Source of the DNA: Marispirochaeta aestuarii
GTDB taxonomy: Bacteria > Spirochaetota > Spirochaetia > JC444 > Marispirochaetaceae
Assembly (NCBI RefSeq): GCF_002087085.1
Contig: NZ_MWQY01000023.1
Coordinates: 1-57,455 of the forward strand
Direction of reading: 5' to 3'
DNA: 57,455 bases
Shown: positions 1 to 57,455 of the stretch, piece after piece
Layout of the letters: each line of letters opens with the position of its first letter
Position numbering within the stretch: position 1 is the first letter of the stretch
Made by a program: the position numbers and the translations under genes
Notes under the pieces: model-generated
Told to the model about the DNA's origin: nothing
The model's input: only the letters and a program-made list of their open reading frames with translations
Databases searched by the model: none

Positions 1-355
1 CGTACGCTTGGCTTGCGAATCGCTTTGCGATTCGCCGGGCCCAGCCCTCAAATGAATATACGGAAGGGATGGGGCTTTTTTTATCGGGCTTCTTCGCGCA
101 CTATCGGCAGAATCCTGACGGATTCGCCTGTCGTACGCTTGGCTTGCGAATCGCTTTGCGATTCGCCGGGCCCAGCCCTCAAATGAATATACGGAAGGGA
201 TGGGGCTTTTTTTATCGGGCTTCTTCGCGCACTATCGGCAGAATCCTGACGGATTCGCCTGCCGTACGCTTGGCTTGCGAATCGCTTTGCGATTCGTTGG
301 GCCCAGCCCTCAAATGAATATACGGAAGGGCTGAGGCTTTTTTTATCGGCCTTAC
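1..355. repeat. 131-bp tandem repeat, about 2.6 copies
   Basis: Copies begin at 1, 132 and 263, each opening with CGTACGCTTGGC. Copies 1 and 2 are almost identical; copy 3 diverges after about position 330. Each unit holds three dyads: GCGAATCGC-ttt-GCGATTCGC (15-35 in copy 1), GAATCC-TGAC-GGATTC (110-125), and a GC-rich stem beginning GCCCAGCCCT that is followed by seven or more T. The period is not a multiple of three, so the open frames running through it are unlikely to be coding. No gene is seen in 1-402. The repeat may continue left of the window. Confidence 0.9.
300..343 (+). terminator. Intrinsic terminator in the third repeat copy
   Basis: GCCCAGCCCT (301-310) pairs with AGGGCTGAGGC (about 327-337) and is followed directly by a run of T. 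Copies 1 and 2 have the same left arm, but their right arm (AGGGATGGGGC) pairs with a mismatch and a bulge, so copy 3 is the best terminator. It probably ends a gene lying left of the window. Confidence 0.6.
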
Positions 356-402
356 CCCGGCGGTGAAGTTTTACGGGCTCGGAGCCGAACATATAACAGA
401 CG

Positions 403-1221
403 ATGAAAAGAAGACACCTAATCAGTTGCTTGATTCTCTGCATCTGTGCTGCGGCGGGGGCGGATATTTATCATACGATAAAGCCGGGAGAAACCCTCTA
501 TCGTTTGTCCCGGGAATATGGTGTTTCCGTAGACGAACTGAAAACAATCAACGACATTGATGACGTAAGTGACATACGAGTCGGTACCCGTCTTTTAATC
601 AGGAGAGAGCAGACAAGCTCATCGACCTTTGAAAAATACACTGTCGAAAAAGGCGATACCCTCTATCGAATAGCCAGAAACAACGACATGAGTCTTAGTG
701 AGCTGCTTGAATTGAATGATCTCAATGAAGATCATATGCTGAGGGTAGGCGAGGTACTGAAAATCGGTACAACTGAAGAGAATTCGGAAAACGGTGTAAC
801 GAATCAGCAGGCAGTTGCTGTAAACCAACCGGAGAACGGAGACGAAAACGTCTCCGGGGATGGGAAAACCGAGTTTTTCTGGCCTCATCAGGGAGAAAGG
901 ATCAGCCTGAACGGAAAACTGGTCGGCAAAGAGATAAAGGGCCTCAACGGAGACCCTGTTGTTTCGGTTTCTTCGGGAAAGGTTATCTGGGTAGCACCAT
1001 ACCATGGATACGGCAAGATCATCATGGTTGAAGCTCCGGACAAGCATATCTTTGCCTACGGAGGAAACGGCGATACTCTGGTCAATGTAGGCGATAACGT
1101 CAGGCCCGGTCAGAAGCTTGGACTTCTGGGAGCCGGAGGATCAGAGGGCGCTGCCAAAGCCTTCTTTTTCGTCTACCGGAACGGAAAACCCGTCGACCCT
1201 GAATCGGCACCGAGGAAGTAG
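403..1221 (+). CDS. LysM-repeat, degenerate M23 peptidase-like envelope protein
   Basis: A 272-residue exported protein. A signal peptide ([20 protein letters not shown]) is followed by two LysM modules (about residues 22-68 and 78-122) that should bind peptidoglycan, a polar linker, and a C-terminal LytM/M23 beta-sheet domain (about 160-272). The fold markers are present ([41 protein letters not shown]). The zinc ligands are not: the HxH motif before the C-terminus is replaced by AKAFFFVYR, and the upstream HxxxD is absent. By analogy with EnvC/NlpD it may activate an amidase rather than cut peptidoglycan itself. That role is inferred. udk follows 7 bp downstream, probably in the same transcript. 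Confidence 0.85.
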
Positions 1222-1228
1222 AACCAGG

Positions 1229-1837
1229 ATGAATACCAGAATTGTCGGAATTTGCGGAGGTTCGGGTTCTGGAAAAACAACTGTGGTCAGGAAGATCGGA
1301 GAATCGTTTCCTGATTTTGTCTGTATTCCCCAGGATAATTACTACAGATCGGCCTTCAATATAGACAACTCAAACATTACCAATGTCAATTTTGATCATC
1401 CCGATGCCTTTGATAATGAACTGATAATGCAGCATCTTTCTGCGCTGAAAAAGGGTAAATCCGTGGAAATGCCGCAGTACGACTTTGTAAATCATAAGCG
1501 TCAGGATCAGACTGTCCGGGTGGATCCTCATCCCCTGATTATCTTTGAGGGTATCCTGATTTTTTTTGATAAAAGAATACGGGATCTGATCGATCTCAAG
1601 GTTTTTATCGACACACCGGATGATATTCGCTTTATTCGCCGACTTCAGCGGGATATTCATGAACGAGGACGTACCATGGACTCTGTGATTCAGCAGTATC
1701 TGGAAAAGGTGCGGCCCGGTCATTCAGGGTTTGTGGAACCGACAAAACGCTATGCGGATATTATTATCCCCGAAGGGGGATTCAACGAAATAGCATTGGA
1801 AGTCCTTATCTCTTTTCTCCGCTCCGTCGGTTCCTGA
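1229..1837 (+). CDS. udk: Uridine kinase
   Basis: A 202-residue P-loop kinase of the uridine/cytidine kinase family, which phosphorylates uridine and cytidine to UMP and CMP in pyrimidine salvage. Walker A is GGSGSGKTT near the N-terminus. Family motifs follow in order: [36 protein letters not shown], and the lid segment [12 protein letters not shown]. The start is ATG 1229, since this gives the normal N-terminus right before the P-loop; the frame is open further upstream inside the LysM gene. Its stop lies 3 bp from the convergent HU-fusion gene with no room for a terminator between them. Confidence 0.93.
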
Positions 1838-1840
1838 TTA

Positions 1841-2701
1841 TTACCGTTCTATTGTTGAATTGGGAAGAGGGAGTTCCGAAAGTCGTTCTTTCAGGTAGCT
1901 GGAAAAGGATATTCTCGGAACCACAACCGCCGGCTTCGCCTCCACAGTCACTTCCCTGCCTGTTCCCGGGTGTTTGACGATCCTGGCCTTCCTTGCATCC
2001 TGCTGTTTTATGGAAAATCGACCTATCCTGCCCAGGGGAACCTTTTCTCCCAGGCAAAGACCTGTCTCGATAAGATACAGAAAATCGTCCACTATGGATT
2101 TGCATTCGGCAGCTGTTACAGCGTTTTTCTTTGCGACATAACGCACCATGCTTTTCATGGTGAACTGGTCAGGTACGGAGGACGGATCAAGGTGCAGGCT
2201 TCTGTTCAGCTTCATGAAGCCGTTGGTAAGGTAGATCGTTGCTTCCCGTATACGTTTTTCCTGTTCTTCTCTGGGTGTATCGGAGGAGCAGACTGCTATG
2301 CGGTAGATCGGACTGGTTTTGTTCAGCCTGCCTTCGGGAAAAGAGACAGATTCACCAACGACGATCGATTGCGGATATACTGATATGGTCTCGGTAAAGA
2401 TGTCAGGTACATCAGTCCTGGTTTTTATACTCGCATATTCCAGGAGCCGCTCTTCCGTACCGGGTCCGATGCTCAAAATGGAACCTGAGCTCGTAAGGGC
2501 GAGTATGCCATTTCCTTCTCCGGGTACGACCTTTCTCTCAAGAAACATTCCCAGGGCTTCGGCCTGTTCCTGGAACAGGGAATCTTTTTCTTCCCACACC
2601 CGTGCAAGAAGCTCGAGGGAGTTCTCTTTCTGGTCGGGCAGAAGCCGGACCAGTGCTTCCAGATGACGCTGGATTTCCGGAGGTAAACTTTCAAAAACCA
2701 T
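1841..2701 (-). CDS. Novel N-terminal domain fused to HU/IHF-type DNA-binding domain
   Basis: A 286-residue protein in two parts. Residues about 1-175 form a domain I do not recognise. Residues about 180-280 look like an HU/IHF protein: a helical part (MVRYVAKKNAVTAAECKSIV), the beta-arm core (PLGRIGRFSIKQQDARKAR, then PGTGREVTVEAKPAVVVPR) and the terminal helix. The N-terminal domain is clearly paralogous to the whole product of the divergent gene at 2835: LELLARVWEEKD matches LEVLAQAWIEKE, LTSSGSILSIGP matches LTYSGSLLSIGP, and SPIYRIAV matches SKIYKMAI. Start ATG 2701 has AAAGGGG upstream; a GTG one codon earlier is also possible. DNA binding is inferred from the HU part; the N-domain function is unknown. 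Confidence 0.85.
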   Translation of the reverse strand: MVFESLPPEIQRHLEALVRLLPDQKENSLELLARVWEEKDSLFQEQAEALGMFLERKVVPGEGNGILALTSSGSILSIGPGTEERLLEYASIKTRTDVPDIFTETISVYPQSIVVGESVSFPEGRLNKTSPIYRIAVCSSDTPREEQEKRIREATIYLTNGFMKLNRSLHLDPSSVPDQFTMKSMVRYVAKKNAVTAAECKSIVDDFLYLIETGLCLGEKVPLGRIGRFSIKQQDARKARIVKHPGTGREVTVEAKPAVVVPRISFSSYLKERLSELPLPNSTIER

Positions 2702-2747
2702 CACAGCCCCTTTAAAAATGATTTCATGGATCTTGATTCATTATTAC

Positions 2748-2777
2748 AGTATACCTCTTTTTTTCAAAAAATCCCAA
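2748..2777 (-). promoter_or_regulatory. Putative sigma-70-type promoter of the HU-fusion gene
   Basis: Read on the minus strand: TTGGGA, an 18-bp spacer, then TATACT, about 47 bp before the ATG at 2701. It lies in the AT-rich gap (2702-2834) between the divergent paralogues. No equally convincing promoter was seen for the rightward gene. Box matching by eye only. Confidence 0.4.
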
Positions 2778-2834
2778 TATAAATGGATTAATCTGGAAAA
2801 CAGCGTTACTTTAACCGGTAATGGAGGATACAAT

Positions 2835-3371
2835 ATGACTGAGTATTTTAATCAATTGGACACCGCTATTGCAGAACATTTAAAGGGAATCAGAAAATCC
2901 CTTGACATTGAAAACGACAACGAAGCGCTTGAAGTACTTGCACAGGCATGGATTGAGAAGGAGGATGCCTTTAATCGCCAGATCGATGAAAAAAGCATGG
3001 AAACAGTGGAGGAGTTTGATCCCGACACTGAAGAAGGAGGGGTTCTTCTGCTAACCTATTCCGGATCTCTGCTGAGTATAGGTCCGCGGCAGAACAACCT
3101 GCGCAGTGCAAGTTATGCCAGTATAGGTCTGCGACAGGATGTACCCGAGTTCGCTGAGGAAGAAGATGCCCAGCTCGAAGGACCGGTACGGACCGGGGAT
3201 CTGGCCCGTTTTGTCCGGGGACCGGTTCAGAGCAGCTCAAAGATATATAAAATGGCCATATTCAAGGAAGAGATGGATGCGGCGGAAGAAGAAGAGCTCC
3301 TGGCGGAGGTAACCCAGATTCTTGCTGAAGATTTTACCGAAGTAAACCGTACTATAATTGCCGGTGAGTAG
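2835..3371 (+). CDS. Stand-alone copy of the HU-fusion N-terminal domain
   Basis: A 178-residue soluble, acidic protein with no signal peptide or membrane segment. Over its whole length it resembles residues 1-175 of the divergent HU-fusion protein: an N-terminal helical part, a central GVLLLTYSGSLLSIGP strand motif, YASIGLRQDVPE, and a C-terminal helix. It lacks the DNA-binding domain. Start ATG 2835 has a clear GGAGG 8 bp upstream. It opens a same-strand run with a phosphatase, kinase and FHA proteins. Reasonable inferences are that it hetero-oligomerises with the HU-fusion protein or is a regulated partner of it. I know of no characterised family for this domain. Confidence 0.85.
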   Translation: MTEYFNQLDTAIAEHLKGIRKSLDIENDNEALEVLAQAWIEKEDAFNRQIDEKSMETVEEFDPDTEEGGVLLLTYSGSLLSIGPRQNNLRSASYASIGLRQDVPEFAEEEDAQLEGPVRTGDLARFVRGPVQSSSKIYKMAIFKEEMDAAEEEELLAEVTQILAEDFTEVNRTIIAGE

Positions 3372-3393
3372 GCAGGTTGTCGATAATTACCCT

Positions 3394-4416
3394 ATGGCGG
3401 TCAACCAGATACTGATACAAAAACTGAAAAAACTTCGAGATGCAAAAACCCCTCCGGGATGTGATATCCTGGAGGGGGAGTTGCATACGATAATAGGGCT
3501 CATGAGTTCACCTTCCTGGAACGTACGTCCCCTCGACGACTCAGCAGCTCCGGGAGGACTTGTAAGGCTGGAACCCAATCTTCCAAGTCTTGTTATTCCT
3601 GACCTTCATGGAAGGAGGGATTTCTTTTACCGCGCCTTGACGCTTCCCCTGTATCAGGGCAGGAATTTTCTGGACCTTCTGGCTGAAAAGAGGGGAAATG
3701 TTGTTTGCGTGGGGGATGCTTTTCACGGAGAAGCGCCGGTTCGGGAGAGGTGGAAAGCGGCCTACGATGAGTTTCTCACCGGATTCAGGAAGCGAAGAGC
3801 TATGAACCACGAGATGGCTGACAATCTCAGACTGCTGCAGATGATCTTCTCGGTTATGCAGGAATACCCTGAGAATTTTTTCTTTCTCAAGGGAAATCAC
3901 GAGAACATTGACAATGAGCTTGGGCGGGGAAACTATCCCTTCAGAAAATTCGTCAATGAGGGAGAAATGGTCAAAGTCTGGACCCGGCTTTTTCTCGGGG
4001 ATAACTGTCTCGCTCTTCTGAAACAGTATGAAAACCTGCTGCCCCTTGCGGCGGAAGGGGACGGCTTTCTTGTTACCCATGCTGAACCGCAGCGGGGCTT
4101 TTCGCGCATGGAGATTATAAACGCATACAGTGATGACGATGTTCTCTACGGGCTTACCTGGACTGACAATGGAGAGGCACAGCCCGGTTCGGTGGCGAAT
4201 ACCCTGGACAGCTTCTTCCCTGAAAGGACGGGCTCAATCTGTTTCGGCGGACACAGGCCGGTAAAAGGCTTTTTCGCCCTGAGAAACGAGGACCGGTATG
4301 TGCAGATAAACCATCCCGTAGCTCAACTTGTTGCAATAGTTCGACGGGGTGAGGATTTTTCCCCGGACGAGCAGATTGTGCGGCTTGATACTGATAACAC
4401 GGTGCGGAGAGGATAA
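3394..4416 (+). CDS. PPP-type metallophosphoesterase (probable Ser/Thr protein phosphatase)
   Basis: A 340-residue calcineurin-like phosphoesterase. The metal-binding blocks of the PPP family are present in order: PDLHGRRDFF (D-x-H), VCVGDAFHG (GDxxxxG-like; the usual D-R after GD is altered to AF), LKGNHEN (GNHE), THAEP and GGHRP. It probably dephosphorylates protein serine or threonine and may oppose the kinase encoded 2 bp downstream. The start is uncertain: GTG 3364 overlaps the previous stop, and ATG 3394, chosen here, has no good ribosome site. The insertion after the GNHE motif is longer than in minimal bacterial PPPs. Confidence 0.8.
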   Translation: MAVNQILIQKLKKLRDAKTPPGCDILEGELHTIIGLMSSPSWNVRPLDDSAAPGGLVRLEPNLPSLVIPDLHGRRDFFYRALTLPLYQGRNFLDLLAEKRGNVVCVGDAFHGEAPVRERWKAAYDEFLTGFRKRRAMNHEMADNLRLLQMIFSVMQEYPENFFFLKGNHENIDNELGRGNYPFRKFVNEGEMVKVWTRLFLGDNCLALLKQYENLLPLAAEGDGFLVTHAEPQRGFSRMEIINAYSDDDVLYGLTWTDNGEAQPGSVANTLDSFFPERTGSICFGGHRPVKGFFALRNEDRYVQINHPVAQLVAIVRRGEDFSPDEQIVRLDTDNTVRRG

Positions 4417-4418
4417 GA

Positions 4419-6308
4419 ATGGCGAAGCAGCCGGATAAGATCGACAAATACAACGAGGTGTCCCTTATCGCCCGCGGCGGCATGGGGGCAGTATATAAAG
4501 CTGTTCATCCAACCCTGAATCGTCCGGTGATTCTGAAGAAACTGACCCTGCGGGGGCAGAGTTCCTTTGCTGAGCGCTTTAAGCGGGAAGCACGAATCCT
4601 GATGGATTTTCGCCATGACGACATTGTCACGGTTTTTGACCACTTCAAGCAGGGGAGCTCATACTACATAGTCATGGAATACGTGGAAGGCAGTTCCCTG
4701 GAAGAGCTGCTGCGGGAACACCGGTACCTGGATTCCCTTGTATGTGCCTACATTGTTTTCCATTCAGCAAGGGCCCTTGCGTATGCCCATGATCGCGGAG
4801 TTATTCATCGGGATATAAAGCCCGCGAATATACTGATTTCCCGGGAAGGTGCTATCAAGCTCGCTGATTTCGGAATAGCAGCTTCCGCCGATGACACCGA
4901 TCTGGCCCTTACAAGTGATGGAATGACCCTGGGAACCCCATCGTATATGGCCCCTGAACAGTTCGAGAACTCCAGAAATGTTGATGCCAAGGCGGATATC
5001 TATGCCCTCGGTATAATGACCTACGAAATGAGCACGGGGAAACGCCCCTATGCCGGCGGTTTTACCCCTGATCTGATCCATGCAAAACAGAAGGGCAGGT
5101 ATAAAAGGCCGACCAGTTTCGTCCCTGTCATAGCAAAACCGCTCTTGAAGATTATACGGGGAGCAATGCGAAGTTCCCGAAAACGCAGGTACCACAGCGT
5201 GGACCCGATAATACGGCAGGCACGCAAGGTCCTGGAGCCCTATGATCAGGATGAAGTCAAAAACCTCCTGGGTGCACTGGTGCGGGGAGAAAAGGATATT
5301 CCCGCACCAAAACCACGTAAACGGCGTTTACGAACTCTTCTGCGCTGGCTGGGAATCCTGGCTGCAGCGGGATTATTGCTGTGGGGTGTATATGCCAGTA
5401 CCCTGTTTCAGCCCCTGGTGCTTGGCGCCACCCACGGCAGGCTGCGGATACATCTGGAGGTGCCCGGACTCGCAGGATACTATGCAGGTAATCCGGTAAA
5501 GGCGGAACTTTTTGCCGATGACGGAAAGGACATTCCCAGAATAAGCCTCCCTGCACTGATTCCCCTGGGTTTTGTATCGAAGGGTGAAACTCGAAGGTAT
5601 ACCACCCTGCCGCTTATGCTCAAATCCGGGATGTACAGGATAAAGGTACTCTATGCAGGTCAGGTTTACTGGAAATCCTTTTATCTGCCTCCGTACTCGG
5701 CGGATGTTCAGGGCGGAATATTTGCAGAGACAGTGGAGTCCATACAACTTCCGGAGATTGAATCCGGACCTGTGGAGATTTCCTTCAATGTCTATGATGC
5801 GGTGCGGGGGAAATCTCTCAACGATCAATCCCTGGCTTATGTCGTGACCGAAGACGGTGCTATTCCTCTGTACAGGTTTCCGGAGATTACTTCGGGGCGG
5901 GTATGGCGTTTCATTGTACGATCCAGGGGATACATCGAACAGGTATACTCCCTGTATCTGGACCCCAGGGAAAGTCACCTGACCATTAACGCCGCCCTTT
6001 TGCCCAGACCTGCATTCCTGCGCCTTGATTCAGATGTACCGGATGCAGAAATACGGATAAACGATTCACGGACTGTTGATGCCTATGCTGATGTACCGGA
6101 TGGAACATATCTGATACATTCCGTGGCAATCGAACCTGCAGACGGACAAATCTTGTCCGTCGCCCCGGGACGGTATCGGATTTCCTTTGAACGTAAAGGA
6201 GAAAAGACTGTTTATGATATCAACCTTGTTTCCGATGAAACCGCCTCGATCCTTGGAAAAATGGATAACGGGACACTGAAAATTGTTCGTGAACCCCGAA
6301 GGAGATAG
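4419..6308 (+). CDS. Membrane-bound Ser/Thr protein kinase
   Basis: A 629-residue Hanks-type kinase. The cytoplasmic kinase domain (about 10-280) has the Gly loop ARGGMGAVY, the ATP lysine in VILKK (K40), the catalytic loop HRDIKPAN (130-137), DFG (150-152) and the GTPSYMAPE activation-segment end. A basic linker (PKPRKRRLRTLLR) leads to one transmembrane helix at about 309-327, then a roughly 300-residue extracytoplasmic beta-rich region I cannot assign; it is not PASTA-like. All catalytic residues seem intact. ATG 4419 has GGAGAGGA upstream. With the phosphatase before it and two FHA proteins after it, it forms a phospho-signalling operon in which the outer domain would sense an envelope signal. 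Confidence 0.93.
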   Translation: MAKQPDKIDKYNEVSLIARGGMGAVYKAVHPTLNRPVILKKLTLRGQSSFAERFKREARILMDFRHDDIVTVFDHFKQGSSYYIVMEYVEGSSLEELLREHRYLDSLVCAYIVFHSARALAYAHDRGVIHRDIKPANILISREGAIKLADFGIAASADDTDLALTSDGMTLGTPSYMAPEQFENSRNVDAKADIYALGIMTYEMSTGKRPYAGGFTPDLIHAKQKGRYKRPTSFVPVIAKPLLKIIRGAMRSSRKRRYHSVDPIIRQARKVLEPYDQDEVKNLLGALVRGEKDIPAPKPRKRRLRTLLRWLGILAAAGLLLWGVYASTLFQPLVLGATHGRLRIHLEVPGLAGYYAGNPVKAELFADDGKDIPRISLPALIPLGFVSKGETRRYTTLPLMLKSGMYRIKVLYAGQVYWKSFYLPPYSADVQGGIFAETVESIQLPEIESGPVEISFNVYDAVRGKSLNDQSLAYVVTEDGAIPLYRFPEITSGRVWRFIVRSRGYIEQVYSLYLDPRESHLTINAALLPRPAFLRLDSDVPDAEIRINDSRTVDAYADVPDGTYLIHSVAIEPADGQILSVAPGRYRISFERKGEKTVYDINLVSDETASILGKMDNGTLKIVREPRRR

Positions 6309-6314
6309 AACCAT

Positions 6315-7196
6315 ATGACCAGGACAATTAAGAAAATTCTCTATATCTTGCTGGGTTTTTCTGCAGGATGCCTTGTGTGGGTTGTAACAGAACCATTCAT
6401 GGCCGTCAGCGGCGGAACCTTTTATCTGCGGCTCATTCTCCAGGGAGGATTGATTGGAGCCGTTTACGGCGGGGTTTTAGGAGCAGGAGAGGGTATTTCC
6501 GTTTCTCTTCGATCTAAGGCCCTCCTGGGCGCCTCTCTGGGCTTCGGAATAGGTCTTGTTGCCGGAGTTGCAGCCATTCTTGTCGCCCAGGGCATGCTGC
6601 TGATTCTTACAGGATCAGGAAGTGCTTCGATTGCCGATATTACGGAACGATACCTTCCCGTGGCGAGAATTCTGGGCTGGACTTTCATGGGCGCATTGCT
6701 CGGCACCGTGGAGGGGATACGGGCAAAATCCCTGCGACGGGCCCTTTTCGGGGTAATCGGAGGAACTCTGGGGGGGCTCATCGGCGGGCTTCTCTTCGAG
6801 GGCTTGAACGCTGTAAAGGTTTCAGCCTCACTGCTTCGCCTGCTGGGTTTCTGTTCCCTGGGTCTCTTTATCGGAGGGGGTTTCAGTCTTCTGGAATCCC
6901 TTGGACGCTTCGGAGTTCTGAAAGTCATGAATGGCCGCTACAAGGGAAAGGAGTTTATTCTTTCCAAAAAGAGCAGCAATATCGGTTCGGAAAACCGATG
7001 CGATATTTCCATCCCGGGAGACCCGGACATGCAGAAGTTCCATGCACGGGTATTCCGGAAAAACCGGGAAATGCATATCGAACGAAAAACCGACGCGTCT
7101 CCTCTTTTTGTCAATGATAAAAGCTGTGAGATTCAGCGTCTGAAATATGAAGATGTCCTTCGCGTCGGACACACGGTTATCCGGTTCTTACCGTGA
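6315..7196 (+). CDS. Polytopic membrane protein with C-terminal FHA domain
   Basis: A 293-residue protein. About residues 8-205 are Gly/Ala/Leu-rich hydrophobic stretches, probably six membrane helices with repeated GGxxGG-type segments. The C-terminal 95 residues form an FHA domain (NGRYKGKEFILSKKSSNIGS, then CDISIPGDPDMQKFHARVF, then VNDKSCEIQRLKYEDVLRVG). The canonical GR-S-H set is partly kept: the usual GR is replaced by GSEN, and the SxxH position reads KFHA. It may bind phosphothreonine made by the upstream kinase, but the changed GR makes that uncertain. It lies 6 bp after the kinase gene. Confidence 0.82.
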   Translation: MTRTIKKILYILLGFSAGCLVWVVTEPFMAVSGGTFYLRLILQGGLIGAVYGGVLGAGEGISVSLRSKALLGASLGFGIGLVAGVAAILVAQGMLLILTGSGSASIADITERYLPVARILGWTFMGALLGTVEGIRAKSLRRALFGVIGGTLGGLIGGLLFEGLNAVKVSASLLRLLGFCSLGLFIGGGFSLLESLGRFGVLKVMNGRYKGKEFILSKKSSNIGSENRCDISIPGDPDMQKFHARVFRKNREMHIERKTDASPLFVNDKSCEIQRLKYEDVLRVGHTVIRFLP

Positions 7197-7218
7197 TGAT
7201 CTGCATGGTGGAGTGAAT

Positions 7219-8592
7219 ATGAAACGACTGACAATTAGTATCTGTTTGTTGCTGTTTTTTTCGGTGCTGTGGGGTCAGTCCGTCGAGATTACCCAGATAG
7301 AAAACCGAAGCCTCCTTGTCGACGGTACCCTTGATATCTATTTTCTGCCAAGAAATGAAGAGGGTGAACCCCGGGTTCTTCCGGAGAATACGGAACCGGA
7401 ACTCTTTGTGGTGGATGGTGAAAAACGGATTCCCCAGAGAATATTAAGCCTGGAGCAGGATGCTCCGCGGAGACAGGGAATCAGTTTTCTGCTGCTCATT
7501 GACAACTCAGGTTCCATGCACGATGAGTATCTCGGGAATATGCTGCGTTTTGAGACCGCCAGATTCGCAGTGGATCAGTTCCTGCAGGATATAGATAATC
7601 CTCTGGACAGAATCGGCCTGTCCGCATTCAATACCTTCTATACTCCCCTTATTCCCGTCAGTCAGGTCTCCGCACAGTTTGAAGCGGCCCTGAATTCAAT
7701 TCAGAGACCATCGAGGGAAAACTCCTACACTGAACTCTATCGCAGCATACAGCAGGCTGCACTGGATCTGGCTGATTCCCGGGGACGGCGGGCCATCATC
7801 GTCCTTTCGGATGGAGAAAACTTTCCCTATACCCTGTCCGGGAACCCCCATCCTCTTTACGGAGAAAAGGAGTTTGATCATCAGGATGCCCTCAAGACTC
7901 TGGTGGACGAAGGCATTAGTCTTTACGCTGTTCATATCGGAGAGACGAAGGACAAACCCCTTGACGATATTGCAAGAGAAAGCGGGGGGAGAAGTTTTAC
8001 CGCGGATGACAGAGGAAATCTCATGAATGTGTATCTGACGATTCGTGATGAGATACAGCAGGAGTACAGACTGCGTTTTCGACCGCCCTACAGGGGATCC
8101 GATGTACATACGGTGGAACTGGAAATAGAAGACCAGACCTCTGTGGCCGACTACTACGTACCCCATTTCCTGGGTAAATATGCGTCTCCCCTGGGCTGGC
8201 TGGTTCTTATACCCCTGCTTATTGCAGCGGGGCTGATAGTCCTCGCTTTTCTGTATGTCTGGGAAAAACCGGCAACAGAGGCGGAAATCAATCTTCTTGC
8301 AGCCGGGAAGAATTTCTCCCCCAGAACCCGGGTGAATCTTACAAAAGAAGTAACAGTAATTGGAGCGGGGCGAAACGCAGATATGACCATAGCAGGAAAT
8401 CCTGCCATGCGTGAGTCCCATGCGACTATTGTGTTCGACAGAAATTCCGGCAACTATACGGTCAGTGCGGATGCGGAGTTCCGGGTAAACAACCGTTTAA
8501 AAAAGAGTCACACCCTGAAGAGCGGAGACGTTCTCGACTTTGACGGTACCACGGTGGTTTTTGACAGACCCCCAAAACATAAAAAAACCTGA
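7219..8592 (+). CDS. Secreted vWA domain protein with TM helix and C-terminal FHA domain
   Basis: A 457-residue protein. A signal peptide (MKRLTISICLLLFFSVLWGQ) leads into an extracytoplasmic region with a von Willebrand A domain whose MIDAS site is intact (LLLIDNSGSMHDE, DxSxS) and which includes IIVLSDGENF. A transmembrane helix (LGWLVLIPLLIAAGLIVLAF, about 327-348) precedes a cytoplasmic FHA domain (TVIGAGRNADMTI, MRESHATIV, LKSGDVLDFDG) with the canonical GR and SxxH. It would link an outside metal-dependent adhesion site to an inside phosphothreonine reader. ATG 7219 is chosen because the signal peptide begins there (GGAG upstream); the open frame runs back into the previous gene. Last gene of the run; the terminator overlaps its stop. 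Confidence 0.9.
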   Translation: MKRLTISICLLLFFSVLWGQSVEITQIENRSLLVDGTLDIYFLPRNEEGEPRVLPENTEPELFVVDGEKRIPQRILSLEQDAPRRQGISFLLLIDNSGSMHDEYLGNMLRFETARFAVDQFLQDIDNPLDRIGLSAFNTFYTPLIPVSQVSAQFEAALNSIQRPSRENSYTELYRSIQQAALDLADSRGRRAIIVLSDGENFPYTLSGNPHPLYGEKEFDHQDALKTLVDEGISLYAVHIGETKDKPLDDIARESGGRSFTADDRGNLMNVYLTIRDEIQQEYRLRFRPPYRGSDVHTVELEIEDQTSVADYYVPHFLGKYASPLGWLVLIPLLIAAGLIVLAFLYVWEKPATEAEINLLAAGKNFSPRTRVNLTKEVTVIGAGRNADMTIAGNPAMRESHATIVFDRNSGNYTVSADAEFRVNNRLKKSHTLKSGDVLDFDGTTVVFDRPPKHKKT

Positions 8593-8613
8593 GAACAATT
8601 GTTCTCAGGTTTT
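8588..8613 (+). terminator. Intrinsic terminator of the kinase/FHA operon
   Basis: CCTGAGAACAA (8588-8598) and TTGTTCTCAGG (8599-8609) form a perfect 22-bp palindrome followed by TTTT. The stop codon TGA (8590-8592) lies inside the left arm. Confidence 0.75.
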
Positions 8614-8615
8614 CC

Positions 8616-8713
8616 CTCTCCCGGACAGACTCGAGTACTTGCGGTGTTTCTGACGAAACACCTGTCGTACCGGCGTGTTGTGCGGCAGCAAAACACTCGA
8701 TAGGTTCGAGTCA
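8616..8713. repeat. Structured intergenic repeat related to the 131-bp repeat
   Basis: Contains GGTGTTTC-TGAC-GAAACACC (8643-8662), then TGTCGTAC, then a second stem using GTGTT and AACAC, all enclosed by GACTCGA (8628-8634) and TCGAGTC (about 8705-8711). The window's left-end repeat has the same plan: a stem with TGAC loop, then CCTGTCGTAC, then a second stem, with different arm sequences. Function unknown; see findings. Confidence 0.55.
8620..8634. repeat. 15-bp direct repeat of the tRNA-Asn 3' part (possible att scar)
   Basis: CCCGGACAGACTCGA at 8620-8634 is identical to 8767-8781, which lies in the T arm and acceptor 3' side of tRNA-Asn. A duplicated tRNA 3' end 147 bp beyond the gene is the pattern left by tyrosine-recombinase integration, but no integrase is present. 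Confidence 0.5.
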
Positions 8714-8716
8714 GTT

Positions 8717-8759
8717 CTGAAAAATGAAAAAGGCTATCTGAAGTAATTCAGATAGCCTT
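8717..8759 (-). terminator. Intrinsic terminator of tRNA-Asn
   Basis: AAGGCTATCTGAA (8730-8742), loop GTAA, TTCAGATAGCCTT (8747-8759): a perfect 13-bp stem. Read on the minus strand it is followed by a T-rich tract, so it ends the tRNA-Asn transcript. Confidence 0.75.
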
Positions 8760-8762
8760 ACG

Positions 8763-8835
8763 CTCCCCCGGACAGACTCGAACTGCCGACCTAGTGGTTA
8801 ACAGCCACCCGCTCTACCGACTGAGCTACAGGGGA
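8763..8835 (-). tRNA. tRNA-Asn (GTT)
   Basis: On the minus strand the sequence folds as a cloverleaf: acceptor TCCCCTG paired with the 3' CGGGGGA part, D arm GCTCAGTCGGTAGAGC, anticodon loop CTGTTAA (anticodon GTT), and T arm with GTTCGAGTC. CCA is not encoded. The 3' end is next to a duplicated 15-bp tRNA segment. Confidence 0.93.
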
Positions 8836-8887
8836 ATGTCCCAAGTGACGATGGGAAATATACATGAGGGGCAGATTACTGTCAATA

Positions 8888-9871
8888 CTATCGGTGAAAA
8901 AAATTGACCCGGTAGTGAAGTTCGTAACCGCAGGTATCGCAGCAGTATTCATCATCATTCAGTATGCGGACCCTGTAGCCATTGCGCTGAATCAGGGTCC
9001 TCCCGCAGTGGGGGCAGAGGGTATCGGCGGCAGCACCAGTATTTCCCTGGTATACGTAGGTCAGGATCTCTCCGGCCCGTTTTGTTATACTGTCCATGGA
9101 TTTCATGGCAGTTTCCGGAATTTGTGACTTGTAGTTCGGATAATACCGGCTTATGTGCAGGGGAATATTCCTGTCTATTCCTGCTATGAAACCAAGCAGG
9201 TTTTCGATTTCTTCAGGAGCATCATTTTTCCCGGGGACAATCAGAGTCGTAAGCTCCACATGACAGCGTTCTGAGGCTGTGGCAATGGATGATTTGACGG
9301 CATCGAGGTTCCCTCCGAGTTCATTTTTATAGTAATCGTGATTAAAGCTCTTGAGGTCGATATTCGCCGCGTCCATCGCCGAAAAAAGCTCTTCAGCGGC
9401 CCCTGTATTGACCATGCCGTTGGTTACAATAACGTTGGCAATTCCCGCTTTTCTGGCCAGGTCTGCGCAGTCCAGGCAGAATTCAATATGCACGAGGGGC
9501 TCGGAATAGGTATAGCTGATGCTGGGGCAGCCAGCTTCACGGGCTTTTTTCACGACTTGACTGGGGCTCATATGAACGGAATTTTCCCGTACCCGCTGGG
9601 AAATCTCGTAATTCTGGCAAAAGGGACAGCGCATGTTACAGCCCCAGAACCCGATGGAAAAGCTTCTTGTCCCGGGCAGAAAATGAAAGATCGGTTTTTT
9701 TTCTATCGGATCAATACCGCCGGAGGATATTGCTCCGTAGAAGGGCAGATAGAGTTCTCCCCCACGGTTCTCCCGTACTGCACACAAGCCTCTTTTCCCT
9801 GGAGCAATTTTACAGCTGTGAGGGCAGAGAGTGCATTCCAGTATGGTATTTTGCGATACCGTGTAGGCCAC
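8888..9871 (-). CDS. amrS: AmmeMemoRadiSam-system radical SAM enzyme
   Basis: A 327-residue radical SAM protein of the AmrS/pyruvate-formate-lyase-activase-like group. The cluster motif is GCNMRCPFCQN (CxxxCxxC). An N-terminal ECTLCPHSC and GLCAVREN segment is typical of this subgroup. The C-terminus has two CxxC pairs (CPHCG and CDTCG) that may form a zinc ribbon, an extension not always present in the family. The usual AMMECR1 and Memo partners are not visible nearby, so the gene is isolated here. Substrate unknown. Confidence 0.85.
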   Translation of the reverse strand: MAYTVSQNTILECTLCPHSCKIAPGKRGLCAVRENRGGELYLPFYGAISSGGIDPIEKKPIFHFLPGTRSFSIGFWGCNMRCPFCQNYEISQRVRENSVHMSPSQVVKKAREAGCPSISYTYSEPLVHIEFCLDCADLARKAGIANVIVTNGMVNTGAAEELFSAMDAANIDLKSFNHDYYKNELGGNLDAVKSSIATASERCHVELTTLIVPGKNDAPEEIENLLGFIAGIDRNIPLHISRYYPNYKSQIPETAMKSMDSITKRAGEILTYVYQGNTGAAADTLCPHCGRTLIQRNGYRVRILNDDEYCCDTCGYELHYRVNFFHR

Positions 9872-9888
9872 GGGATGTGTCCTTCCTT

Positions 9889-10266
9889 TTATTCTCTGTC
9901 CGTAAGAACCTGATGCAGAAGTTCAGAGTCGTGGTAATACTTGATGGTATCGCCCACTTCGAAGGGTTCGTATTTTACTCCCATGCTTCCGCGGCGTATC
10001 CAAAGCCTGGCCATAAAAAGGTTGGACCCCGAATCGGTAACGATACTGGGCATGTTTTCAGCATGCCGGATATCCTTGACTCTGAATTCATAAAAGGTCG
10101 TATTGCTGCTGAAGGGTTTTATGATCAACAGCAGCTTATCCGGGTCGTAGGGGTGTTTCTTGGGAGCTCCCTCGAAGGCTATACAATCCTGGGTAAAGTC
10201 CTCTTCCGACTCGTATCTGGTAATATCAAAAAGAGGGGCAGTGGATAGATATTTTCGAATGCTCAT
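9889..10266 (-). CDS. Conserved-looking protein of unknown function
   Basis: A 125-residue soluble protein without signal peptide or membrane helix; I do not recognise the family. The start is ATG 10266 because GCGGAGGATAT precedes it, although the frame is open further upstream. It contains an aromatic, basic patch near the middle (FYEFRVKDIRHAENMP) and a mixed alpha/beta composition. It is read in the same direction as the PilZ-like gene upstream (56-bp gap) and the AmrS gene downstream (17-bp gap), so the three may be co-transcribed. Confidence 0.65.
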   Translation of the reverse strand: MSIRKYLSTAPLFDITRYESEEDFTQDCIAFEGAPKKHPYDPDKLLLIIKPFSSNTTFYEFRVKDIRHAENMPSIVTDSGSNLFMARLWIRRGSMGVKYEPFEVGDTIKYYHDSELLHQVLTDRE

Positions 10267-10321
10267 CTCAGCATATCCTCCGCTATACAGTATAGACCGA
10301 TACGGTGAATTACGCAAAAGC

Positions 10322-11050
10322 TTATCTGGAATGGGTGGAAAGGGCCCTCTCCGCGGCGCCGGATATGTAATCGTCCAGTATTGCCCTGTCGTGGTCACTC
10401 ATCCCCATATCCAGGGTCAGGATCTTGTTGTTTCTGACAATACGGGAAGGAAAGGTGAGGATTTTATCGTCCAGCTGAAGGGAACAGTCGGAAATAACGG
10501 TATTTTCTGAAATGGTTATGGTCTTATCCGGAGAGTCAGGATAAAAACGAACGCTGTGAATACTGATATCGATAATTGCGCCGGTAATAATCGAGAAGTT
10601 GTCGGGATGGCTGAACATAAAGGAGATTTCGTCATACGCTTTCGGTGTGTAGCGTCGGTACTTTCGATCTTCGCTGAAGAGCGCGTATCTCTGGATAATC
10701 TCTTCGATGGATGATCGTATTACATGGTCTTCCTGAAGATAGGGAACCAGTCCGTTTACCTCGAGAAGCTGAGATTTGGCAGCTTCGTCTTCAGTGAAGA
10801 GATCACCTGTGAAGAGTACGCATATACCCTGATCCTTCTTTTTCATTGTCCGGTAGTATCTTACAAAGGGCTTCCAGTGCCTGGGAAAGTCCTGGGTATG
10901 AAAGATAACCAGGTCCGGCTGGATTTCCTCCAGGTTATCCATGGCTTTAACGGGATTTCTGTACTGAACAATGTCTCCCCCCCTGGAAGAAAACTGTTCC
11001 TGCAGAGGTTCCTTGAAGTTCGGATCACGGGCTACCAGTAAAACAATCAT
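10322..11050 (-). CDS. Receiver-like plus PilZ-like domain protein
   Basis: A 242-residue protein. The first 120 residues resemble a response-regulator receiver fold (MIVLLVARDPNFKEPLQEQF, and PDLVIFHT at the phospho-acceptor strand), but the Asp at the strand end is replaced, so phosphorylation is doubtful. The second half resembles PilZ: an Arg-rich start (RKYRRYTPKAYDEISF) followed by DISIHSVRFYP, which is a D-x-S-x-x-G motif with Ser in place of Gly. Cyclic-di-GMP binding is possible but weakened by these changes. Its ATG overlaps the stop of the upstream secreted protein (ATGA), showing translational coupling. Confidence 0.65.
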   Translation of the reverse strand: MIVLLVARDPNFKEPLQEQFSSRGGDIVQYRNPVKAMDNLEEIQPDLVIFHTQDFPRHWKPFVRYYRTMKKKDQGICVLFTGDLFTEDEAAKSQLLEVNGLVPYLQEDHVIRSSIEEIIQRYALFSEDRKYRRYTPKAYDEISFMFSHPDNFSIITGAIIDISIHSVRFYPDSPDKTITISENTVISDCSLQLDDKILTFPSRIVRNNKILTLDMGMSDHDRAILDDYISGAAERALSTHSR

Positions 11051-11997
11051 TCGCTTCCCAGATTGCGGACATCGTAGGATACGATCATCCAGACGCTGTC
11101 TCGTCGGTTCAGATAATAGGTAAATTCTTTTACCTCTATAAAATCGGGATTCTGAAATTTCTCGCGTACCCTCACCGTTCCCTGGGTGGGGGTATACCTG
11201 GTTTCAAGAATCTCGAAAGAAATCGGAATCAGGAGGATCTCATCCCGGGTTTCCCGGGACTGAAGTGCTTCCCTGAAGTTTTGTACCATTGAAAGACGTT
11301 CCGCTTCTGAAGACCGGTCATAGCGGCGTCGAATTTCCGGTGTTTCAAGCATGAGAGATTCCACGTTCAGATAGAGGAAAAACTTGTTCCATTCCTCCAT
11401 CTGTCGGGCCCTGATAAAGTATTCAACAACCTCGTCGGGAGGCAGAGCTTCCCTTCGCAGTATTTCTCCGGTTTCGGCGTCTATTCGCGATTCTATCCCC
11501 TGGGGGCCTTCTGAAGGGCGGACAGTGAAGGAGATAAGGTTTGACCGTAAAACATCTCCCGCTGATCTGAGCTCAGGGTAATAGAAAACCTGGGCGACAT
11601 AGGCTCCGGGTTTTTCTATGGCAATATAATCCTTCAGAGGCTCCACAAAGGAGAAGCGTTCCCCCGGTTCTATATCAATGTCCCGGTAGTAGATGTGTTG
11701 ATTCCTTTGGCGGGCCATGATAAATTGCTCTGAATGCTTGACCGGTTCATTGGTAAGAGTCGTAACGTTGAAGTCGACATTGAACCTGCGGTCATGGGCG
11801 GATTTGAAACGATACGTTTCATTTGTATTGTTGGAAATCTCGATCAGTATCTGGATCTCGCTTTCCGGATAATAAATCCGCTTATCATACAGGCGTATTG
11901 TTACATCGACACCGTTGTTATCGAGTGCTACGAGAGAGAATGGCATATAAACCGCAGCGAGAAATATAATGCAAATGAAAAATTTCTTCATAATCAT
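11047..11997 (-). CDS. Secreted protein of unknown function
   Basis: A 316-residue protein with a signal peptide (MIMKKFFICIIFLAAVYMPF, cleavage probably after VAL). The N-terminal half looks like an immunoglobulin-like beta domain (VTIRLYDKRIYYPESEIQI, then GAYVAQVFYYPEL). The C-terminal half is helical and charged and ends in a cystatin-like strand set (VREKFQNPDFIEVKEFTYYL). No catalytic motif is visible. The start could be either of the first two Met codons. It is divergent from mfd with only 32 bp between them, and is coupled to the PilZ-like gene. Confidence 0.7.
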   Translation of the reverse strand: MIMKKFFICIIFLAAVYMPFSLVALDNNGVDVTIRLYDKRIYYPESEIQILIEISNNTNETYRFKSAHDRRFNVDFNVTTLTNEPVKHSEQFIMARQRNQHIYYRDIDIEPGERFSFVEPLKDYIAIEKPGAYVAQVFYYPELRSAGDVLRSNLISFTVRPSEGPQGIESRIDAETGEILRREALPPDEVVEYFIRARQMEEWNKFFLYLNVESLMLETPEIRRRYDRSSEAERLSMVQNFREALQSRETRDEILLIPISFEILETRYTPTQGTVRVREKFQNPDFIEVKEFTYYLNRRDSVWMIVSYDVRNLGSE

Positions 11998-12029
11998 AAC
12001 ACCACTGGTTACATTGTCGGAATATTAAC

Positions 12030-15000
12030 ATGGTAACATTATTCTTAGAAAGTACCCTGGAGAAATTAAAATCTTCCCGCCCTTACGCGGAGTTCATGCG
12101 ACACAGCGGACGGGAAGAGTATCCCATCAGGACCTACGGACCCAGGGGTTCCTTTCTCGCCGTGGTTCTTGCTGCTCTGATGCGCCAGAAAAAGAGGGCA
12201 ATTCTGTGCGTTGTGCCCTCGGAAAAGGAGGCGGAAAACCTTCTGAGGGACTGCATCTCCTTTGGTGTCCCGGCAGTCCATTTTCCCTGGTGGCAGTCAG
12301 CGCCATACAGCGAACAGCCCACCCATTCAAATGTCGCCGCCCGGCGTATTTCGATACTGAAAAACCTTCTGACGGGAGAAAAAGGGGTTATCTGTGTCTC
12401 CCTTCGGGGATACATAGGCTTTCTTCCTCCCAGGAAACTCCTGGAAGAGAACCTGATTCCCCTGAAAAAAGGTGAGAGTTTCGATCCCCAGAAAATCGAG
12501 CAGACCCTGGAGCACTGGGGGTATCTGCGGGTGCCCAGGGTTTCGTCTCCCGGCGAGTTCGCTCTGAGGGGGGAGGTTCTTGATGTCGGGATACCCGGAG
12601 GAGACGGTGAAGCCCTGAGGGTCGTATTCGAATTCGACGAAATCGAGGAGATACGGACCTTCGATGCCCTTACCCAGAGTTCTTATGGCAGCCTCGAGGA
12701 GTATTCCCTCTTTCCCGCCACCGAATTCCTGTGGGAAGAGGATGCCATGGATCGTGTTGAAGAATTCATGCGTTCCAGGCGATACCCGGGAAAGGGCGAT
12801 GAGGAGTTTCTCGAGCACCTGCGGGTAAGCCGCAGCTGCGCCTTTGATGAGATATTTTTTCCCCTGGGATTTGAAAAACCCGCGACCCTTGCGGACTACA
12901 TGCCGGCGGACGGGCTCTCCCTGTTCATCTCAGACAAGCGACTGGAGAACGCGGCGGAAGGGGTAAACAAGGAGTTTGACGAGCTGTATCGAAGGACCGT
13001 GCGGGAAAAGAAACTCTCCTTCCCTCCGCCGGATAGAATTCTGGCTTCCTATCCGGATCTGGTGGAAGGCTGCCGCAGGAAAATCATGTTCCAGTCCCTC
13101 AAGGATCAGGAAGCGGATTTAACGGTGCCCGAGATTGTCTGTCAGGATCCCAGGTCCTTCTTCGGAAATATCCAGTATCTTAAGGAGGAACTCGAACAGT
13201 ACGCAAAATCCGGATACCAGGTCTACATCTGTGCCGAGACAGAGACCCAGTCGGAGAGGATCTCGCAGCTGTTAAAGGACTACGAAGTTCATCTTTTTTC
13301 CGCCCACCTGAGCCAGGGCTTCGTGCTTCCCGAGGCAAAAATAATCCTGATCCAGGAAAACGAAATCTTCGGCCGCCGCAAAAGAGTCCCGTCTTCGGTC
13401 AAGAAAGCCCGCAGCAGGGCTATCGATACCTTTGTCGAGTTGTCCCCGGGGGACTTTGTTGTTCATGTAAACTACGGAATAGGACGTTTTAAAGGTATTG
13501 AGCGAATCCGGGCTGCCGGAACTGAACGGGACTACATTCAGCTTGAGTATGCCGGAGACGAGACGGTCTTTATTCCCATTGAACAGGTCAACCTCGTTCA
13601 GCGCTATATCGGACAGGAGGGACGTCCTCCGGCCCTTGATTCCCTGGGAGGAAAATCCTGGGAGAAGCGAAAGAACCGGGTCAGGCAGTCCGTCGAAGAT
13701 TTGGCGGACATGCTCATCGATCTGTATGCCAAACGCCAGAACGCCCAGGGCTTCTCCTACGGAGAGGATACGGACTGGCAGGTGGAATTCGAGGCCGCCT
13801 TTCCCTACGAAGAGACCACGGACCAGCTGAGCTGTATTGCCGACGTCAAGGAGGACATGGAGAGCACCCGTCCCATGGACCGGCTGATCTGCGGTGATGT
13901 GGGCTATGGTAAGACCGAGGTAGCCATGCGGGCCGCCTTCAAGGCCGTTATGGCGGGAAAACAGGTGGCGATTCTGGCCCCCACCACGATTCTGACGGAA
14001 CAGCACTACGAATCCTTCTGTGAACGCTTTGATAAATACCCGGTTACGATTCGCATGATTTCCCGTTTTGTCCACGGAAAGGAGCAGAAGCAGACCCTCA
14101 AACAGCTGTCCGAAGGGGAGGTGGATATCCTGATCGGTACTCACCGGATTCTGCAGAAGGATGTGGTATTCAAGAATCTGGGACTCATAATCGTAGACGA
14201 GGAGCAGCGTTTCGGAGTCAAGGATAAGGAGCGTCTCAAACAGCTGAAGCACACAGTGGACGCTCTGGCTCTCTCTGCGACCCCGATCCCCCGCACCCTG
14301 CACATGAGTCTCCTGAAGATACGGGACATGTCTCTGCTGACCACGCCCCCCCATAACAGACAGTCCGTGGATACCTATATCCGTGAGTTCGACGAGGAGA
14401 TGGTCGCCGCCGCCATCCGCAGAGAACTTGAACGGGGCGGACAGGTCTTCTACCTGCATAACCGGGTGGAAACCCTTCGGGAGACCCGCATGTTCCTGGA
14501 ACGCCTGGTGCCGGAGGCCCTGGTGGAGACGGCCCACGGGCAGATGAGTTCCGCAGAACTGGAAGAGGTAATGCATCGATTTATTCACGGCGCTTTTCAG
14601 GTTCTGGTTGCCACCACCATAATTGAAAACGGCATCGACATCTCGAATGTCAATACAATCATAATCGACCGGGCGGATGTATACGGCATATCACAGCTGT
14701 ATCAGCTTCGGGGGCGTGTCGGCCGTTCGGAACGCAAAGCCTATGCATATCTGCTCTATCCCGCCGACAAGGCCTTGAGCGAAATCGCCATGAAGCGCCT
14801 TCAGATCCTTTCGGACTACTCCGATCTCGGGGCGGGCTTCAAGATAGCCATGAAGGACATGGAGGTCAGGGGAGCGGGTAACCTGCTGGGACGGCAGCAG
14901 AGCGGCGAGATTGCCTCGGTGGGTTTCGATATGTATCTGCGGCTTCTTGACGAGGCTGTGGCCGAACGAAGCGAAAAAGGTGAAGAGACCAGGGAAGAAA

Positions 15001-15434
15001 TCTTCCTCGAACTAGACTATTCCGGCTACATCCCGGACAGCTATATTTCGGAACCTGTGGAAAAGATGGAGGTTTACAAAAAGATTGCTGCCATCGACTC
15101 GGATGAGGAACTGGAGAAGGTCCACGCTGAGCTTCACGACCGCTTTGGCCCTCTGCCCGAGGCTGCGGCCAGCCTGCTCTCCCTGGCGGAAGTCCGGATC
15201 GTCTGCCGGAAACTCAGGGTCCGTTCCTTACGGGAACGGGGAGGAAAGGTAAGGGTCGAGTTTGGGAAGGTATCCCTGATTTCCGTGGATAAGGTCCTGA
15301 GCCTGATGCAGACCTCCGGGGGCAAGATTAAGCCGGACCCGAAGAATCCGAACGTTCTTCTGCTGGAGACCGGATCAATAGGTCTCAAGGAAAAATCGGA
15401 ATTTATTCGGGAACGGCTCTCGGCTCTTTTATAA
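12030..15434 (+). CDS. mfd: Transcription-repair coupling factor
   Basis: A 1134-residue Mfd, close to normal length. It displaces RNA polymerase stalled at DNA lesions and recruits UvrA. Parts in order: a UvrB-like N-terminal module (about 1-350), the CarD-like RNA-polymerase-interaction domain with VHVNYGIGRFKGIERI, the helicase motor with Walker A GDVGYGKTEVAMRAA (about 618-632), motif II DEEQ (about 720), motif III SATPIPRT, QLRGRVGRSERKAYAYL, and the TRCF C-terminal domain. ATG 12030 has no visible ribosome site; the leader is short because a divergent gene begins 32 bp away. ptsP starts 40 bp downstream. Confidence 0.96.
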   Translation: MVTLFLESTLEKLKSSRPYAEFMRHSGREEYPIRTYGPRGSFLAVVLAALMRQKKRAILCVVPSEKEAENLLRDCISFGVPAVHFPWWQSAPYSEQPTHSNVAARRISILKNLLTGEKGVICVSLRGYIGFLPPRKLLEENLIPLKKGESFDPQKIEQTLEHWGYLRVPRVSSPGEFALRGEVLDVGIPGGDGEALRVVFEFDEIEEIRTFDALTQSSYGSLEEYSLFPATEFLWEEDAMDRVEEFMRSRRYPGKGDEEFLEHLRVSRSCAFDEIFFPLGFEKPATLADYMPADGLSLFISDKRLENAAEGVNKEFDELYRRTVREKKLSFPPPDRILASYPDLVEGCRRKIMFQSLKDQEADLTVPEIVCQDPRSFFGNIQYLKEELEQYAKSGYQVYICAETETQSERISQLLKDYEVHLFSAHLSQGFVLPEAKIILIQENEIFGRRKRVPSSVKKARSRAIDTFVELSPGDFVVHVNYGIGRFKGIERIRAAGTERDYIQLEYAGDETVFIPIEQVNLVQRYIGQEGRPPALDSLGGKSWEKRKNRVRQSVEDLADMLIDLYAKRQNAQGFSYGEDTDWQVEFEAAFPYEETTDQLSCIADVKEDMESTRPMDRLICGDVGYGKTEVAMRAAFKAVMAGKQVAILAPTTILTEQHYESFCERFDKYPVTIRMISRFVHGKEQKQTLKQLSEGEVDILIGTHRILQKDVVFKNLGLIIVDEEQRFGVKDKERLKQLKHTVDALALSATPIPRTLHMSLLKIRDMSLLTTPPHNRQSVDTYIREFDEEMVAAAIRRELERGGQVFYLHNRVETLRETRMFLERLVPEALVETAHGQMSSAELEEVMHRFIHGAFQVLVATTIIENGIDISNVNTIIIDRADVYGISQLYQLRGRVGRSERKAYAYLLYPADKALSEIAMKRLQILSDYSDLGAGFKIAMKDMEVRGAGNLLGRQQSGEIASVGFDMYLRLLDEAVAERSEKGEETREEIFLELDYSGYIPDSYISEPVEKMEVYKKIAAIDSDEELEKVHAELHDRFGPLPEAAASLLSLAEVRIVCRKLRVRSLRERGGKVRVEFGKVSLISVDKVLSLMQTSGGKIKPDPKNPNVLLLETGSIGLKEKSEFIRERLSALL

Positions 15435-15474
15435 AGTGGGTGTACAATAAAAACAGAGCCAAAGGAAGGATGCC

Positions 15475-17751
15475 ATGGAACGAAAGGCCATCGATCTTAT
15501 ATGCAGCGTAGCCGAATTGACCTCCCTTTTCGAGCGGCAAAAGAGTATCGAAGAGTTTCTTGACCATACGGTAAAGCTGATTGCCCAGCACATGGGAACG
15601 GATCTCTGCTCCATCTTCATTGTGGACACACAGAGCGGACTTCTTGTTCTGCGGGCGAGTACAGGCCTGAACCCGGAGGCCATCGGAAGTCTGACCCTTG
15701 AACCGGGAGAGGGTATTACCGGAACTGCTCTTAAGGAGCTGAGACCTATTATTGTTCCCCGGGCCAAGGAGTCTCCCCATTTCAAGGCCGTCCCGGACCT
15801 GCATGAGGAAGAGTACGAGGCCTTTCTGGCGGTTCCCATAATTCGCGGTTTGCGGAGAGTCGGTGTTATTGTCTGTCAGCAGAAGAAAATCAACTATTTC
15901 TCCAGCTGGGATGTTCGTGCTTTGACAGCAATCGCAGCCCAGATGGCTGCCATGATAGAAAATGCCCTGCTCCTGATGGAACTGCATCGGGGAAAGGAAC
16001 GGACTGATCAGGAGCCCAAAGCTCAGGAACTGCCGAGATACCTTAATGGCCTCCAGACGAGTCCGGGAATAGCCATCGGAAGAAGCTTTTCCCTGGGACG
16101 TTCAGGAGCGGATTCTCTCCACTCTCCCGATCCCTCCGAAGAGTATCGGGGAACCCTTGATGATTTCAGGCGGGCCGTGGAAGAGACAAAAGGACAGATA
16201 AAAAGCCTTCAGAAACAGCTCAAGGAACATTTCGCCGATGTGGGGTCCCTCATTTTTCATGCCCATCTTCTGATGTTGATGGACAAGACCTTTACCGGCG
16301 AAATGGAGCAGAGAATACAGCAGGGGGAAACACCTGCCGCTGCGGTAAGGGATGTGGTGAACAACTATATCCGTATCTTTTCTGAAGCCGAAGCCGCGTC
16401 TGTCCGGGAAAAGGCCCAGGATCTGAAGGATCTCGGGCACCGGGTTCTTATTAACCTTTCCAGAAAGAACGGAAAAATAGAGGATTACCGGGATACCATT
16501 ATTCTTACCGAAGAGTTGTATCCCTCGGAGCTCATAAAGTTTGCTGCCCAGGGGGCTGCGGGTATTATTCTGCACAAGGCGAGCATCACCTCCCATCTGA
16601 AAATCCTGGCTCTCTCGGTAAAGATTCCCATTGTCAGCATCGAAGACAAACAGCTGTTCAACCTGAATGACGGCGTCCCCCTTGTGCTGGACGGTTTTCA
16701 TGGAAATGTGTTTGTTGATCCCGATCCGGAAACCCGGGAACGCTTTATCCGGCTTGCCCGGGAACACGCGGAAATTGATTCCTCCACAAAGATCGATCCC
16801 CTGATTCCATTGAGCGACGGCAGTTCTCTTTCTCTTCTTGCCAATATCGGACTTCTCGGAGACCTTCGGGTCGCCAGGGGGTACGGACTGCGGGGTATCG
16901 GACTCTACCGCAGCGAATTTCCCTTCCTGATACGGAATGACTTTCCCTCGGAAGAGGAACAGTACCGTATATACCGACGTATTTTTGAGGCCTTCGAAGG
17001 CGGACCGGTATACATGCGTGTTCTCGACATGGGCGGCGACAAGCAGCTCGGTTTTTTAGCCGGCGATTCTGAGCCAAACCCCTTTCTGGGACTCAGGGCC
17101 ATACGCTTTACCCTGAAGAACCCGGAAATCCTTTCAACTCAGCTGCGGGCGATGCTCCGGGCAGGGCTCGAGGGTGATCTGAATATCATAGTCCCCTTCA
17201 TATCCGGAATCGAGGAGATCCGGCAAATGCGCAGCATAATGGAGCGAGCCTCTCTGGAGCTTAGTGAGCAGGGTATAGAGCATAACGAAAAACCGAAACT
17301 GGGTATAATGGTCGAGCTTCCTTCCGTCGGATACCTTCTTGAAGAGCTTTCCGACGAAGTCGATTTCATGAGCATCGGAACAAATGATCTTGTGCAGTAT
17401 CTTCTGGCTGTGGATCGCACCAATACCAACGTTTCCCACTATTACCAACCACTTCATCCTGCGGTTCTTCGTTTTATCGCCCGGGTGGCGGAAGTCTGCA
17501 GTTCAAAAAAGATACCCCTTTCGGTTTGCGGGGATTCCGCCGCCGACAGGAATATGGCACGCTTCCTGATGGGACTCGGTATTCGCATCTTCAGCATCGC
17601 TCCGGGTTCTGTTTCCGGTATTCATGAATGGATAAAAAACAACAATAATGTTGAAGACCACAAGGAGTTCAGCCGCAACCTGCTCCGACTGGGAAGCACC
17701 AGGGAAATTCGGGAGTATATTGATTCGCAAAACCATGAAGCAGACAGATAA
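15475..17751 (+). CDS. ptsP: GAF-domain phosphoenolpyruvate-protein phosphotransferase (EI-Ntr-like)
   Basis: A 758-residue protein: N-terminal GAF domain (about 5-165), then enzyme I of the PTS. The phosphorylated histidine is in ITSHLKIL (His374). The PEP-binding barrel is well kept (GLYRSEFPFL, RVLDMGGDK, NPFLGLRAIRF, GIMVELPSVGYLLEEL, MSIGTNDLVQY, VCGDSAAD). It should take phosphate from PEP and pass it to an HPr/NPr protein in a regulatory phosphorelay, with GAF sensing a small ligand. No HPr or EIIA gene is present in the window. GGAAGG precedes ATG 15475. Confidence 0.92.
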   Translation: MERKAIDLICSVAELTSLFERQKSIEEFLDHTVKLIAQHMGTDLCSIFIVDTQSGLLVLRASTGLNPEAIGSLTLEPGEGITGTALKELRPIIVPRAKESPHFKAVPDLHEEEYEAFLAVPIIRGLRRVGVIVCQQKKINYFSSWDVRALTAIAAQMAAMIENALLLMELHRGKERTDQEPKAQELPRYLNGLQTSPGIAIGRSFSLGRSGADSLHSPDPSEEYRGTLDDFRRAVEETKGQIKSLQKQLKEHFADVGSLIFHAHLLMLMDKTFTGEMEQRIQQGETPAAAVRDVVNNYIRIFSEAEAASVREKAQDLKDLGHRVLINLSRKNGKIEDYRDTIILTEELYPSELIKFAAQGAAGIILHKASITSHLKILALSVKIPIVSIEDKQLFNLNDGVPLVLDGFHGNVFVDPDPETRERFIRLAREHAEIDSSTKIDPLIPLSDGSSLSLLANIGLLGDLRVARGYGLRGIGLYRSEFPFLIRNDFPSEEEQYRIYRRIFEAFEGGPVYMRVLDMGGDKQLGFLAGDSEPNPFLGLRAIRFTLKNPEILSTQLRAMLRAGLEGDLNIIVPFISGIEEIRQMRSIMERASLELSEQGIEHNEKPKLGIMVELPSVGYLLEELSDEVDFMSIGTNDLVQYLLAVDRTNTNVSHYYQPLHPAVLRFIARVAEVCSSKKIPLSVCGDSAADRNMARFLMGLGIRIFSIAPGSVSGIHEWIKNNNNVEDHKEFSRNLLRLGSTREIREYIDSQNHEADR

Positions 17752-18427
17752 CACAGAAGGACACAGAAAACTGCGCAGTTACGTTTTACGGGCTGCGCGG
17801 ATGAGCAATTTGCAGCGCCGTTCGTACAATGACCTGTTGCCCCGCTACTCCGTTCCGTACAGGGAGTCCGGGATATCCCTGAAGGAGATATTTCCCGCCG
17901 CTTCGAAGTATATCCTGGAAATAGGTTTCGGGATGGGGGAGGCGACAGTCCGTCTTGCCGGAGAGAATCCTGATTTTGGATATCTCGGTATCGAGGTACA
18001 TAAACCGGGGGTAGGGAAGGTATTGAGTGAAATCGAGCGCCTGTCCCTGGATAACCTCAGGATTATAAATCACGATGCGGTTGAGGTTCTCGAAAGCATG
18101 ATTCCCGATAAGAGTATTGACGGCGTCCATATCTTTTTTCCCGACCCCTGGCCCAAGAAGAAGCACCATAAACGCAGACTGATTCAGGGACCCTTTGTAG
18201 ACTTAATCGTTCCCAGGCTTATTCCCGGAGGCTACCTCTATATCTGCACCGACTGGGAGGAATATGCCGAACAAATCCTCTCCGTGTGCAGTCAGGCTGA
18301 AGGGCTGCAGAACGCATACGAAGGTTTTGCGGAACCTCAGCCGTGGAGGCCCCGCACAAAGTTTGAATCCAGGGGACTGGATAAATCCCATCGTATTCGG
18401 GAAGTGTATTTTACAAAAACCACTTGA
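17735..18427 (+). CDS. trmB: tRNA (guanine-N7)-methyltransferase
   Basis: A 230-residue SAM-dependent enzyme that makes m7G46 in tRNA. The SAM motif is LEIGFGMGEATVRLA, followed by YLGIEVHKPGV, then the family-specific FFPDPWPKKKHHKRRLI and the late TKFESRGL. The start is placed at ATG 17735, overlapping the end of ptsP by 17 bp; an open frame exists upstream but adds sequence unlike the family. Translational coupling to ptsP is likely. Confidence 0.93.
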   Translation: MKQTDNTEGHRKLRSYVLRAARMSNLQRRSYNDLLPRYSVPYRESGISLKEIFPAASKYILEIGFGMGEATVRLAGENPDFGYLGIEVHKPGVGKVLSEIERLSLDNLRIINHDAVEVLESMIPDKSIDGVHIFFPDPWPKKKHHKRRLIQGPFVDLIVPRLIPGGYLYICTDWEEYAEQILSVCSQAEGLQNAYEGFAEPQPWRPRTKFESRGLDKSHRIREVYFTKTT

Positions 18428-18491
18428 AATTTCTCTATATTTATACGATTATGACGTATCTTTATGCATTTCTGGGATTTCCGGAGGAGTA

Positions 18492-19844
18492 ATGAAACAG
18501 GACTGGCTGGAAAAGTTTGCGGGCAAGGCACAGGCTAATACCAAGATACCCCTCGATTTTTATGAAAAGTTCAACGTAAAACGGGGACTTCGTAACGCTG
18601 ACGGAACTGGTGTTCTGGTCGGCTTGACGGAGATAGGCGATGTTCATGGTTATATCATGGACGAAGGCGATAAAATCCCGGTGGAAGGACGTCTCAGATA
18701 CCGCGGAATCGATGTTGTCGATCTTGTCCGGGGTTTCCAGAACGAAAAACGCTTTGGTTTTGAGGAAACGGCGTTTCTGCTGATTTTCGGTTCATTACCC
18801 AACAAAAGCGAACTCGAATCCTTCGGAAAGCTGATTAACGAATCGAGCTTCCTGCCGGTAAATTTTACCGAGGATAACATCCTTAAAGCACCGAGCCAGG
18901 ACATAATGAACAAGATGGCCAGAAGTGTGCTTGTAGCCTACAGCTACGACGCAGCGGCAGAGGACTACTCTGTTGCCAATACCTTACGTCAGTGTATTAC
19001 CCTTATCGCCCAGCTTCCGATTTTTGCTGCCTACGGCTACCAGGCCCGGCGGCACAATTTCTACAACGAGAGTCTGTATATCCATAATCCGAATCCGGAA
19101 CTATCCACAGCGGAAAACATGCTCCAGATGATCCGGCCGGACCAGACTTACAGTCAACTGGAAGCTGACTTGCTTGACCTGAGTCTTGTTCTTCACGCCG
19201 AACACGGTGGAGGTAACAACTCAGCATTTACCGTACATGTGGTCTCCTCCGCCGAAACAGACACCTATTCCACCATGGCTGCAGCAATCGGTTCCCTGAA
19301 AGGTGCAAAGCACGGCGGCGCCAATATCAAGGTCATGGGAATGATGGAGGACATCAAGGCGAATGTAAAGGATTGGAGCAGTGAGACTGAAGTCGGCAAT
19401 TATCTGAAAAAGATCCTCAACCGCGAGGCCTATGATAAATCCGGCCTGATTTACGGTATAGGCCATGCGGTCTACACCCTCTCGGATCCCAGGGCCGTGC
19501 TGCTTCGTGAGCGGGCTGAATTGCTTGCCCGGGAAAAAAACCACGAAGAGGAATTCAATCTGTACTCGATGATTGAAAAACTCGCGCCCAGGGTTTTTCA
19601 GGAGGTAAAAAACTCCGACAAGGTCGTTTCCCCCAACGTGGATTTTTTCTCAGGCTTTGTTTACAGCATGCTCAACATTCCCTTTGAGCTGTATACCCCT
19701 CTCTTTGCTATCTCCAGGATAGCCGGCTGGAGCGCTCACCGAATGGAGGAGCTGATCAGTGGCGGCAGAATAATTCGCCCCGCCTACAAGAGCATAGTGA
19801 GGCCAAGGAATTATATTCCCCTGGACGCGAGAGAGAACGACTGA
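18492..19844 (+). CDS. gltA: Citrate synthase
   Basis: A 450-residue citrate synthase condensing oxaloacetate and acetyl-CoA. Active-site blocks are LHAEHGGGNNS (His of the HxxxH-like site), GAKHGGAN, and YGIGHAVYTLSDPRA; the C-terminal arginine region GWSAHRMEEL is present. Start ATG 18492 has GGAGGAG 5 bp upstream. It is slightly longer than the usual 430 residues and has an insertion in the small domain. No other TCA-cycle gene lies nearby, so it may feed an incomplete cycle or glutamate synthesis. Confidence 0.92.
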   Translation: MKQDWLEKFAGKAQANTKIPLDFYEKFNVKRGLRNADGTGVLVGLTEIGDVHGYIMDEGDKIPVEGRLRYRGIDVVDLVRGFQNEKRFGFEETAFLLIFGSLPNKSELESFGKLINESSFLPVNFTEDNILKAPSQDIMNKMARSVLVAYSYDAAAEDYSVANTLRQCITLIAQLPIFAAYGYQARRHNFYNESLYIHNPNPELSTAENMLQMIRPDQTYSQLEADLLDLSLVLHAEHGGGNNSAFTVHVVSSAETDTYSTMAAAIGSLKGAKHGGANIKVMGMMEDIKANVKDWSSETEVGNYLKKILNREAYDKSGLIYGIGHAVYTLSDPRAVLLRERAELLAREKNHEEEFNLYSMIEKLAPRVFQEVKNSDKVVSPNVDFFSGFVYSMLNIPFELYTPLFAISRIAGWSAHRMEELISGGRIIRPAYKSIVRPRNYIPLDAREND

Positions 19845-19886
19845 TAGAACAAAAAAAACAGATTCAATTTTTGTTTAAAATACAAC

Positions 19887-19938
19887 GGGCTGTCCGAGAT
19901 TGAGGGTTCACCTCACATTCTCAGACAGCCCCTTTTTT
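19887..19938 (+). terminator. Intrinsic terminator after citrate synthase
   Basis: GGGCTGTC...GAGG pairs with CCTC...GACAGCCC around loop GTTCA, followed by CTTTTTTG. The long stem has two internal mismatches. It separates gltA from the convergent EF-G gene and may also act leftward. Confidence 0.75.
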
Positions 19939-19975
19939 GTAAAAAGGATTCCAATTGTTATCCGGCGGAAAGACC

Positions 19976-22057
19976 CTATTCCTCTGCAGCTTTGAGGCTC
20001 TGGGCTTCCTGGATTACCAGGTCAGCTACCCGTCCTGAAATCGGACTGTAATGGTCGAATTCCATTTCGAAGGAGCCGGTACCGGAAGTCATGGATTTCA
20101 GATCAATGGCGTAGCGCAGCATTTCAGCCTGGGGAACCTCCGCATCAACCTCGTTGATGCCTCCTCCCAGGGACTCCTGTCCCAGGACCCTTCCCCGGCG
20201 GGAAGACAGATCGGAAAGTATATCCCCCAGGTACTGTTCGTCCACGAACACCCGCAGTTTCATGACCGGCTCCAGCAGTACCACCCCGGCTTTTTCCAGG
20301 GAACTCTTGAGGGCGCCCTTGGCTGCAAGTTTGAAGGCCATTTCAGATGAATCTACGGGGTGTTCCTTGCCGTCGATAATGTGGGCTTCGATGTCCACAA
20401 GAGGATATCCTGCCAGGTAACCTTCTTCCATGCCTTCGAGAATACCCTTTTCTATACCGGGCATATATCCTTTGGAGATTGAACCACCCTTGATATCGTT
20501 ATAGAACTCCATGTACTTGCCCCGTTCGATGGGACCGATATCCATGACAACCCGGCCGTACTGCCCGTGACCGCCGGACTGCTTCTTGTGAGTGTATTCG
20601 GCGCCGGCCTTCCTGGTAATGGTTTCCCGATATGCGACTCTGGGAACCTTGGTCTCGATTTCGATTTTCTGCTTCTCTTTAATCTTATCGAGAATCATGT
20701 TGATATGGAGCTCGCCCATCCCTGAGATAACCGTCTCATGGGTTTCTTTATCGTAGGTAACCTGAAAGGTCAGGTCTTCTTCCGCCGCCCGGTGCAGAGA
20801 AGCGTTCAGTTTGTCTTCCTCTTTCTTGCTTGCCGCGCTTATGGCAAGCGAGAAGACCGGCTGCGGCAGGTGCAGTCTATCGAATTTACAGAAGGTGTCG
20901 GGCGTACAGAAGCTTGTATTGGTCTGAAAACCCTCGACCTTTGTAACGACACCCAGGTCTCCGGCTCTGAGCTCCTTGGTTTCTACAAGTTTCTTTCCGA
21001 CGGTTTTGTAGAGCTTGGAAATACGCTCTTTTTTTCCTGTGTCGCAGTTCAGGATTTCACTGTCCGCAACAAGAATTCCGCCGATTACCTTGATGAAGGA
21101 GAGCTTTCCGGAGAACTGATCGATGGAAGTCCGGAACACCATGCCGGCCAGGGGACCCTGATCGGAGATGTCAACCTTGATCTCATTCTTATCCTTGTCC
21201 TGAGCCAGTTCGGGGATGCCGGAAGGAGACGGGGTTATATTACTGATAAAATTCAGCAGTGAAACGACACCGTTATTATTCAGGGCAGAACCGCACAGGG
21301 TCGGGACGATCTTGTTCTCCCGCAGGCCTTCGATAAGACCCTTTCGAATTTCGTCGGGACTTAGGGTCCCTTCCTCGAAGTACTTTTCCATCAGCGAGTC
21401 TTCGCCTTCTGCCGCACTTTCGATGAGGGTAAGGCGATATTCTTCAACCATTTCGTTGTACTGTTCGGGGATGTCGACGGGCTGGTCTTTTTCCGCACCG
21501 TCGTGCATCATATACGCCTTGTTTTCAATCAGGTTGATAATGCCCTTGTATTCGCCGCCGTCCATCATGGGAATGGTGACCGGGACAAAGGTCATCTTGA
21601 ACTTTTCCTTCAAATCGTTAAAGACATGTTCAAAATCAGCTCTATCACGGTCCAGACGGTTTATAAAGCAAAAACGAGGTTTGTTGCGCTGGTCAAGGCG
21701 CCGCCAGAGTTTGATTGTCTCGATCTGGACTCCGTCACGGCCGTCTACCACCATCAAAGCGCTCTCGGCGCAGCGAAATGCGGCAACTACCTCTCCAATA
21801 AAATCTGAGGAACCGGGAGTATCGAGCAGATTGACCTGGTGATCGTTCCAGGTACAGCTGGAAAGGGTGGTGTGAATCGATATTCCCCGGGCAACCTCCT
21901 CTTCGGTGTAGTCGCTTACAGTTTTTCCCGATTCAACGGGTTCTGCCCGATCGATAACCCCCGAGTTGAACAGCAATTGTTCTAACAAGGTGGTTTTACC
22001 AGTGCTTCCGTGGCCGACCAGGGCGATGTTGCGGATATCAGCAGTGGAAAAACTCAT
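19976..22057 (-). CDS. EF-G paralogue, type II-like translational GTPase
   Basis: A 693-residue five-domain EF-G homologue. G1 is GHGSTGKTT, G2 lies in ARGISIHTT, G3 is DTPGSSDF (Gly-Ser-Ser where classical EF-G has GHV), G4 is NRLDRDRADF, and domain IV has GGHGQYGRVVMDIGP. The altered switch II (no PGH histidine) and GHGSTGKT resemble the EF-G II class of uncertain role rather than the main translocase. The start is ATG 22057 with GAGGAG just upstream. Its own promoter (22099-22127) lies between it and the other EF-G gene. Confidence 0.85.
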   Translation of the reverse strand: MSFSTADIRNIALVGHGSTGKTTLLEQLLFNSGVIDRAEPVESGKTVSDYTEEEVARGISIHTTLSSCTWNDHQVNLLDTPGSSDFIGEVVAAFRCAESALMVVDGRDGVQIETIKLWRRLDQRNKPRFCFINRLDRDRADFEHVFNDLKEKFKMTFVPVTIPMMDGGEYKGIINLIENKAYMMHDGAEKDQPVDIPEQYNEMVEEYRLTLIESAAEGEDSLMEKYFEEGTLSPDEIRKGLIEGLRENKIVPTLCGSALNNNGVVSLLNFISNITPSPSGIPELAQDKDKNEIKVDISDQGPLAGMVFRTSIDQFSGKLSFIKVIGGILVADSEILNCDTGKKERISKLYKTVGKKLVETKELRAGDLGVVTKVEGFQTNTSFCTPDTFCKFDRLHLPQPVFSLAISAASKKEEDKLNASLHRAAEEDLTFQVTYDKETHETVISGMGELHINMILDKIKEKQKIEIETKVPRVAYRETITRKAGAEYTHKKQSGGHGQYGRVVMDIGPIERGKYMEFYNDIKGGSISKGYMPGIEKGILEGMEEGYLAGYPLVDIEAHIIDGKEHPVDSSEMAFKLAAKGALKSSLEKAGVVLLEPVMKLRVFVDEQYLGDILSDLSSRRGRVLGQESLGGGINEVDAEVPQAEMLRYAIDLKSMTSGTGSFEMEFDHYSPISGRVADLVIQEAQSLKAAEE

Positions 22058-22098
22058 TCTGTCTCCTCGCAATGTTGAGATATAAATATGCGAGTAAT

Positions 22099-22127
22099 AG
22101 AATAGCCCCAGCCATGGGAGATGTCAA
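22099..22127 (-). promoter_or_regulatory. Promoter of the EF-G II-like gene
   Basis: On the minus strand: TTGACA (22122-22127), a 17-bp spacer, and TATTCT (22099-22104), about 42 bp before the start at 22057. A short stem CCCGG/CCGGG (22141-22155) lies just before it, after the upstream EF-G stop, and could be a weak terminator. Confidence 0.65.
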
Positions 22128-22163
22128 CAAAAAGCTGGGGCCCGGAAGTGCCGGGGACTTCTT

Positions 22164-24197
22164 TTAACCGAGTCCGCCGCTTTTCTGCTGAAAATGAGAG
22201 AACTCCATGGCAAAGGTTCCGCGTCCCTGGGTAATGCTCCTGAGGGCTGTGGAGTAACCGAACATGTTAGCCAGGGGAACCTGTGCCCGCACATGCTCAA
22301 TGGCGCTCCGGGATTCCAGACTGTTGATGATCCCCCCACGGGTGGTGAGGTGGTTGATGACTTCTCCGACAAAATCCTTGGGGCACATAACGTCCACCGT
22401 CATGACCGGTTCAAGGAGTACCGGAGATGCGGCACGGCAGGCGTTATCGAAACCCATTGCACCGGCGGCTTCGTATGCCAGGGCGGAGGCCCGCATTTCG
22501 TCATATTTGACTCCCACTAAACTGGCCTTCACATCGTAGCAGGGGTAACCGTACATGATTCCCGATGTGAAGGAGTTGACCACGCCCCGTTCCACAGCTT
22601 CAAGAAGTTCCTTCGGAAGATCAGATTTGCCGATTTCCGAATGAAAGGAGTTCCCTGAGCCGCGTTCGGCGGGTTCGACCTTCAGGGTGATGGAGGCAAA
22701 GTTTTCCTTGCCCGCCAGAATCTTCTGGTAGACCTCTGTATGCTCCCTGACCGCCGATACGGATTCCCGGTAGGTCACCTGGGGGTTTCCGATACGGGCG
22801 TCGACGTTGAAGTCCTCGGTTATGCGGGTTACCAGTACATCCAGGTGAAGTTCCCCCATACCTGAAATTATAAGCTGACCGGTTTCGTTATCCTCTTTCA
22901 CCAGAAAGGTCGGATCCTCTTTCTGCAGAAGTTCCAGGATTTCCCTCAGTTTTTTTGCTTCGGAAATACTCTTGGGCTCAATGGCCACATCTATGACCGG
23001 CATGGGGAACTGCATCTGTTCCAGAAGAACCTGATGCCCTTCAGAACCCAGAGTGTCTCCGGTCTGAGAGAACTTGCAGCCGATGACAACGGCGATATCT
23101 CCCGCGGAAACCTCATCCAGAGCTTCGCTGCGGTTGGAGTGCATTCGCAGCAGACGGTTGACCCGTTCCTTCTTCTTTTTGTTGATATTATACACCGCAG
23201 AGCCCTTCTTGATGCTTCCGGAGTACATGCGGATGAAGGTAAGGCTCCCGGCTTCGCGGTCTGTCTGAATCTTGAATACCAGTCCCAGAGGCGGACCCTT
23301 GGGGTCGCAGGGGATCTGAACCTGTTCTTCGTTCTTTACTGCAATCCCCGTGGGAGGTACCACCTCGTAAGGTGCAGGCAGAAGATTGAGAACGGCATCC
23401 AGAAGGGGCTGGACCCCGATATTCTTGTAGGAGGCCCCGCAGAAAACAGGCACCAGGGCCTGGCTTATTGTTGCCTTTCGCAGGGTGGAGAGAATCAGTT
23501 CGTCGGGTACCTGAGCTCCTTCAAGGTACAGATCCGTTATCTCCTCGCTGTGGGCGGACAGAACGTCAATCAGCTGCTCCCGGTAACTTTCCGCCTGTTC
23601 CCGGAGTTCTTCCCGGATGGGGCTGAACTCCATCTCCCGGCCCTGGGTCTCCTGGTCCCAGTGAATCTCCCGCATCTCGATCAGGTCTATGACCCCGCTG
23701 AAGGCGGATTCGGCGCCGATTGGAAGCTGCAGGGGCAGGGGATCAGCCTTCAGCTTCTTTTTCATCTCCTCGATAACCGAATAGAAATCCGCGCCGATGC
23801 GGTCCATCTTGTTGACGTAGGCTATGCGGGGAACATGATAATGGTCCGCCTGGTGCCAGACGGTTTCGGACTGGGGTTCCACCCCGCCGACGGCGCAGAA
23901 TATACCCACCGCTCCATCCAGAACCCGCAGGGAACGTTCCACCTCGGCGGTAAAGTCGACATGGCCGGGGGTGTCGATAATATTGATCTGGGTCTCTTTC
24001 CAGAAACAGCTTGTGGCAGCGGACGTAATGGTAATCCCGCGGTTCTGCTCCTGGGTCATCCAGTCCATGGTGGCTTCGCCGTCGTCGACCTCGCCGATGC
24101 GGTGACTCTTTCCTGTATAGTACAGGATTCGCTCCGTGGTAGTCGTTTTTCCCGCATCAATATGGGCGATTATTCCTATGTTGCGCATGTTCTGCAT
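22164..24197 (-). CDS. fusA: Elongation factor G (spirochaete-type)
   Basis: A 677-residue EF-G. G1 is [10 protein letters not shown]2 is [12 protein letters not shown]3 is DTPGHVDF, G4 is [10 protein letters not shown], and domain II-V blocks include GMGELHLDV and the PVLLEPVM segment. Classical switch II is intact, so GTP hydrolysis on the ribosome is expected, in translocation or ribosome recycling. In Borrelia these two jobs are split between two EF-Gs; which job this one has cannot be told from sequence alone. Start ATG 24197 (MQNMRN) has GGGAGA about 12 bp upstream; ATG 24188 is the other option. Confidence 0.9.
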
Positions 24198-24285
24198 AGT
24201 ATGTATGTTTCTCCCGGTCTGCAAATTACTTCGAATAAAGAGATACTAACATAATGGTCTTATGTCGGAAAAGAGTCCGTCCCAG

Positions 24286-24313
24286 GATAAAAAAAACACC
24301 CCGCAGGGTGTTT
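24286..24313 (-). terminator. Intrinsic terminator of tRNA-Val
   Basis: AAACACCC (24294-24301), loop CGCA, GGGTGTTT (24306-24313). On the minus strand the stem is followed by eight or more T, so it ends the tRNA-Val transcript before fusA. Confidence 0.8.
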
Positions 24314-24321
24314 AAAAATTA

Positions 24322-24394
<73 letters not shown>

Positions 24395-24479
24395 GAAAGA
24401 CAAAAGGAAACTACCATGGAGGGCCGGAAAGTGTCAATAAGATTTTGCCGGCAAATGTGAATATTTTACCATCGCCGGA

Positions 24480-25277
24480 CTATGATCCGGATCCGAACTC
24501 TCGTTCCAGCTGATCAGAAAACCAGCCCTGCATGGCCTTTATCCGGTTGTAAAAGGAATCCTTCTTGGACTTCTCGATGCCGAAGAGGGAGGCGGAGTCC
24601 ACGCTTGATGCCCCGTAGAAGACAAGATTGTCCTCTTCAGGGATTATCAGCAGGTCCATACGGAAATTCTCAGGCCTCACTAGGGGCAGTATAAAATACC
24701 ACATGGTGGAGAGATTTCTGATCTGCATGAGAAAGCGGCCTTCCCGGTACAGGCAGCGGTTACGCACATAATTCCTGCCGAAGGTCAGGTCCTCCTGAAA
24801 GAGTATGTCCTCCTGCAGTTCAGGGATGGAATTGAACTGCCGATCGGGAAGGGCCTTCTTCGATCCCTCTTCCTCTACCCGGAAGACTTCGGTAAAGAGG
24901 GTCCTCATGCGTTCCCGGCTGGCGGAGTAGTATTCGATGCCGCTTAAGGATGATACACGGTTCAGTATATTGAAAATAGCGAGATCCCGCTCCTCTTTTT
25001 CCATTTCTGCAAGTGCAGGAGGAAGCTCCATTCTGAACAGGGCTTCAACCCCTATGGTGGAGTCCTGTCCCGAGAGGTCGTCAACAATCTCTTCACTCAA
25101 GGGGCCGAAGGGGAGGTACTGCAGATCCAGATCACCGTAGAAGTAACGTACCAGTTCACCTTCCTGCTGAAGATCTTCGGCCAGGTTCATGGGAAGTCCG
25201 GAGTCCGAAAAAAGTCCGTAGGTTCCGATTCCGAACAGCACAAGAACTGCTGAAATCAGGGATAAGATTCTTTTCAT
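24480..25277 (-). CDS. Secreted protein of unknown function (possibly DUF6675-like)
   Basis: A 265-residue protein with a signal peptide (MKRILSLISAVLVLFGIGTY). The mature part is acidic, alpha/beta, with a central ERDLAIFNILNRVSSLSGIEYYS segment and a C-terminal region with strands (NLVFYGASSVDSASLFGIEKS). I link it only loosely, from memory, to a spirochaete secreted family (DUF6675). Start ATG 25277 has AAGGAG upstream. It follows pdxT by 25 bp and is probably co-transcribed with pdxS-pdxT, though it has no evident B6 role. Confidence 0.6.
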   Translation of the reverse strand: MKRILSLISAVLVLFGIGTYGLFSDSGLPMNLAEDLQQEGELVRYFYGDLDLQYLPFGPLSEEIVDDLSGQDSTIGVEALFRMELPPALAEMEKEERDLAIFNILNRVSSLSGIEYYSASRERMRTLFTEVFRVEEEGSKKALPDRQFNSIPELQEDILFQEDLTFGRNYVRNRCLYREGRFLMQIRNLSTMWYFILPLVRPENFRMDLLIIPEEDNLVFYGASSVDSASLFGIEKSKKDSFYNRIKAMQGWFSDQLEREFGSGS

Positions 25278-25302
25278 GCGGGCGTCTCCTTGTTTTCGGT
25301 CG

Positions 25303-25941
25303 TCATGGGGCTCCGGTCTTTCGGCCCCGGTCTGCATCGTTCAGGGTCGGCACAGCCGGACCTTCTTCTTTTGCCCTTTCAACCAGGGAGAGAAAATAGC
25401 GGTGGAGCTCGAGGTTTTCCGTAAGTTCAGGGTGGAAGGAAGCCGCCAGGTACTTTTCCTGCTGAACGAGCACCGGGCAGTCTTCAAAACTGGCGAGAAC
25501 CTTTACCTCCGGGCCGACCTTTGCGATCCTGGGGGCGCGGATAAACACCCCGTGCAGGGGTCCCTGAAGCGGCAGGCTGTGTTCAAACTCGGCTTCAAAG
25601 CTGTCGATCTGTCGGCCGTAGGCGTTGCGTTCCACCGAAATGTCCAGAAGATTCAGTTTGAACTGCTCGCGGCCGACGATCTCCTTCGCCATGAGGATCA
25701 TTCCGGCACAGGTCCCGAAAACCGGCAGCCCCTGGTCAAGGCGCTCCTTAAGGGAGGCGTCAAGGCCAAAGTCCACCAGCAGTTTGCCGATGGTGGTACT
25801 TTCCCCGCCGGGAATAATCAGTCCGTCAATGGAGAGTACGTCGTCCCGGGTACGCACATATACCGGATCAAGCCCCAGGCGTTTCAGGTGTTCGCCGTGC
25901 TTATGAAAATCCCCCTGGAGGGCAAGTACACCTATTCTCAT
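25303..25941 (-). CDS. pdxT: Pyridoxal 5'-phosphate synthase glutaminase subunit
   Basis: A 212-residue class I glutamine amidotransferase of the R5P-dependent B6 pathway. It supplies ammonia to PdxS. Motifs: GVLALQGDF at the N-terminus, IIPGGESTT (oxyanion strand), the nucleophile elbow FGTCAGMI (Cys) and the His-Glu pair in SFHPELTE. All three catalytic residues are present. It lies 27 bp after pdxS on the same strand. The C-terminal 15 residues are a basic tail not typical of the family. Confidence 0.95.
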   Translation of the reverse strand: MRIGVLALQGDFHKHGEHLKRLGLDPVYVRTRDDVLSIDGLIIPGGESTTIGKLLVDFGLDASLKERLDQGLPVFGTCAGMILMAKEIVGREQFKLNLLDISVERNAYGRQIDSFEAEFEHSLPLQGPLHGVFIRAPRIAKVGPEVKVLASFEDCPVLVQQEKYLAASFHPELTENLELHRYFLSLVERAKEEGPAVPTLNDADRGRKTGAP

Positions 25942-25968
25942 CAGGCTCTCGTGATTCCCGGAGCCTGC

Positions 25969-26874
25969 TTACCAGCCTCTGCCGGCGATCCGCTTTTCCG
26001 GATCAAGTTCTTCCATACCGATACCGACCATGGGTTCCCCCAGATCGTAGGAGATCTCAGCCAGCTTTTTGGGGTCCTGGTAATAGGTTACCGCTTCCAC
26101 GATCGCTTTGGCCCTCTTGGCGGGGTTTCCGGATTTGAATATCCCGGAGCCCACAAAAACTGCTTCCGCACCGAGCTGCATCATCAATGCCGCATCTGCG
26201 GGGGTGGCTACACCGCCTGCGGAGAAGTTTGGTACCGGGAGTTTACCGCTCTCCGCGATTTCAACGATAAGATCATAGGGAGCACCCAAGTTCTTCGCCT
26301 CGGTCATGAGTTCTTCCCGGGGCAGTATTGTCAGGCGCCGTATGCCGTCCATGACGGTCCTCATGTGGCGTACGGCTTCCACTACATCTCCTGTTCCGGC
26401 TTCGCCCTTGGTCCGGATCATGGCGGCGCCTTCGCCGATGCGGCGCAGGGCCTCTCCCAGGTCACGGCAGCCGCATACGAAGGGCACCTTGAAGCTGTGC
26501 TTTTCCACGTGATAGGCATCGTCCGCGGGGGTCAGAACCTCGCTTTCGTCGATAAAATCTACCCCCAGGGCTTCGAGGATCCGGGCTTCCACAAAGTGAC
26601 CGATACGGCACTTTGCCATAACGGGGATGGATACCGCTTCCTGAATCCCCTGAATCATCTTGGGGTCAGACATACGGGCGACACCGCCGGTGGTACGGAT
26701 ATCCGCGGGCACCCTTTCAAGGGCCATTACCGCCGCAGCGCCGGCGTCCTCCGCTATTTTTGCATGGTCGGGGGTAACGACGTCCATTATGACGCCGCCT
26801 TTGAGCATCTCCGCCAGGCCTACCTTGTTCCGCCATGTTGCCTGCTGTCTGCTCGACCAGTTTTGTTCAGCCAT
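25969..26874 (-). CDS. pdxS: Pyridoxal 5'-phosphate synthase synthase subunit
   Basis: A 301-residue TIM-barrel protein that builds PLP from ribose 5-phosphate, glyceraldehyde 3-phosphate and ammonia. Diagnostic blocks: [20 protein letters not shown] with catalytic Lys, the second Lys in [24 protein letters not shown], and RTKGEAGTG. Very highly conserved and of normal length. It heads the pdxS-pdxT pair and is divergent from yggS, whose product handles free PLP, so the gap 26875-27017 is a B6 control region. Confidence 0.97.
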
Positions 26875-26900
26875 TTATTCGTCCTCTGTTCTATGGGAAT

Positions 26901-26912
26901 CAGCAATTGCTG
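26901..26912. promoter_or_regulatory. 12-bp palindrome in the pdxS leader
   Basis: CAGCAATTGCTG is a perfect palindrome between the putative pdxS promoter (26933-26961) and the pdxS start. It could be an operator for a dimeric regulator or a transcript feature. No PdxR-type regulator is encoded nearby. Confidence 0.3.
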
Positions 26913-26932
26913 TACTATAATAATTCTAGGTC

Positions 26933-26961
26933 AAAATAGGTCAGAAGGAATGAAAAGTCAA
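26933..26961 (-). promoter_or_regulatory. Putative pdxST promoter
   Basis: On the minus strand: TTGACT (26956-26961), 17-bp spacer, TATTTT (26933-26938). The start of transcription would be near 26926, giving a leader of about 50 nt. Confidence 0.5.
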
Positions 26962-27017
26962 GAAGCTCAGGTCGTGCTCCTCTTTTCTCTGCCTGCAGAT
27001 ACTGCTACAATTGCAGG

Positions 27018-27698
27018 GTGATTCAGAAGAACCTGGAAAGAATAGAAGAACGGCTTGAAGCAGCCTGTATTCGGGCCGGCCGCAGGCGGGAAGATCTGCG
27101 CCTGATGGCGGTTTCCAAGACCCAGCCGGTGGAGAAGATTCAGGAAGCCTACGATGCCGGATTGCGGCTCTTCGGCGAGAACCGGGTTTTCGAAGCAGCT
27201 GAAAAGTTCGGCGGCCGGTTCCCGGAGGCTGAACTTCATCTTATAGGTCACATTCAGCGCAATAAGGCACAGAAAGCCGTGGAAATCGCTGAGTGCATCC
27301 AGTCCGTCGATGCCCTTCGCACAGTGAATGCCCTGGACAGGTATGCGGCGGAGATTGACAGAAAAGTCGCCGTGCTCATAGAGGTCAATACCGGAGGTGA
27401 AGTCGCCAAGCAGGGAGTACGGGGCGAGGGAGAGCTCCGTTCCCTGATCGATACAATTCTCGAGAGCCGGTACCTGGAACTCCGTGGACTGATGACCATG
27501 GCACCCTTTACAGATGAGGTCGCTGTTCTGAGGCGCTGCTTTCATTCTCTGCATACCCTCCGGCAGAAATTTTCGGAAAGCTACGGGAACAGCCATTTTG
27601 AGGTACTCTCCATGGGCATGACCAACGATTTCGAGATCGCCGTGGAAGAGGGGTCCAGCCTGGTCCGGATCGGCACCGCCCTGTTCGGGACACGCTAA
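27018..27698 (+). CDS. yggS: PLP-binding homeostasis protein, YggS/PROSC family
   Basis: A 226-residue fold-type III barrel that binds pyridoxal phosphate and keeps its free level low. The PLP lysine is in LMAVSKTQP; other family blocks are FGENRVFEA, HLIGHIQRNK, GLMTMAPF, and LSMGMTNDFEIAVEEGSSLVRIG. The start is GTG 27018 with only GCAGGG before it, so the start is weakly supported; no better one was seen. It is divergent from pdxST. Confidence 0.93.
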   Translation: MIQKNLERIEERLEAACIRAGRRREDLRLMAVSKTQPVEKIQEAYDAGLRLFGENRVFEAAEKFGGRFPEAELHLIGHIQRNKAQKAVEIAECIQSVDALRTVNALDRYAAEIDRKVAVLIEVNTGGEVAKQGVRGEGELRSLIDTILESRYLELRGLMTMAPFTDEVAVLRRCFHSLHTLRQKFSESYGNSHFEVLSMGMTNDFEIAVEEGSSLVRIGTALFGTR

Positions 27699-27714
27699 GC
27701 GTGCGGAGGGAGCT

Positions 27715-28053
27715 ATGTTGAAGCGGACTTCCTGTTTGACGCTGGCCCTGCTTGTTTTTCTGGGTACAGTTACCCCGGAGAGGCTCCTCGCCGAAGAAAC
27801 AGAACCCGTCCCTTACGAAATAGGCGAGTTTCCCCGCCCCGTAAGGGAGCTGAGACGGGGGGAGATCATCTTTTTCGGTTCAGTTCCCATTACCTTTCTG
27901 CTCTCCGGACTGAGCTGGGAGCTGGGGCAGGCTGCCGCGGGAGATTCATATCCCTTCTCGGATGAGCAGCATACCTACAACATTCTGATAAGCGCCGGGG
28001 CTCTCTCCCTGGGGATAGCTCTGCTGGATTTTATCCTCGGTCGCCTGGAATAA
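27715..28053 (+). CDS. Small exported membrane protein of unknown function
   Basis: A 112-residue protein with a signal peptide or anchor (LTLALLVFLGTVTPERLLA) and two further hydrophobic segments, IIFFGSVPITFLLSGLSW and YNILISAGALSLGIALLDFI. GGAGG lies 6 bp before ATG 27715. It sits between yggS (16 bp) and rluD (6 bp) in one direction, so it is part of that transcript. No family recognised. Confidence 0.65.
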   Translation: MLKRTSCLTLALLVFLGTVTPERLLAEETEPVPYEIGEFPRPVRELRRGEIIFFGSVPITFLLSGLSWELGQAAAGDSYPFSDEQHTYNILISAGALSLGIALLDFILGRLE

Positions 28054-28059
28054 CAGCCC

Positions 28060-28968
28060 ATGATTCACTACGATTTCTGTGTCCTCCGGGACTACCGACG
28101 CCCCCTGCGGATCGACCAGTTTATAAGCGATGAGCTGGGGCTCATAAGCCGCAATCAGCTGAAACAGCGGGTCCGTGAGCTGAATATCAACGAAAAGCCT
28201 GTCAAACTGTCCCGCAGGATCGCTCCGGGAGACAGGATCAGGCTTGATCTTGAGGCCCCGCCGAAAATCGACCTGGTGCCGGAGGAGATTCCCCTGGAGA
28301 TCCTCTACGAGGATGACCGGGTCATCGTGATAAACAAACCCCAGGGCCTGGTTGTACATCCTGCGCCGGGGAACTATACGGGGACTCTTGTTCACGGTCT
28401 TCTGTACTACCGGGAAATCGATGCCCCGGAAGAGGACTTTCGCCCGGGTATCGTTCATCGACTGGACAAGGATACCAGCGGCGTACTGATAACCGCGAAG
28501 GACCAGGCTGCCCATGAGTTTCTTTCCCGTCAGTTCCAGGAAAAGACCACCCGCAAGGTCTATTTTGCCCTCTGCAGGGGAAGAATCGAGGAGGACCAGG
28601 GCCAGGTGGAAAACCGTCTCGGCCGGTGGGAGAAAAACCGTCAGCTGTTTACCGCTGTCAGCCGGGGCGGCAAAGCGGCGTTTACCAGATACAGGATACT
28701 GAGGCGCTGGAAGCAGGCGAGTTTTGTGGCCCTCTATCCTGCAACGGGGCGGACCCATCAGCTGAGGGTACATATGCGGGGTATCGGTCATCCCATACTG
28801 GGAGACCCCCTCTACGGTTCCGGGGAACGGGACGGCTGCAGCCTGATGCTCCACGCCTTTTCTCTGGAGATAGTGTTACCCGGCTCCCAGGAACTCTCCC
28901 GTTTCAGGGCACCTCTGTCTCCGCGTTTCGGAGAGCTTATCCGGGATCTTTCTGCAGAAAAGGATTGA
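28060..28968 (+). CDS. rluD: RluA/RluD-family pseudouridine synthase
   Basis: A 302-residue enzyme. An N-terminal S4-like RNA-binding region (about 15-75: RIDQFISDELGLISRNQLKQ) is followed by the catalytic domain with PGIVHRLDKDTSGVLI, whose Asp is the nucleophile, then TTRKVYFALCRG, and ATGRTHQLRVHMRGIGHPILG. It isomerises uridines in rRNA (RluD usually acts on 23S helix 69) or tRNA; the exact target cannot be read from the sequence. Its last 32 bp overlap the convergent metallo-hydrolase gene. Confidence 0.9.
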   Translation: MIHYDFCVLRDYRRPLRIDQFISDELGLISRNQLKQRVRELNINEKPVKLSRRIAPGDRIRLDLEAPPKIDLVPEEIPLEILYEDDRVIVINKPQGLVVHPAPGNYTGTLVHGLLYYREIDAPEEDFRPGIVHRLDKDTSGVLITAKDQAAHEFLSRQFQEKTTRKVYFALCRGRIEEDQGQVENRLGRWEKNRQLFTAVSRGGKAAFTRYRILRRWKQASFVALYPATGRTHQLRVHMRGIGHPILGDPLYGSGERDGCSLMLHAFSLEIVLPGSQELSRFRAPLSPRFGELIRDLSAEKD

Positions 28969-29506
28969 AACGGCGTTCCGCTTCAATGGTGCTCGGAGGT
29001 CCGTGGCCGGGATAGACTGTTCCCTTCGGAAAGGTAAGAAGCTTCTGCTGTATCCCCTGAATCAGGAGCGCCCGGGCATAACGGTTGGGAGTGGATCCGA
29101 TTCCTCCGGCGGAAAGAACATCCCCGGTAAAAAAGCAGGACCCGATGCGGTAGACCATGGAGTCGCTGGAGTGTCCGGAGATCTGCAGGCTCTCGATTGT
29201 TATTCCCCCCAGATCCAGGGTGTCTCCATCTTTCAGCAGCGTGGAATCCCGTTCCAGAAGGTTGGGTGAGCCCCCGAATACCTCGGCGGGGTATATTTTC
29301 AGCAGGGTACGTCCCCCGCGTATATGCGACTCGTGGTTGTGGGTAACCAGTATGTAGCGAACGGTGTAGGAGTTCTTCTCTATGAGCCGCAGAAGAGGAA
29401 CATCCATGATTCCCGGGTCGATCATGATTGCGTCTCCCCCTTCAGCGGGTCCCACCAGGTAGGAGTTGGAGAAACTTACAAAGGAGAAGTGGGTGAAAAT
29501 TTTCAT
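28937..29506 (-). CDS. Metallo-beta-lactamase-fold hydrolase
   Basis: A 189-residue MBL-fold protein like glyoxalase II-type hydrolases: VTHNHESHIRGG, ISGHSSDSMVYRI, FFTGDVL and YPGHGPPST. The first metal motif, normally HxHxDH, reads HNHESH, with Ser in place of the Asp that binds the second metal, so it may use one metal or have altered chemistry. Substrate unknown. Its start overlaps the stop of the pentapeptide protein (ATGA), so the two are translationally coupled. Confidence 0.85.
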   Translation of the reverse strand: MKIFTHFSFVSFSNSYLVGPAEGGDAIMIDPGIMDVPLLRLIEKNSYTVRYILVTHNHESHIRGGRTLLKIYPAEVFGGSPNLLERDSTLLKDGDTLDLGGITIESLQISGHSSDSMVYRIGSCFFTGDVLSAGGIGSTPNRYARALLIQGIQQKLLTFPKGTVYPGHGPPSTIEAERRFNPFLQKDPG

Positions 29507-30105
29507 TCTTCGTTCTGAACAGCGGCAAATACCGCTTCCTCATAGTTGGAATATTTGAAGTTGACCTTATCCCGGGTGGTGTTCAGGTAGTTGACCTTTT
29601 TCAGGTTGCAGTCGATAAAACGGACTTCCTCAAGGTTTGAGGAGACAAAACTCGAATAGTACAGATCCGAATCGCTGAAATTCACCCTGACTCCGTGCAC
29701 CCCGTTGAAGTTGGAATGGAGAATGTCCGAACCCTGAAAATCGCAGTCTCTGAATTCGGCACCGCAGAAGATGCTGTAGCGGATTTCACAGCCGGAAAAA
29801 CGGCAGTTTTCAAAACGGGCATTGGAGAAGAAGCATCCCTGAATCATGCTTTTTTCAAGGCTGCAGTCCTGAAAAACTGTCTCATCAAAAACGCAGTCTC
29901 TGAATTGGTGTCCCTCGAGGTTCATGCCGCTGAAGGTGATTCCCGCCAGGCAGATGTTACTGTGATCTTCCACGCCTGAAAGATAGTCCCGTACTGTTCC
30001 CATATATTCCTGAGTATCCGGAAGATGCTCCGCACAGTAGTTCGAGAAACTCAAGGCGGCATTGCTGCAGTCGGAAAAGGCGCACATGGCCTTATTCGTA
30101 TCCAT
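29503..30105 (-). CDS. Pentapeptide-repeat protein with N-terminal Cys/His cluster
   Basis: A 200-residue protein. Residues about 8-27 hold CAFSDC...YCAEHL, a Cys4-Cys-xx-His arrangement that could bind zinc. From about residue 50 to 180 runs a series of pentapeptide repeats with F/L in the centre (FRDCV, FQDCS, FSNAR, FENCR, FRDCD, FQGSD), which fold as a right-handed square beta-helix. Some such proteins mimic DNA; others are scaffolds. Role unknown. Coupled to the metallo-hydrolase gene downstream. Confidence 0.85.
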   Translation of the reverse strand: MDTNKAMCAFSDCSNAALSFSNYCAEHLPDTQEYMGTVRDYLSGVEDHSNICLAGITFSGMNLEGHQFRDCVFDETVFQDCSLEKSMIQGCFFSNARFENCRFSGCEIRYSIFCGAEFRDCDFQGSDILHSNFNGVHGVRVNFSDSDLYYSSFVSSNLEEVRFIDCNLKKVNYLNTTRDKVNFKYSNYEEAVFAAVQNEE

Positions 30106-30260
30106 ATATATAGCTTAGAAAAAAGAGTTCTTCTGTACAAGATAAATTCATGAAATAAGCCCGGCAACTTGATGCTATGTCCCAAATTCTATACTATTCG
30201 CCAAGCATATTTTTCTGACCCGTTGCGTGAAGGGAATAACAGAAGCTAAGGGTAGGTACT

Positions 30261-30512
30261 ATGGGTATTCGCGGGGAAGTATTTTCATCAAAAACGTCGG
30301 TAGGCAAACGGACCTATTTTTTCAACGTAAAGGAAAACAGGCACGGCGACCTCTTTTTAAACATTGTAGAGAGCAAGAAGCACGAAGGCACCGGATTTGA
30401 ACGCCACTCGGTTATCGTTTTCAACGAAGACCTGGAAAGCTTTGTGGAAGAGCTGCAGAAAGCCGTCGGGTTCATGCAGCAACACGGCGGCGGGGCCAAA
30501 TCGGAATCCTGA
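30261..30512 (+). CDS. bpuR: Pur-alpha-like nucleic-acid-binding protein (DUF3276/BpuR family)
   Basis: An 83-residue protein of the bacterial PUR domain family: RGEVFSSKTSVGKRTYFFNV, GDLFLNIVESKK, then IVFNEDLESFVEELQKAV. The Borrelia member BpuR binds DNA and RNA and regulates gene expression. ATG 30261 follows GGGTAGGTACT. The 155-bp gap before it (30106-30260) has a possible TATACT box near 30191. Its stop codon abuts the stop of rnhB with zero bases between. Confidence 0.88.
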   Translation: MGIRGEVFSSKTSVGKRTYFFNVKENRHGDLFLNIVESKKHEGTGFERHSVIVFNEDLESFVEELQKAVGFMQQHGGGAKSES

Positions 30513-31061
30513 TTATCTGACGCGGAAACTCAGGCGCTGGATGGGGCTGGGCCCCAGACGAAGGCAGACCTCACGGTGTGCCCGTGTCGGGTAGCCCTTA
30601 TGCCGCTCATAGCCGTAATCAGGTTCGAACCAGGAGTAGCGTATCATCCAGCGGTCCCGCACAACCTTGGCGGCTATGGAGGCGGCCATGACCTCCGGTA
30701 CCAGGGCGTCGGCCTTGACCATGGCCCGGGCTGAAGTCGGAATGTCGGGAATATACAGACCATCCACGATAACTTCATCCGGCAGACAGCCCATGGCTCC
30801 GAAGGCCCTGGACATGGCCAGAAGGGATGCCTTGTGGATGTTTATCCGGTCGATCTCCTCCGGCCAGGACCAGCCGATACCAACCGGGACCTTCATGGCA
30901 AGCATGCGGGCAAAGGCCTTCTCCCGCGCCGAAGGACTCATCTTCTTTGAGTCCTTTAACAGATCCCTGGGGAAATCCCGGGGCAGCACAACTGCTGCGG
31001 CGCTTACCGGTCCGGCTATGGGCCCCCGGCCTGCCTCGTCTATTCCGCAGATTATCTTCAT
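30513..31061 (-). CDS. rnhB: Ribonuclease HII
   Basis: A 182-residue endonuclease that cuts RNA in RNA-DNA hybrids and single ribonucleotides in DNA. It starts IICGIDEAGRGPIAGPV, where the first acidic pair is Asp-Glu; later blocks are DSKKMSPSAREKAF, EVIVDGL (Asp) and VPEVMAASIAAKVVRDR, then YGYERHKGYPT. All catalytic acidic residues are present. Convergent with bpuR without spacing. Confidence 0.95.
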   Translation of the reverse strand: MKIICGIDEAGRGPIAGPVSAAAVVLPRDFPRDLLKDSKKMSPSAREKAFARMLAMKVPVGIGWSWPEEIDRINIHKASLLAMSRAFGAMGCLPDEVIVDGLYIPDIPTSARAMVKADALVPEVMAASIAAKVVRDRWMIRYSWFEPDYGYERHKGYPTRAHREVCLRLGPSPIQRLSFRVR

Positions 31062-31125
31062 GCAGGGATACTAACCCCGGGGACAGACGGAATCAAGGGG
31101 CGGGAATAAATGCCGCGCCGTCAAC

Positions 31126-31154
31126 TTGACGATTAAGATCAGCTAGTGTTAGAT
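31126..31154 (+). promoter_or_regulatory. Putative smc promoter
   Basis: TTGACG (31126-31131), a 17-bp spacer, TTAGAT (31149-31154), about 67 bp before the GTG start. The -10 match is only moderate. Confidence 0.4.
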
Positions 31155-31221
31155 AGTAGCAGTAGGTTGAACAAGTGTTTCATAACCCGATTCCAACTTT
31201 GCGTAAACAGGAACGAAGTAA

Positions 31222-34071
31222 GTGTTCTTAAAAAATATTGAGATCTTCGGCTTTAAGTCTTTTGCTGACAGGGTAAAAATTGATTTTGCTCCCGGAATTT
31301 CCGCCCTTCTCGGACCCAACGGATGCGGAAAAAGCAACGTTGTGGATGCCATAAAGTGGGTACTGGGGGAACAGGCTTCCCGGAGCCTGCGGGCTGAACG
31401 AATGGAAGACGTTATCTTTAACGGCACCGAACAGCGCAAAGCTCTCAATGTGGCGGAGGTTACTCTTACCCTGAGTAACGACGAAGGGGTTCTTCCCATG
31501 GATATGCCGGAGATCGCCATCAAGCGCCGTCTCTACCGTTCGGGGGAAAGTGAATACTTTGTAAATAACACGCCCGTCAAGCTTCGGGAACTCCGGGAAC
31601 TTTTCTTTGATACCGGGGTAGGGAAATCGGCGTATTCGATCATGGAACAGGGAAAAATCGACCAGATTCTTTCCCATAAACCGGAGGAACGCCGATACAT
31701 ATTCGAAGAGGCCGCCGGGATTACCAAGTTCAAGGTCAAAGGGGCGGAGGCTGAACGGAAGCTGAGCCGTACCGAGGAAAACATGCGCCAGGTGGAGGGG
31801 ATTCTCGGCGAGGTAAAGCGTTCCTACGACTCCCTTAAAAAGCAGGCCGACAAGACCGAACAGTACCGCAGGTTTCGCGAGGACATCTTCGAACTGGAAC
31901 TGAAAATTCAGCTCCTCAGGCTCAAAGGCTTTCTCGATGATGAGCTTTCCAAGGAAAAGCAGCTCAAGGAGAAGAGCGGTCTCAGAGATTCCATCAAGTC
32001 CGAGATAGACACCATAAACGAGTCCCTGGAAGAGAACCTGGACCAGGTCAATACCATGGAGTCCTCCCTCATCGAGAACCAGAAGATGCTCTACGGTATC
32101 GACGTGGAGAAGGGGAACCTTCAGAACCAGCAGTCCATTATACAGGAACGCCGGGGTGAACTTCATCGCCATCTGGAGTACTGTAAAAACCGCGAGGCCC
32201 AGCTTCAGGAGCAGAAAGCGGAGTTCGAGGCTTCCCTTAAGGATAAACGGGAAGTGCTGGAGGACCTCAAGGGACGGCATGCCTCCATCGACAGGAATAT
32301 TCTCGAGTTCGATGAACGGATTAACAGCTCCCAGAATACGATACGAAGAAATGAATCCGAGATTACACGGCTTGAAGGTCAGATTGCTGCCAACGAGGCA
32401 TCCGTCAACGATCTGCAGGACCAGCTGCGGGCCATCACCGACGATATCGTGGGTCAGCTGGACCGCAAGCTCGAAGAGAGCGCTTACTCCCACGGTGAGA
32501 GAATGCGGATTGAATCCGCCGTCCGGGACAGGATCGACCGGATCCGCATTCACGTCAAGGGCAAGCTCGATCTTGTCGGTGATCTCGGATCCCTCTCGGA
32601 AATCGGGGAACGTGAGCGTACCGAACTTGTCAGCTCCATTCGCGGGGGACTGAATGAGGCCCTTGCAGGTATAGATGCACTCCAGGATGAGTTCAAACGG
32701 TACACCGAGACCATCCCGGCCTTTCTGGACGATTTTCTTGCTCCCGAAGGGACGATGACCAGAAAACGGAATATCGACGAGCAGATAGAATCCACAAGGA
32801 ACAGTATCGCCGCCGACAAGGAGCAGATCGGCCGTCTGCAGCAGGAAAACCGCAGTCTCTTCAGTAAAATAGAGGAGTACCGGGGAACCCTTCAGGACCT
32901 TAAAATCTCGAAAGCCAAGGTCTCCGCCCAGATTACAGCCGCCGAAGATGCCCTTGCCCTGACGGAAAAGGAGATCCGTACAACCCTGGCCTCCATGGAG
33001 GAAAACCAGGGCGATATGGAAGAAACGGGCATAAAACTGGCCTCCACGGAAAAAAGGATAAACGAGCTCAAGGAGCGTCATTCAGCCATTCTGGATGAGG
33101 AGAAGAAGCTTCGTAAAAGCCTGGATGAACTTGAAAAGGGAATCAGTCTGCGAAACAGGGATGCCCTTCAGAAAGAGAAGAGCCTGAAGGACAAGATGTC
33201 CCAGCTCGCCCAGACCCAGAGTCAGGTAGAGAAAATCCAGGTGGACCTGTCCGCCGTCAAAACGGAGATCCGCAACCTTTTTGAGAATTTCCGGGAAAAG
33301 CACTCCCGCGAACTTACCGAGTTTGAAGACCGCATGTACGAGATCCGGGAGGATGCAAAACTCCTTCGGGAGAAGCTCGGTTCCGCCCGGGAACAGCTTC
33401 GTGGACTCGGTCATGTCAATCTTATGGCCCCCGAGGAGTTTGCGGAGGTCAAGGAACGCTATGATTTCCTCGAAAATCAGCTTCAGGATCTCAGAAAGGC
33501 CCGGGAAGACCTGAATGCCATTACTAAACAGATCCGCACCGAGTCACGGGAGCTTTTTCTGTCAACCTACGAGAAAATCAAGAAGAATTTTCACGTAACC
33601 TTCCGCAGACTTTTCGGCGGGGGCAGGGGAGAGCTCAAGCTGACCGAACCGGACCAGGTCCTGACCTCGGGTATCGAAATTTTTGCCCAGCCTCCGGGCA
33701 AGCGCCTGGAGAATATTACCCTCCTGTCCGGAGGCGAGCGCTCACTGACTGCGGTGGCCCTCCTTTTTGCAACCTACATGGTCCGTCCGTCACCCTTCTG
33801 TATCCTTGACGAGATCGACGCCGCCCTGGACGAAAACAACGTAGGGCGCTTTGTGACAATGCTGATGGAGTTCGCCAACTCATCCCAGTTCATTGTCATT
33901 ACTCACAATAAAAAGACTGTTGCAGGGGCCCAGACCCTTCTTGGGATTACCATGGAGGAGTCGGGTATCTCCAAGATTATCGCCATCAGGGTTGATAAGG
34001 GGGGCAGTCTTGATCCTGTTCCAGAAGAGGTGATCGAGGAACTCGATCTGGACCTGGAGGAAGAGGAGTAG
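31222..34071 (+). CDS. smc: Chromosome partition protein SMC, short form
   Basis: A 949-residue SMC ATPase; typical bacterial SMC is near 1180. The N-terminal Walker A is GPNGCGKSN (31-39), followed by AIKWVLGEQASRSLR. The C-terminal head has the signature LLSGGERSLTAVALLFA (LSGGE at 835-839) and Walker B FCILDEIDAALDENN. Long coiled coils lie between. The Gly-rich hinge of canonical SMC is not recognisable; about residues 400-530 hold a different segment (IHVKGKLDLVGDLGSLSEIG, then KRYTETIPAFLDDF). Start is GTG 31222. No scpA or scpB gene is near. It probably compacts and segregates DNA. Confidence 0.93.
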   Translation: MFLKNIEIFGFKSFADRVKIDFAPGISALLGPNGCGKSNVVDAIKWVLGEQASRSLRAERMEDVIFNGTEQRKALNVAEVTLTLSNDEGVLPMDMPEIAIKRRLYRSGESEYFVNNTPVKLRELRELFFDTGVGKSAYSIMEQGKIDQILSHKPEERRYIFEEAAGITKFKVKGAEAERKLSRTEENMRQVEGILGEVKRSYDSLKKQADKTEQYRRFREDIFELELKIQLLRLKGFLDDELSKEKQLKEKSGLRDSIKSEIDTINESLEENLDQVNTMESSLIENQKMLYGIDVEKGNLQNQQSIIQERRGELHRHLEYCKNREAQLQEQKAEFEASLKDKREVLEDLKGRHASIDRNILEFDERINSSQNTIRRNESEITRLEGQIAANEASVNDLQDQLRAITDDIVGQLDRKLEESAYSHGERMRIESAVRDRIDRIRIHVKGKLDLVGDLGSLSEIGERERTELVSSIRGGLNEALAGIDALQDEFKRYTETIPAFLDDFLAPEGTMTRKRNIDEQIESTRNSIAADKEQIGRLQQENRSLFSKIEEYRGTLQDLKISKAKVSAQITAAEDALALTEKEIRTTLASMEENQGDMEETGIKLASTEKRINELKERHSAILDEEKKLRKSLDELEKGISLRNRDALQKEKSLKDKMSQLAQTQSQVEKIQVDLSAVKTEIRNLFENFREKHSRELTEFEDRMYEIREDAKLLREKLGSAREQLRGLGHVNLMAPEEFAEVKERYDFLENQLQDLRKAREDLNAITKQIRTESRELFLSTYEKIKKNFHVTFRRLFGGGRGELKLTEPDQVLTSGIEIFAQPPGKRLENITLLSGGERSLTAVALLFATYMVRPSPFCILDEIDAALDENNVGRFVTMLMEFANSSQFIVITHNKKTVAGAQTLLGITMEESGISKIIAIRVDKGGSLDPVPEEVIEELDLDLEEEE

Positions 34072-34080
34072 GCAGGCCGT

Positions 34081-34443
34081 ATGCCCAGAGATGCCGGGAG
34101 GAACAGAGGATTATCCCCAGGAATGCGTGTTTATATCCTGGCGGTCATTGCCGTCGCTTTTTTCTCCGTCATCGGCCTGGTTCTGTTCTACTCCCCCGAA
34201 AAACAGAACAGCGAAAATGCCGCTGTCGTTGATGCCGACGCCGGCGTCTACTCACGGCTGATTCTCCCGGAGGAAAAACGCGGTCTTATAGCCAATGATC
34301 ATCTTCCCTTACGATCCCGACGCCTGGAATGGACCCGTGAACAGGTCGATCGTTTCTGGATTCCCCCCGGCTCCATTGTTCTTGAAATTATGAAGGATGA
34401 GAACGACGCCATATTGGAGGAGATCTTTGAATCTGTACCGTAA
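34081..34443 (+). CDS. Single-pass membrane protein of unknown function
   Basis: A 120-residue protein: basic N-terminus, one transmembrane helix (VYILAVIAVAFFSVIGLVLF, about 17-36), then an acidic extracytoplasmic part (SRLILPEEKRGLIAND, then FWIPPGSIVLEIMKDEND). It follows smc by 9 bp. Its last 17 bp overlap the next gene. No family recognised. Confidence 0.65.
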   Translation: MPRDAGRNRGLSPGMRVYILAVIAVAFFSVIGLVLFYSPEKQNSENAAVVDADAGVYSRLILPEEKRGLIANDHLPLRSRRLEWTREQVDRFWIPPGSIVLEIMKDENDAILEEIFESVP

Positions 34444-35632
34444 GGACTGCCTTACGCTTATAGTCTCTTCCCTTGTTTTTTTTACCCCGCTTTATGCATC
34501 TCCTCCGCCTCTTCCGCAGCCGCGCTTCGATTTATACCTTCTTCCCCCCGCACCGCCGGAAAAGATTGTCGAGTACCCTGTCATTACCCCTTCTTCGAAA
34601 GACGCTTCGGTAAAAAAAGAGCCGGAAGCAGTTTCAGAAAAATCTCTTCCCCGGGAGTCCGGCACTGCGACGACCGTCGAAAGGGCCCCAGCGCCTGAAC
34701 TGCCCCGGGAAACGGAAGCTCAAAGGAGACCCTCCGGCGGTGCGGAAAAAACCTCCGGGAGCGGGGAGCAGGCGGTAGGACGGGCTGAGCGCATGGAGAA
34801 TATCGCTCCCGAAGTGTACGCCCGCCTTAACGAGGGATTCAGTCTGGCTATTGAGGGCGGTTCCTGGCTCTTCATCGATGCCTATCCCTCAGGCGGAATC
34901 GCCTACGACGGCAGGGTGCGGGAGGATCGGTACATGCGTTTCAGCTTTCGGGCACAGAAAGAGGGAAAGTATATCCTGCAGTTTGTTCAGGGAAGTTCCG
35001 GAGGAGATGGCGGGAGCACCCACAGGGTCGTGGTGGAGGTCCTTTCAGGGGAAGAGTTCATGGCCAGGGTAACCGGTGAATCCGAAAGACGGGAGTCCGG
35101 CGCAGAGGACAGCCTTCAGGCGGAGGGAGAAATGGATCCCGGGCTTTCAGAGGATGAGCGTTACGGGGCTGCCCTGGAGCGTATGCGGAAGGGTGAATGG
35201 CAGAATGCCTTCGGGGTTCTTACCAGCTCTCCCGATTTTGATCCGTCAAAGCCCTCCCGGTTTACCGCCGCTGCCTTTGCCTCCGCTCTTTTTATGGATG
35301 ATTACATGCTTGCCCTGGATTACGCGAATTTTCCTGCTTCCCTGCAGAAGGATTTTTCCGGAAGTATCCTGCACCTGAGCACAGAACTGCCTGTGGAACT
35401 CAGGCGACGGCTTCTGACCGCCTCCCTCGATCTTCTTCAGGGTCATCATGGCATGGACGAACTGGTGTTTGCCCTGGCCGGGGACTATGAGGAGCCCGGT
35501 CCCGCCCGTGACATTTCGGAAGCTGTCCGCTGGTATCGCTATCTCCTCTCCGAATATCCCCTGAGTGCCTACTGGCAGAGAGCCCGGGAGCGGGCCACCT
35601 ACCTTGAACGGCATTTTCTTCTGGTACGGTAA
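34427..35632 (+). CDS. Exported Pro-rich protein with C-terminal helical repeat region
   Basis: A 401-residue protein. The start is set at TTG 34427 because GGAGGAG lies 6 bp upstream and a signal peptide follows directly (LYRKDCLTLIVSSLVFFTPL); ATG 34397 in the same frame has no such site. After the signal come a Pro/Glu-rich disordered stretch (about 25-120), a beta domain with FSLAIEGGSWLFIDAYPSGG and YILQFVQGSSGG, and a TPR-like region (GALERMRKGEWQNAF-type helices to the C-terminus). It resembles periplasmic proteins that bind envelope complexes. No known family assigned. Confidence 0.68.
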   Translation: MNLYRKDCLTLIVSSLVFFTPLYASPPPLPQPRFDLYLLPPAPPEKIVEYPVITPSSKDASVKKEPEAVSEKSLPRESGTATTVERAPAPELPRETEAQRRPSGGAEKTSGSGEQAVGRAERMENIAPEVYARLNEGFSLAIEGGSWLFIDAYPSGGIAYDGRVREDRYMRFSFRAQKEGKYILQFVQGSSGGDGGSTHRVVVEVLSGEEFMARVTGESERRESGAEDSLQAEGEMDPGLSEDERYGAALERMRKGEWQNAFGVLTSSPDFDPSKPSRFTAAAFASALFMDDYMLALDYANFPASLQKDFSGSILHLSTELPVELRRRLLTASLDLLQGHHGMDELVFALAGDYEEPGPARDISEAVRWYRYLLSEYPLSAYWQRARERATYLERHFLLVR

Positions 35633-35662
35633 GTTGCGTTCGCCTGCGGCCCGGGTATCCCA

Positions 35663-35692
35663 TTGACAGGGGCGGGGTTTATCGGCTATAAC
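35663..35692 (+). promoter_or_regulatory. Promoter of the ffh-rplS operon
   Basis: TTGACA (35663-35668), an 18-bp spacer, TATAAC (35687-35692), about 40 bp before ffh. It is a close match to the major sigma-factor consensus and the likely main promoter for the 6.8-kb operon. Confidence 0.65.
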
Positions 35693-35731
35693 TGACCCTA
35701 AACTTTATGCTTTGGGGTAACAGCACAGGCT

Positions 35732-37069
35732 ATGTTTGACAAACTGACACGGACCTTTTCCGATGTCCTCCGACAGGTTTCCGGCAAAAGCAGCATATCC
35801 GAGAAAAACATCCAGGACGCAGTAGAGGAGATCAAGATCGCTCTGCTCGAGGCGGATGTAAATCTGCGGGTTGTCCGTCGTTTTGTCAATCATACCATCG
35901 AGGAGGCCCGGGGCGAAAAGGTATTGCGCTCGGTAAATCCCGGACAGCAGTTTATCAAGATCGTTCATGACCGGATGGTCAATCTGCTGGGATCGGAAAC
36001 CGAGGGGCTGCAGCTGAAAGGTCCGGACACCTTGAGTCCCATTCTGTTCATGGGGCTTCAGGGGTCGGGAAAAACCACTACCTGTGCCAAGCTTGCCTTA
36101 CGACTGAAAAAAGAGGGGCGTAAACCTCTCCTGGTTGCCGCCGACCTTGTACGGCCCGCTGCCGTCAAGCAGCTTCAGCTTCTGGGAGAACAGACAGGGG
36201 TCCCGGTTTTTGCTGTCGAGGGGGAGAAAAAACCGGTAAAGGTCGTCAAACAGGCCCTGAGCTTCGCGAAGAAGAACAGCTTCAATACGATGATCGTCGA
36301 CACTTCCGGACGTATGCATCTGGACGACGATCTTATGAAGGAGATTCAGGAGATCAACTCCGTATTGAAGCCCGTTGAAGGTCTGCTGGTTGCGGACGCA
36401 ATGACGGGGCAGCAGGCGGTGGAGATCGCCAAAGAGTTTAACGAGCGGGTAGGTATTACCGGAGTCATCCTTTCCAAGTTTGATTCCGATACCCGGGGCG
36501 GTGCCGCCCTCTCCCTGAAGAGCGTTACTAAAAAGCCGATAAAGTATGTCGGTGTGGGTGAAAAGATCGATGAGCTGGAGCAGTTTCATCCTGACCGGAT
36601 GGCCTCGCGCATCCTTGGAATGGGTGATGTTGTCTCCCTGGTCGAGAAAGCCCAGGAGACGATCCAGGAGGAAGAGGCCGAGGAGCTCCAAAAGAAGCTG
36701 CAAAGCTCCACTTTTACCCTGCAGGATTACCTGGAACAGTTTACAAGAATAAAAAAAATGGGTAGTCTGCAATCTCTTGTCGAGATGATTCCGGGAATGA
36801 AGGGAAATATCGACGAGGATGCTTTGAACAGCAAGGAGATGAAGAAGGAAGAGGCGATAATACTGTCCATGACTCTTCAGGAACGTCATAATCACCGCAT
36901 TATCGGTCCTTCCCGGCGAAAAAGGATTGCCTCGGGAAGCGGTACGTCGGTTTTTGACGTTAATCGTCTTTTGAAGAAGTTTGATAAAATGCGTCTGATG
37001 ATGAAGAAAATGACAAAGAACAAGAAGCTTCAGGCTCAGATGCTTTCACAGTTCAATGGTAATATATAG
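35732..37069 (+). CDS. ffh: Signal recognition particle protein
   Basis: A 445-residue SRP54 GTPase that, with 4.5S RNA, targets ribosomes making membrane proteins to FtsY. The N domain is about 1-85; the G domain has GLQGSGKTTTCAKLA, DTSGRMHLD, SKFDSDTRGGAAL and YVGVGEKIDELEQF; the C-terminal M domain is rich in Met and basic residues (MRLMMKKMTKNKKLQAQM). First gene of a run with rpsP, khpA, rimM, trmD and rplS, an order widely conserved in bacteria. Confidence 0.96.
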   Translation: MFDKLTRTFSDVLRQVSGKSSISEKNIQDAVEEIKIALLEADVNLRVVRRFVNHTIEEARGEKVLRSVNPGQQFIKIVHDRMVNLLGSETEGLQLKGPDTLSPILFMGLQGSGKTTTCAKLALRLKKEGRKPLLVAADLVRPAAVKQLQLLGEQTGVPVFAVEGEKKPVKVVKQALSFAKKNSFNTMIVDTSGRMHLDDDLMKEIQEINSVLKPVEGLLVADAMTGQQAVEIAKEFNERVGITGVILSKFDSDTRGGAALSLKSVTKKPIKYVGVGEKIDELEQFHPDRMASRILGMGDVVSLVEKAQETIQEEEAEELQKKLQSSTFTLQDYLEQFTRIKKMGSLQSLVEMIPGMKGNIDEDALNSKEMKKEEAIILSMTLQERHNHRIIGPSRRKRIASGSGTSVFDVNRLLKKFDKMRLMMKKMTKNKKLQAQMLSQFNGNI

Positions 37070-37101
37070 CTTAAGCGTTCGATTATAGACAGGAGGATCG
37101 A

Positions 37102-37353
37102 GTGAGCGTTAAGATCAGATTGAAAAGGTTCGGCACAAAGAAGAGGCCGTACTACCGGATTGTTGTAATGGATTCCCGCGCACCCCGGGACGGCCGCGCT
37201 ATCGAAGAGGTCGGACTGTATCACCCTATCGAAGTGGAAGAGAAACAGTTGAGCATCAAGGAAGAGCGTATCCGTGAGTGGATTTCCAAGGGGGCTCGTC
37301 CTACAGACACTGTTAAGCGGCTTCTGAATAAGCTGAACCTCTACATGAAATAA
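37102..37353 (+). CDS. rpsP: Ribosomal protein bS16
   Basis: An 83-residue small-subunit protein: [32 protein letters not shown]-type centre ([12 protein letters not shown]), and [15 protein letters not shown]. Start is GTG 37102 with AGGAGGATCGA upstream. Confidence 0.97.
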
Positions 37354-37392
37354 GGGTCGCGGAACAACAGATAAACAAGCAAGGATTATTGC

Positions 37393-37626
37393 GTGGAAAA
37401 AGATCTCGTTGAGTATATTGCGAAATCTCTCGTGGACGACCCTGCTGAGGTCGTAGTCAATGTTATCGAAGGTGAGAAGTCCACTATTCTGGAACTGAGG
37501 GTCTCTCCCGACGATATCGGTAAAGTCATCGGTAAGCACGGTCGGATTGCCAAAGCTGTTCGAACGATACTGAGCGCTGCAGCGACGAAGACCGGCAAGA
37601 GGATCGTACTGGAAATTCTCGATTAA
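37393..37626 (+). CDS. khpA: KH-domain RNA-binding protein
   Basis: A 77-residue single-KH protein. The GxxG loop is in [16 protein letters not shown]. In other bacteria KhpA (with KhpB) binds many RNAs and affects cell elongation and division. GTG start at 37393; its TAA overlaps the rimM ATG by one base. Confidence 0.95.
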
Positions 37627-38129
37627 TGGAACGGATTACCGTCGCGCGGATCGGCAAAACCCATGGTGTAAAAGGCTACGTCAAGGTGAACAGCTTCTCC
37701 GGAAGCTACGATCATTTTGGCGACATCGAAGAGGGTACCCTGGTTTTCCGGCACGGTAAGGAGATCTCCGTTCGAATCGAGGAAGTCGTCCCTTTCGGCG
37801 ACCGGGTGCTGCTGAAGTTTGTCGGCTACGATTCTCCGGAAGCCGCCCGTACTTTAACGGGCGGGGAGCTCTGGGTCGATAAAAAGCATGCCGCCCCGCT
37901 GGGAAAGGACGAATACTATATCGCCGATCTCAAAGGCTGTTCGGTTTTTTTTGGAGATCGGGACTGCGGTTCGGTTATCGGTGTAGCCGAAACAGGTCAG
38001 GCCGACCTGTTGGAGATCAAAACCCCGGACCGGGGATTCCGTTATCTGCCCCTCAAGGACGAGTACGTCGGCGGGGTGGATACAAAGGCCGGGAGGATTG
38101 AACTGAAGGTCGACTGGATTCTGGAATGA
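37626..38129 (+). CDS. rimM: 16S rRNA processing protein
   Basis: A 167-residue maturation factor for the 30S head, which binds uS19. It has an N-terminal barrel (RIGKTHGVKGYVKVNSFSG) and a PRC-barrel C-terminal part (YYIADLKGCSVFF, then YLPLKDEYVGGVDTKAGRIE). Overlaps both khpA and trmD (ATGA). Confidence 0.95.
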   Translation: MERITVARIGKTHGVKGYVKVNSFSGSYDHFGDIEEGTLVFRHGKEISVRIEEVVPFGDRVLLKFVGYDSPEAARTLTGGELWVDKKHAAPLGKDEYYIADLKGCSVFFGDRDCGSVIGVAETGQADLLEIKTPDRGFRYLPLKDEYVGGVDTKAGRIELKVDWILE

Positions 38130-38881
38130 AGGTAAGTATCCTTACTCTTTTTCCGGAAATACTGGAGGGCTATTTTTCGTCCTCCATTATGGCGAAGGCT
38201 GTTGATCGGGGGCTTTTCTCTTACAGGCTGATCAACTTCCGGGAGTTCGCCTTCGACAGACACCGGACCTGTGATGATGCCCCCTACGGCGGCGGAGCCG
38301 GCATGGTTCTGAAGCCCGAACCGGTGGCAAAAGCCCTCGATTCGGTGGGGATCGCCGGAAAGCGGGTTATTTATCCCAGCCCCTCGGGACGATTGTTTCG
38401 CCAGTCCATGGCGGAAGAGTTCTCCCGGGAGGAAGAGCTGGTTATTATCTGCGGGCGTTACGAAGGCCTGGATCAGCGCATAATTGACCGTTATGTCGAT
38501 GATGAGGTCTGTGTCGGTGATTATGTGCTCTCTTCGGGAGAAGTGGCGGCCATGGTCATAACAGATGCGGTGTATCGTCTGCGGGAGGGGATAATAAGTG
38601 CCGAGTCCCTGGAGGAGGAGAGCTTCTCCGACGGACTGCTCGAGTATCCCCATTACACGCGCCCTGAAGTCTTTGAGGGCGAAAAGGTGCCGGAGATTCT
38701 GTTGTCCGGGCATCATGAAAAGATACGGGAATGGCGAATGCGGCAGCGTCTGGCAAAGACCCTGCGAAACCGTCCGGATCTGCTTGAGAACAGGAACCTC
38801 GATGACGGGGAAAAGAGACTGTTAGAGGAACTGCGAGAAAAACAGGAAATCAGGGAGGAGAGAACCCATGAATACCATTAA
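38126..38881 (+). CDS. trmD: tRNA (guanine-N1)-methyltransferase
   Basis: A 251-residue SPOUT-class enzyme making m1G37. Knot residues are in the blocks [34 protein letters not shown], and SLGDYVLS-like [15 protein letters not shown]. The C-terminal domain binds tRNA. Starts in the last four bases of rimM; its end overlaps rplS by 14 bp. Confidence 0.96.
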
Positions 38882-39245
38882 TGCCATTGAAGCTGAACAG
38901 ATGAAGGAAAATATCGACGAGTTCCGCATTGGCGATACCGTTAAGGTCCACTTTAAGATTGTCGAAGGAACAACCGAGCGTGTTCAGATCTTCGAAGGTG
39001 TTGTAATTGCCAAAAACAACAGCGGAATCCGTAAAACCTTCACCGTCAGGAAGATTTCCTACGGCGTGGGTGTGGAGCGTGTATTCCCCCTTCACTCGCC
39101 ACGGGTAGAGAGGGTCGAGGTTGTACGCCGCGGCCGTGTTCGCCGTGCCAAGCTGTACTACCTGAGAAGCAGAGTGGGTAAGGCTGCCAAGGTTACCGAA
39201 CTTATCCGGCGGAAACAGCAGAAGTCCAAGGCCGAGCAGGCCTGA
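38868..39245 (+). CDS. rplS: Ribosomal protein bL19
   Basis: A 125-residue 50S protein at the 30S-50S interface: [52 protein letters not shown], and [14 protein letters not shown]. The C-terminus has a Lys/Gln-rich tail. GGAGAGAACCC precedes ATG 38868. Confidence 0.96.
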
Positions 39246-39257
39246 TCCGCTGCCTTT

Positions 39258-40235
39258 ATGATCAGCCCAGTCCGCGGTACGCTGAGCTTCAGCGGCGGTG
39301 GACCTGGTCCGATATTCCGGTCCGGGCGCTTACTGACGGTTATCGTCCGTCAGAGTGGAACCCGGGGGCTGATTATCGAAGCTGACGGAAAACGTTTCAG
39401 AGTCTCATCAAATATCCCCTTACAGAAAGGGGATGTTTTTGTGTCCAGGGTAGAAAACGGACCCCGGGGAATATTCCTGAAGATCCTCGAGAGTCCCGGA
39501 GATTATTCTTCCACAGACGTCCACCGGCTTTCTGAATTGATGCGTCAGGAACCGGAACTCGTTCGCGCCCTGATTCGTTCAGGACTTTCCCTGAACGATG
39601 AGAACATCAAGCGGTATCGGCGCTTTGTAAGCGAAAAAAAAGGCAGGGAACGGGAGGAGTATGCCAGGTATCTGACTCTCCTGGACGAAAAAAACATGCT
39701 GCCTTTGCTGGAGCCGGAAACACCGGATTTTTTGAAGGATAAAGAGGAACAGGATACACCGGAAAGCAAGGATACATGGAGGGATGTTTCCGTCGATCCC
39801 ACCGGTATACGCGGGATTCTGCTGAGAAAATCCTCTTCTGTGACCGAAACTGCCCTGTTCAATCATAAAAAGAGCGGCAAAAAAGATCATTGGATGAAAA
39901 TTCCCATGCGCCTGAAAATAGGAGAAAAGGTATTGTCCGGTGAACTTCGGCTGAGGATCGGTCTTTCCGAACGGGTCCTTCTGGATGGAATACTGAAACT
40001 TGTTGACGAGTCTGCCAACCCCGGGGAGTCCTGGGTCTTCGGAATTTCGGATACCCCTGAACGGTCCTTCTATCTTATCGAGCATCCTCCGGTGGATAAG
40101 GAAAAACTGGCAGGTTTTATTCAAAAAGTACGAAAACTGGGCTTCCCGTATGTCGATACTCTAAGTAGGGGAGATTTCGACGGCTTCTCTATTTCTGATA
40201 CCAAAATCCCGAGGGGTGTGGACGCACAGGCATGA
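39258..40235 (+). CDS. FliK/YlqG-like protein
   Basis: A 325-residue soluble protein. The N-terminus is a small beta barrel (GRLLTVIVRQSGTRGLIIEA, then PLQKGDVFVSRV); the middle is charged helices; the C-terminal 120 residues look like the FliK hook-length C-domain (MRLKIGEKVLSGELRLRIG). It is followed by an FlhB-C-like gene, the same pair and place as ylqG-ylqH near rplS-rnhB in Bacillus. The assignment rests on context plus weak motif likeness. Its stop overlaps the next ATG. Confidence 0.6.
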   Translation: MISPVRGTLSFSGGGPGPIFRSGRLLTVIVRQSGTRGLIIEADGKRFRVSSNIPLQKGDVFVSRVENGPRGIFLKILESPGDYSSTDVHRLSELMRQEPELVRALIRSGLSLNDENIKRYRRFVSEKKGREREEYARYLTLLDEKNMLPLLEPETPDFLKDKEEQDTPESKDTWRDVSVDPTGIRGILLRKSSSVTETALFNHKKSGKKDHWMKIPMRLKIGEKVLSGELRLRIGLSERVLLDGILKLVDESANPGESWVFGISDTPERSFYLIEHPPVDKEKLAGFIQKVRKLGFPYVDTLSRGDFDGFSISDTKIPRGVDAQA

Positions 40236-40492
40236 AGAACGCCAGGCAGGAAAGGGCTGTAAGTCTCAAGTACGATCCGGCATTACCGGCACCCTTCGTA
40301 ACTGCCAGAGCAAAGGGATTTCTCGCCCGGCGTATGGTGGAGATTGCGGAAGAATCAGGGATTCCTGTAATATCTACAGGACAGACAGCGGAGGATCTCT
40401 TTTTCCTTGAACCCGGCGAATTTATCCCTGAGTATCTTTTTGCTGTAGTTGCGGAAATATTTGCATTTATATACAGTGTACAGGAATCCTGA
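40232..40492 (+). CDS. FlhB C-terminal-domain-like protein (YlqH type)
   Basis: An 86-residue protein matching the cytoplasmic domain of FlhB without its membrane part: AVSLKYDPALPAPFVTARAKG, LARRMVEIAEESGIPVI, then IPEYLFAVVAEIFAFIYSV. The NPTH autocleavage site of full FlhB is absent, since the protein starts just after that position. It may affect the switch of flagellar export substrate, as some FlhB-X paralogues do; this is inferred. ATGA overlap with the FliK-like gene and a one-base overlap with the HD-GYP gene. Confidence 0.85.
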   Translation: MKNARQERAVSLKYDPALPAPFVTARAKGFLARRMVEIAEESGIPVISTGQTAEDLFFLEPGEFIPEYLFAVVAEIFAFIYSVQES

Positions 40493-41640
40493 TGAAAAAA
40501 ATACCAGTAGATGATCTGAAAGCCGGAATGAAGTTTGACCAGCCCGTGTATATAGACGGGGAGAATATCCTTGTGCCTGCGGAAATCCGCATTACCGAGA
40601 AGGACATTTCCCGTCTGCGAAAATGGGAAATAGAAAGTGTGCAGACCGCCGGTTCCGTTATTGACGAAGAGGAAGAGCGCAAGACAAAGGAACAGACCAT
40701 CCACGATCTCAAGGAGTCCCGCACCTACAAGGAGCTCCTGCAGATCTACCTGGCCGCTATAAAACAGATAAATGTTCTCTTTGCGACAATGAAGCAGGGA
40801 AGAAGGGTTACCACCAGGGAATTCAACAAGGTAGCGGAACTGCTGTTTCAGACCGTTAAACGGTGCCCGACGGAAATGACCGGGATAACTATCCGGACAG
40901 ACAAGAACCATCAGGGACTGGCGGTCAGTTCCGTAAACTGTGCGATTCTCGCACTGGTAACCGGAATAAACCTTAAACTGGATAATACCAAGTTGCACAG
41001 TCTGGCGGTTGGAGCGCTTCTCCACGATATCGGAATGCTCAAGATGCCGGATGCGATTCTCAACAAGACAGGTGATCTGCACGAAGCGGAATATAAAACC
41101 ATATATACCCACACGGTTCACTCCTACAACGTCATTACAAAAGAACTGGGATACCCTGAGGATATAGGTCTTATCGCATTGCAGCATCATGAACGGTGGG
41201 ACGGAAAGGGGTATCCTCATCAGATTTCCGGTGAACAGATTTATATCCTGGCCCGTGTCGTGTCCCTGGTGGATTCTTTTGAGGCGATGGTGAGGGATAA
41301 GCCCTACCGGGACTCCATGATTGGCTACAGCGCCATGAGACAGATTCTCAACGATAATTCCAGGCGTTTCGACAGCAGCATAGTCAAGGTGTTTCTCAAG
41401 AGTATGGGTATCTACCCCCTGGGGAGTGTGGTTATTCTGAATGATGGTTCAATAGGAAGTGTGGTCCGTACCCATGCATCCGTGCCTCTCAGACCGGTTG
41501 TCAGAATCCTGATGGACAGCGACGGCAAGCGGTATGAAAACGATGATGGTGAAACCATCGATCTTCTTGAAACTAAAACCCTTTTTATAGTACGGGCTAT
41601 AAATCCCAGGGAGCTGGGAAACAGGCAGGAGAACAGATGA
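40492..41640 (+). CDS. HD-GYP domain protein with altered first histidine
   Basis: A 382-residue protein of the HD-GYP class, which hydrolyses cyclic di-GMP. It has an N-terminal DUF3391-like part (KKIPVDDLKAGMKFDQPVYI), the HD dyad in LLHDIGML (H178, D179) and HHERWDGKGYP (H232-E234), then a C-terminal barrel. The upstream metal histidine, usual in H-S-V-N, reads S-S-V-N (Ser146). A changed ligand could reduce activity or make it a sensor. It sits in the ribosomal/flagellar operon and overlaps both neighbours. Confidence 0.88.
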   Translation: MKKIPVDDLKAGMKFDQPVYIDGENILVPAEIRITEKDISRLRKWEIESVQTAGSVIDEEEERKTKEQTIHDLKESRTYKELLQIYLAAIKQINVLFATMKQGRRVTTREFNKVAELLFQTVKRCPTEMTGITIRTDKNHQGLAVSSVNCAILALVTGINLKLDNTKLHSLAVGALLHDIGMLKMPDAILNKTGDLHEAEYKTIYTHTVHSYNVITKELGYPEDIGLIALQHHERWDGKGYPHQISGEQIYILARVVSLVDSFEAMVRDKPYRDSMIGYSAMRQILNDNSRRFDSSIVKVFLKSMGIYPLGSVVILNDGSIGSVVRTHASVPLRPVVRILMDSDGKRYENDDGETIDLLETKTLFIVRAINPRELGNRQENR

Positions 41641-41996
41641 ATCGGTCACAGCAGGGCAGGTCGGGAGAACAGGAAGCAGCCTGTTATCTGCAGAACCTGG
41701 GGCATGATATTGTTACACGGAACTACTCTGCCCGAAACGGAGAAATCGATCTGATAACCAGCCTTGATGAACGTCTCCATTTTGTGGAGGTTAAGAAATG
41801 GATTCTACCCCGGGAAAATCTCGAGTTTTCCATAAACCGGCGTAAAATTCACCGAATCAGACGTACCGCCGAGGATTTTCTCGCAAAGAACAGCAGATTC
41901 CGGAATTGGGAAAAACAGTTTGACGTGGTATATATATCAGAAACGGACCGCTGCGTGCATTACATACCCCAGGCCTTTGAAGGTGGAGCAGAATGA
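41637..41996 (+). CDS. yraN: UPF0102/YraN family nuclease-like protein
   Basis: A 119-residue PD-(D/E)xK-fold protein: GRSGEQEAACYLQNLGHDIV, NGEIDLI, FVEVKKW (E-x-K), then RRKIHRIRRTAEDFL. The family has endonuclease-like residues but an unsettled role. ATGA overlaps at both ends, so it is tightly coupled. Confidence 0.92.
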   Translation: MNRSQQGRSGEQEAACYLQNLGHDIVTRNYSARNGEIDLITSLDERLHFVEVKKWILPRENLEFSINRRKIHRIRRTAEDFLAKNSRFRNWEKQFDVVYISETDRCVHYIPQAFEGGAE

Positions 41997-42136
41997 TAAG
42001 AATCGCAAAGCCAACGGATCCAAAAAAGATAGCCGAATTGAAAAAGAAGATTAACGATAAAAAGTATCTGGATGCAGCTATACAAACCCTAGCTCATACA
42101 ATAACCAAAGAAATTCTGCACATCGACGAGGTATGA
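41993..42136 (+). CDS. 47-residue protein in the ffh operon
   Basis: ATG 41993 overlaps the yraN stop (ATGA), and the TGA at 42134-42136 lies 3 bp before the next gene. GGTGGAGCAGA precedes the start. The product begins MIRIAKPTDPKKIAELKKK and ends TKEILHIDEV: charged, helix-forming, without a membrane segment. The perfect fit between two coupled genes argues that it is real. Family unknown; the terminal acidic part resembles some anti-sigma FlgM-like peptides only superficially. Confidence 0.7.
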   Translation: MIRIAKPTDPKKIAELKKKINDKKYLDAAIQTLAHTITKEILHIDEV

Positions 42137-42139
42137 TCA

Positions 42140-42544
42140 ATGGACCAGGAAAACCGGAATAAGAATGCCAGCCAGAAGTCAGGCGGTCGCTCCCGATCTT
42201 CTCAGCGGGGAAAAAGAAGGGGAGGAAGAGGCGGTTCGAATAAGCGCTATTATTCCGAGTGCCCTATCTGCGGCAAGGGCGTACGGGACCTCCTTACGGC
42301 GGTTGCCTGGGGGGATGAGCGAAAACCGAGCCATTTTGACTGTGTTCTCAAGGCAATAGCGGATCAGGAAGATGTTCAGGGGAAAGAAAAGGTCGTATAC
42401 CTGGGGGCCGGGAGTTTCGGCATAGTCAAATTCCGCTCCGGGACGGGATCTTCTCCCCGTTTTACCGTCCGCAAGAGGGTTCAGCTTGAAGAGAAGGAAG
42501 AAAAACTGGACTGGCGAAAAAAGGTCAGCAGGGATATCAGATAA
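42140..42544 (+). CDS. Basic zinc-finger protein of unknown function
   Basis: A 134-residue protein. The N-terminal 38 residues are Arg/Gly/Ser-rich (RSSQRGKRRGGRGGSNKRYY) like RGG RNA-binding tails. CPICGKGV at about 41-48 with HFDC near 66-69 forms a probable CxxC-HxxC zinc site. The C-terminal part is beta-rich and then basic (FTVRKRVQLEEKEEKLDWRK). Last gene of the ffh operon; RNA or ribosome binding is a reasonable guess. Confidence 0.72.
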   Translation: MDQENRNKNASQKSGGRSRSSQRGKRRGGRGGSNKRYYSECPICGKGVRDLLTAVAWGDERKPSHFDCVLKAIADQEDVQGKEKVVYLGAGSFGIVKFRSGTGSSPRFTVRKRVQLEEKEEKLDWRKKVSRDIR

Positions 42545-42550
42545 GAAAAA

Positions 42551-42579
42551 AAACGGCTGCAGAAAGCAGCCGTTTTTTT
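42551..42579. terminator. Intrinsic terminator after the ffh operon
   Basis: AAACGGCTGC (42551-42560), loop AGAAA, GCAGCCGTTT then T run to 42579; an A run precedes the left arm. It can serve both the ffh operon and the convergent HEAT-repeat gene. Confidence 0.88.
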
Positions 42580-42597
42580 GTCGGTAACGCAGAATGT

Positions 42598-43323
42598 TCA
42601 GTTCTGTTCCCGCATGAGAGAGATTACCTGGTAGGCTTTTTCCTTGACCGGACGGATGTAGTTCCCGTTCTGAGCTATCTGAACAACAGCAGCATAAACC
42701 TGGCGGTTGTTGTTGGTGGAACCGTTCTTTTCTATGAGCTTCTGGATGGCTAAAAGTGATGCGTGGGCGAAATTGTCGTTCGGGACCATCTGGTCCTGAT
42801 TCTGAAGTGCGAAGGCTATGGCGCGGCTTACCTCACCCTCTTCATCTATACCGATTGTGCCGAGTGCATAGGCTGCTTCCGCAAGTACGACAGGATCGTC
42901 ATCGGTCTTCAGAACATTCAGAAGGGTATCCTTCGAGTTTTCTCCCCCAAGCTCTCCAAGAAGCCTGCAGGCTTCACGGCGAACGGTGGGAAAATAGTTC
43001 ACGGTCCTGTTGTTTTCCCTTACGATCCGGCTGATTCCCTCTTCAGAGAGGTAATCCAGTACAAAGTGGGCCCCGGGATCACCGGTACCGAAAGAACCGT
43101 CCTTGATTGACTCCTCAAGCATGTTGAGAGACATCAGCTTCATATCCCGGTCATCGAGGAAGGCCATTTCCCGCATGATCATAATATCGCCGCTTTGAAG
43201 ATACAGTTCCTCGATGGTTGCCGTTTTTTCCCTGGGAACGGTCTGCTCCGATTCCTGTGCAGATACCGCGGACAGGGCAAAGAGGACCAGAAGAAGAACA
43301 GTAACTGTAGACTTGCTTTTCAT
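42598..43323 (-). CDS. Exported HEAT-repeat-like protein
   Basis: A 241-residue protein with a signal peptide (STVTVLLLVLFALSAVSA). The mature part has helical repeats of HEAT type: VRREACRLLGELGGENSKD followed by PVVLAEAAYALGTIGIDE, and another pair near the C-terminus. Such repeats bind partners; no enzyme motif is seen. Likely a periplasmic scaffold. It shares the bidirectional terminator with the ffh operon. Confidence 0.78.
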   Translation of the reverse strand: MKSKSTVTVLLLVLFALSAVSAQESEQTVPREKTATIEELYLQSGDIMIMREMAFLDDRDMKLMSLNMLEESIKDGSFGTGDPGAHFVLDYLSEEGISRIVRENNRTVNYFPTVRREACRLLGELGGENSKDTLLNVLKTDDDPVVLAEAAYALGTIGIDEEGEVSRAIAFALQNQDQMVPNDNFAHASLLAIQKLIEKNGSTNNNRQVYAAVVQIAQNGNYIRPVKEKAYQVISLMREQN

Positions 43324-43391
43324 TGTAACTCCCTGCTCTCAAAATCAATATAAAATATCGTTATGTAATACAAGATATACAATACAGTATA

Positions 43392-43961
43392 TCACTGCCA
43401 GAGGGCAATCTTCCAGCCCTCTCCGTCGTTTGCAAGATAGTAGAGGATCACCGGAGTGTCGTTTACTATACTGTACGCCAACAGATGGTTCTCATCAATA
43501 AATTCTATTTTGTCGAGGGTTGCCTCTTCCCGGCTGCCGACTACAATATAGAGAAAATAGTCACGCAGACTGCGTAAACGAAGTTCGTAGCGATACTTCT
43601 TTCTCAGATCATCGGAAATCTCCCTGAGAACAGCGGGATCTGAGTAATGTTCCCGATATTCCCGGGTTAAATACTGGTTCCACTCTTCAAAGTTTTCGTT
43701 ACGGATTATCGTATTCAACCGGTCGATTAAAACCTCAACGTCGTCAAAGGTTTTTTCATAGATTTCCTGGGTAACGACAAAGTCCTCAGGTTCCCCTTCC
43801 ACAGGTTCTTCAGCGGGAGGTTCCGGTTCGGGAACTTCCTCGATGACGGCCGGTTCTACAGGTTCTGCGACTTCGGGTTCCACCGAGGCACAGCCTGCAA
43901 AGGTCAGTACAGCAAGCCCTGCGCAAAGGAAGATGAACACCCTGACAATGTTTACTTTCAT
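43392..43961 (-). CDS. Lipoprotein of unknown function
   Basis: A 189-residue protein with signal peptide and lipobox LTFAGC, then a Pro/Glu-rich spacer (about 28-60), then an alpha/beta domain (TFDDVEVLIDRLNTIIRNEN, then LLAYSIVNDTPVILYYL) like NTF2/SnoaL-type folds in secondary structure. No ribosome site before ATG 43961; the promoter places the transcript start only a few bases upstream. It is divergent from coaD. Confidence 0.78.
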   Translation of the reverse strand: MKVNIVRVFIFLCAGLAVLTFAGCASVEPEVAEPVEPAVIEEVPEPEPPAEEPVEGEPEDFVVTQEIYEKTFDDVEVLIDRLNTIIRNENFEEWNQYLTREYREHYSDPAVLREISDDLRKKYRYELRLRSLRDYFLYIVVGSREEATLDKIEFIDENHLLAYSIVNDTPVILYYLANDGEGWKIALWQ

Positions 43962-43969
43962 CGCTGATA

Positions 43970-43998
43970 AGTTTACTCGTTTGGCGATGGTTTGTCAA
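43970..43998 (-). promoter_or_regulatory. Promoter of the lipoprotein gene (near-leaderless)
   Basis: On the minus strand TTGACA (43993-43998), 17-bp spacer, TAAACT (43970-43975). The transcript would start near 43963, about 2 nt before the ATG at 43961. Confidence 0.6.
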
Positions 43999-44030
43999 AA
44001 CGAAAAAGAGAGACCGGACCTCTTTTCACA

Positions 44031-44060
44031 TTGACAATTTCTTTGCCCGCCGCGTATTAT
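44031..44060 (+). promoter_or_regulatory. Promoter of coaD (leaderless)
   Basis: TTGACA (44031-44036), an 18-bp spacer, TATTAT (44055-44060). The start of transcription would fall at about 44067, on the coaD ATG (44066). Confidence 0.65.
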
Positions 44061-44065
44061 TGCAT

Positions 44066-44548
44066 ATGCAAAGAGCTGTTCTACCGGGTTCCTTCGATCC
44101 GCCGACAAATGGTCACCTCAATCTGATTACCCGTGCCGCCAGGATATTCGATGAACTGCATGTTGTCATCGCCTTCAACCGGGGCAAGAACTATCTGTTC
44201 GATGAAAACGAACGAAAGACGCTTATGATCGAACTGGTAAAGGACATGCCGAATGTCACGGTGAGTCTGTGGGACAGGCTCGTGGTGGATTATGCCAAGC
44301 GGGAGAAAATCTCTGTCATGATCCGAGGTGTGCGGGCCCTTGCGGACTTCAGTTACGAATTTGAGCTTGCCATGACAAACAAGGAGCTCTATCCTCCTCT
44401 GGAAATCATTTTTATGCCCACAGACCCCAAGTATTTTGTACTGAGGTCTTCTGCGATCAAGGAGATCGCCATGTTCGGTGGAGATATTGAAACAATGGTC
44501 CCTCCGAATGTGGCCACGGCGCTGCAAAAGCGTCTGTCAGGTGCTTGA
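44066..44548 (+). CDS. coaD: Pantetheine-phosphate adenylyltransferase
   Basis: A 160-residue enzyme of coenzyme A synthesis that joins ATP and phosphopantetheine to give dephospho-CoA. Motifs: VLPGSFDPPTNGHLNLI (TxGH nucleotidyltransferase site) and MIRGVRALADFSYEFELAM, then RSSAIKEIAMFGGD. The start is ATG 44066; the two codons before it (TTG, CAT) lie in the -10 region. It has no ribosome site. rpmF, acpP and rnc follow on the same strand. Confidence 0.95.
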   Translation: MQRAVLPGSFDPPTNGHLNLITRAARIFDELHVVIAFNRGKNYLFDENERKTLMIELVKDMPNVTVSLWDRLVVDYAKREKISVMIRGVRALADFSYEFELAMTNKELYPPLEIIFMPTDPKYFVLRSSAIKEIAMFGGDIETMVPPNVATALQKRLSGA

Positions 44549-44607
44549 CAATGGTATTTATATGGGTTAAGTTCTTTTGACTAAAAGAGATTGCGAGGTT
44601 GTAAGAC

Positions 44608-44796
44608 ATGGCAGTACCAAAATATAAAACTTCGAAGGCACGTTCACGACGTCGCCGATCCATAAACAACCGTCTGGTTGCTCCTCAGCTCACTGAGTGC
44701 GGCACCTGCGGCAACAAAGTACTCCCACACCGCGTTTGTCCCAAATGCGGTTTCTACCGGGGCCGGCAGGTCCTGGATCTTAAAGACATGGCCTAA
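44608..44796 (+). CDS. rpmF: Ribosomal protein bL32
   Basis: A 62-residue 50S protein: MAVPKYKTSKARSRRRRS, then CGTCGN and CPKCG, the four-Cys zinc form. GCGAGG lies upstream. Standard neighbour of acpP. Confidence 0.96.
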   Translation: MAVPKYKTSKARSRRRRSINNRLVAPQLTECGTCGNKVLPHRVCPKCGFYRGRQVLDLKDMA

Positions 44797-44818
44797 AGCA
44801 CACGCTAAGGAGTAAGAA

Positions 44819-45055
44819 ATGGATGATCTTTTTGAAAAACTCAAGAAGTTGATCGCCGAGAAACTGGAGATTGAAGAGGACCAGATCAAGCCGGAAGCAT
44901 CATTCCGTCAGGACCTCGGAGCTGATAGTCTTGATACATATGAACTTGTATATGCTATCGAGGAAGAACTCGGAATCAGCATTCCCGACGAGAAGGCTAA
45001 CGAGTTTGAAACTGTAGCCGATGCCCTTGAGTACATCAAATCACAGGTAAAATAA
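44819..45055 (+). CDS. acpP: Acyl carrier protein
   Basis: A 78-residue acidic protein. The phosphopantetheine serine is in GADSLDTYEL. It carries acyl chains in fatty acid synthesis. AAGGAG precedes ATG 44819. It is encoded just after the CoA-synthesis gene coaD and rpmF. Confidence 0.97.
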   Translation: MDDLFEKLKKLIAEKLEIEEDQIKPEASFRQDLGADSLDTYELVYAIEEELGISIPDEKANEFETVADALEYIKSQVK

Positions 45056-45067
45056 CTGTAAAGAACA

Positions 45068-45844
45068 GTGGGGTCTTTACCTAAACTTCAGTCATTTAAT
45101 ACCCCGACTGTGGATGCGGAACGCAAAAAGGAGCTGCTCCTTTTTGAGCGTAACGCGAAAGTCAGGTTCAAGAGACTCGATCTCTTGAACCTTGCTTTTA
45201 CCCACCGTTCCTACGCCAATGAAAATCCCGGCGTAGTAGATAATAACGAAAAGCTTGAATTCCTCGGCGACAGTGTTCTTGGTATCGTTGTAAGCGAGTA
45301 TCTCTTCCGCTCCCTTCCCGACAAGAACGAGGGAGATCTTGCACGCATTAAATCCTTTGTTGTCAGCGAAAACAGCCTGGCCCAGATAGCCAGAGCCCTG
45401 AGGGTGGATAATTTTATCCTGATAGGCAAGGGCGAAGAGTACTCCGGAGGACGAAAGAAAAAAGCGATTCTTGCGGACTGTATGGAGGCCATTATCGGCG
45501 CCTGTTATCTGGATTCGGGAATAAAGAGCGCCCGTAACTTTGTACTGTCTTTTTTTGTAGAAGAGATAGACAAGGTTCTGGAGAATAAGCATCAGAAGGA
45601 CTATAAAACCCTGCTGCAGGAATTCGCCCAGAAAAAGTATCACAGTTACCCCCGCTACCGACTCGTAAAAAAATCCGGACCGGACCACGATAGAACATTC
45701 TGGATAGATGTGGAGCTGAACAATCGTACCTTCGGCCCCGGAAAGGGCAAGAATAAGAAGCAGGCGGAGCAGGAGGCGGCTTCCATTGCCTACGCCCATC
45801 TGTGCGAAGGGAATCAGGAGTCTCTGGACCGAAGCTCCTCGTAG
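45068..45844 (+). CDS. rnc: Ribonuclease III
   Basis: A 258-residue double-stranded-RNA endonuclease. The catalytic domain has NEKLEFLGDSVLGIVVSEYL (Glu and Asp metal ligands) and ADCMEAIIGACYLDSG; the C-terminal dsRNA-binding domain has KTLLQEFAQKK, PRYRLVKKSGPDHDR and KNKKQAEQEAASIAYAHL. GTG start at 45068. Its end overlaps the convergent cca by 31 bp. Confidence 0.95.
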   Translation: MGSLPKLQSFNTPTVDAERKKELLLFERNAKVRFKRLDLLNLAFTHRSYANENPGVVDNNEKLEFLGDSVLGIVVSEYLFRSLPDKNEGDLARIKSFVVSENSLAQIARALRVDNFILIGKGEEYSGGRKKKAILADCMEAIIGACYLDSGIKSARNFVLSFFVEEIDKVLENKHQKDYKTLLQEFAQKKYHSYPRYRLVKKSGPDHDRTFWIDVELNNRTFGPGKGKNKKQAEQEAASIAYAHLCEGNQESLDRSSS

Positions 45845-47166
45845 AGGTTTCCGGCAAGGGGCAGAAGCTTTTCTCGGCTGTTCATACCGGGGTCGTCCAG
45901 GACCGTCTCAAGCAGTTGATCAAGAATTACACCTAAAAGTGGTCCCGACGGCAGGCCAAGCTCCATTAAATCCCTTCCGTTTACCTTAAGGTCTTTCAGG
46001 CTGAGGGCATTCTCTTCAGCCAGGATGTCTTCAATACGACGCTGAAGGACGGACAGGTAATCCAGTGGCAGCGGACGCCGATCGAGGCCGTAGGCATCCG
46101 CACGGCGAAGCATAAAAAGCTTCTCAATATGATCCTTTCCGACCCTGGCAAGAAACCTGCGAACCGCAGCGTCGGTCCACTCGTCGGTATAATTGAACAT
46201 GTGCTGCCGAATAAGATGCAGAACCTCCCGGATGGTCTGTTTTGGATACTTCAGGCGGTACATGAGGTTTCCCGTTATTTCTGCCCCCAGTATTTCATGC
46301 CGATGAAAGCTGAGTGTCCCGTCTTCCGCTTCCCGGACGCTGGCGGGTTTTCCAAGGTCATGGAAAAGGGCAGCAAGGCGAAGGACCAGATCGCTCTGTT
46401 CTGCACCTTCACAGGAATATACGCTGTGTTCGAAAACATCGAAGGAATGGGAACCTTTCTGAAAAACCCCGGTGCACCGGTGCAGTTCCGGAAGGATATG
46501 CGGAAGAATTCCCAGATCCCGCAGCAGAAAGAGTCCCTGTGCGCAGTATTCGCCGGTAATCAGCTTGTTGAACTCATCGCGGACCCGCTCTGAAGAAATA
46601 CCGGTCAGGGACCCGCACAGCCCGGCAGCCGCCTGCCGTGTTTTGTCCTCGATTACAAATCCCAGCTGGGAAGAAAAACGGCAGGCCCTGAGAATACGCA
46701 GCGGGTCCTCGGCAAAGCGTTCCTCGGGCCTTCCTATGGCAACAATCCGGCCTGCACGTATTGCCTGTACCCCATCGTAAAGGTCGATCAGTCTGGCATC
46801 GGAAATATTCCAGGCCAGGGCGTTCATGCTGAAGTCCCGGCGGCTGAGGTCCTCTTCAATGGAGCTGGAGAACTCCACCCGGTCAGGATGCCTGGAATCG
46901 CTGTAAGTGGATTCGGTACGAAAGGTCGTTATTTCATACTGCTCCCCGCCAAGGAGAATCGTCACAGTCCCGTGGTCTATGCCGGTGGGAACGGTACGGT
47001 GAAAAATACGCTGAATTTCTGATGGGGTAGCGTCCGTGGCAAGATCGTAATCCGTGGGTTGAATACCCGCGATATCATTCCGTACCGCTCCGCCGACGAT
47101 GTAGCACTGGTAACCGGCGGCCGAGAGAATTGTGTTGATGGTGCGTACGTTTTTTGGCACATGCAT
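45814..47166 (-). CDS. cca: CCA tRNA nucleotidyltransferase with HD domain
   Basis: A 450-residue class II nucleotidyltransferase. The head has YIVGGAVRNDIAG and DYDLATDATP, then RRDFSMNALAWN; the body has RILRACRFSSQLG; the C-terminal HD domain has LRLAALFHDLGKP. The tRNAs in this window do not encode CCA, which agrees with a need for this enzyme, although it could be a poly(A) polymerase relative. Confidence 0.92.
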   Translation of the reverse strand: MHVPKNVRTINTILSAAGYQCYIVGGAVRNDIAGIQPTDYDLATDATPSEIQRIFHRTVPTGIDHGTVTILLGGEQYEITTFRTESTYSDSRHPDRVEFSSSIEEDLSRRDFSMNALAWNISDARLIDLYDGVQAIRAGRIVAIGRPEERFAEDPLRILRACRFSSQLGFVIEDKTRQAAAGLCGSLTGISSERVRDEFNKLITGEYCAQGLFLLRDLGILPHILPELHRCTGVFQKGSHSFDVFEHSVYSCEGAEQSDLVLRLAALFHDLGKPASVREAEDGTLSFHRHEILGAEITGNLMYRLKYPKQTIREVLHLIRQHMFNYTDEWTDAAVRRFLARVGKDHIEKLFMLRRADAYGLDRRPLPLDYLSVLQRRIEDILAEENALSLKDLKVNGRDLMELGLPSGPLLGVILDQLLETVLDDPGMNSREKLLPLAGNLYEELRSRDS

Positions 47167-47216
47167 AGGCGTTCATGATTCAATCAGCAGGATACAAAGC
47201 TGTCAAGCGGGAACAT

Positions 47217-47248
47217 AAAAAAAAGCCGCCCCCCTGAGGGGGACGGCT
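47217..47248 (-). terminator. Intrinsic terminator of flaB
   Basis: On the minus strand AGCCG-TCCCCC, a short loop, GGGGGG-CGGCT and then eight T. Strong GC stem with U run. Confidence 0.88.
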
Positions 47249-47276
47249 GAACAATGAAACGCTGGAGAGCCTGCTC

Positions 47277-48149
47277 TTACTGGAAGAGCTGAAGAACCGA
47301 CTGGGTCTTCTGGTTCGCCTGGGCCAGCATTGCTGTTCCGCTCTGAACGAGGATCTGGTTGCGGGTAAAATCGACCATCTCTTCAGCCATGTCCGCGTCA
47401 CGGATGCGGGACTCTGAAGCCTGCATGTTCTCCGCACCCACAGAGAGACCCTGGGAGGCGTATTCAAGCCTGTTCTGGTAGGCACCGAGATCGGCGCGCT
47501 GCTTGGATACCTTTTTCAGGGCTTCGTCGAGAACACCGATGGAGATGTTCGCCTGATCGGGCGTCTCCATGGAGATAAAGGTAGCCGTCTCGGGTACACC
47601 GTTGGCTCCCTGGACGCCGAGTCCCTGGGCGGTCATGGTACCGATGTATACGCGTTCCCGCTGATCCATGTTGGCACCGATATGGAACCACATTGAAGCG
47701 GTAACCACATTCTCTCCGGTCTGGGAAGCGAAACGACCGGTGAGCATGTTCATGCCGTTGAACTGGGCATGACTGGCAATCCGGTTGATCTCGTCAACGA
47801 GCTGAGAAATCTCAACCTGAATCTGCATCCTGTCTTCCGCTGAGTAGATTCCGTTGGAAGACTGTACTGCGAGTTCTCTCATTCTCTGCAGAATATCCTG
47901 GGTCTCCTGCAGGTAACCCTCGGTGGTCTGGATAAAGGAGATGCCGTCCTGGGCATTCCGTTCCGCCCGCTGCAGACCGCGGATCTGGGACCGCATTTTC
48001 TCACTTACAGCCAGTCCGGAAGCATCGTCGCCGGCGCGATTGATGCGCATACCGGATGAGAGGGCCTCCATGTTGCCGTCTACCCGTCGGTTTGAGAATT
48101 TGAGAGTACGCTGAGCGAAGTTTGCGCTCATGTTGTGATTGATGATCAT
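47277..48149 (-). CDS. flaB: Flagellin, FlaB-type core filament protein
   Basis: A 290-residue flagellin. The conserved N-terminal D0/D1 part ([16 protein letters not shown], then [20 protein letters not shown]) and the C-terminal part ([20 protein letters not shown], then [20 protein letters not shown]) are complete; the variable domain is short, as in periplasmic flagella of spirochaetes. A sigma-28 box and a leader hairpin precede it. GGAGGATG overlaps the ribosome site 6 bp from the ATG. Confidence 0.96.
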
Positions 48150-48173
48150 AACATCCTCCGTGATGTTTTCGAT

Positions 48174-48191
48174 AGGAACATCCTTGTTCCT
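48174..48191 (-). promoter_or_regulatory. CsrA-like binding hairpin in the flaB leader
   Basis: On the minus strand AGGAACA-AGGA-TGTTCCT: a perfect 7-bp stem presenting AGGA in the loop. GAACAAGGATGT fits the CsrA consensus RUACARGGAUGU at 11 of 12 positions. A second GGA overlaps the ribosome site. See findings. Confidence 0.65.
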
Positions 48192-48201
48192 TCACCTATA
48201 C

Positions 48202-48228
48202 TGATCGGTACCTGAAAATAACTCTTTA
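48202..48228 (-). promoter_or_regulatory. Sigma-28 (FliA) promoter of flaB
   Basis: On the minus strand TAAA (48225-48228), exactly 15 bp, then ACCGATCA (48202-48209) against consensus TAAA-N15-GCCGATAA. The transcript would begin near 48195. Confidence 0.72.
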
Positions 48229-48247
48229 GTTTTTTTTACACTACAAA

Positions 48248-48276
48248 TTGCAAATACCATTAGCCTTTGGTATGCT
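48248..48276 (+). promoter_or_regulatory. Promoter of thiamine pyrophosphokinase gene
   Basis: TTGCAA (48248-48253), a 17-bp spacer, TATGCT (48271-48276). The transcript would begin about 8 nt before ATG 48291, leaving no room for a ribosome site. Confidence 0.5.
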
Positions 48277-48290
48277 GGGTATTACACAAA

Positions 48291-48923
48291 ATGGACGGAT
48301 GTTTACTGATAGGCGGAAAAGCGCCGGACAAAAACCTGCTTGGTCCCCGTATGAATGACTGGGACATCATTATTGCCGCTGACTCCGGGCTTCACCATGC
48401 CCGGAGTCTGGGCCTGACGCCCACGGAACTCATAGGGGATTTTGATTCCGTTGAGCAGCAATGTATCGATGATTATCCGGATATGATCATTCACCGGCAT
48501 AAACCTGACAAGGACGAGACGGATACGGAACTTGGTATCGAACTTCTGCGTAGGCGGGGGGCCCGGAGAATCCATATTGTAGGAGGGGGCGGTGGCCGTC
48601 TGGACCATCTGTATGCGCTGTTATCCCTCTTTCACCGGGAGAATCCTCCCGACTACTGGTATACCCACCGTGAGCATATACAGCTCATTCAGGGAGAAAT
48701 GCTGATATACCCGGGAATAAACCGCAGGGTATCCTTCTTCCCCCTTGGAACAGGGGAGTGCCGAATGAAGACCTCCGGTCTCAAGTGGCCCCTGGACAGC
48801 TTGCGCTGGAAGGTCGGGGATTTCGGCATCAGCAATATTGTCACTAATGAAGAAGTAAAAATTGAGATGAAAAAAGGAAAATTGATAATGGTCTATGATT
48901 TGGGAAACGAGGACAGCTTATGA
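48291..48923 (+). CDS. Thiamine pyrophosphokinase
   Basis: A 210-residue enzyme converting thiamine to thiamine diphosphate. Motifs: IIAADSGLHHARSLG, LIGDFDSVE (metal Asp residues), DKDETDTELGIELL, and GGGGGRLDHLYALLSL. ATG 48291 chosen because the family N-terminus (CLLIGG) follows it. No TPP riboswitch is visible upstream. Its end overlaps the next gene by ATGA. Divergent from flaB. Confidence 0.9.
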   Translation: MDGCLLIGGKAPDKNLLGPRMNDWDIIIAADSGLHHARSLGLTPTELIGDFDSVEQQCIDDYPDMIIHRHKPDKDETDTELGIELLRRRGARRIHIVGGGGGRLDHLYALLSLFHRENPPDYWYTHREHIQLIQGEMLIYPGINRRVSFFPLGTGECRMKTSGLKWPLDSLRWKVGDFGISNIVTNEEVKIEMKKGKLIMVYDLGNEDSL

Positions 48924-50674
48924 GCGATGTATTTCATGAACTGTCCAGGTCTTTGGGAGACGAAGAACGTAAGGCTCTTCTCAAGAGGATCTCCGACAGT
49001 CTTAATTACCGTACCGATGCGGAAGACAACATCTACCATAAGGATCCCAACCGGGAAGAACGAAAAAAGCTCATAGAAAAAGAGGTTGCAGCTCTCAACT
49101 GGCTGCAGAGGTTTTTTCTGTGGATGAGAATGACTTTTTCCGGGAAACCCCTGAACCAGGTCGTCAGTGAGAACAAATTACGATCGATACAGCGGCGGGT
49201 GAACCGAAAGGTCCCGGGCTTCGCCGGATTCGATACCCAGGTATTGTATCCGGCCTTCGCACTGAAGGTTTTTGAGCTCTTCAAGGCTGTTCTGCCCCTC
49301 CGGGAGCCCTTTAAACGCTTCTGGTCTGAGGGTGAACATTTTCAGGCGATTCTGGCTGCCGTAATCGAGGAACGTCTGGGCGAACCTCGACAAAAAGTTG
49401 AAGATCTCATTACAACCGACGAAATGGTAGAGATTTATTCCCGGAAAGGAACCCGTGCTGCCGTTCGCAGCGAGTTTATTTCCAGGCTCCAGTCTTACAC
49501 CGATACCCTGGGGGATGATATTTTTCATAACCTGGAGGAGGAAATTCTTCCCGTCTATTATATAAAGGAACTGGTAAGCTTTCCTTTTCATTCGTTTTTT
49601 GAAATGTTTCATTATGTACCGCCCCGGGACCCCGGAGAGAGCGCACCGTTTTTTAAAACCGCCTCCGCCAATTTGAGCCTGGATCTTATAGAGCGTCTCT
49701 ACTATGCCGTCTATATTATTTCAAAGGCGGATGACAAAGGAGAACTGAACGTAAACCTTCTCAGGCGTCTGTTCAGTAATGAAGATCAGGATGACGTATA
49801 CAGCGAAGAGCAGATAATTCAAGGCATTAAGGACGTAATCAAGCTGGGGAAAAGTTTTTACAACGATGTACCTCTGGCGGATATAATCCGATTTTTCCGC
49901 AAAGATCCCTATTATCAGCTGATTTTCTATATGCCCACAATGAATCTGAAGGATTTTTATCTGTCGATACTGAAAATCCGATTGCTTTCTGATCTCGATG
50001 AGGTGTTCGACAAGGTGCGGGATACCTATATTGAACGTGAGACGGCGAAATTTTTCAAGGAAAAACGCTACTTTAACTTTCCCTATTACCGGGTATACAT
50101 GAGTATTGATTATAAAGCTGCTGATTTGCCCTTTTTTATCCATACTCGTTCAGTCTCTCTTGTCTATAATTATCTGAAGATTTTCTACCGGGAGTATATG
50201 CAGGAGATTGTCAGGATACTGGAACGGAACGTCCTTGATCAGAATCGAATTACCCGGGACCTTCTTTTGTCCCATGCCGCGAACCTGGAAGATCTGGAAG
50301 ACAAGATAAAACAGTTCGACTATTCCCTTTCTCCGGACTCGGAGGACGGAAAGCTTTTTCAGCGTTTGCGTTTTTCCCTGGCCGGGGATCCTTCTCATCA
50401 GCGTATGTACCGGACCCTGGTGGTACAGAAGGACCGGGAGGTAAAAACGCTTCTCGACCGCTCCCACGAATCCCTGGAGGGACTCTCAAAAATATTCCAG
50501 GAACTCATTCTTACCAGATCCGACAGTATCAGGATACAGCTGAAAAGTCACTTTTTACTGAACGGAAAATCCACAAGCCTTGAATCGGCTCTTAAGCACT
50601 GGACCAGGCATATTAACGATTTTCTGATTCTTTTTAATCAGGTGCTGCGGATCGAAAAGGGCAGATCCTCGTAG
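48920..50674 (+). CDS. Large cytosolic protein, DUF5312-like
   Basis: A 584-residue charged, mostly helical protein with no signal peptide or clear membrane helix. It contains aromatic-rich stretches (YYIKELVSFPFHSFFEMFHY, then FFKEKRYFNFPYYRVYM). I link it from memory to a spirochaete-specific family (DUF5312); function unknown. Translationally coupled to the thiamine kinase gene. Its last 37 bp overlap the convergent HIT gene. Confidence 0.7.
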   Translation: MSDVFHELSRSLGDEERKALLKRISDSLNYRTDAEDNIYHKDPNREERKKLIEKEVAALNWLQRFFLWMRMTFSGKPLNQVVSENKLRSIQRRVNRKVPGFAGFDTQVLYPAFALKVFELFKAVLPLREPFKRFWSEGEHFQAILAAVIEERLGEPRQKVEDLITTDEMVEIYSRKGTRAAVRSEFISRLQSYTDTLGDDIFHNLEEEILPVYYIKELVSFPFHSFFEMFHYVPPRDPGESAPFFKTASANLSLDLIERLYYAVYIISKADDKGELNVNLLRRLFSNEDQDDVYSEEQIIQGIKDVIKLGKSFYNDVPLADIIRFFRKDPYYQLIFYMPTMNLKDFYLSILKIRLLSDLDEVFDKVRDTYIERETAKFFKEKRYFNFPYYRVYMSIDYKAADLPFFIHTRSVSLVYNYLKIFYREYMQEIVRILERNVLDQNRITRDLLLSHAANLEDLEDKIKQFDYSLSPDSEDGKLFQRLRFSLAGDPSHQRMYRTLVVQKDREVKTLLDRSHESLEGLSKIFQELILTRSDSIRIQLKSHFLLNGKSTSLESALKHWTRHINDFLILFNQVLRIEKGRSS

Positions 50675-51138
50675 TAGGATTTCAGGCGTTCACAGGTTTT
50701 GCGGGGATCCTCCACCAGGACTCTTTTGCCACCCATGAGCTCCGGTATTCCTATTTCATTGGGGTAGCGGGGAATGATGTGTTCATGCAGATGGGATATC
50801 GAAGCCCCGGCCGCCAATCCCATGTTTACTCCAACGTTGTAGGCATGGGGTTGATAGACCGAATCCAGCATATCCAGCAGATAGTTTCGCAGCTGCCAGA
50901 GCTCCGTCTGTTCTTCGTCGGAAAGCGTGCGTAAATCCTCCGTATGCCTCAGAGAGAAAATCAGCAGGTGACCTGGATTGAAGGGATAGAGATTGACGCT
51001 GACCCCGAACCTGGCAGTACAGAAGACAATGAGATTGCTTACATCCGTATCGCCCCGGGTCAGTTTGCACAGAATACACCCGTCGGGGCGCTTGCCGTGA
51101 ACATAATCGCCCTTGGCGAAATTCAGAAAATAATCCAT
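50638..51138 (-). CDS. HIT-family hydrolase
   Basis: A 166-residue histidine-triad protein: the nucleotide site SISHLHEHIIPRY (HxHxH) and NPGHLLIFSLRHTEDL. CILC near residue 22 could hold zinc with nearby His. Such enzymes split diadenosine polyphosphates or adenylyl amides. Same strand as the SPFH-like gene upstream (15-bp gap). Confidence 0.92.
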   Translation of the reverse strand: MDYFLNFAKGDYVHGKRPDGCILCKLTRGDTDVSNLIVFCTARFGVSVNLYPFNPGHLLIFSLRHTEDLRTLSDEEQTELWQLRNYLLDMLDSVYQPHAYNVGVNMGLAAGASISHLHEHIIPRYPNEIGIPELMGGKRVLVEDPRKTCERLKSYYEDLPFSIRST

Positions 51139-51153
51139 GGGAATGCCGTTCTC

Positions 51154-51987
51154 CTAGTCTGTTTCCGGCAGGACGATCAGGGGTTCATCACTCTGGTCCC
51201 GGAAAATTTCCAGCAGGACCGGGTATTCCTGCAGCAGCGCTCCGTATTCCTTGAGGACCTCAATGCGGCTTATTTCCCGGGTACGGGCGCTTGAAGCGGC
51301 TTCCAGCGCCTGGACGGCTATTTCATGACTTCTTTCCAGATAGGCCAGATAGTTCTCTTTTACCTTTCGGTAAAGATCCAGGTCCGGAAAGCTGTAATCG
51401 GATAGGCTGATATCGAAATCCTGAAGCTGGGGTATCTCACGGGTTATGCGGGCGTTCAGGGCCTCCTCGAAGTCCGCAGCACCCAGGTCGAAATTTTCAT
51501 CCTCGACAAGCGTACGTAGGGCATCGGCAAAGAGAGTTTTTACATCAGTTTCGATTACCTGGTAGGTTTCAAGAAGAATGTCGCTGTAATCACTGGTTTC
51601 AGCGTTTATACCCGCCCTTTGAAAAATCTGCGGTAAGGACTGGGGCCGAAGACGATAACGAAATAAAGCCTTCACACGAAGCGCAAAATCCACTTCTGCA
51701 TCCGCATAGTTCTCATACGCCCCGGCGGAAGGGAGTTCCCCGTTAAAATCGAGGGAGACAGTCTGCTCCTGAAGGCGTATATGGAACAGACGCAGGTTTG
51801 TGGGTAACAATCCCTGCCACATCCACTGAAAGCTTCCCGGGGAGAGAACCGGATGATCATAACCGTTGGTCTTTGTCAGAACGACCCCGTAGGAACCCTC
51901 GGGAATACGGAAAGAAACATAGCCGAAATAGAATACCGTAGCGGCAATAATAATGAGAAGGACCAGGGTAAAAATAAACTTCTTCAT
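51154..51987 (-). CDS. Membrane-anchored SPFH/band 7-like protein
   Basis: A 277-residue protein. One N-terminal membrane helix (KFIFTLVLLIIIAATVFYFG) is followed by a part like the start of stomatin/prohibitin domains (RIPEGSYGVVLTKTNGYDHP, then LSPGSFQWMW), then a helical C-terminal region (YLAYLERSHEIAVQALEAAS). It may form membrane scaffolds. The SPFH call rests on motif likeness. Five bases after the HAD gene on the same strand. Confidence 0.68.
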   Translation of the reverse strand: MKKFIFTLVLLIIIAATVFYFGYVSFRIPEGSYGVVLTKTNGYDHPVLSPGSFQWMWQGLLPTNLRLFHIRLQEQTVSLDFNGELPSAGAYENYADAEVDFALRVKALFRYRLRPQSLPQIFQRAGINAETSDYSDILLETYQVIETDVKTLFADALRTLVEDENFDLGAADFEEALNARITREIPQLQDFDISLSDYSFPDLDLYRKVKENYLAYLERSHEIAVQALEAASSARTREISRIEVLKEYGALLQEYPVLLEIFRDQSDEPLIVLPETD

Positions 51988-51992
51988 TCAGG

Positions 51993-52886
51993 TTACTCTC
52001 CAATACCTAATATTTTGGCCATCTGATTGAAATCCTTTACAATTCCATCGGGTTGTATGTGTAAAACGCGGGGCTCAGAGTTTCTCATTCGCAAAGACCG
52101 CCTGTCCCCCGCAAACAGAAGGGTCCGCATTCCAAGGGAAGAGGCTGCAGCTATATCGTTGAGCATGTCGTTCCCGACATAGAGTACGCGTGATGGGTGC
52201 GCCAGGTATTCTCCGCCGAGATTTACCAAAGCTTTTTTAAACAGAGCGGGATCAGGTTTCGCCATATCTTCACAATACGACCAAATGCACAATTTGTCTT
52301 CAAAGACGGAAAAACTCTCTCCAAAAAAATGCTTCATCATAAGGGGGGTATAAAACTGGGCATTGGATACTACACCGATGCGGAAACGGCCCCGAAGCAG
52401 TTCCAGAACATCCCTGCTTCCCGGCATCGGCCAGACCCTGTTTCTGGAAAGTTCATGCAGCAGGGCAAGCTCTTCCGCCAGAGTCGATAACTTGGCACTG
52501 GAAATGTCTGTATAGATTTTTCCGAGCACCCGCTTCCAGATGGATCTGATTTCCACCTCGGGATGGAGGGTACCCCCCGCTTTTTTCTGCCGATGGTCCT
52601 TCAGTATCTCTTCCTTAACGAGCTCATCCACCGGGACGTCCTCAGGAATCAGAAGATCCATCTCCCTGAGGACCATACTGCGAAAAGTGTCGCCTGCTGT
52701 ATCCTCCATGACGGTTCCCACATCACCGCTGGAACTGATTACCAGGGTACCGTACACATCGAACAATACCGCATCGACGGTATTAAGATCCGGCAGCAGG
52801 GCCGGAACGCCTGTTGGTTCGGGTTCCAGAGGAGAACAGTAACGGCAGAAATGTCGTCCGTAATCGACACTGGAGACAGTACTCAT
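51993..52886 (-). CDS. HAD-superfamily hydrolase
   Basis: A 297-residue phosphatase-like protein. Motif I is LFDVYGTLV; here the second Asp of DxD is Tyr (DVYGT), a form also found in haloacid dehalogenases. Motif II is VVSNAQ, the Lys is in MAKPDPALFKKAL, motif IV is LYVGNDMLND. A 35-residue N-terminal stretch with CRYC is unusual. Substrate unknown. Confidence 0.85.
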   Translation of the reverse strand: MSTVSSVDYGRHFCRYCSPLEPEPTGVPALLPDLNTVDAVLFDVYGTLVISSSGDVGTVMEDTAGDTFRSMVLREMDLLIPEDVPVDELVKEEILKDHRQKKAGGTLHPEVEIRSIWKRVLGKIYTDISSAKLSTLAEELALLHELSRNRVWPMPGSRDVLELLRGRFRIGVVSNAQFYTPLMMKHFFGESFSVFEDKLCIWSYCEDMAKPDPALFKKALVNLGGEYLAHPSRVLYVGNDMLNDIAAASSLGMRTLLFAGDRRSLRMRNSEPRVLHIQPDGIVKDFNQMAKILGIGE

Positions 52887-52948
52887 TACACGTCATTTTA
52901 TTCTTTACACCCGTAACTATCAAGATTCATGGCCATTTTTTAAATAGT

Positions 52949-53305
52949 ATGCTACATTTTAGCATCGTGAGATTTTCCGGAACAAGATACTGGTTCATTC
53001 ACTTTCTTCGCCGTTTGTCTCTTTTTCTTTTTTTGTATGTCTGCATAGTCATGACGGTGTTTGTGATCGGGAATTTCCAGAACTTTCTCGATTCCACCCT
53101 GGAGAGAATCCTGCTGATTCTGGAAACCACCGCCATGATCGGCGGCATTTCACTGTTCTTCCTCATTATCCTGAGCCTTTTTCTGGCAGTATTCGGCAGG
53201 GAATTATCCATTGCAGTCTGGATAAGCTCTTCTCTGGGACTTTTTACCCTTGTAATGCTGCTCTTTTTTGTAAAATTCCTGAAGGCATGGCTGTATTCTC
53301 CGTGA
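52949..53305 (+). CDS. Small polytopic membrane protein
   Basis: A 118-residue protein with three hydrophobic segments (LSLFLFLYVCIVMTVFVIG, MIGGISLFFLIILSLFLAVF, VWISSSLGLFTLVMLLFFV). Start ATG 52949 or GTG 52967; no ribosome site for either. ATGCTA-cattt-TAGCAT (52949-52965) is an inverted repeat over the start. Its end overlaps the methionine aminopeptidase gene by 19 bp. Function unknown. Confidence 0.62.
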   Translation: MLHFSIVRFSGTRYWFIHFLRRLSLFLFLYVCIVMTVFVIGNFQNFLDSTLERILLILETTAMIGGISLFFLIILSLFLAVFGRELSIAVWISSSLGLFTLVMLLFFVKFLKAWLYSP

Positions 53306-54093
53306 ACGAGGTGGTTTTAAAAACCAGGCCCGAGATCCACAGAATCCGTTACGCCTGTACACCCATAGAAGAACTGTTCAGATCTCTTCCATCGGTCCTG
53401 AAAACAGGGTACCCGATTGAGGAACTGCGGAGCTACTGTTTGAAATTCCTGCGCGGACAGGGCTGCGAACCCGCACTGCGGGGGTTTAACGGCTTTCCCG
53501 AGGACATCTGTATCTCCGTAAACAATGTGGCGGCCCACGGAGTTTCCACTGCGGAGGTACTGCAGGAAGGCGACCTGGTTACGATAGACGTAACCACCGT
53601 GCGGGATGGCTGGCACGGCGACGGTGCCTGGACCTTCGCTGTCGGCAGACCGGGGCCGGCGGCCAAAAGACTTCTGCGCTGCGCCTGGCAGGCCACACGG
53701 GAGGGGATTCTCGCGCTGAAGGCGGGGTTCTATCTGAGTGAGGTAGGGAAGGCCATTGATTCTGTTGCCCGCAGGTACGGCTGTACGGTGCTGCCGTATT
53801 TTGTAGGACACGGCATCGGCCGAAGCATACACGAAGAGCCGAAGGTCCTGCATACGCTGGTGGACCAGCTGCCATGTCCTGTTGTTCCGGGCCTTGTGGT
53901 GACCATAGAGCCCATTGTGTCCCTTGGCGGATCTGCCACAAAGCTTCTGGATGACGGATGGTCCCAGACGACGGTGGACGGGAGCCTGACTGCCCAGTTC
54001 GAGCATACCGTTGCGGTTTTTTCGACCCATACAGAGGTTCTTACCATGCGAAATCAGCGTGACCTGCTGCTTGACTTTCCCCCGTTTATCTAA
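53287..54093 (+). CDS. map: Methionine aminopeptidase
   Basis: A 268-residue type I enzyme removing the first Met from new proteins. Metal ligands are in TIDVTTVRDGWHGDGAW (two Asp), GHGIGRSIHEEP (His), TIEPIV (Glu) and FEHTVAV (Glu). All five are kept. It precedes tRNA-Thr by 19 bp. Confidence 0.94.
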   Translation: MAVFSVNEVVLKTRPEIHRIRYACTPIEELFRSLPSVLKTGYPIEELRSYCLKFLRGQGCEPALRGFNGFPEDICISVNNVAAHGVSTAEVLQEGDLVTIDVTTVRDGWHGDGAWTFAVGRPGPAAKRLLRCAWQATREGILALKAGFYLSEVGKAIDSVARRYGCTVLPYFVGHGIGRSIHEEPKVLHTLVDQLPCPVVPGLVVTIEPIVSLGGSATKLLDDGWSQTTVDGSLTAQFEHTVAVFSTHTEVLTMRNQRDLLLDFPPFI

Positions 54094-54112
54094 TAATATG
54101 CGCCCTGCAAAC

Positions 54113-54186
54113 GCCGACTTAGCTCAGCTGGCCAGAGCACGTGACTTGTAATCTCGGGGTCGTCAGTTCGAATCTGACAGTCGGCT
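54113..54186 (+). tRNA. tRNA-Thr (TGT)
   Basis: Acceptor GCCGACT pairs with AGTCGGC, discriminator T; D arm GCTCAGCTGGCCAGAGC; anticodon loop CTTGTAA (anticodon TGT); T arm GTCAG-TTCGAAT-CTGAC. One T-T mismatch lies in the anticodon stem. No CCA. It marks the left border of the AT-rich accessory segment. Confidence 0.92.
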
Positions 54187-54193
54187 AACCTAC

Positions 54194-54218
54194 AAGCTCC
54201 CTTAGGGGAGCTTTTTTA
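54194..54218 (+). terminator. Intrinsic terminator after tRNA-Thr
   Basis: AAGCTCCC (54194-54201), loop TTAG, GGGAGCTT (54206-54213), then T run. Confidence 0.88.
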
Positions 54219-54663
54219 TTGTCCTGTAAGGAATTACGTGGTATTATTGATGTGCGTGATTTTGGCTGACAGCTGATTAAATGCACGTTTTTGGGTACAC
54301 TGTAGACAAATTCAGAATAGGTAAAAATCGTTTTTAACACGGGATACCAAGAAGCACCGAAGCGCTTCTTGTCGCAGGTAGATATTATATATACTACTGT
54401 TTTTTCAGGTAGAAAGATCACATTGATTTTATTGCACAATGTGTTTCTATTTCATTGTTTCTACGTAATATTCATTTCCCGGGTTAATCGTGTGGGGGTA
54501 CCTGTGAGCAGTTTGTTATGGATAACTTATGCACTGGAAAGGGTTTCAGGATAGATAGGCAGCAGGGCAAATACTTGCTGAGTTGCTATGTTATTTAGTT
54601 GAGAAAATGTATCATTTAAAGAAAAATTATTGATCTGAAGTGAAAGTTTTATATAATGAGACG
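54219..54663. other. AT-rich non-coding gap
   Basis: No supported gene. The base composition is distinctly more AT-rich than in the window to the left. Small dyads are present: AAGAAGC/GCTTCTT (54349-54370) and CACATTG/CAATGTG (54419-54443). Short open frames on both strands have no recognisable motif. It may hold decayed mobile-element DNA next to the tRNA; no integrase remnant was identified. Confidence 0.5.
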
Positions 54664-56307
54664 ATGACAAATCGTGATATACATAAGAATATCGTTAAGA
54701 TATTGAGTCTAAGCTTAGCGCTCCTTGCGGTAACTTTTCTGGTATATGAAACCGGTGGCATTAAACATGTCTATTCTCATTCAATGTATCCGATCATCCT
54801 GCTTGCAGGGTTATGGTTCGGAGCAAAAGGCGGTATTCTTACTGCATTTATTGCAGGCCTGTTGCTCGGACCGAAAATGCCCATGGATGTAGCTACCGGA
54901 GAGATCCAGACCTTCATTAACTGGATTTTTAGGCTCTTCATTTTCATTGGTACTGGTGGGATTTGGGGCTCCATAATTGATTACCTGCGGTCTCGTCTGG
55001 ACATGTTGAAATGGGCAAGTCGACATGATCCGGAAACCGGTATTGGAACTTTATCTCTCTTTGAGGACCGTTTCTATCAGCTACAGGAAGAGTCGCCCGC
55101 GGATAAACAGATCGGAGTGTGCTTATGCTCTGTTGAAAACTATGATGAGATTGTAAGCACCTTCGGTATGAGGTCAGGAGAATCTGGCATACTTCAGTTT
55201 ACAGAGAGGGCGGGGAAGTACTGTCCGGAAGGAGCTTCTGTTTTCCTGAAACGCATGGGCAAGCTGGTCATTCTCGTTCCTGATTTTAATGAAGATATGG
55301 AAACTGAACTTGCGCCGCGGATAAGACAGATTACAGTGGAACCTTTTCATATAGACGATATCCCGATTCACTTGGAACTGTCGGTGGGATTTCATCAAAC
55401 CAAAATCGGGACTGACGATTCAGCTCTCGAGCTTGTAAGAAAGGCAACAATCGCACAGGAGGAAGCACAACGCCTCGATAGCGAGTATGTGGTGTATACA
55501 CCAGGTCTGCAGACTATACCTAAAGAAGCTATTGCTCTTATCGGAGAGCTCCGACGAGCAATAGACAAAGATGAACTCTATCTTGAATACCAGGCCAAAG
55601 TTACAGTAAATGAACATCGTCTTATCAGTGCCGAAGCTCTGGTACGCTGGAAGCACCCAGGCCTGGGGATTATCAGTCCCGGAGCATTTATTCCTTATGC
55701 AGAGAAAAGTGATCTTATAAACCCCATGACAGAATGGGTCATTGAGAAAGCACTCCTGCAGCTCAGGCAATGGCAGGAGCAGGGATTCTTTACAAAAATA
55801 GCGATCAATATCTCTACCAGAAACCTTCAAGTCGCTGGCTTTGCGGATCGCCTTAAAGAGCAGCTCGAGAAGTATAAAATCAGTCCGGAATCAATAGAGC
55901 TGGAAGTGACAGAATGGACTTTCATGAAGGATCAGCAGAATGTCCTTGAGTCGCTTGAGAAACTGTCGCAGATTCCGATCTTTCTGGCGATTGACGACTT
56001 TGGGACCGGGTATTCTTCTCTGCAGTATATTAACCGAATCCCTGGCAATTCCATAAAAATCGACAGATCCTTTATCAATCAGATCGATAATGACCCGGGT
56101 GTTTTTCAGGTTGTTCGTGCAGCTGTGAGAATCGGTCATGCCCTTGGAATGGAAGTTGTTGCCGAAGGGGTTGAAACGGATATTCAGTACAACATGGTAC
56201 AGAAAGCTCAGTGTGATGCGGTCCAGGGGTATTACATACACCGACCGAGTAGTCCCGAGGAATTATACAATCAGTATGTAGGTAAAAAAACCAAGAACGA
56301 TAATTAA
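54664..56307 (+). CDS. Cyclic-di-GMP phosphodiesterase with degenerate GGDEF and intact EAL
   Basis: A 547-residue membrane protein. About four N-terminal helices (LSLALLAVTFLVYE, PIILLAGLWFGAKGGILTAF, FINWIFRLFIFIGTGGIWG), then a GGDEF-like domain whose signature is lost (RMGKLVILV in place of R-GGDEF), then an EAL domain with intact catalytic blocks: EALVRW, NISTRNL, ELEVTEW, DDFGTGYSS, EGVET and QGYY. It should degrade cyclic di-GMP to pGpG. The start ATG 54664 is tentative; GTG 54640 is in frame. The gene lies in the AT-rich region beside tRNA-Thr and was probably acquired. Confidence 0.9.
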   Translation: MTNRDIHKNIVKILSLSLALLAVTFLVYETGGIKHVYSHSMYPIILLAGLWFGAKGGILTAFIAGLLLGPKMPMDVATGEIQTFINWIFRLFIFIGTGGIWGSIIDYLRSRLDMLKWASRHDPETGIGTLSLFEDRFYQLQEESPADKQIGVCLCSVENYDEIVSTFGMRSGESGILQFTERAGKYCPEGASVFLKRMGKLVILVPDFNEDMETELAPRIRQITVEPFHIDDIPIHLELSVGFHQTKIGTDDSALELVRKATIAQEEAQRLDSEYVVYTPGLQTIPKEAIALIGELRRAIDKDELYLEYQAKVTVNEHRLISAEALVRWKHPGLGIISPGAFIPYAEKSDLINPMTEWVIEKALLQLRQWQEQGFFTKIAINISTRNLQVAGFADRLKEQLEKYKISPESIELEVTEWTFMKDQQNVLESLEKLSQIPIFLAIDDFGTGYSSLQYINRIPGNSIKIDRSFINQIDNDPGVFQVVRAAVRIGHALGMEVVAEGVETDIQYNMVQKAQCDAVQGYYIHRPSSPEELYNQYVGKKTKNDN

Positions 56308-56334
56308 TGTTAGCTTATGAATGAATTATGCACC

Positions 56335-57030
56335 TCAGAAGACACCCGGGATTAACCGATAACGCACGCGAATCGCATAATCCCGATAGCCTGGTAATTC
56401 TTCCTGTAGAGTTTTATCTTCTAGTATAGTTCTAATAACGGTAATGATCAGTGCCACTATTACTGGAATGATTGTCCAAACAGAGCTTAAAGCAAGCACA
56501 ATGCCCGGTAGCGCTATAATATTTCCAGCATAACCAGGATGTCTTACAATCTGATATGGACCACTGTCACAAACTTTATGCTCCCGGTCCGTTTGAATAC
56601 GAACCACACTAGAGAAGAAACTGTTCACTACCAAAGCACAACCACCAATGGTGTAGCCAAGAATAATCAATATTAAGCCAGCGATATTGAGCCATAGCGG
56701 AAATACAGGTGACCACCCAAAGCGGTGATCTAGTCCTGCTGCAATAAATAACGGAAAAGTTACACTCACAGCCATTAATGGAGCAAGTACTTTATCCCAC
56801 GACTTCACATTCTGTGCTTTGCCCATTTTCCCTCGTTCTGTTAGCAATCCTGGATGCCTTTTTTCTGCCAAAATACGAGGGACGATACTCGCTACAATTA
56901 TCAATACTGAATAAAACCAACCCTGCCACCAACCGAGATCCCATCCGCTTATCACGAGAATCAATGGTATGAGGAAAAGAGTAAAAATTAATCCACCCAA
57001 ATCTTTGAGATTTACTGTGTTAGATTCCAT
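56335..57030 (-). CDS. Isoprenylcysteine methyltransferase-family protein
   Basis: A 231-residue polytopic membrane protein with about five helices. The family signature lies in the C-terminal half: GPYQIVRHPGYAGNI, then RTILEDKTLQEELPGYRDYA and RYRLIPGVF. Bacterial members methylate small lipophilic or thiol compounds; the substrate is unknown. AAGGAGG lies just upstream of ATG 57030. Immediately before it is the attC-like site, so it has the form of an integron gene cassette. Convergent with the EAL gene; an imperfect dyad (56300-56329) lies between. Confidence 0.88.
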   Translation of the reverse strand: MESNTVNLKDLGGLIFTLFLIPLILVISGWDLGWWQGWFYSVLIIVASIVPRILAEKRHPGLLTERGKMGKAQNVKSWDKVLAPLMAVSVTFPLFIAAGLDHRFGWSPVFPLWLNIAGLILIILGYTIGGCALVVNSFFSSVVRIQTDREHKVCDSGPYQIVRHPGYAGNIIALPGIVLALSSVWTIIPVIVALIITVIRTILEDKTLQEELPGYRDYAIRVRYRLIPGVF

Positions 57031-57088
57031 ACTTATTCCTCCTTATCAATTGTATATCTGCTATCTAAAAATTTGAAGATAACATTGC

Positions 57089-57203
57089 GCCTAACGTTCC
57101 GCGAATATGAGAAGTTGTCGAAGCGAAGCGCAGGCACTTTGGATGGATCCGAAGGCGGAACCACACATTCGCTCCTATGTGCTGAATCGTTCGCGCGTTA
57201 AAT
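57089..57203 (-). mobile_element. Probable integron attC recombination site
   Basis: Read on the minus strand, the site begins ATTTAAC (57203-57197, fits RYYYAAC) and ends GTTAGGC (57095-57089, fits GTTRRRY). The 115 bp between form an imperfect inverted repeat: TAACG, CGCGAA, AGCGAA and GGATCC recur in the two arms in the same order when one is reverse-complemented. The upstream ORF (deformylase fragment) ends inside the site and the next gene begins 58 bp after it, as in cassette arrays. No attI or integrase in the window. Confidence 0.7.
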
Positions 57204-57411
57204 CAAGAAAATATTTAACTGATGCTTTCTCATTAGTTTCCTCGTTGAAAACATACTCATCCGACATTCTATCGATATATAAAATCCCATCTAAATGGGC
57301 AATTTCATGCTGAAAGCACCGAGCCATTTTGTCTTTTGTTTCAACTGTATGAAACTCTCCCAATCTATCCTGATACTTGACGATAATGTTCTTAGAGCGA
57401 CTAACCCGCAT
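57175..57411 (-). pseudogene. Peptide deformylase, C-terminal fragment
   Basis: Encodes 78 residues matching the last half of peptide deformylase: VSRSKNIIVKYQDRLGEF, then ARCFQHEIAHLDGILYIDRM with the HExxH zinc motif. The first two family motifs (GxGxAAxQ and EGCLS) are missing, and an in-frame TGA lies 3 bp before the ATG. So it is truncated or frameshifted, and without the EGCLS Cys it should not be active. Its stop lies within the attC-like site. Confidence 0.75.
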
Positions 57412-57455
57412 TTCTCACAAATAAAATGAAAAAGAGGGCCTTTTTATGATAAATT

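Follow-up and report, generated by a model that had tools for sequence, protein, structure and literature searches.

A degenerate attC site of Marispirochaeta aestuarii belongs to a family that is probably served by a tyrosine recombinase without the IntI-specific domain

The window analysed here, a stretch of 57,455 nt from Marispirochaeta aestuarii, carries near its right end what on sequence grounds is a real integron attC (57180-57089, minus strand), located between a peptide deformylase (PDF) cassette and an ICMT-type methyltransferase cassette. The site sits in a CALIN-like cluster, and the recombinase of its family is most likely not a classical IntI but an enzyme from contig C12 of the same genome that lacks the IntI-specific insert and is here termed patch-less (probability roughly 0.7). 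What argues for linking the family to patch-less recombinases is their association and the anatomy of the sites. By analogy with the integrons that have been studied, the bottom strand of attC would fold as a single strand into a hairpin in vivo, a tyrosine recombinase would cut R' between G and TT, and cassettes would be excised or joined to attI. The enzyme that would catalyze these steps for the window family is the one encoded at C12:1928-2749, which has its own attI-like site and a divergent first cassette.

The window site and its family

The initial annotation had proposed an attC from two core sites on the minus strand, ATTTAAC (57203-57197) and GTTAGGC (57095-57089), that span 115 nt end to end. 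These letters were read correctly, and an open reading frame does end inside the site (PDF stop codon TAG, 57177-57175), while AAGGAGG precedes the start of the downstream ICMT-type gene at 57030. The site also proved to be a real attC by homology and structure. Its extent had to be corrected to 92 nt: the homologous R'' is ACATAGG, and ATTTAAC, 23 nt farther upstream, is part of the PDF coding sequence. The core 7-mers alone are weak evidence, since R''/R' pairs spaced 50-160 nt apart occur twice on either strand of the window. We have therefore relied on a covariance model (R1) built from 12 aligned attC-like sites, all from a second genome of the genus (G003) and with the window site excluded. 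R1 recovers 57180-57089(-) with 59.5 bits (E = 2.6e-15 for the window, 1.9e-13 for the genome), and the second-best match in the window reaches 12.1 bits. A second model, R2, gives the site 49.2 bits; it was trained in part on recombinase loci, so that its matches at those loci are non-independent, those of R1 being independent. BLAST of the window site within its order led to seven related stretches in G003, with many sites of the same layout around them. Simple searches were uninformative. A regular expression for R''/R' combined with arm matching gave zero matches anywhere, the window site included, and a pattern search of the genome was discarded after it returned one chance match against two in the reversed control. 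Against plasmids, neither the window site nor the site from a third genome of the genus (G002) had a BLAST match.

The window site shows the R''...L''...L'...R' inverted repeat with conserved secondary structure. The R' core GTTAGGC (57089..57095) contains the GTT triplet, and the recombination point is expected between G (57095) and T (57094). The L' arm CTCATATTCGC (57101..57111) pairs in the family model with the L'' arm GCGAATGTGTG (57162..57172), and this helix covaries. Covariation in the family scored 0.385 in 12 sites (0.131 when shuffled) and 0.519 in 49 sites (0.133 when shuffled), and sliding the helix partner abolishes the signal. It is strong in L''/L' and the inner helices of the 12 aligned sites, the window site not being among them. 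The G003 members of the family make up an array whose cargo varies. It is hardly conceivable that the site is a MITE or a REP-like palindrome unrelated to integrons. The sites are indeed palindromic, dispersed and repeated in G003, but cassette boundaries and arrays of varied cargo contradict this origin, as do attI-like junctions and group II introns just downstream of R'.

The introns are seated at family sites in G003, and a second kind of element may be so as well. Three near-identical group II introns (RF02012, RF00029) lie on the minus strand of locus L039 (C1:1110001-1130000) at 8177-8995, 10686-11503 and 12646-13464, directly downstream of attC R', and each contains an identical ORF of 83 amino acids. 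Their placement resembles that of group IIC-attC introns. At L038:12379, L038:15593 and L040:16625, family sites with an R' reading GTCTATG all precede much the same sequence, GTCTATGAAAAAAGTCAAGCCGACC..., pointing to a further repeated element with attC as its target. We had considered the G003 sites with R' GTCTATG or GATAGAC as marks of cassettes inserted at genomic attG; several are followed by one repeated sequence, and an element seated at attC is the likelier explanation.

A damaged R'' in the window copy

The position homologous to R'' (57174..57180) reads ACATAGG, so that AAC has become AGG and R''/R' pairing is broken. The nearest AAC is 23 nt upstream in the PDF coding sequence. In the family the AAC pairs (C, A, A) are kept in 46, 45 and 40 of 48 sites, the third column being the one with 40. 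Since these pairs are kept in most sites and altered here, the window copy looks damaged; its homology to intact sites is the reason for filing it as an attC all the same, albeit a degenerate one. With this R'' the window attC may be weak or dead. That it is a decayed copy, incompetent for recombination, with a mutated AAC and a PDF cassette that has lost its 5' half, is in our judgement only slightly short of an even chance. The altered R'' points in this direction, as does the weaker fold of the 92-nt bottom strand (-11.7 kcal/mol, against -16.8 to -25.4 kcal/mol for four family sites). The L''/L' helix and R' are intact, however, and attC sites of Treponema denticola with no identifiable AAC have been reported (PMC3607928); on these points the window copy could still recombine.

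The longer form might also be the functional one, in which case R'' would have shifted to ATTTAAC in the PDF gene (57197..57203) and CGCGAA would have taken over as L''. Folding of the 115-nt bottom strand pairs ATTTAAC with R' and gives -18.9 kcal/mol; an equally good fold was reached in only 27 of 2000 shuffles of the extra 23 nt and in none of 185 other PDF 23-mers. Against this, PDF homologues in other spirochaetes align at their C-terminus with the ATTTAAC segment, a match that places the segment outside the homologous attC, and the family model puts R'' at 57180. We regard a functional 115-nt form as unlikely, and the 92-nt attC with a degenerate R'' is kept in what follows.

The cassettes and their surroundings

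Read along the minus strand, the window holds the 3' half of the PDF gene, the attC, the ICMT-type methyltransferase cassette and then a GGDEF-EAL gene in opposite orientation. The PDF part (57175..57400, minus strand; PF01327, 58.5 bits, profile positions 103-152 of 156) ends with its stop codon inside the attC (57089..57180) and keeps the HEIAH motif; its 5' half is missing at a contig-end repeat. The next cassette carries the ICMT/PEMT-type methyltransferase (56335..57030, minus strand; PF04140/PF04191) behind a 5' leader (57031..57094). Its start, G/TTAGGCGC (the slash marks the junction), complements the R'' of the attC that follows the homologous ICMT gene in G003 at 17 of 22 positions, compared with 6-14 of 22 for 16 other sites. 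The complementarity expected of a cassette start is thus found by way of the homologous G003 site. The cassette has lost its own attC: the interval 56308..56334 is without an R1 or R2 match, and by comparison with G003 the array ends here, abutting the EAL gene (54640..56307, plus strand), which has a 75% identical orthologue in G003. The G003 homologue of the ICMT gene, also 75% identical, is directly followed by a family attC, a BrnT/BrnA-like toxin-antitoxin pair and another attC, gene names in this array being assigned by eye. Family sites also lie 4-6 kb beyond the EAL orthologue of G003, oriented like the window site, so that the EAL locus is a cassette locus common to both genomes but differing in content.

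There is no integrase gene beside the array within the window, whose contig is broken at 57401 by the contig-end repeat. The array may run on to the right, as the initial annotation had it, though the contig stops in this repeat. The PDF and ICMT cassettes are a short CALIN-like cluster beside an EAL gene. The 55-nt repeat that cuts the PDF gene (57401..57455) is identical to the ends of three other contigs, and in all four it has one orientation (window 57401-57455, C12:1-55, C29:29870-29924, C36:17387-17441). Its C12 copy lies directly against a truncated Mutator-type (IS256-like) transposase. The repeat is either the end of a multi-copy element or an assembly junction. Joining the window array to the C12 array through the shared 55-mer was considered and dropped, because in G003 the EAL orthologue (contig C4) and the recombinase array (contig C1) are on different contigs.

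Two recombinases in one genome

Treponema denticola had been brought in by the initial annotation; the host is a Marispirochaeta relative, and G002, of the same genus, is Ca. Marispirochaeta associata. The integron link proposed with it holds in part. The window genome does encode an integron integrase, a true IntI at C4:2826-4070 (TIGR02249, 393.7 bits, over the cut-off), but this gene adjoins repeats of another attC family, which makes the link of the window site to the classical IntI doubtful. With R2, no site of the window family was found within 15-20 kb of IntI in the window genome or in G003. The one further site of the family in the genome lies at C12:1319-1406(-); next to it are a small cysteine-rich gene and, in divergent orientation, a tyrosine recombinase (C12:1928-2749). 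This recombinase is Xer-like and reaches 198.6 bits with TIGR02249, below the cut-off of 265. The catalytic residues R134, K159, H223, R226, H249 and Y258 are conserved, and the IntI-specific additional domain is absent, with 15 of 56 insert columns filled. Its best solved relative is IntI4, both by sequence and by fold. An AlphaFold model of moderate quality, made from a four-row alignment (mean pLDDT 80, pTM 0.56), has IntI4 and then XerA as best fold matches; we read it as support for nothing beyond a simple tyrosine recombinase fold.

The same layout of family site, divergent patch-less recombinase and conserved attI-like site is found in the window genome, G002 and G003. The 24 nt left of the insertion point G/TT are 83-88% identical among the three, and the right side is 30-41% identical, as should be the case for an attI followed by different first cassettes. 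This attI would read roughly AAATTCGNATAA...AG/TTA. At two loci of G002 (L043:8836-9540, L044:12753-13095) a window-family attC appears to be split by a few hundred nucleotides containing a CAATTG-type attC, as though the second site were nested within the loop of the first.

IntI enzymes tolerate diverse attC sequences. The classical IntI of contig C4 might accordingly act on the window attC in trans, with another role for the patch-less recombinase. A full IntI is present in the genome, and in G002 a split family site lies close to IntI. This alternative seems rather doubtful to us, as the IntI-proximal sites in the window genome and G003 are of the other family and the patch-less genes have their own attI-like site and complementary first cassettes. 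Moreover, family sites occur in two genomes, G005 and G037, in which no IntI was matched, though both are incomplete. Our preference for the patch-less enzyme has to be held against several points. The window array is not adjacent to the recombinase, the EAL locus and the recombinase array of G003 are on separate contigs, a split copy of the family site is found near IntI in G002, and the R'' of the window copy has no AAC. In addition, the IntI-specific domain is reported to be necessary for integron recombination (PMC9668308, PMC8138268).

The family and patch-less recombinases beyond the genus

Searching named genomes with the recombinase alignment returned 80 loci. R1, trained on G003 only, places sites upstream of the recombinase and on the opposite strand in loci from spirochaetes and Patescibacteria and in unclassified loci. 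R2 adds further loci, some of them with co-directional arrays: in Breznakiella homolactica (L145, 12723-20819) and in the Spirochaetia loci L155 and L140, attC-like arrays lie downstream of the patch-less recombinases and point the same way. Among 60 relatives, a site is found within 8 kb of 8 of 18 patch-less genes and of 0 of 45 Xer-type genes (Fisher p = 1.1e-5), where the patch-less class was bounded post hoc at E 1e-50 and one split gene from G029 was added by hand. The association persists when the genus Marispirochaeta is removed (5/15 versus 0/40, p = 8.6e-4). In 8 of 12 loci the start of the first cassette agrees with its own R'' at 16-20 of 22 positions; the means against other loci are 10-12. 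AttI-like sequences recur across loci at similar spacing, the insertion points in this comparison being chosen by eye and the motif read from the listed rows. In a quick tree the recombinases of divergent arrays fall nearly all into one set of 30 rows, apart from IntI and Xer, with L148 outside. In both G005 and G037 the family site is beside a patch-less gene.

Many contigs (left ends of L077-L150) begin about 1 kb or less upstream of the patch-less recombinase, as if the assemblies broke in a repeat array. In Candidatus Gracilibacteria (L118, 10001-10768) the recombinase reads through in-frame stops, some of them at glycine positions of its relatives. Gracilibacteria read TGA as glycine, which fits these stops.

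On this evidence we lean slightly towards a clade of patch-less recombinases that would run integrons in Spirochaetota and Patescibacteria, recombining attC with an attI of their own and doing so without the IntI-specific domain. That this is so and that the attC family of such a system includes the window site is, taken jointly, a little better than an even proposition.

Comparison with known systems

The chromosomal integron attC of Treponema (the Spirochaetes-type, PMC8352920) shares with the window site the R''/L''/L'/R' layout and the G/TT junction, as well as a gene end in or at the site and usually one gene per cassette. The window R'' differs in being degenerate, the comparison with these sites being one by published description. 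Treponema integrons are co-directional (PMC3607928). With CALINs the window shares cassettes that have no adjacent integrase. In contrast to a CALIN, the same attC family adjoins, elsewhere in the genome, a recombinase that the IntI-based definition does not count. The Vibrio cholerae IntI4/IntIA (PDB 2a3v) and the C12 recombinase have in common the catalytic residues, a divergent first cassette and an attI-like site, but the IntI-specific insert is absent from the C12 enzyme. PDF cassettes are known mainly from Vibrio and also occur in CALINs (PMC12690207); here the host is a spirochaete and the gene is truncated in the window.

Implications

Taken alone, the window site is ordinary: an attC that is real, though it may be inactive, within a short cluster of cassettes. 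The system its family seems to be part of would be new as an integron variant, to judge from the sequences compared. IntegronFinder and surveys require the IntI-specific domain, which is described as necessary (PMC9668308, PMC9024848) and is taken to enable IntI to work on folded single-stranded attC (same sources). We found no description of patch-less integron integrases in the literature searched, mostly outside subscription papers, and regard the novelty as provisional. If the patch-less reading is true, some of what is classed as CALIN has an unrecognised integrase, and tools that look for IntI would file such integrons as CALINs. Integrons would then reach into Patescibacteria, run there by a different enzyme, and it would become testable which came first, attC chemistry or the IntI domain. 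The window family may thus lead to a kind of integron that has been missed in spirochaetes and Patescibacteria.
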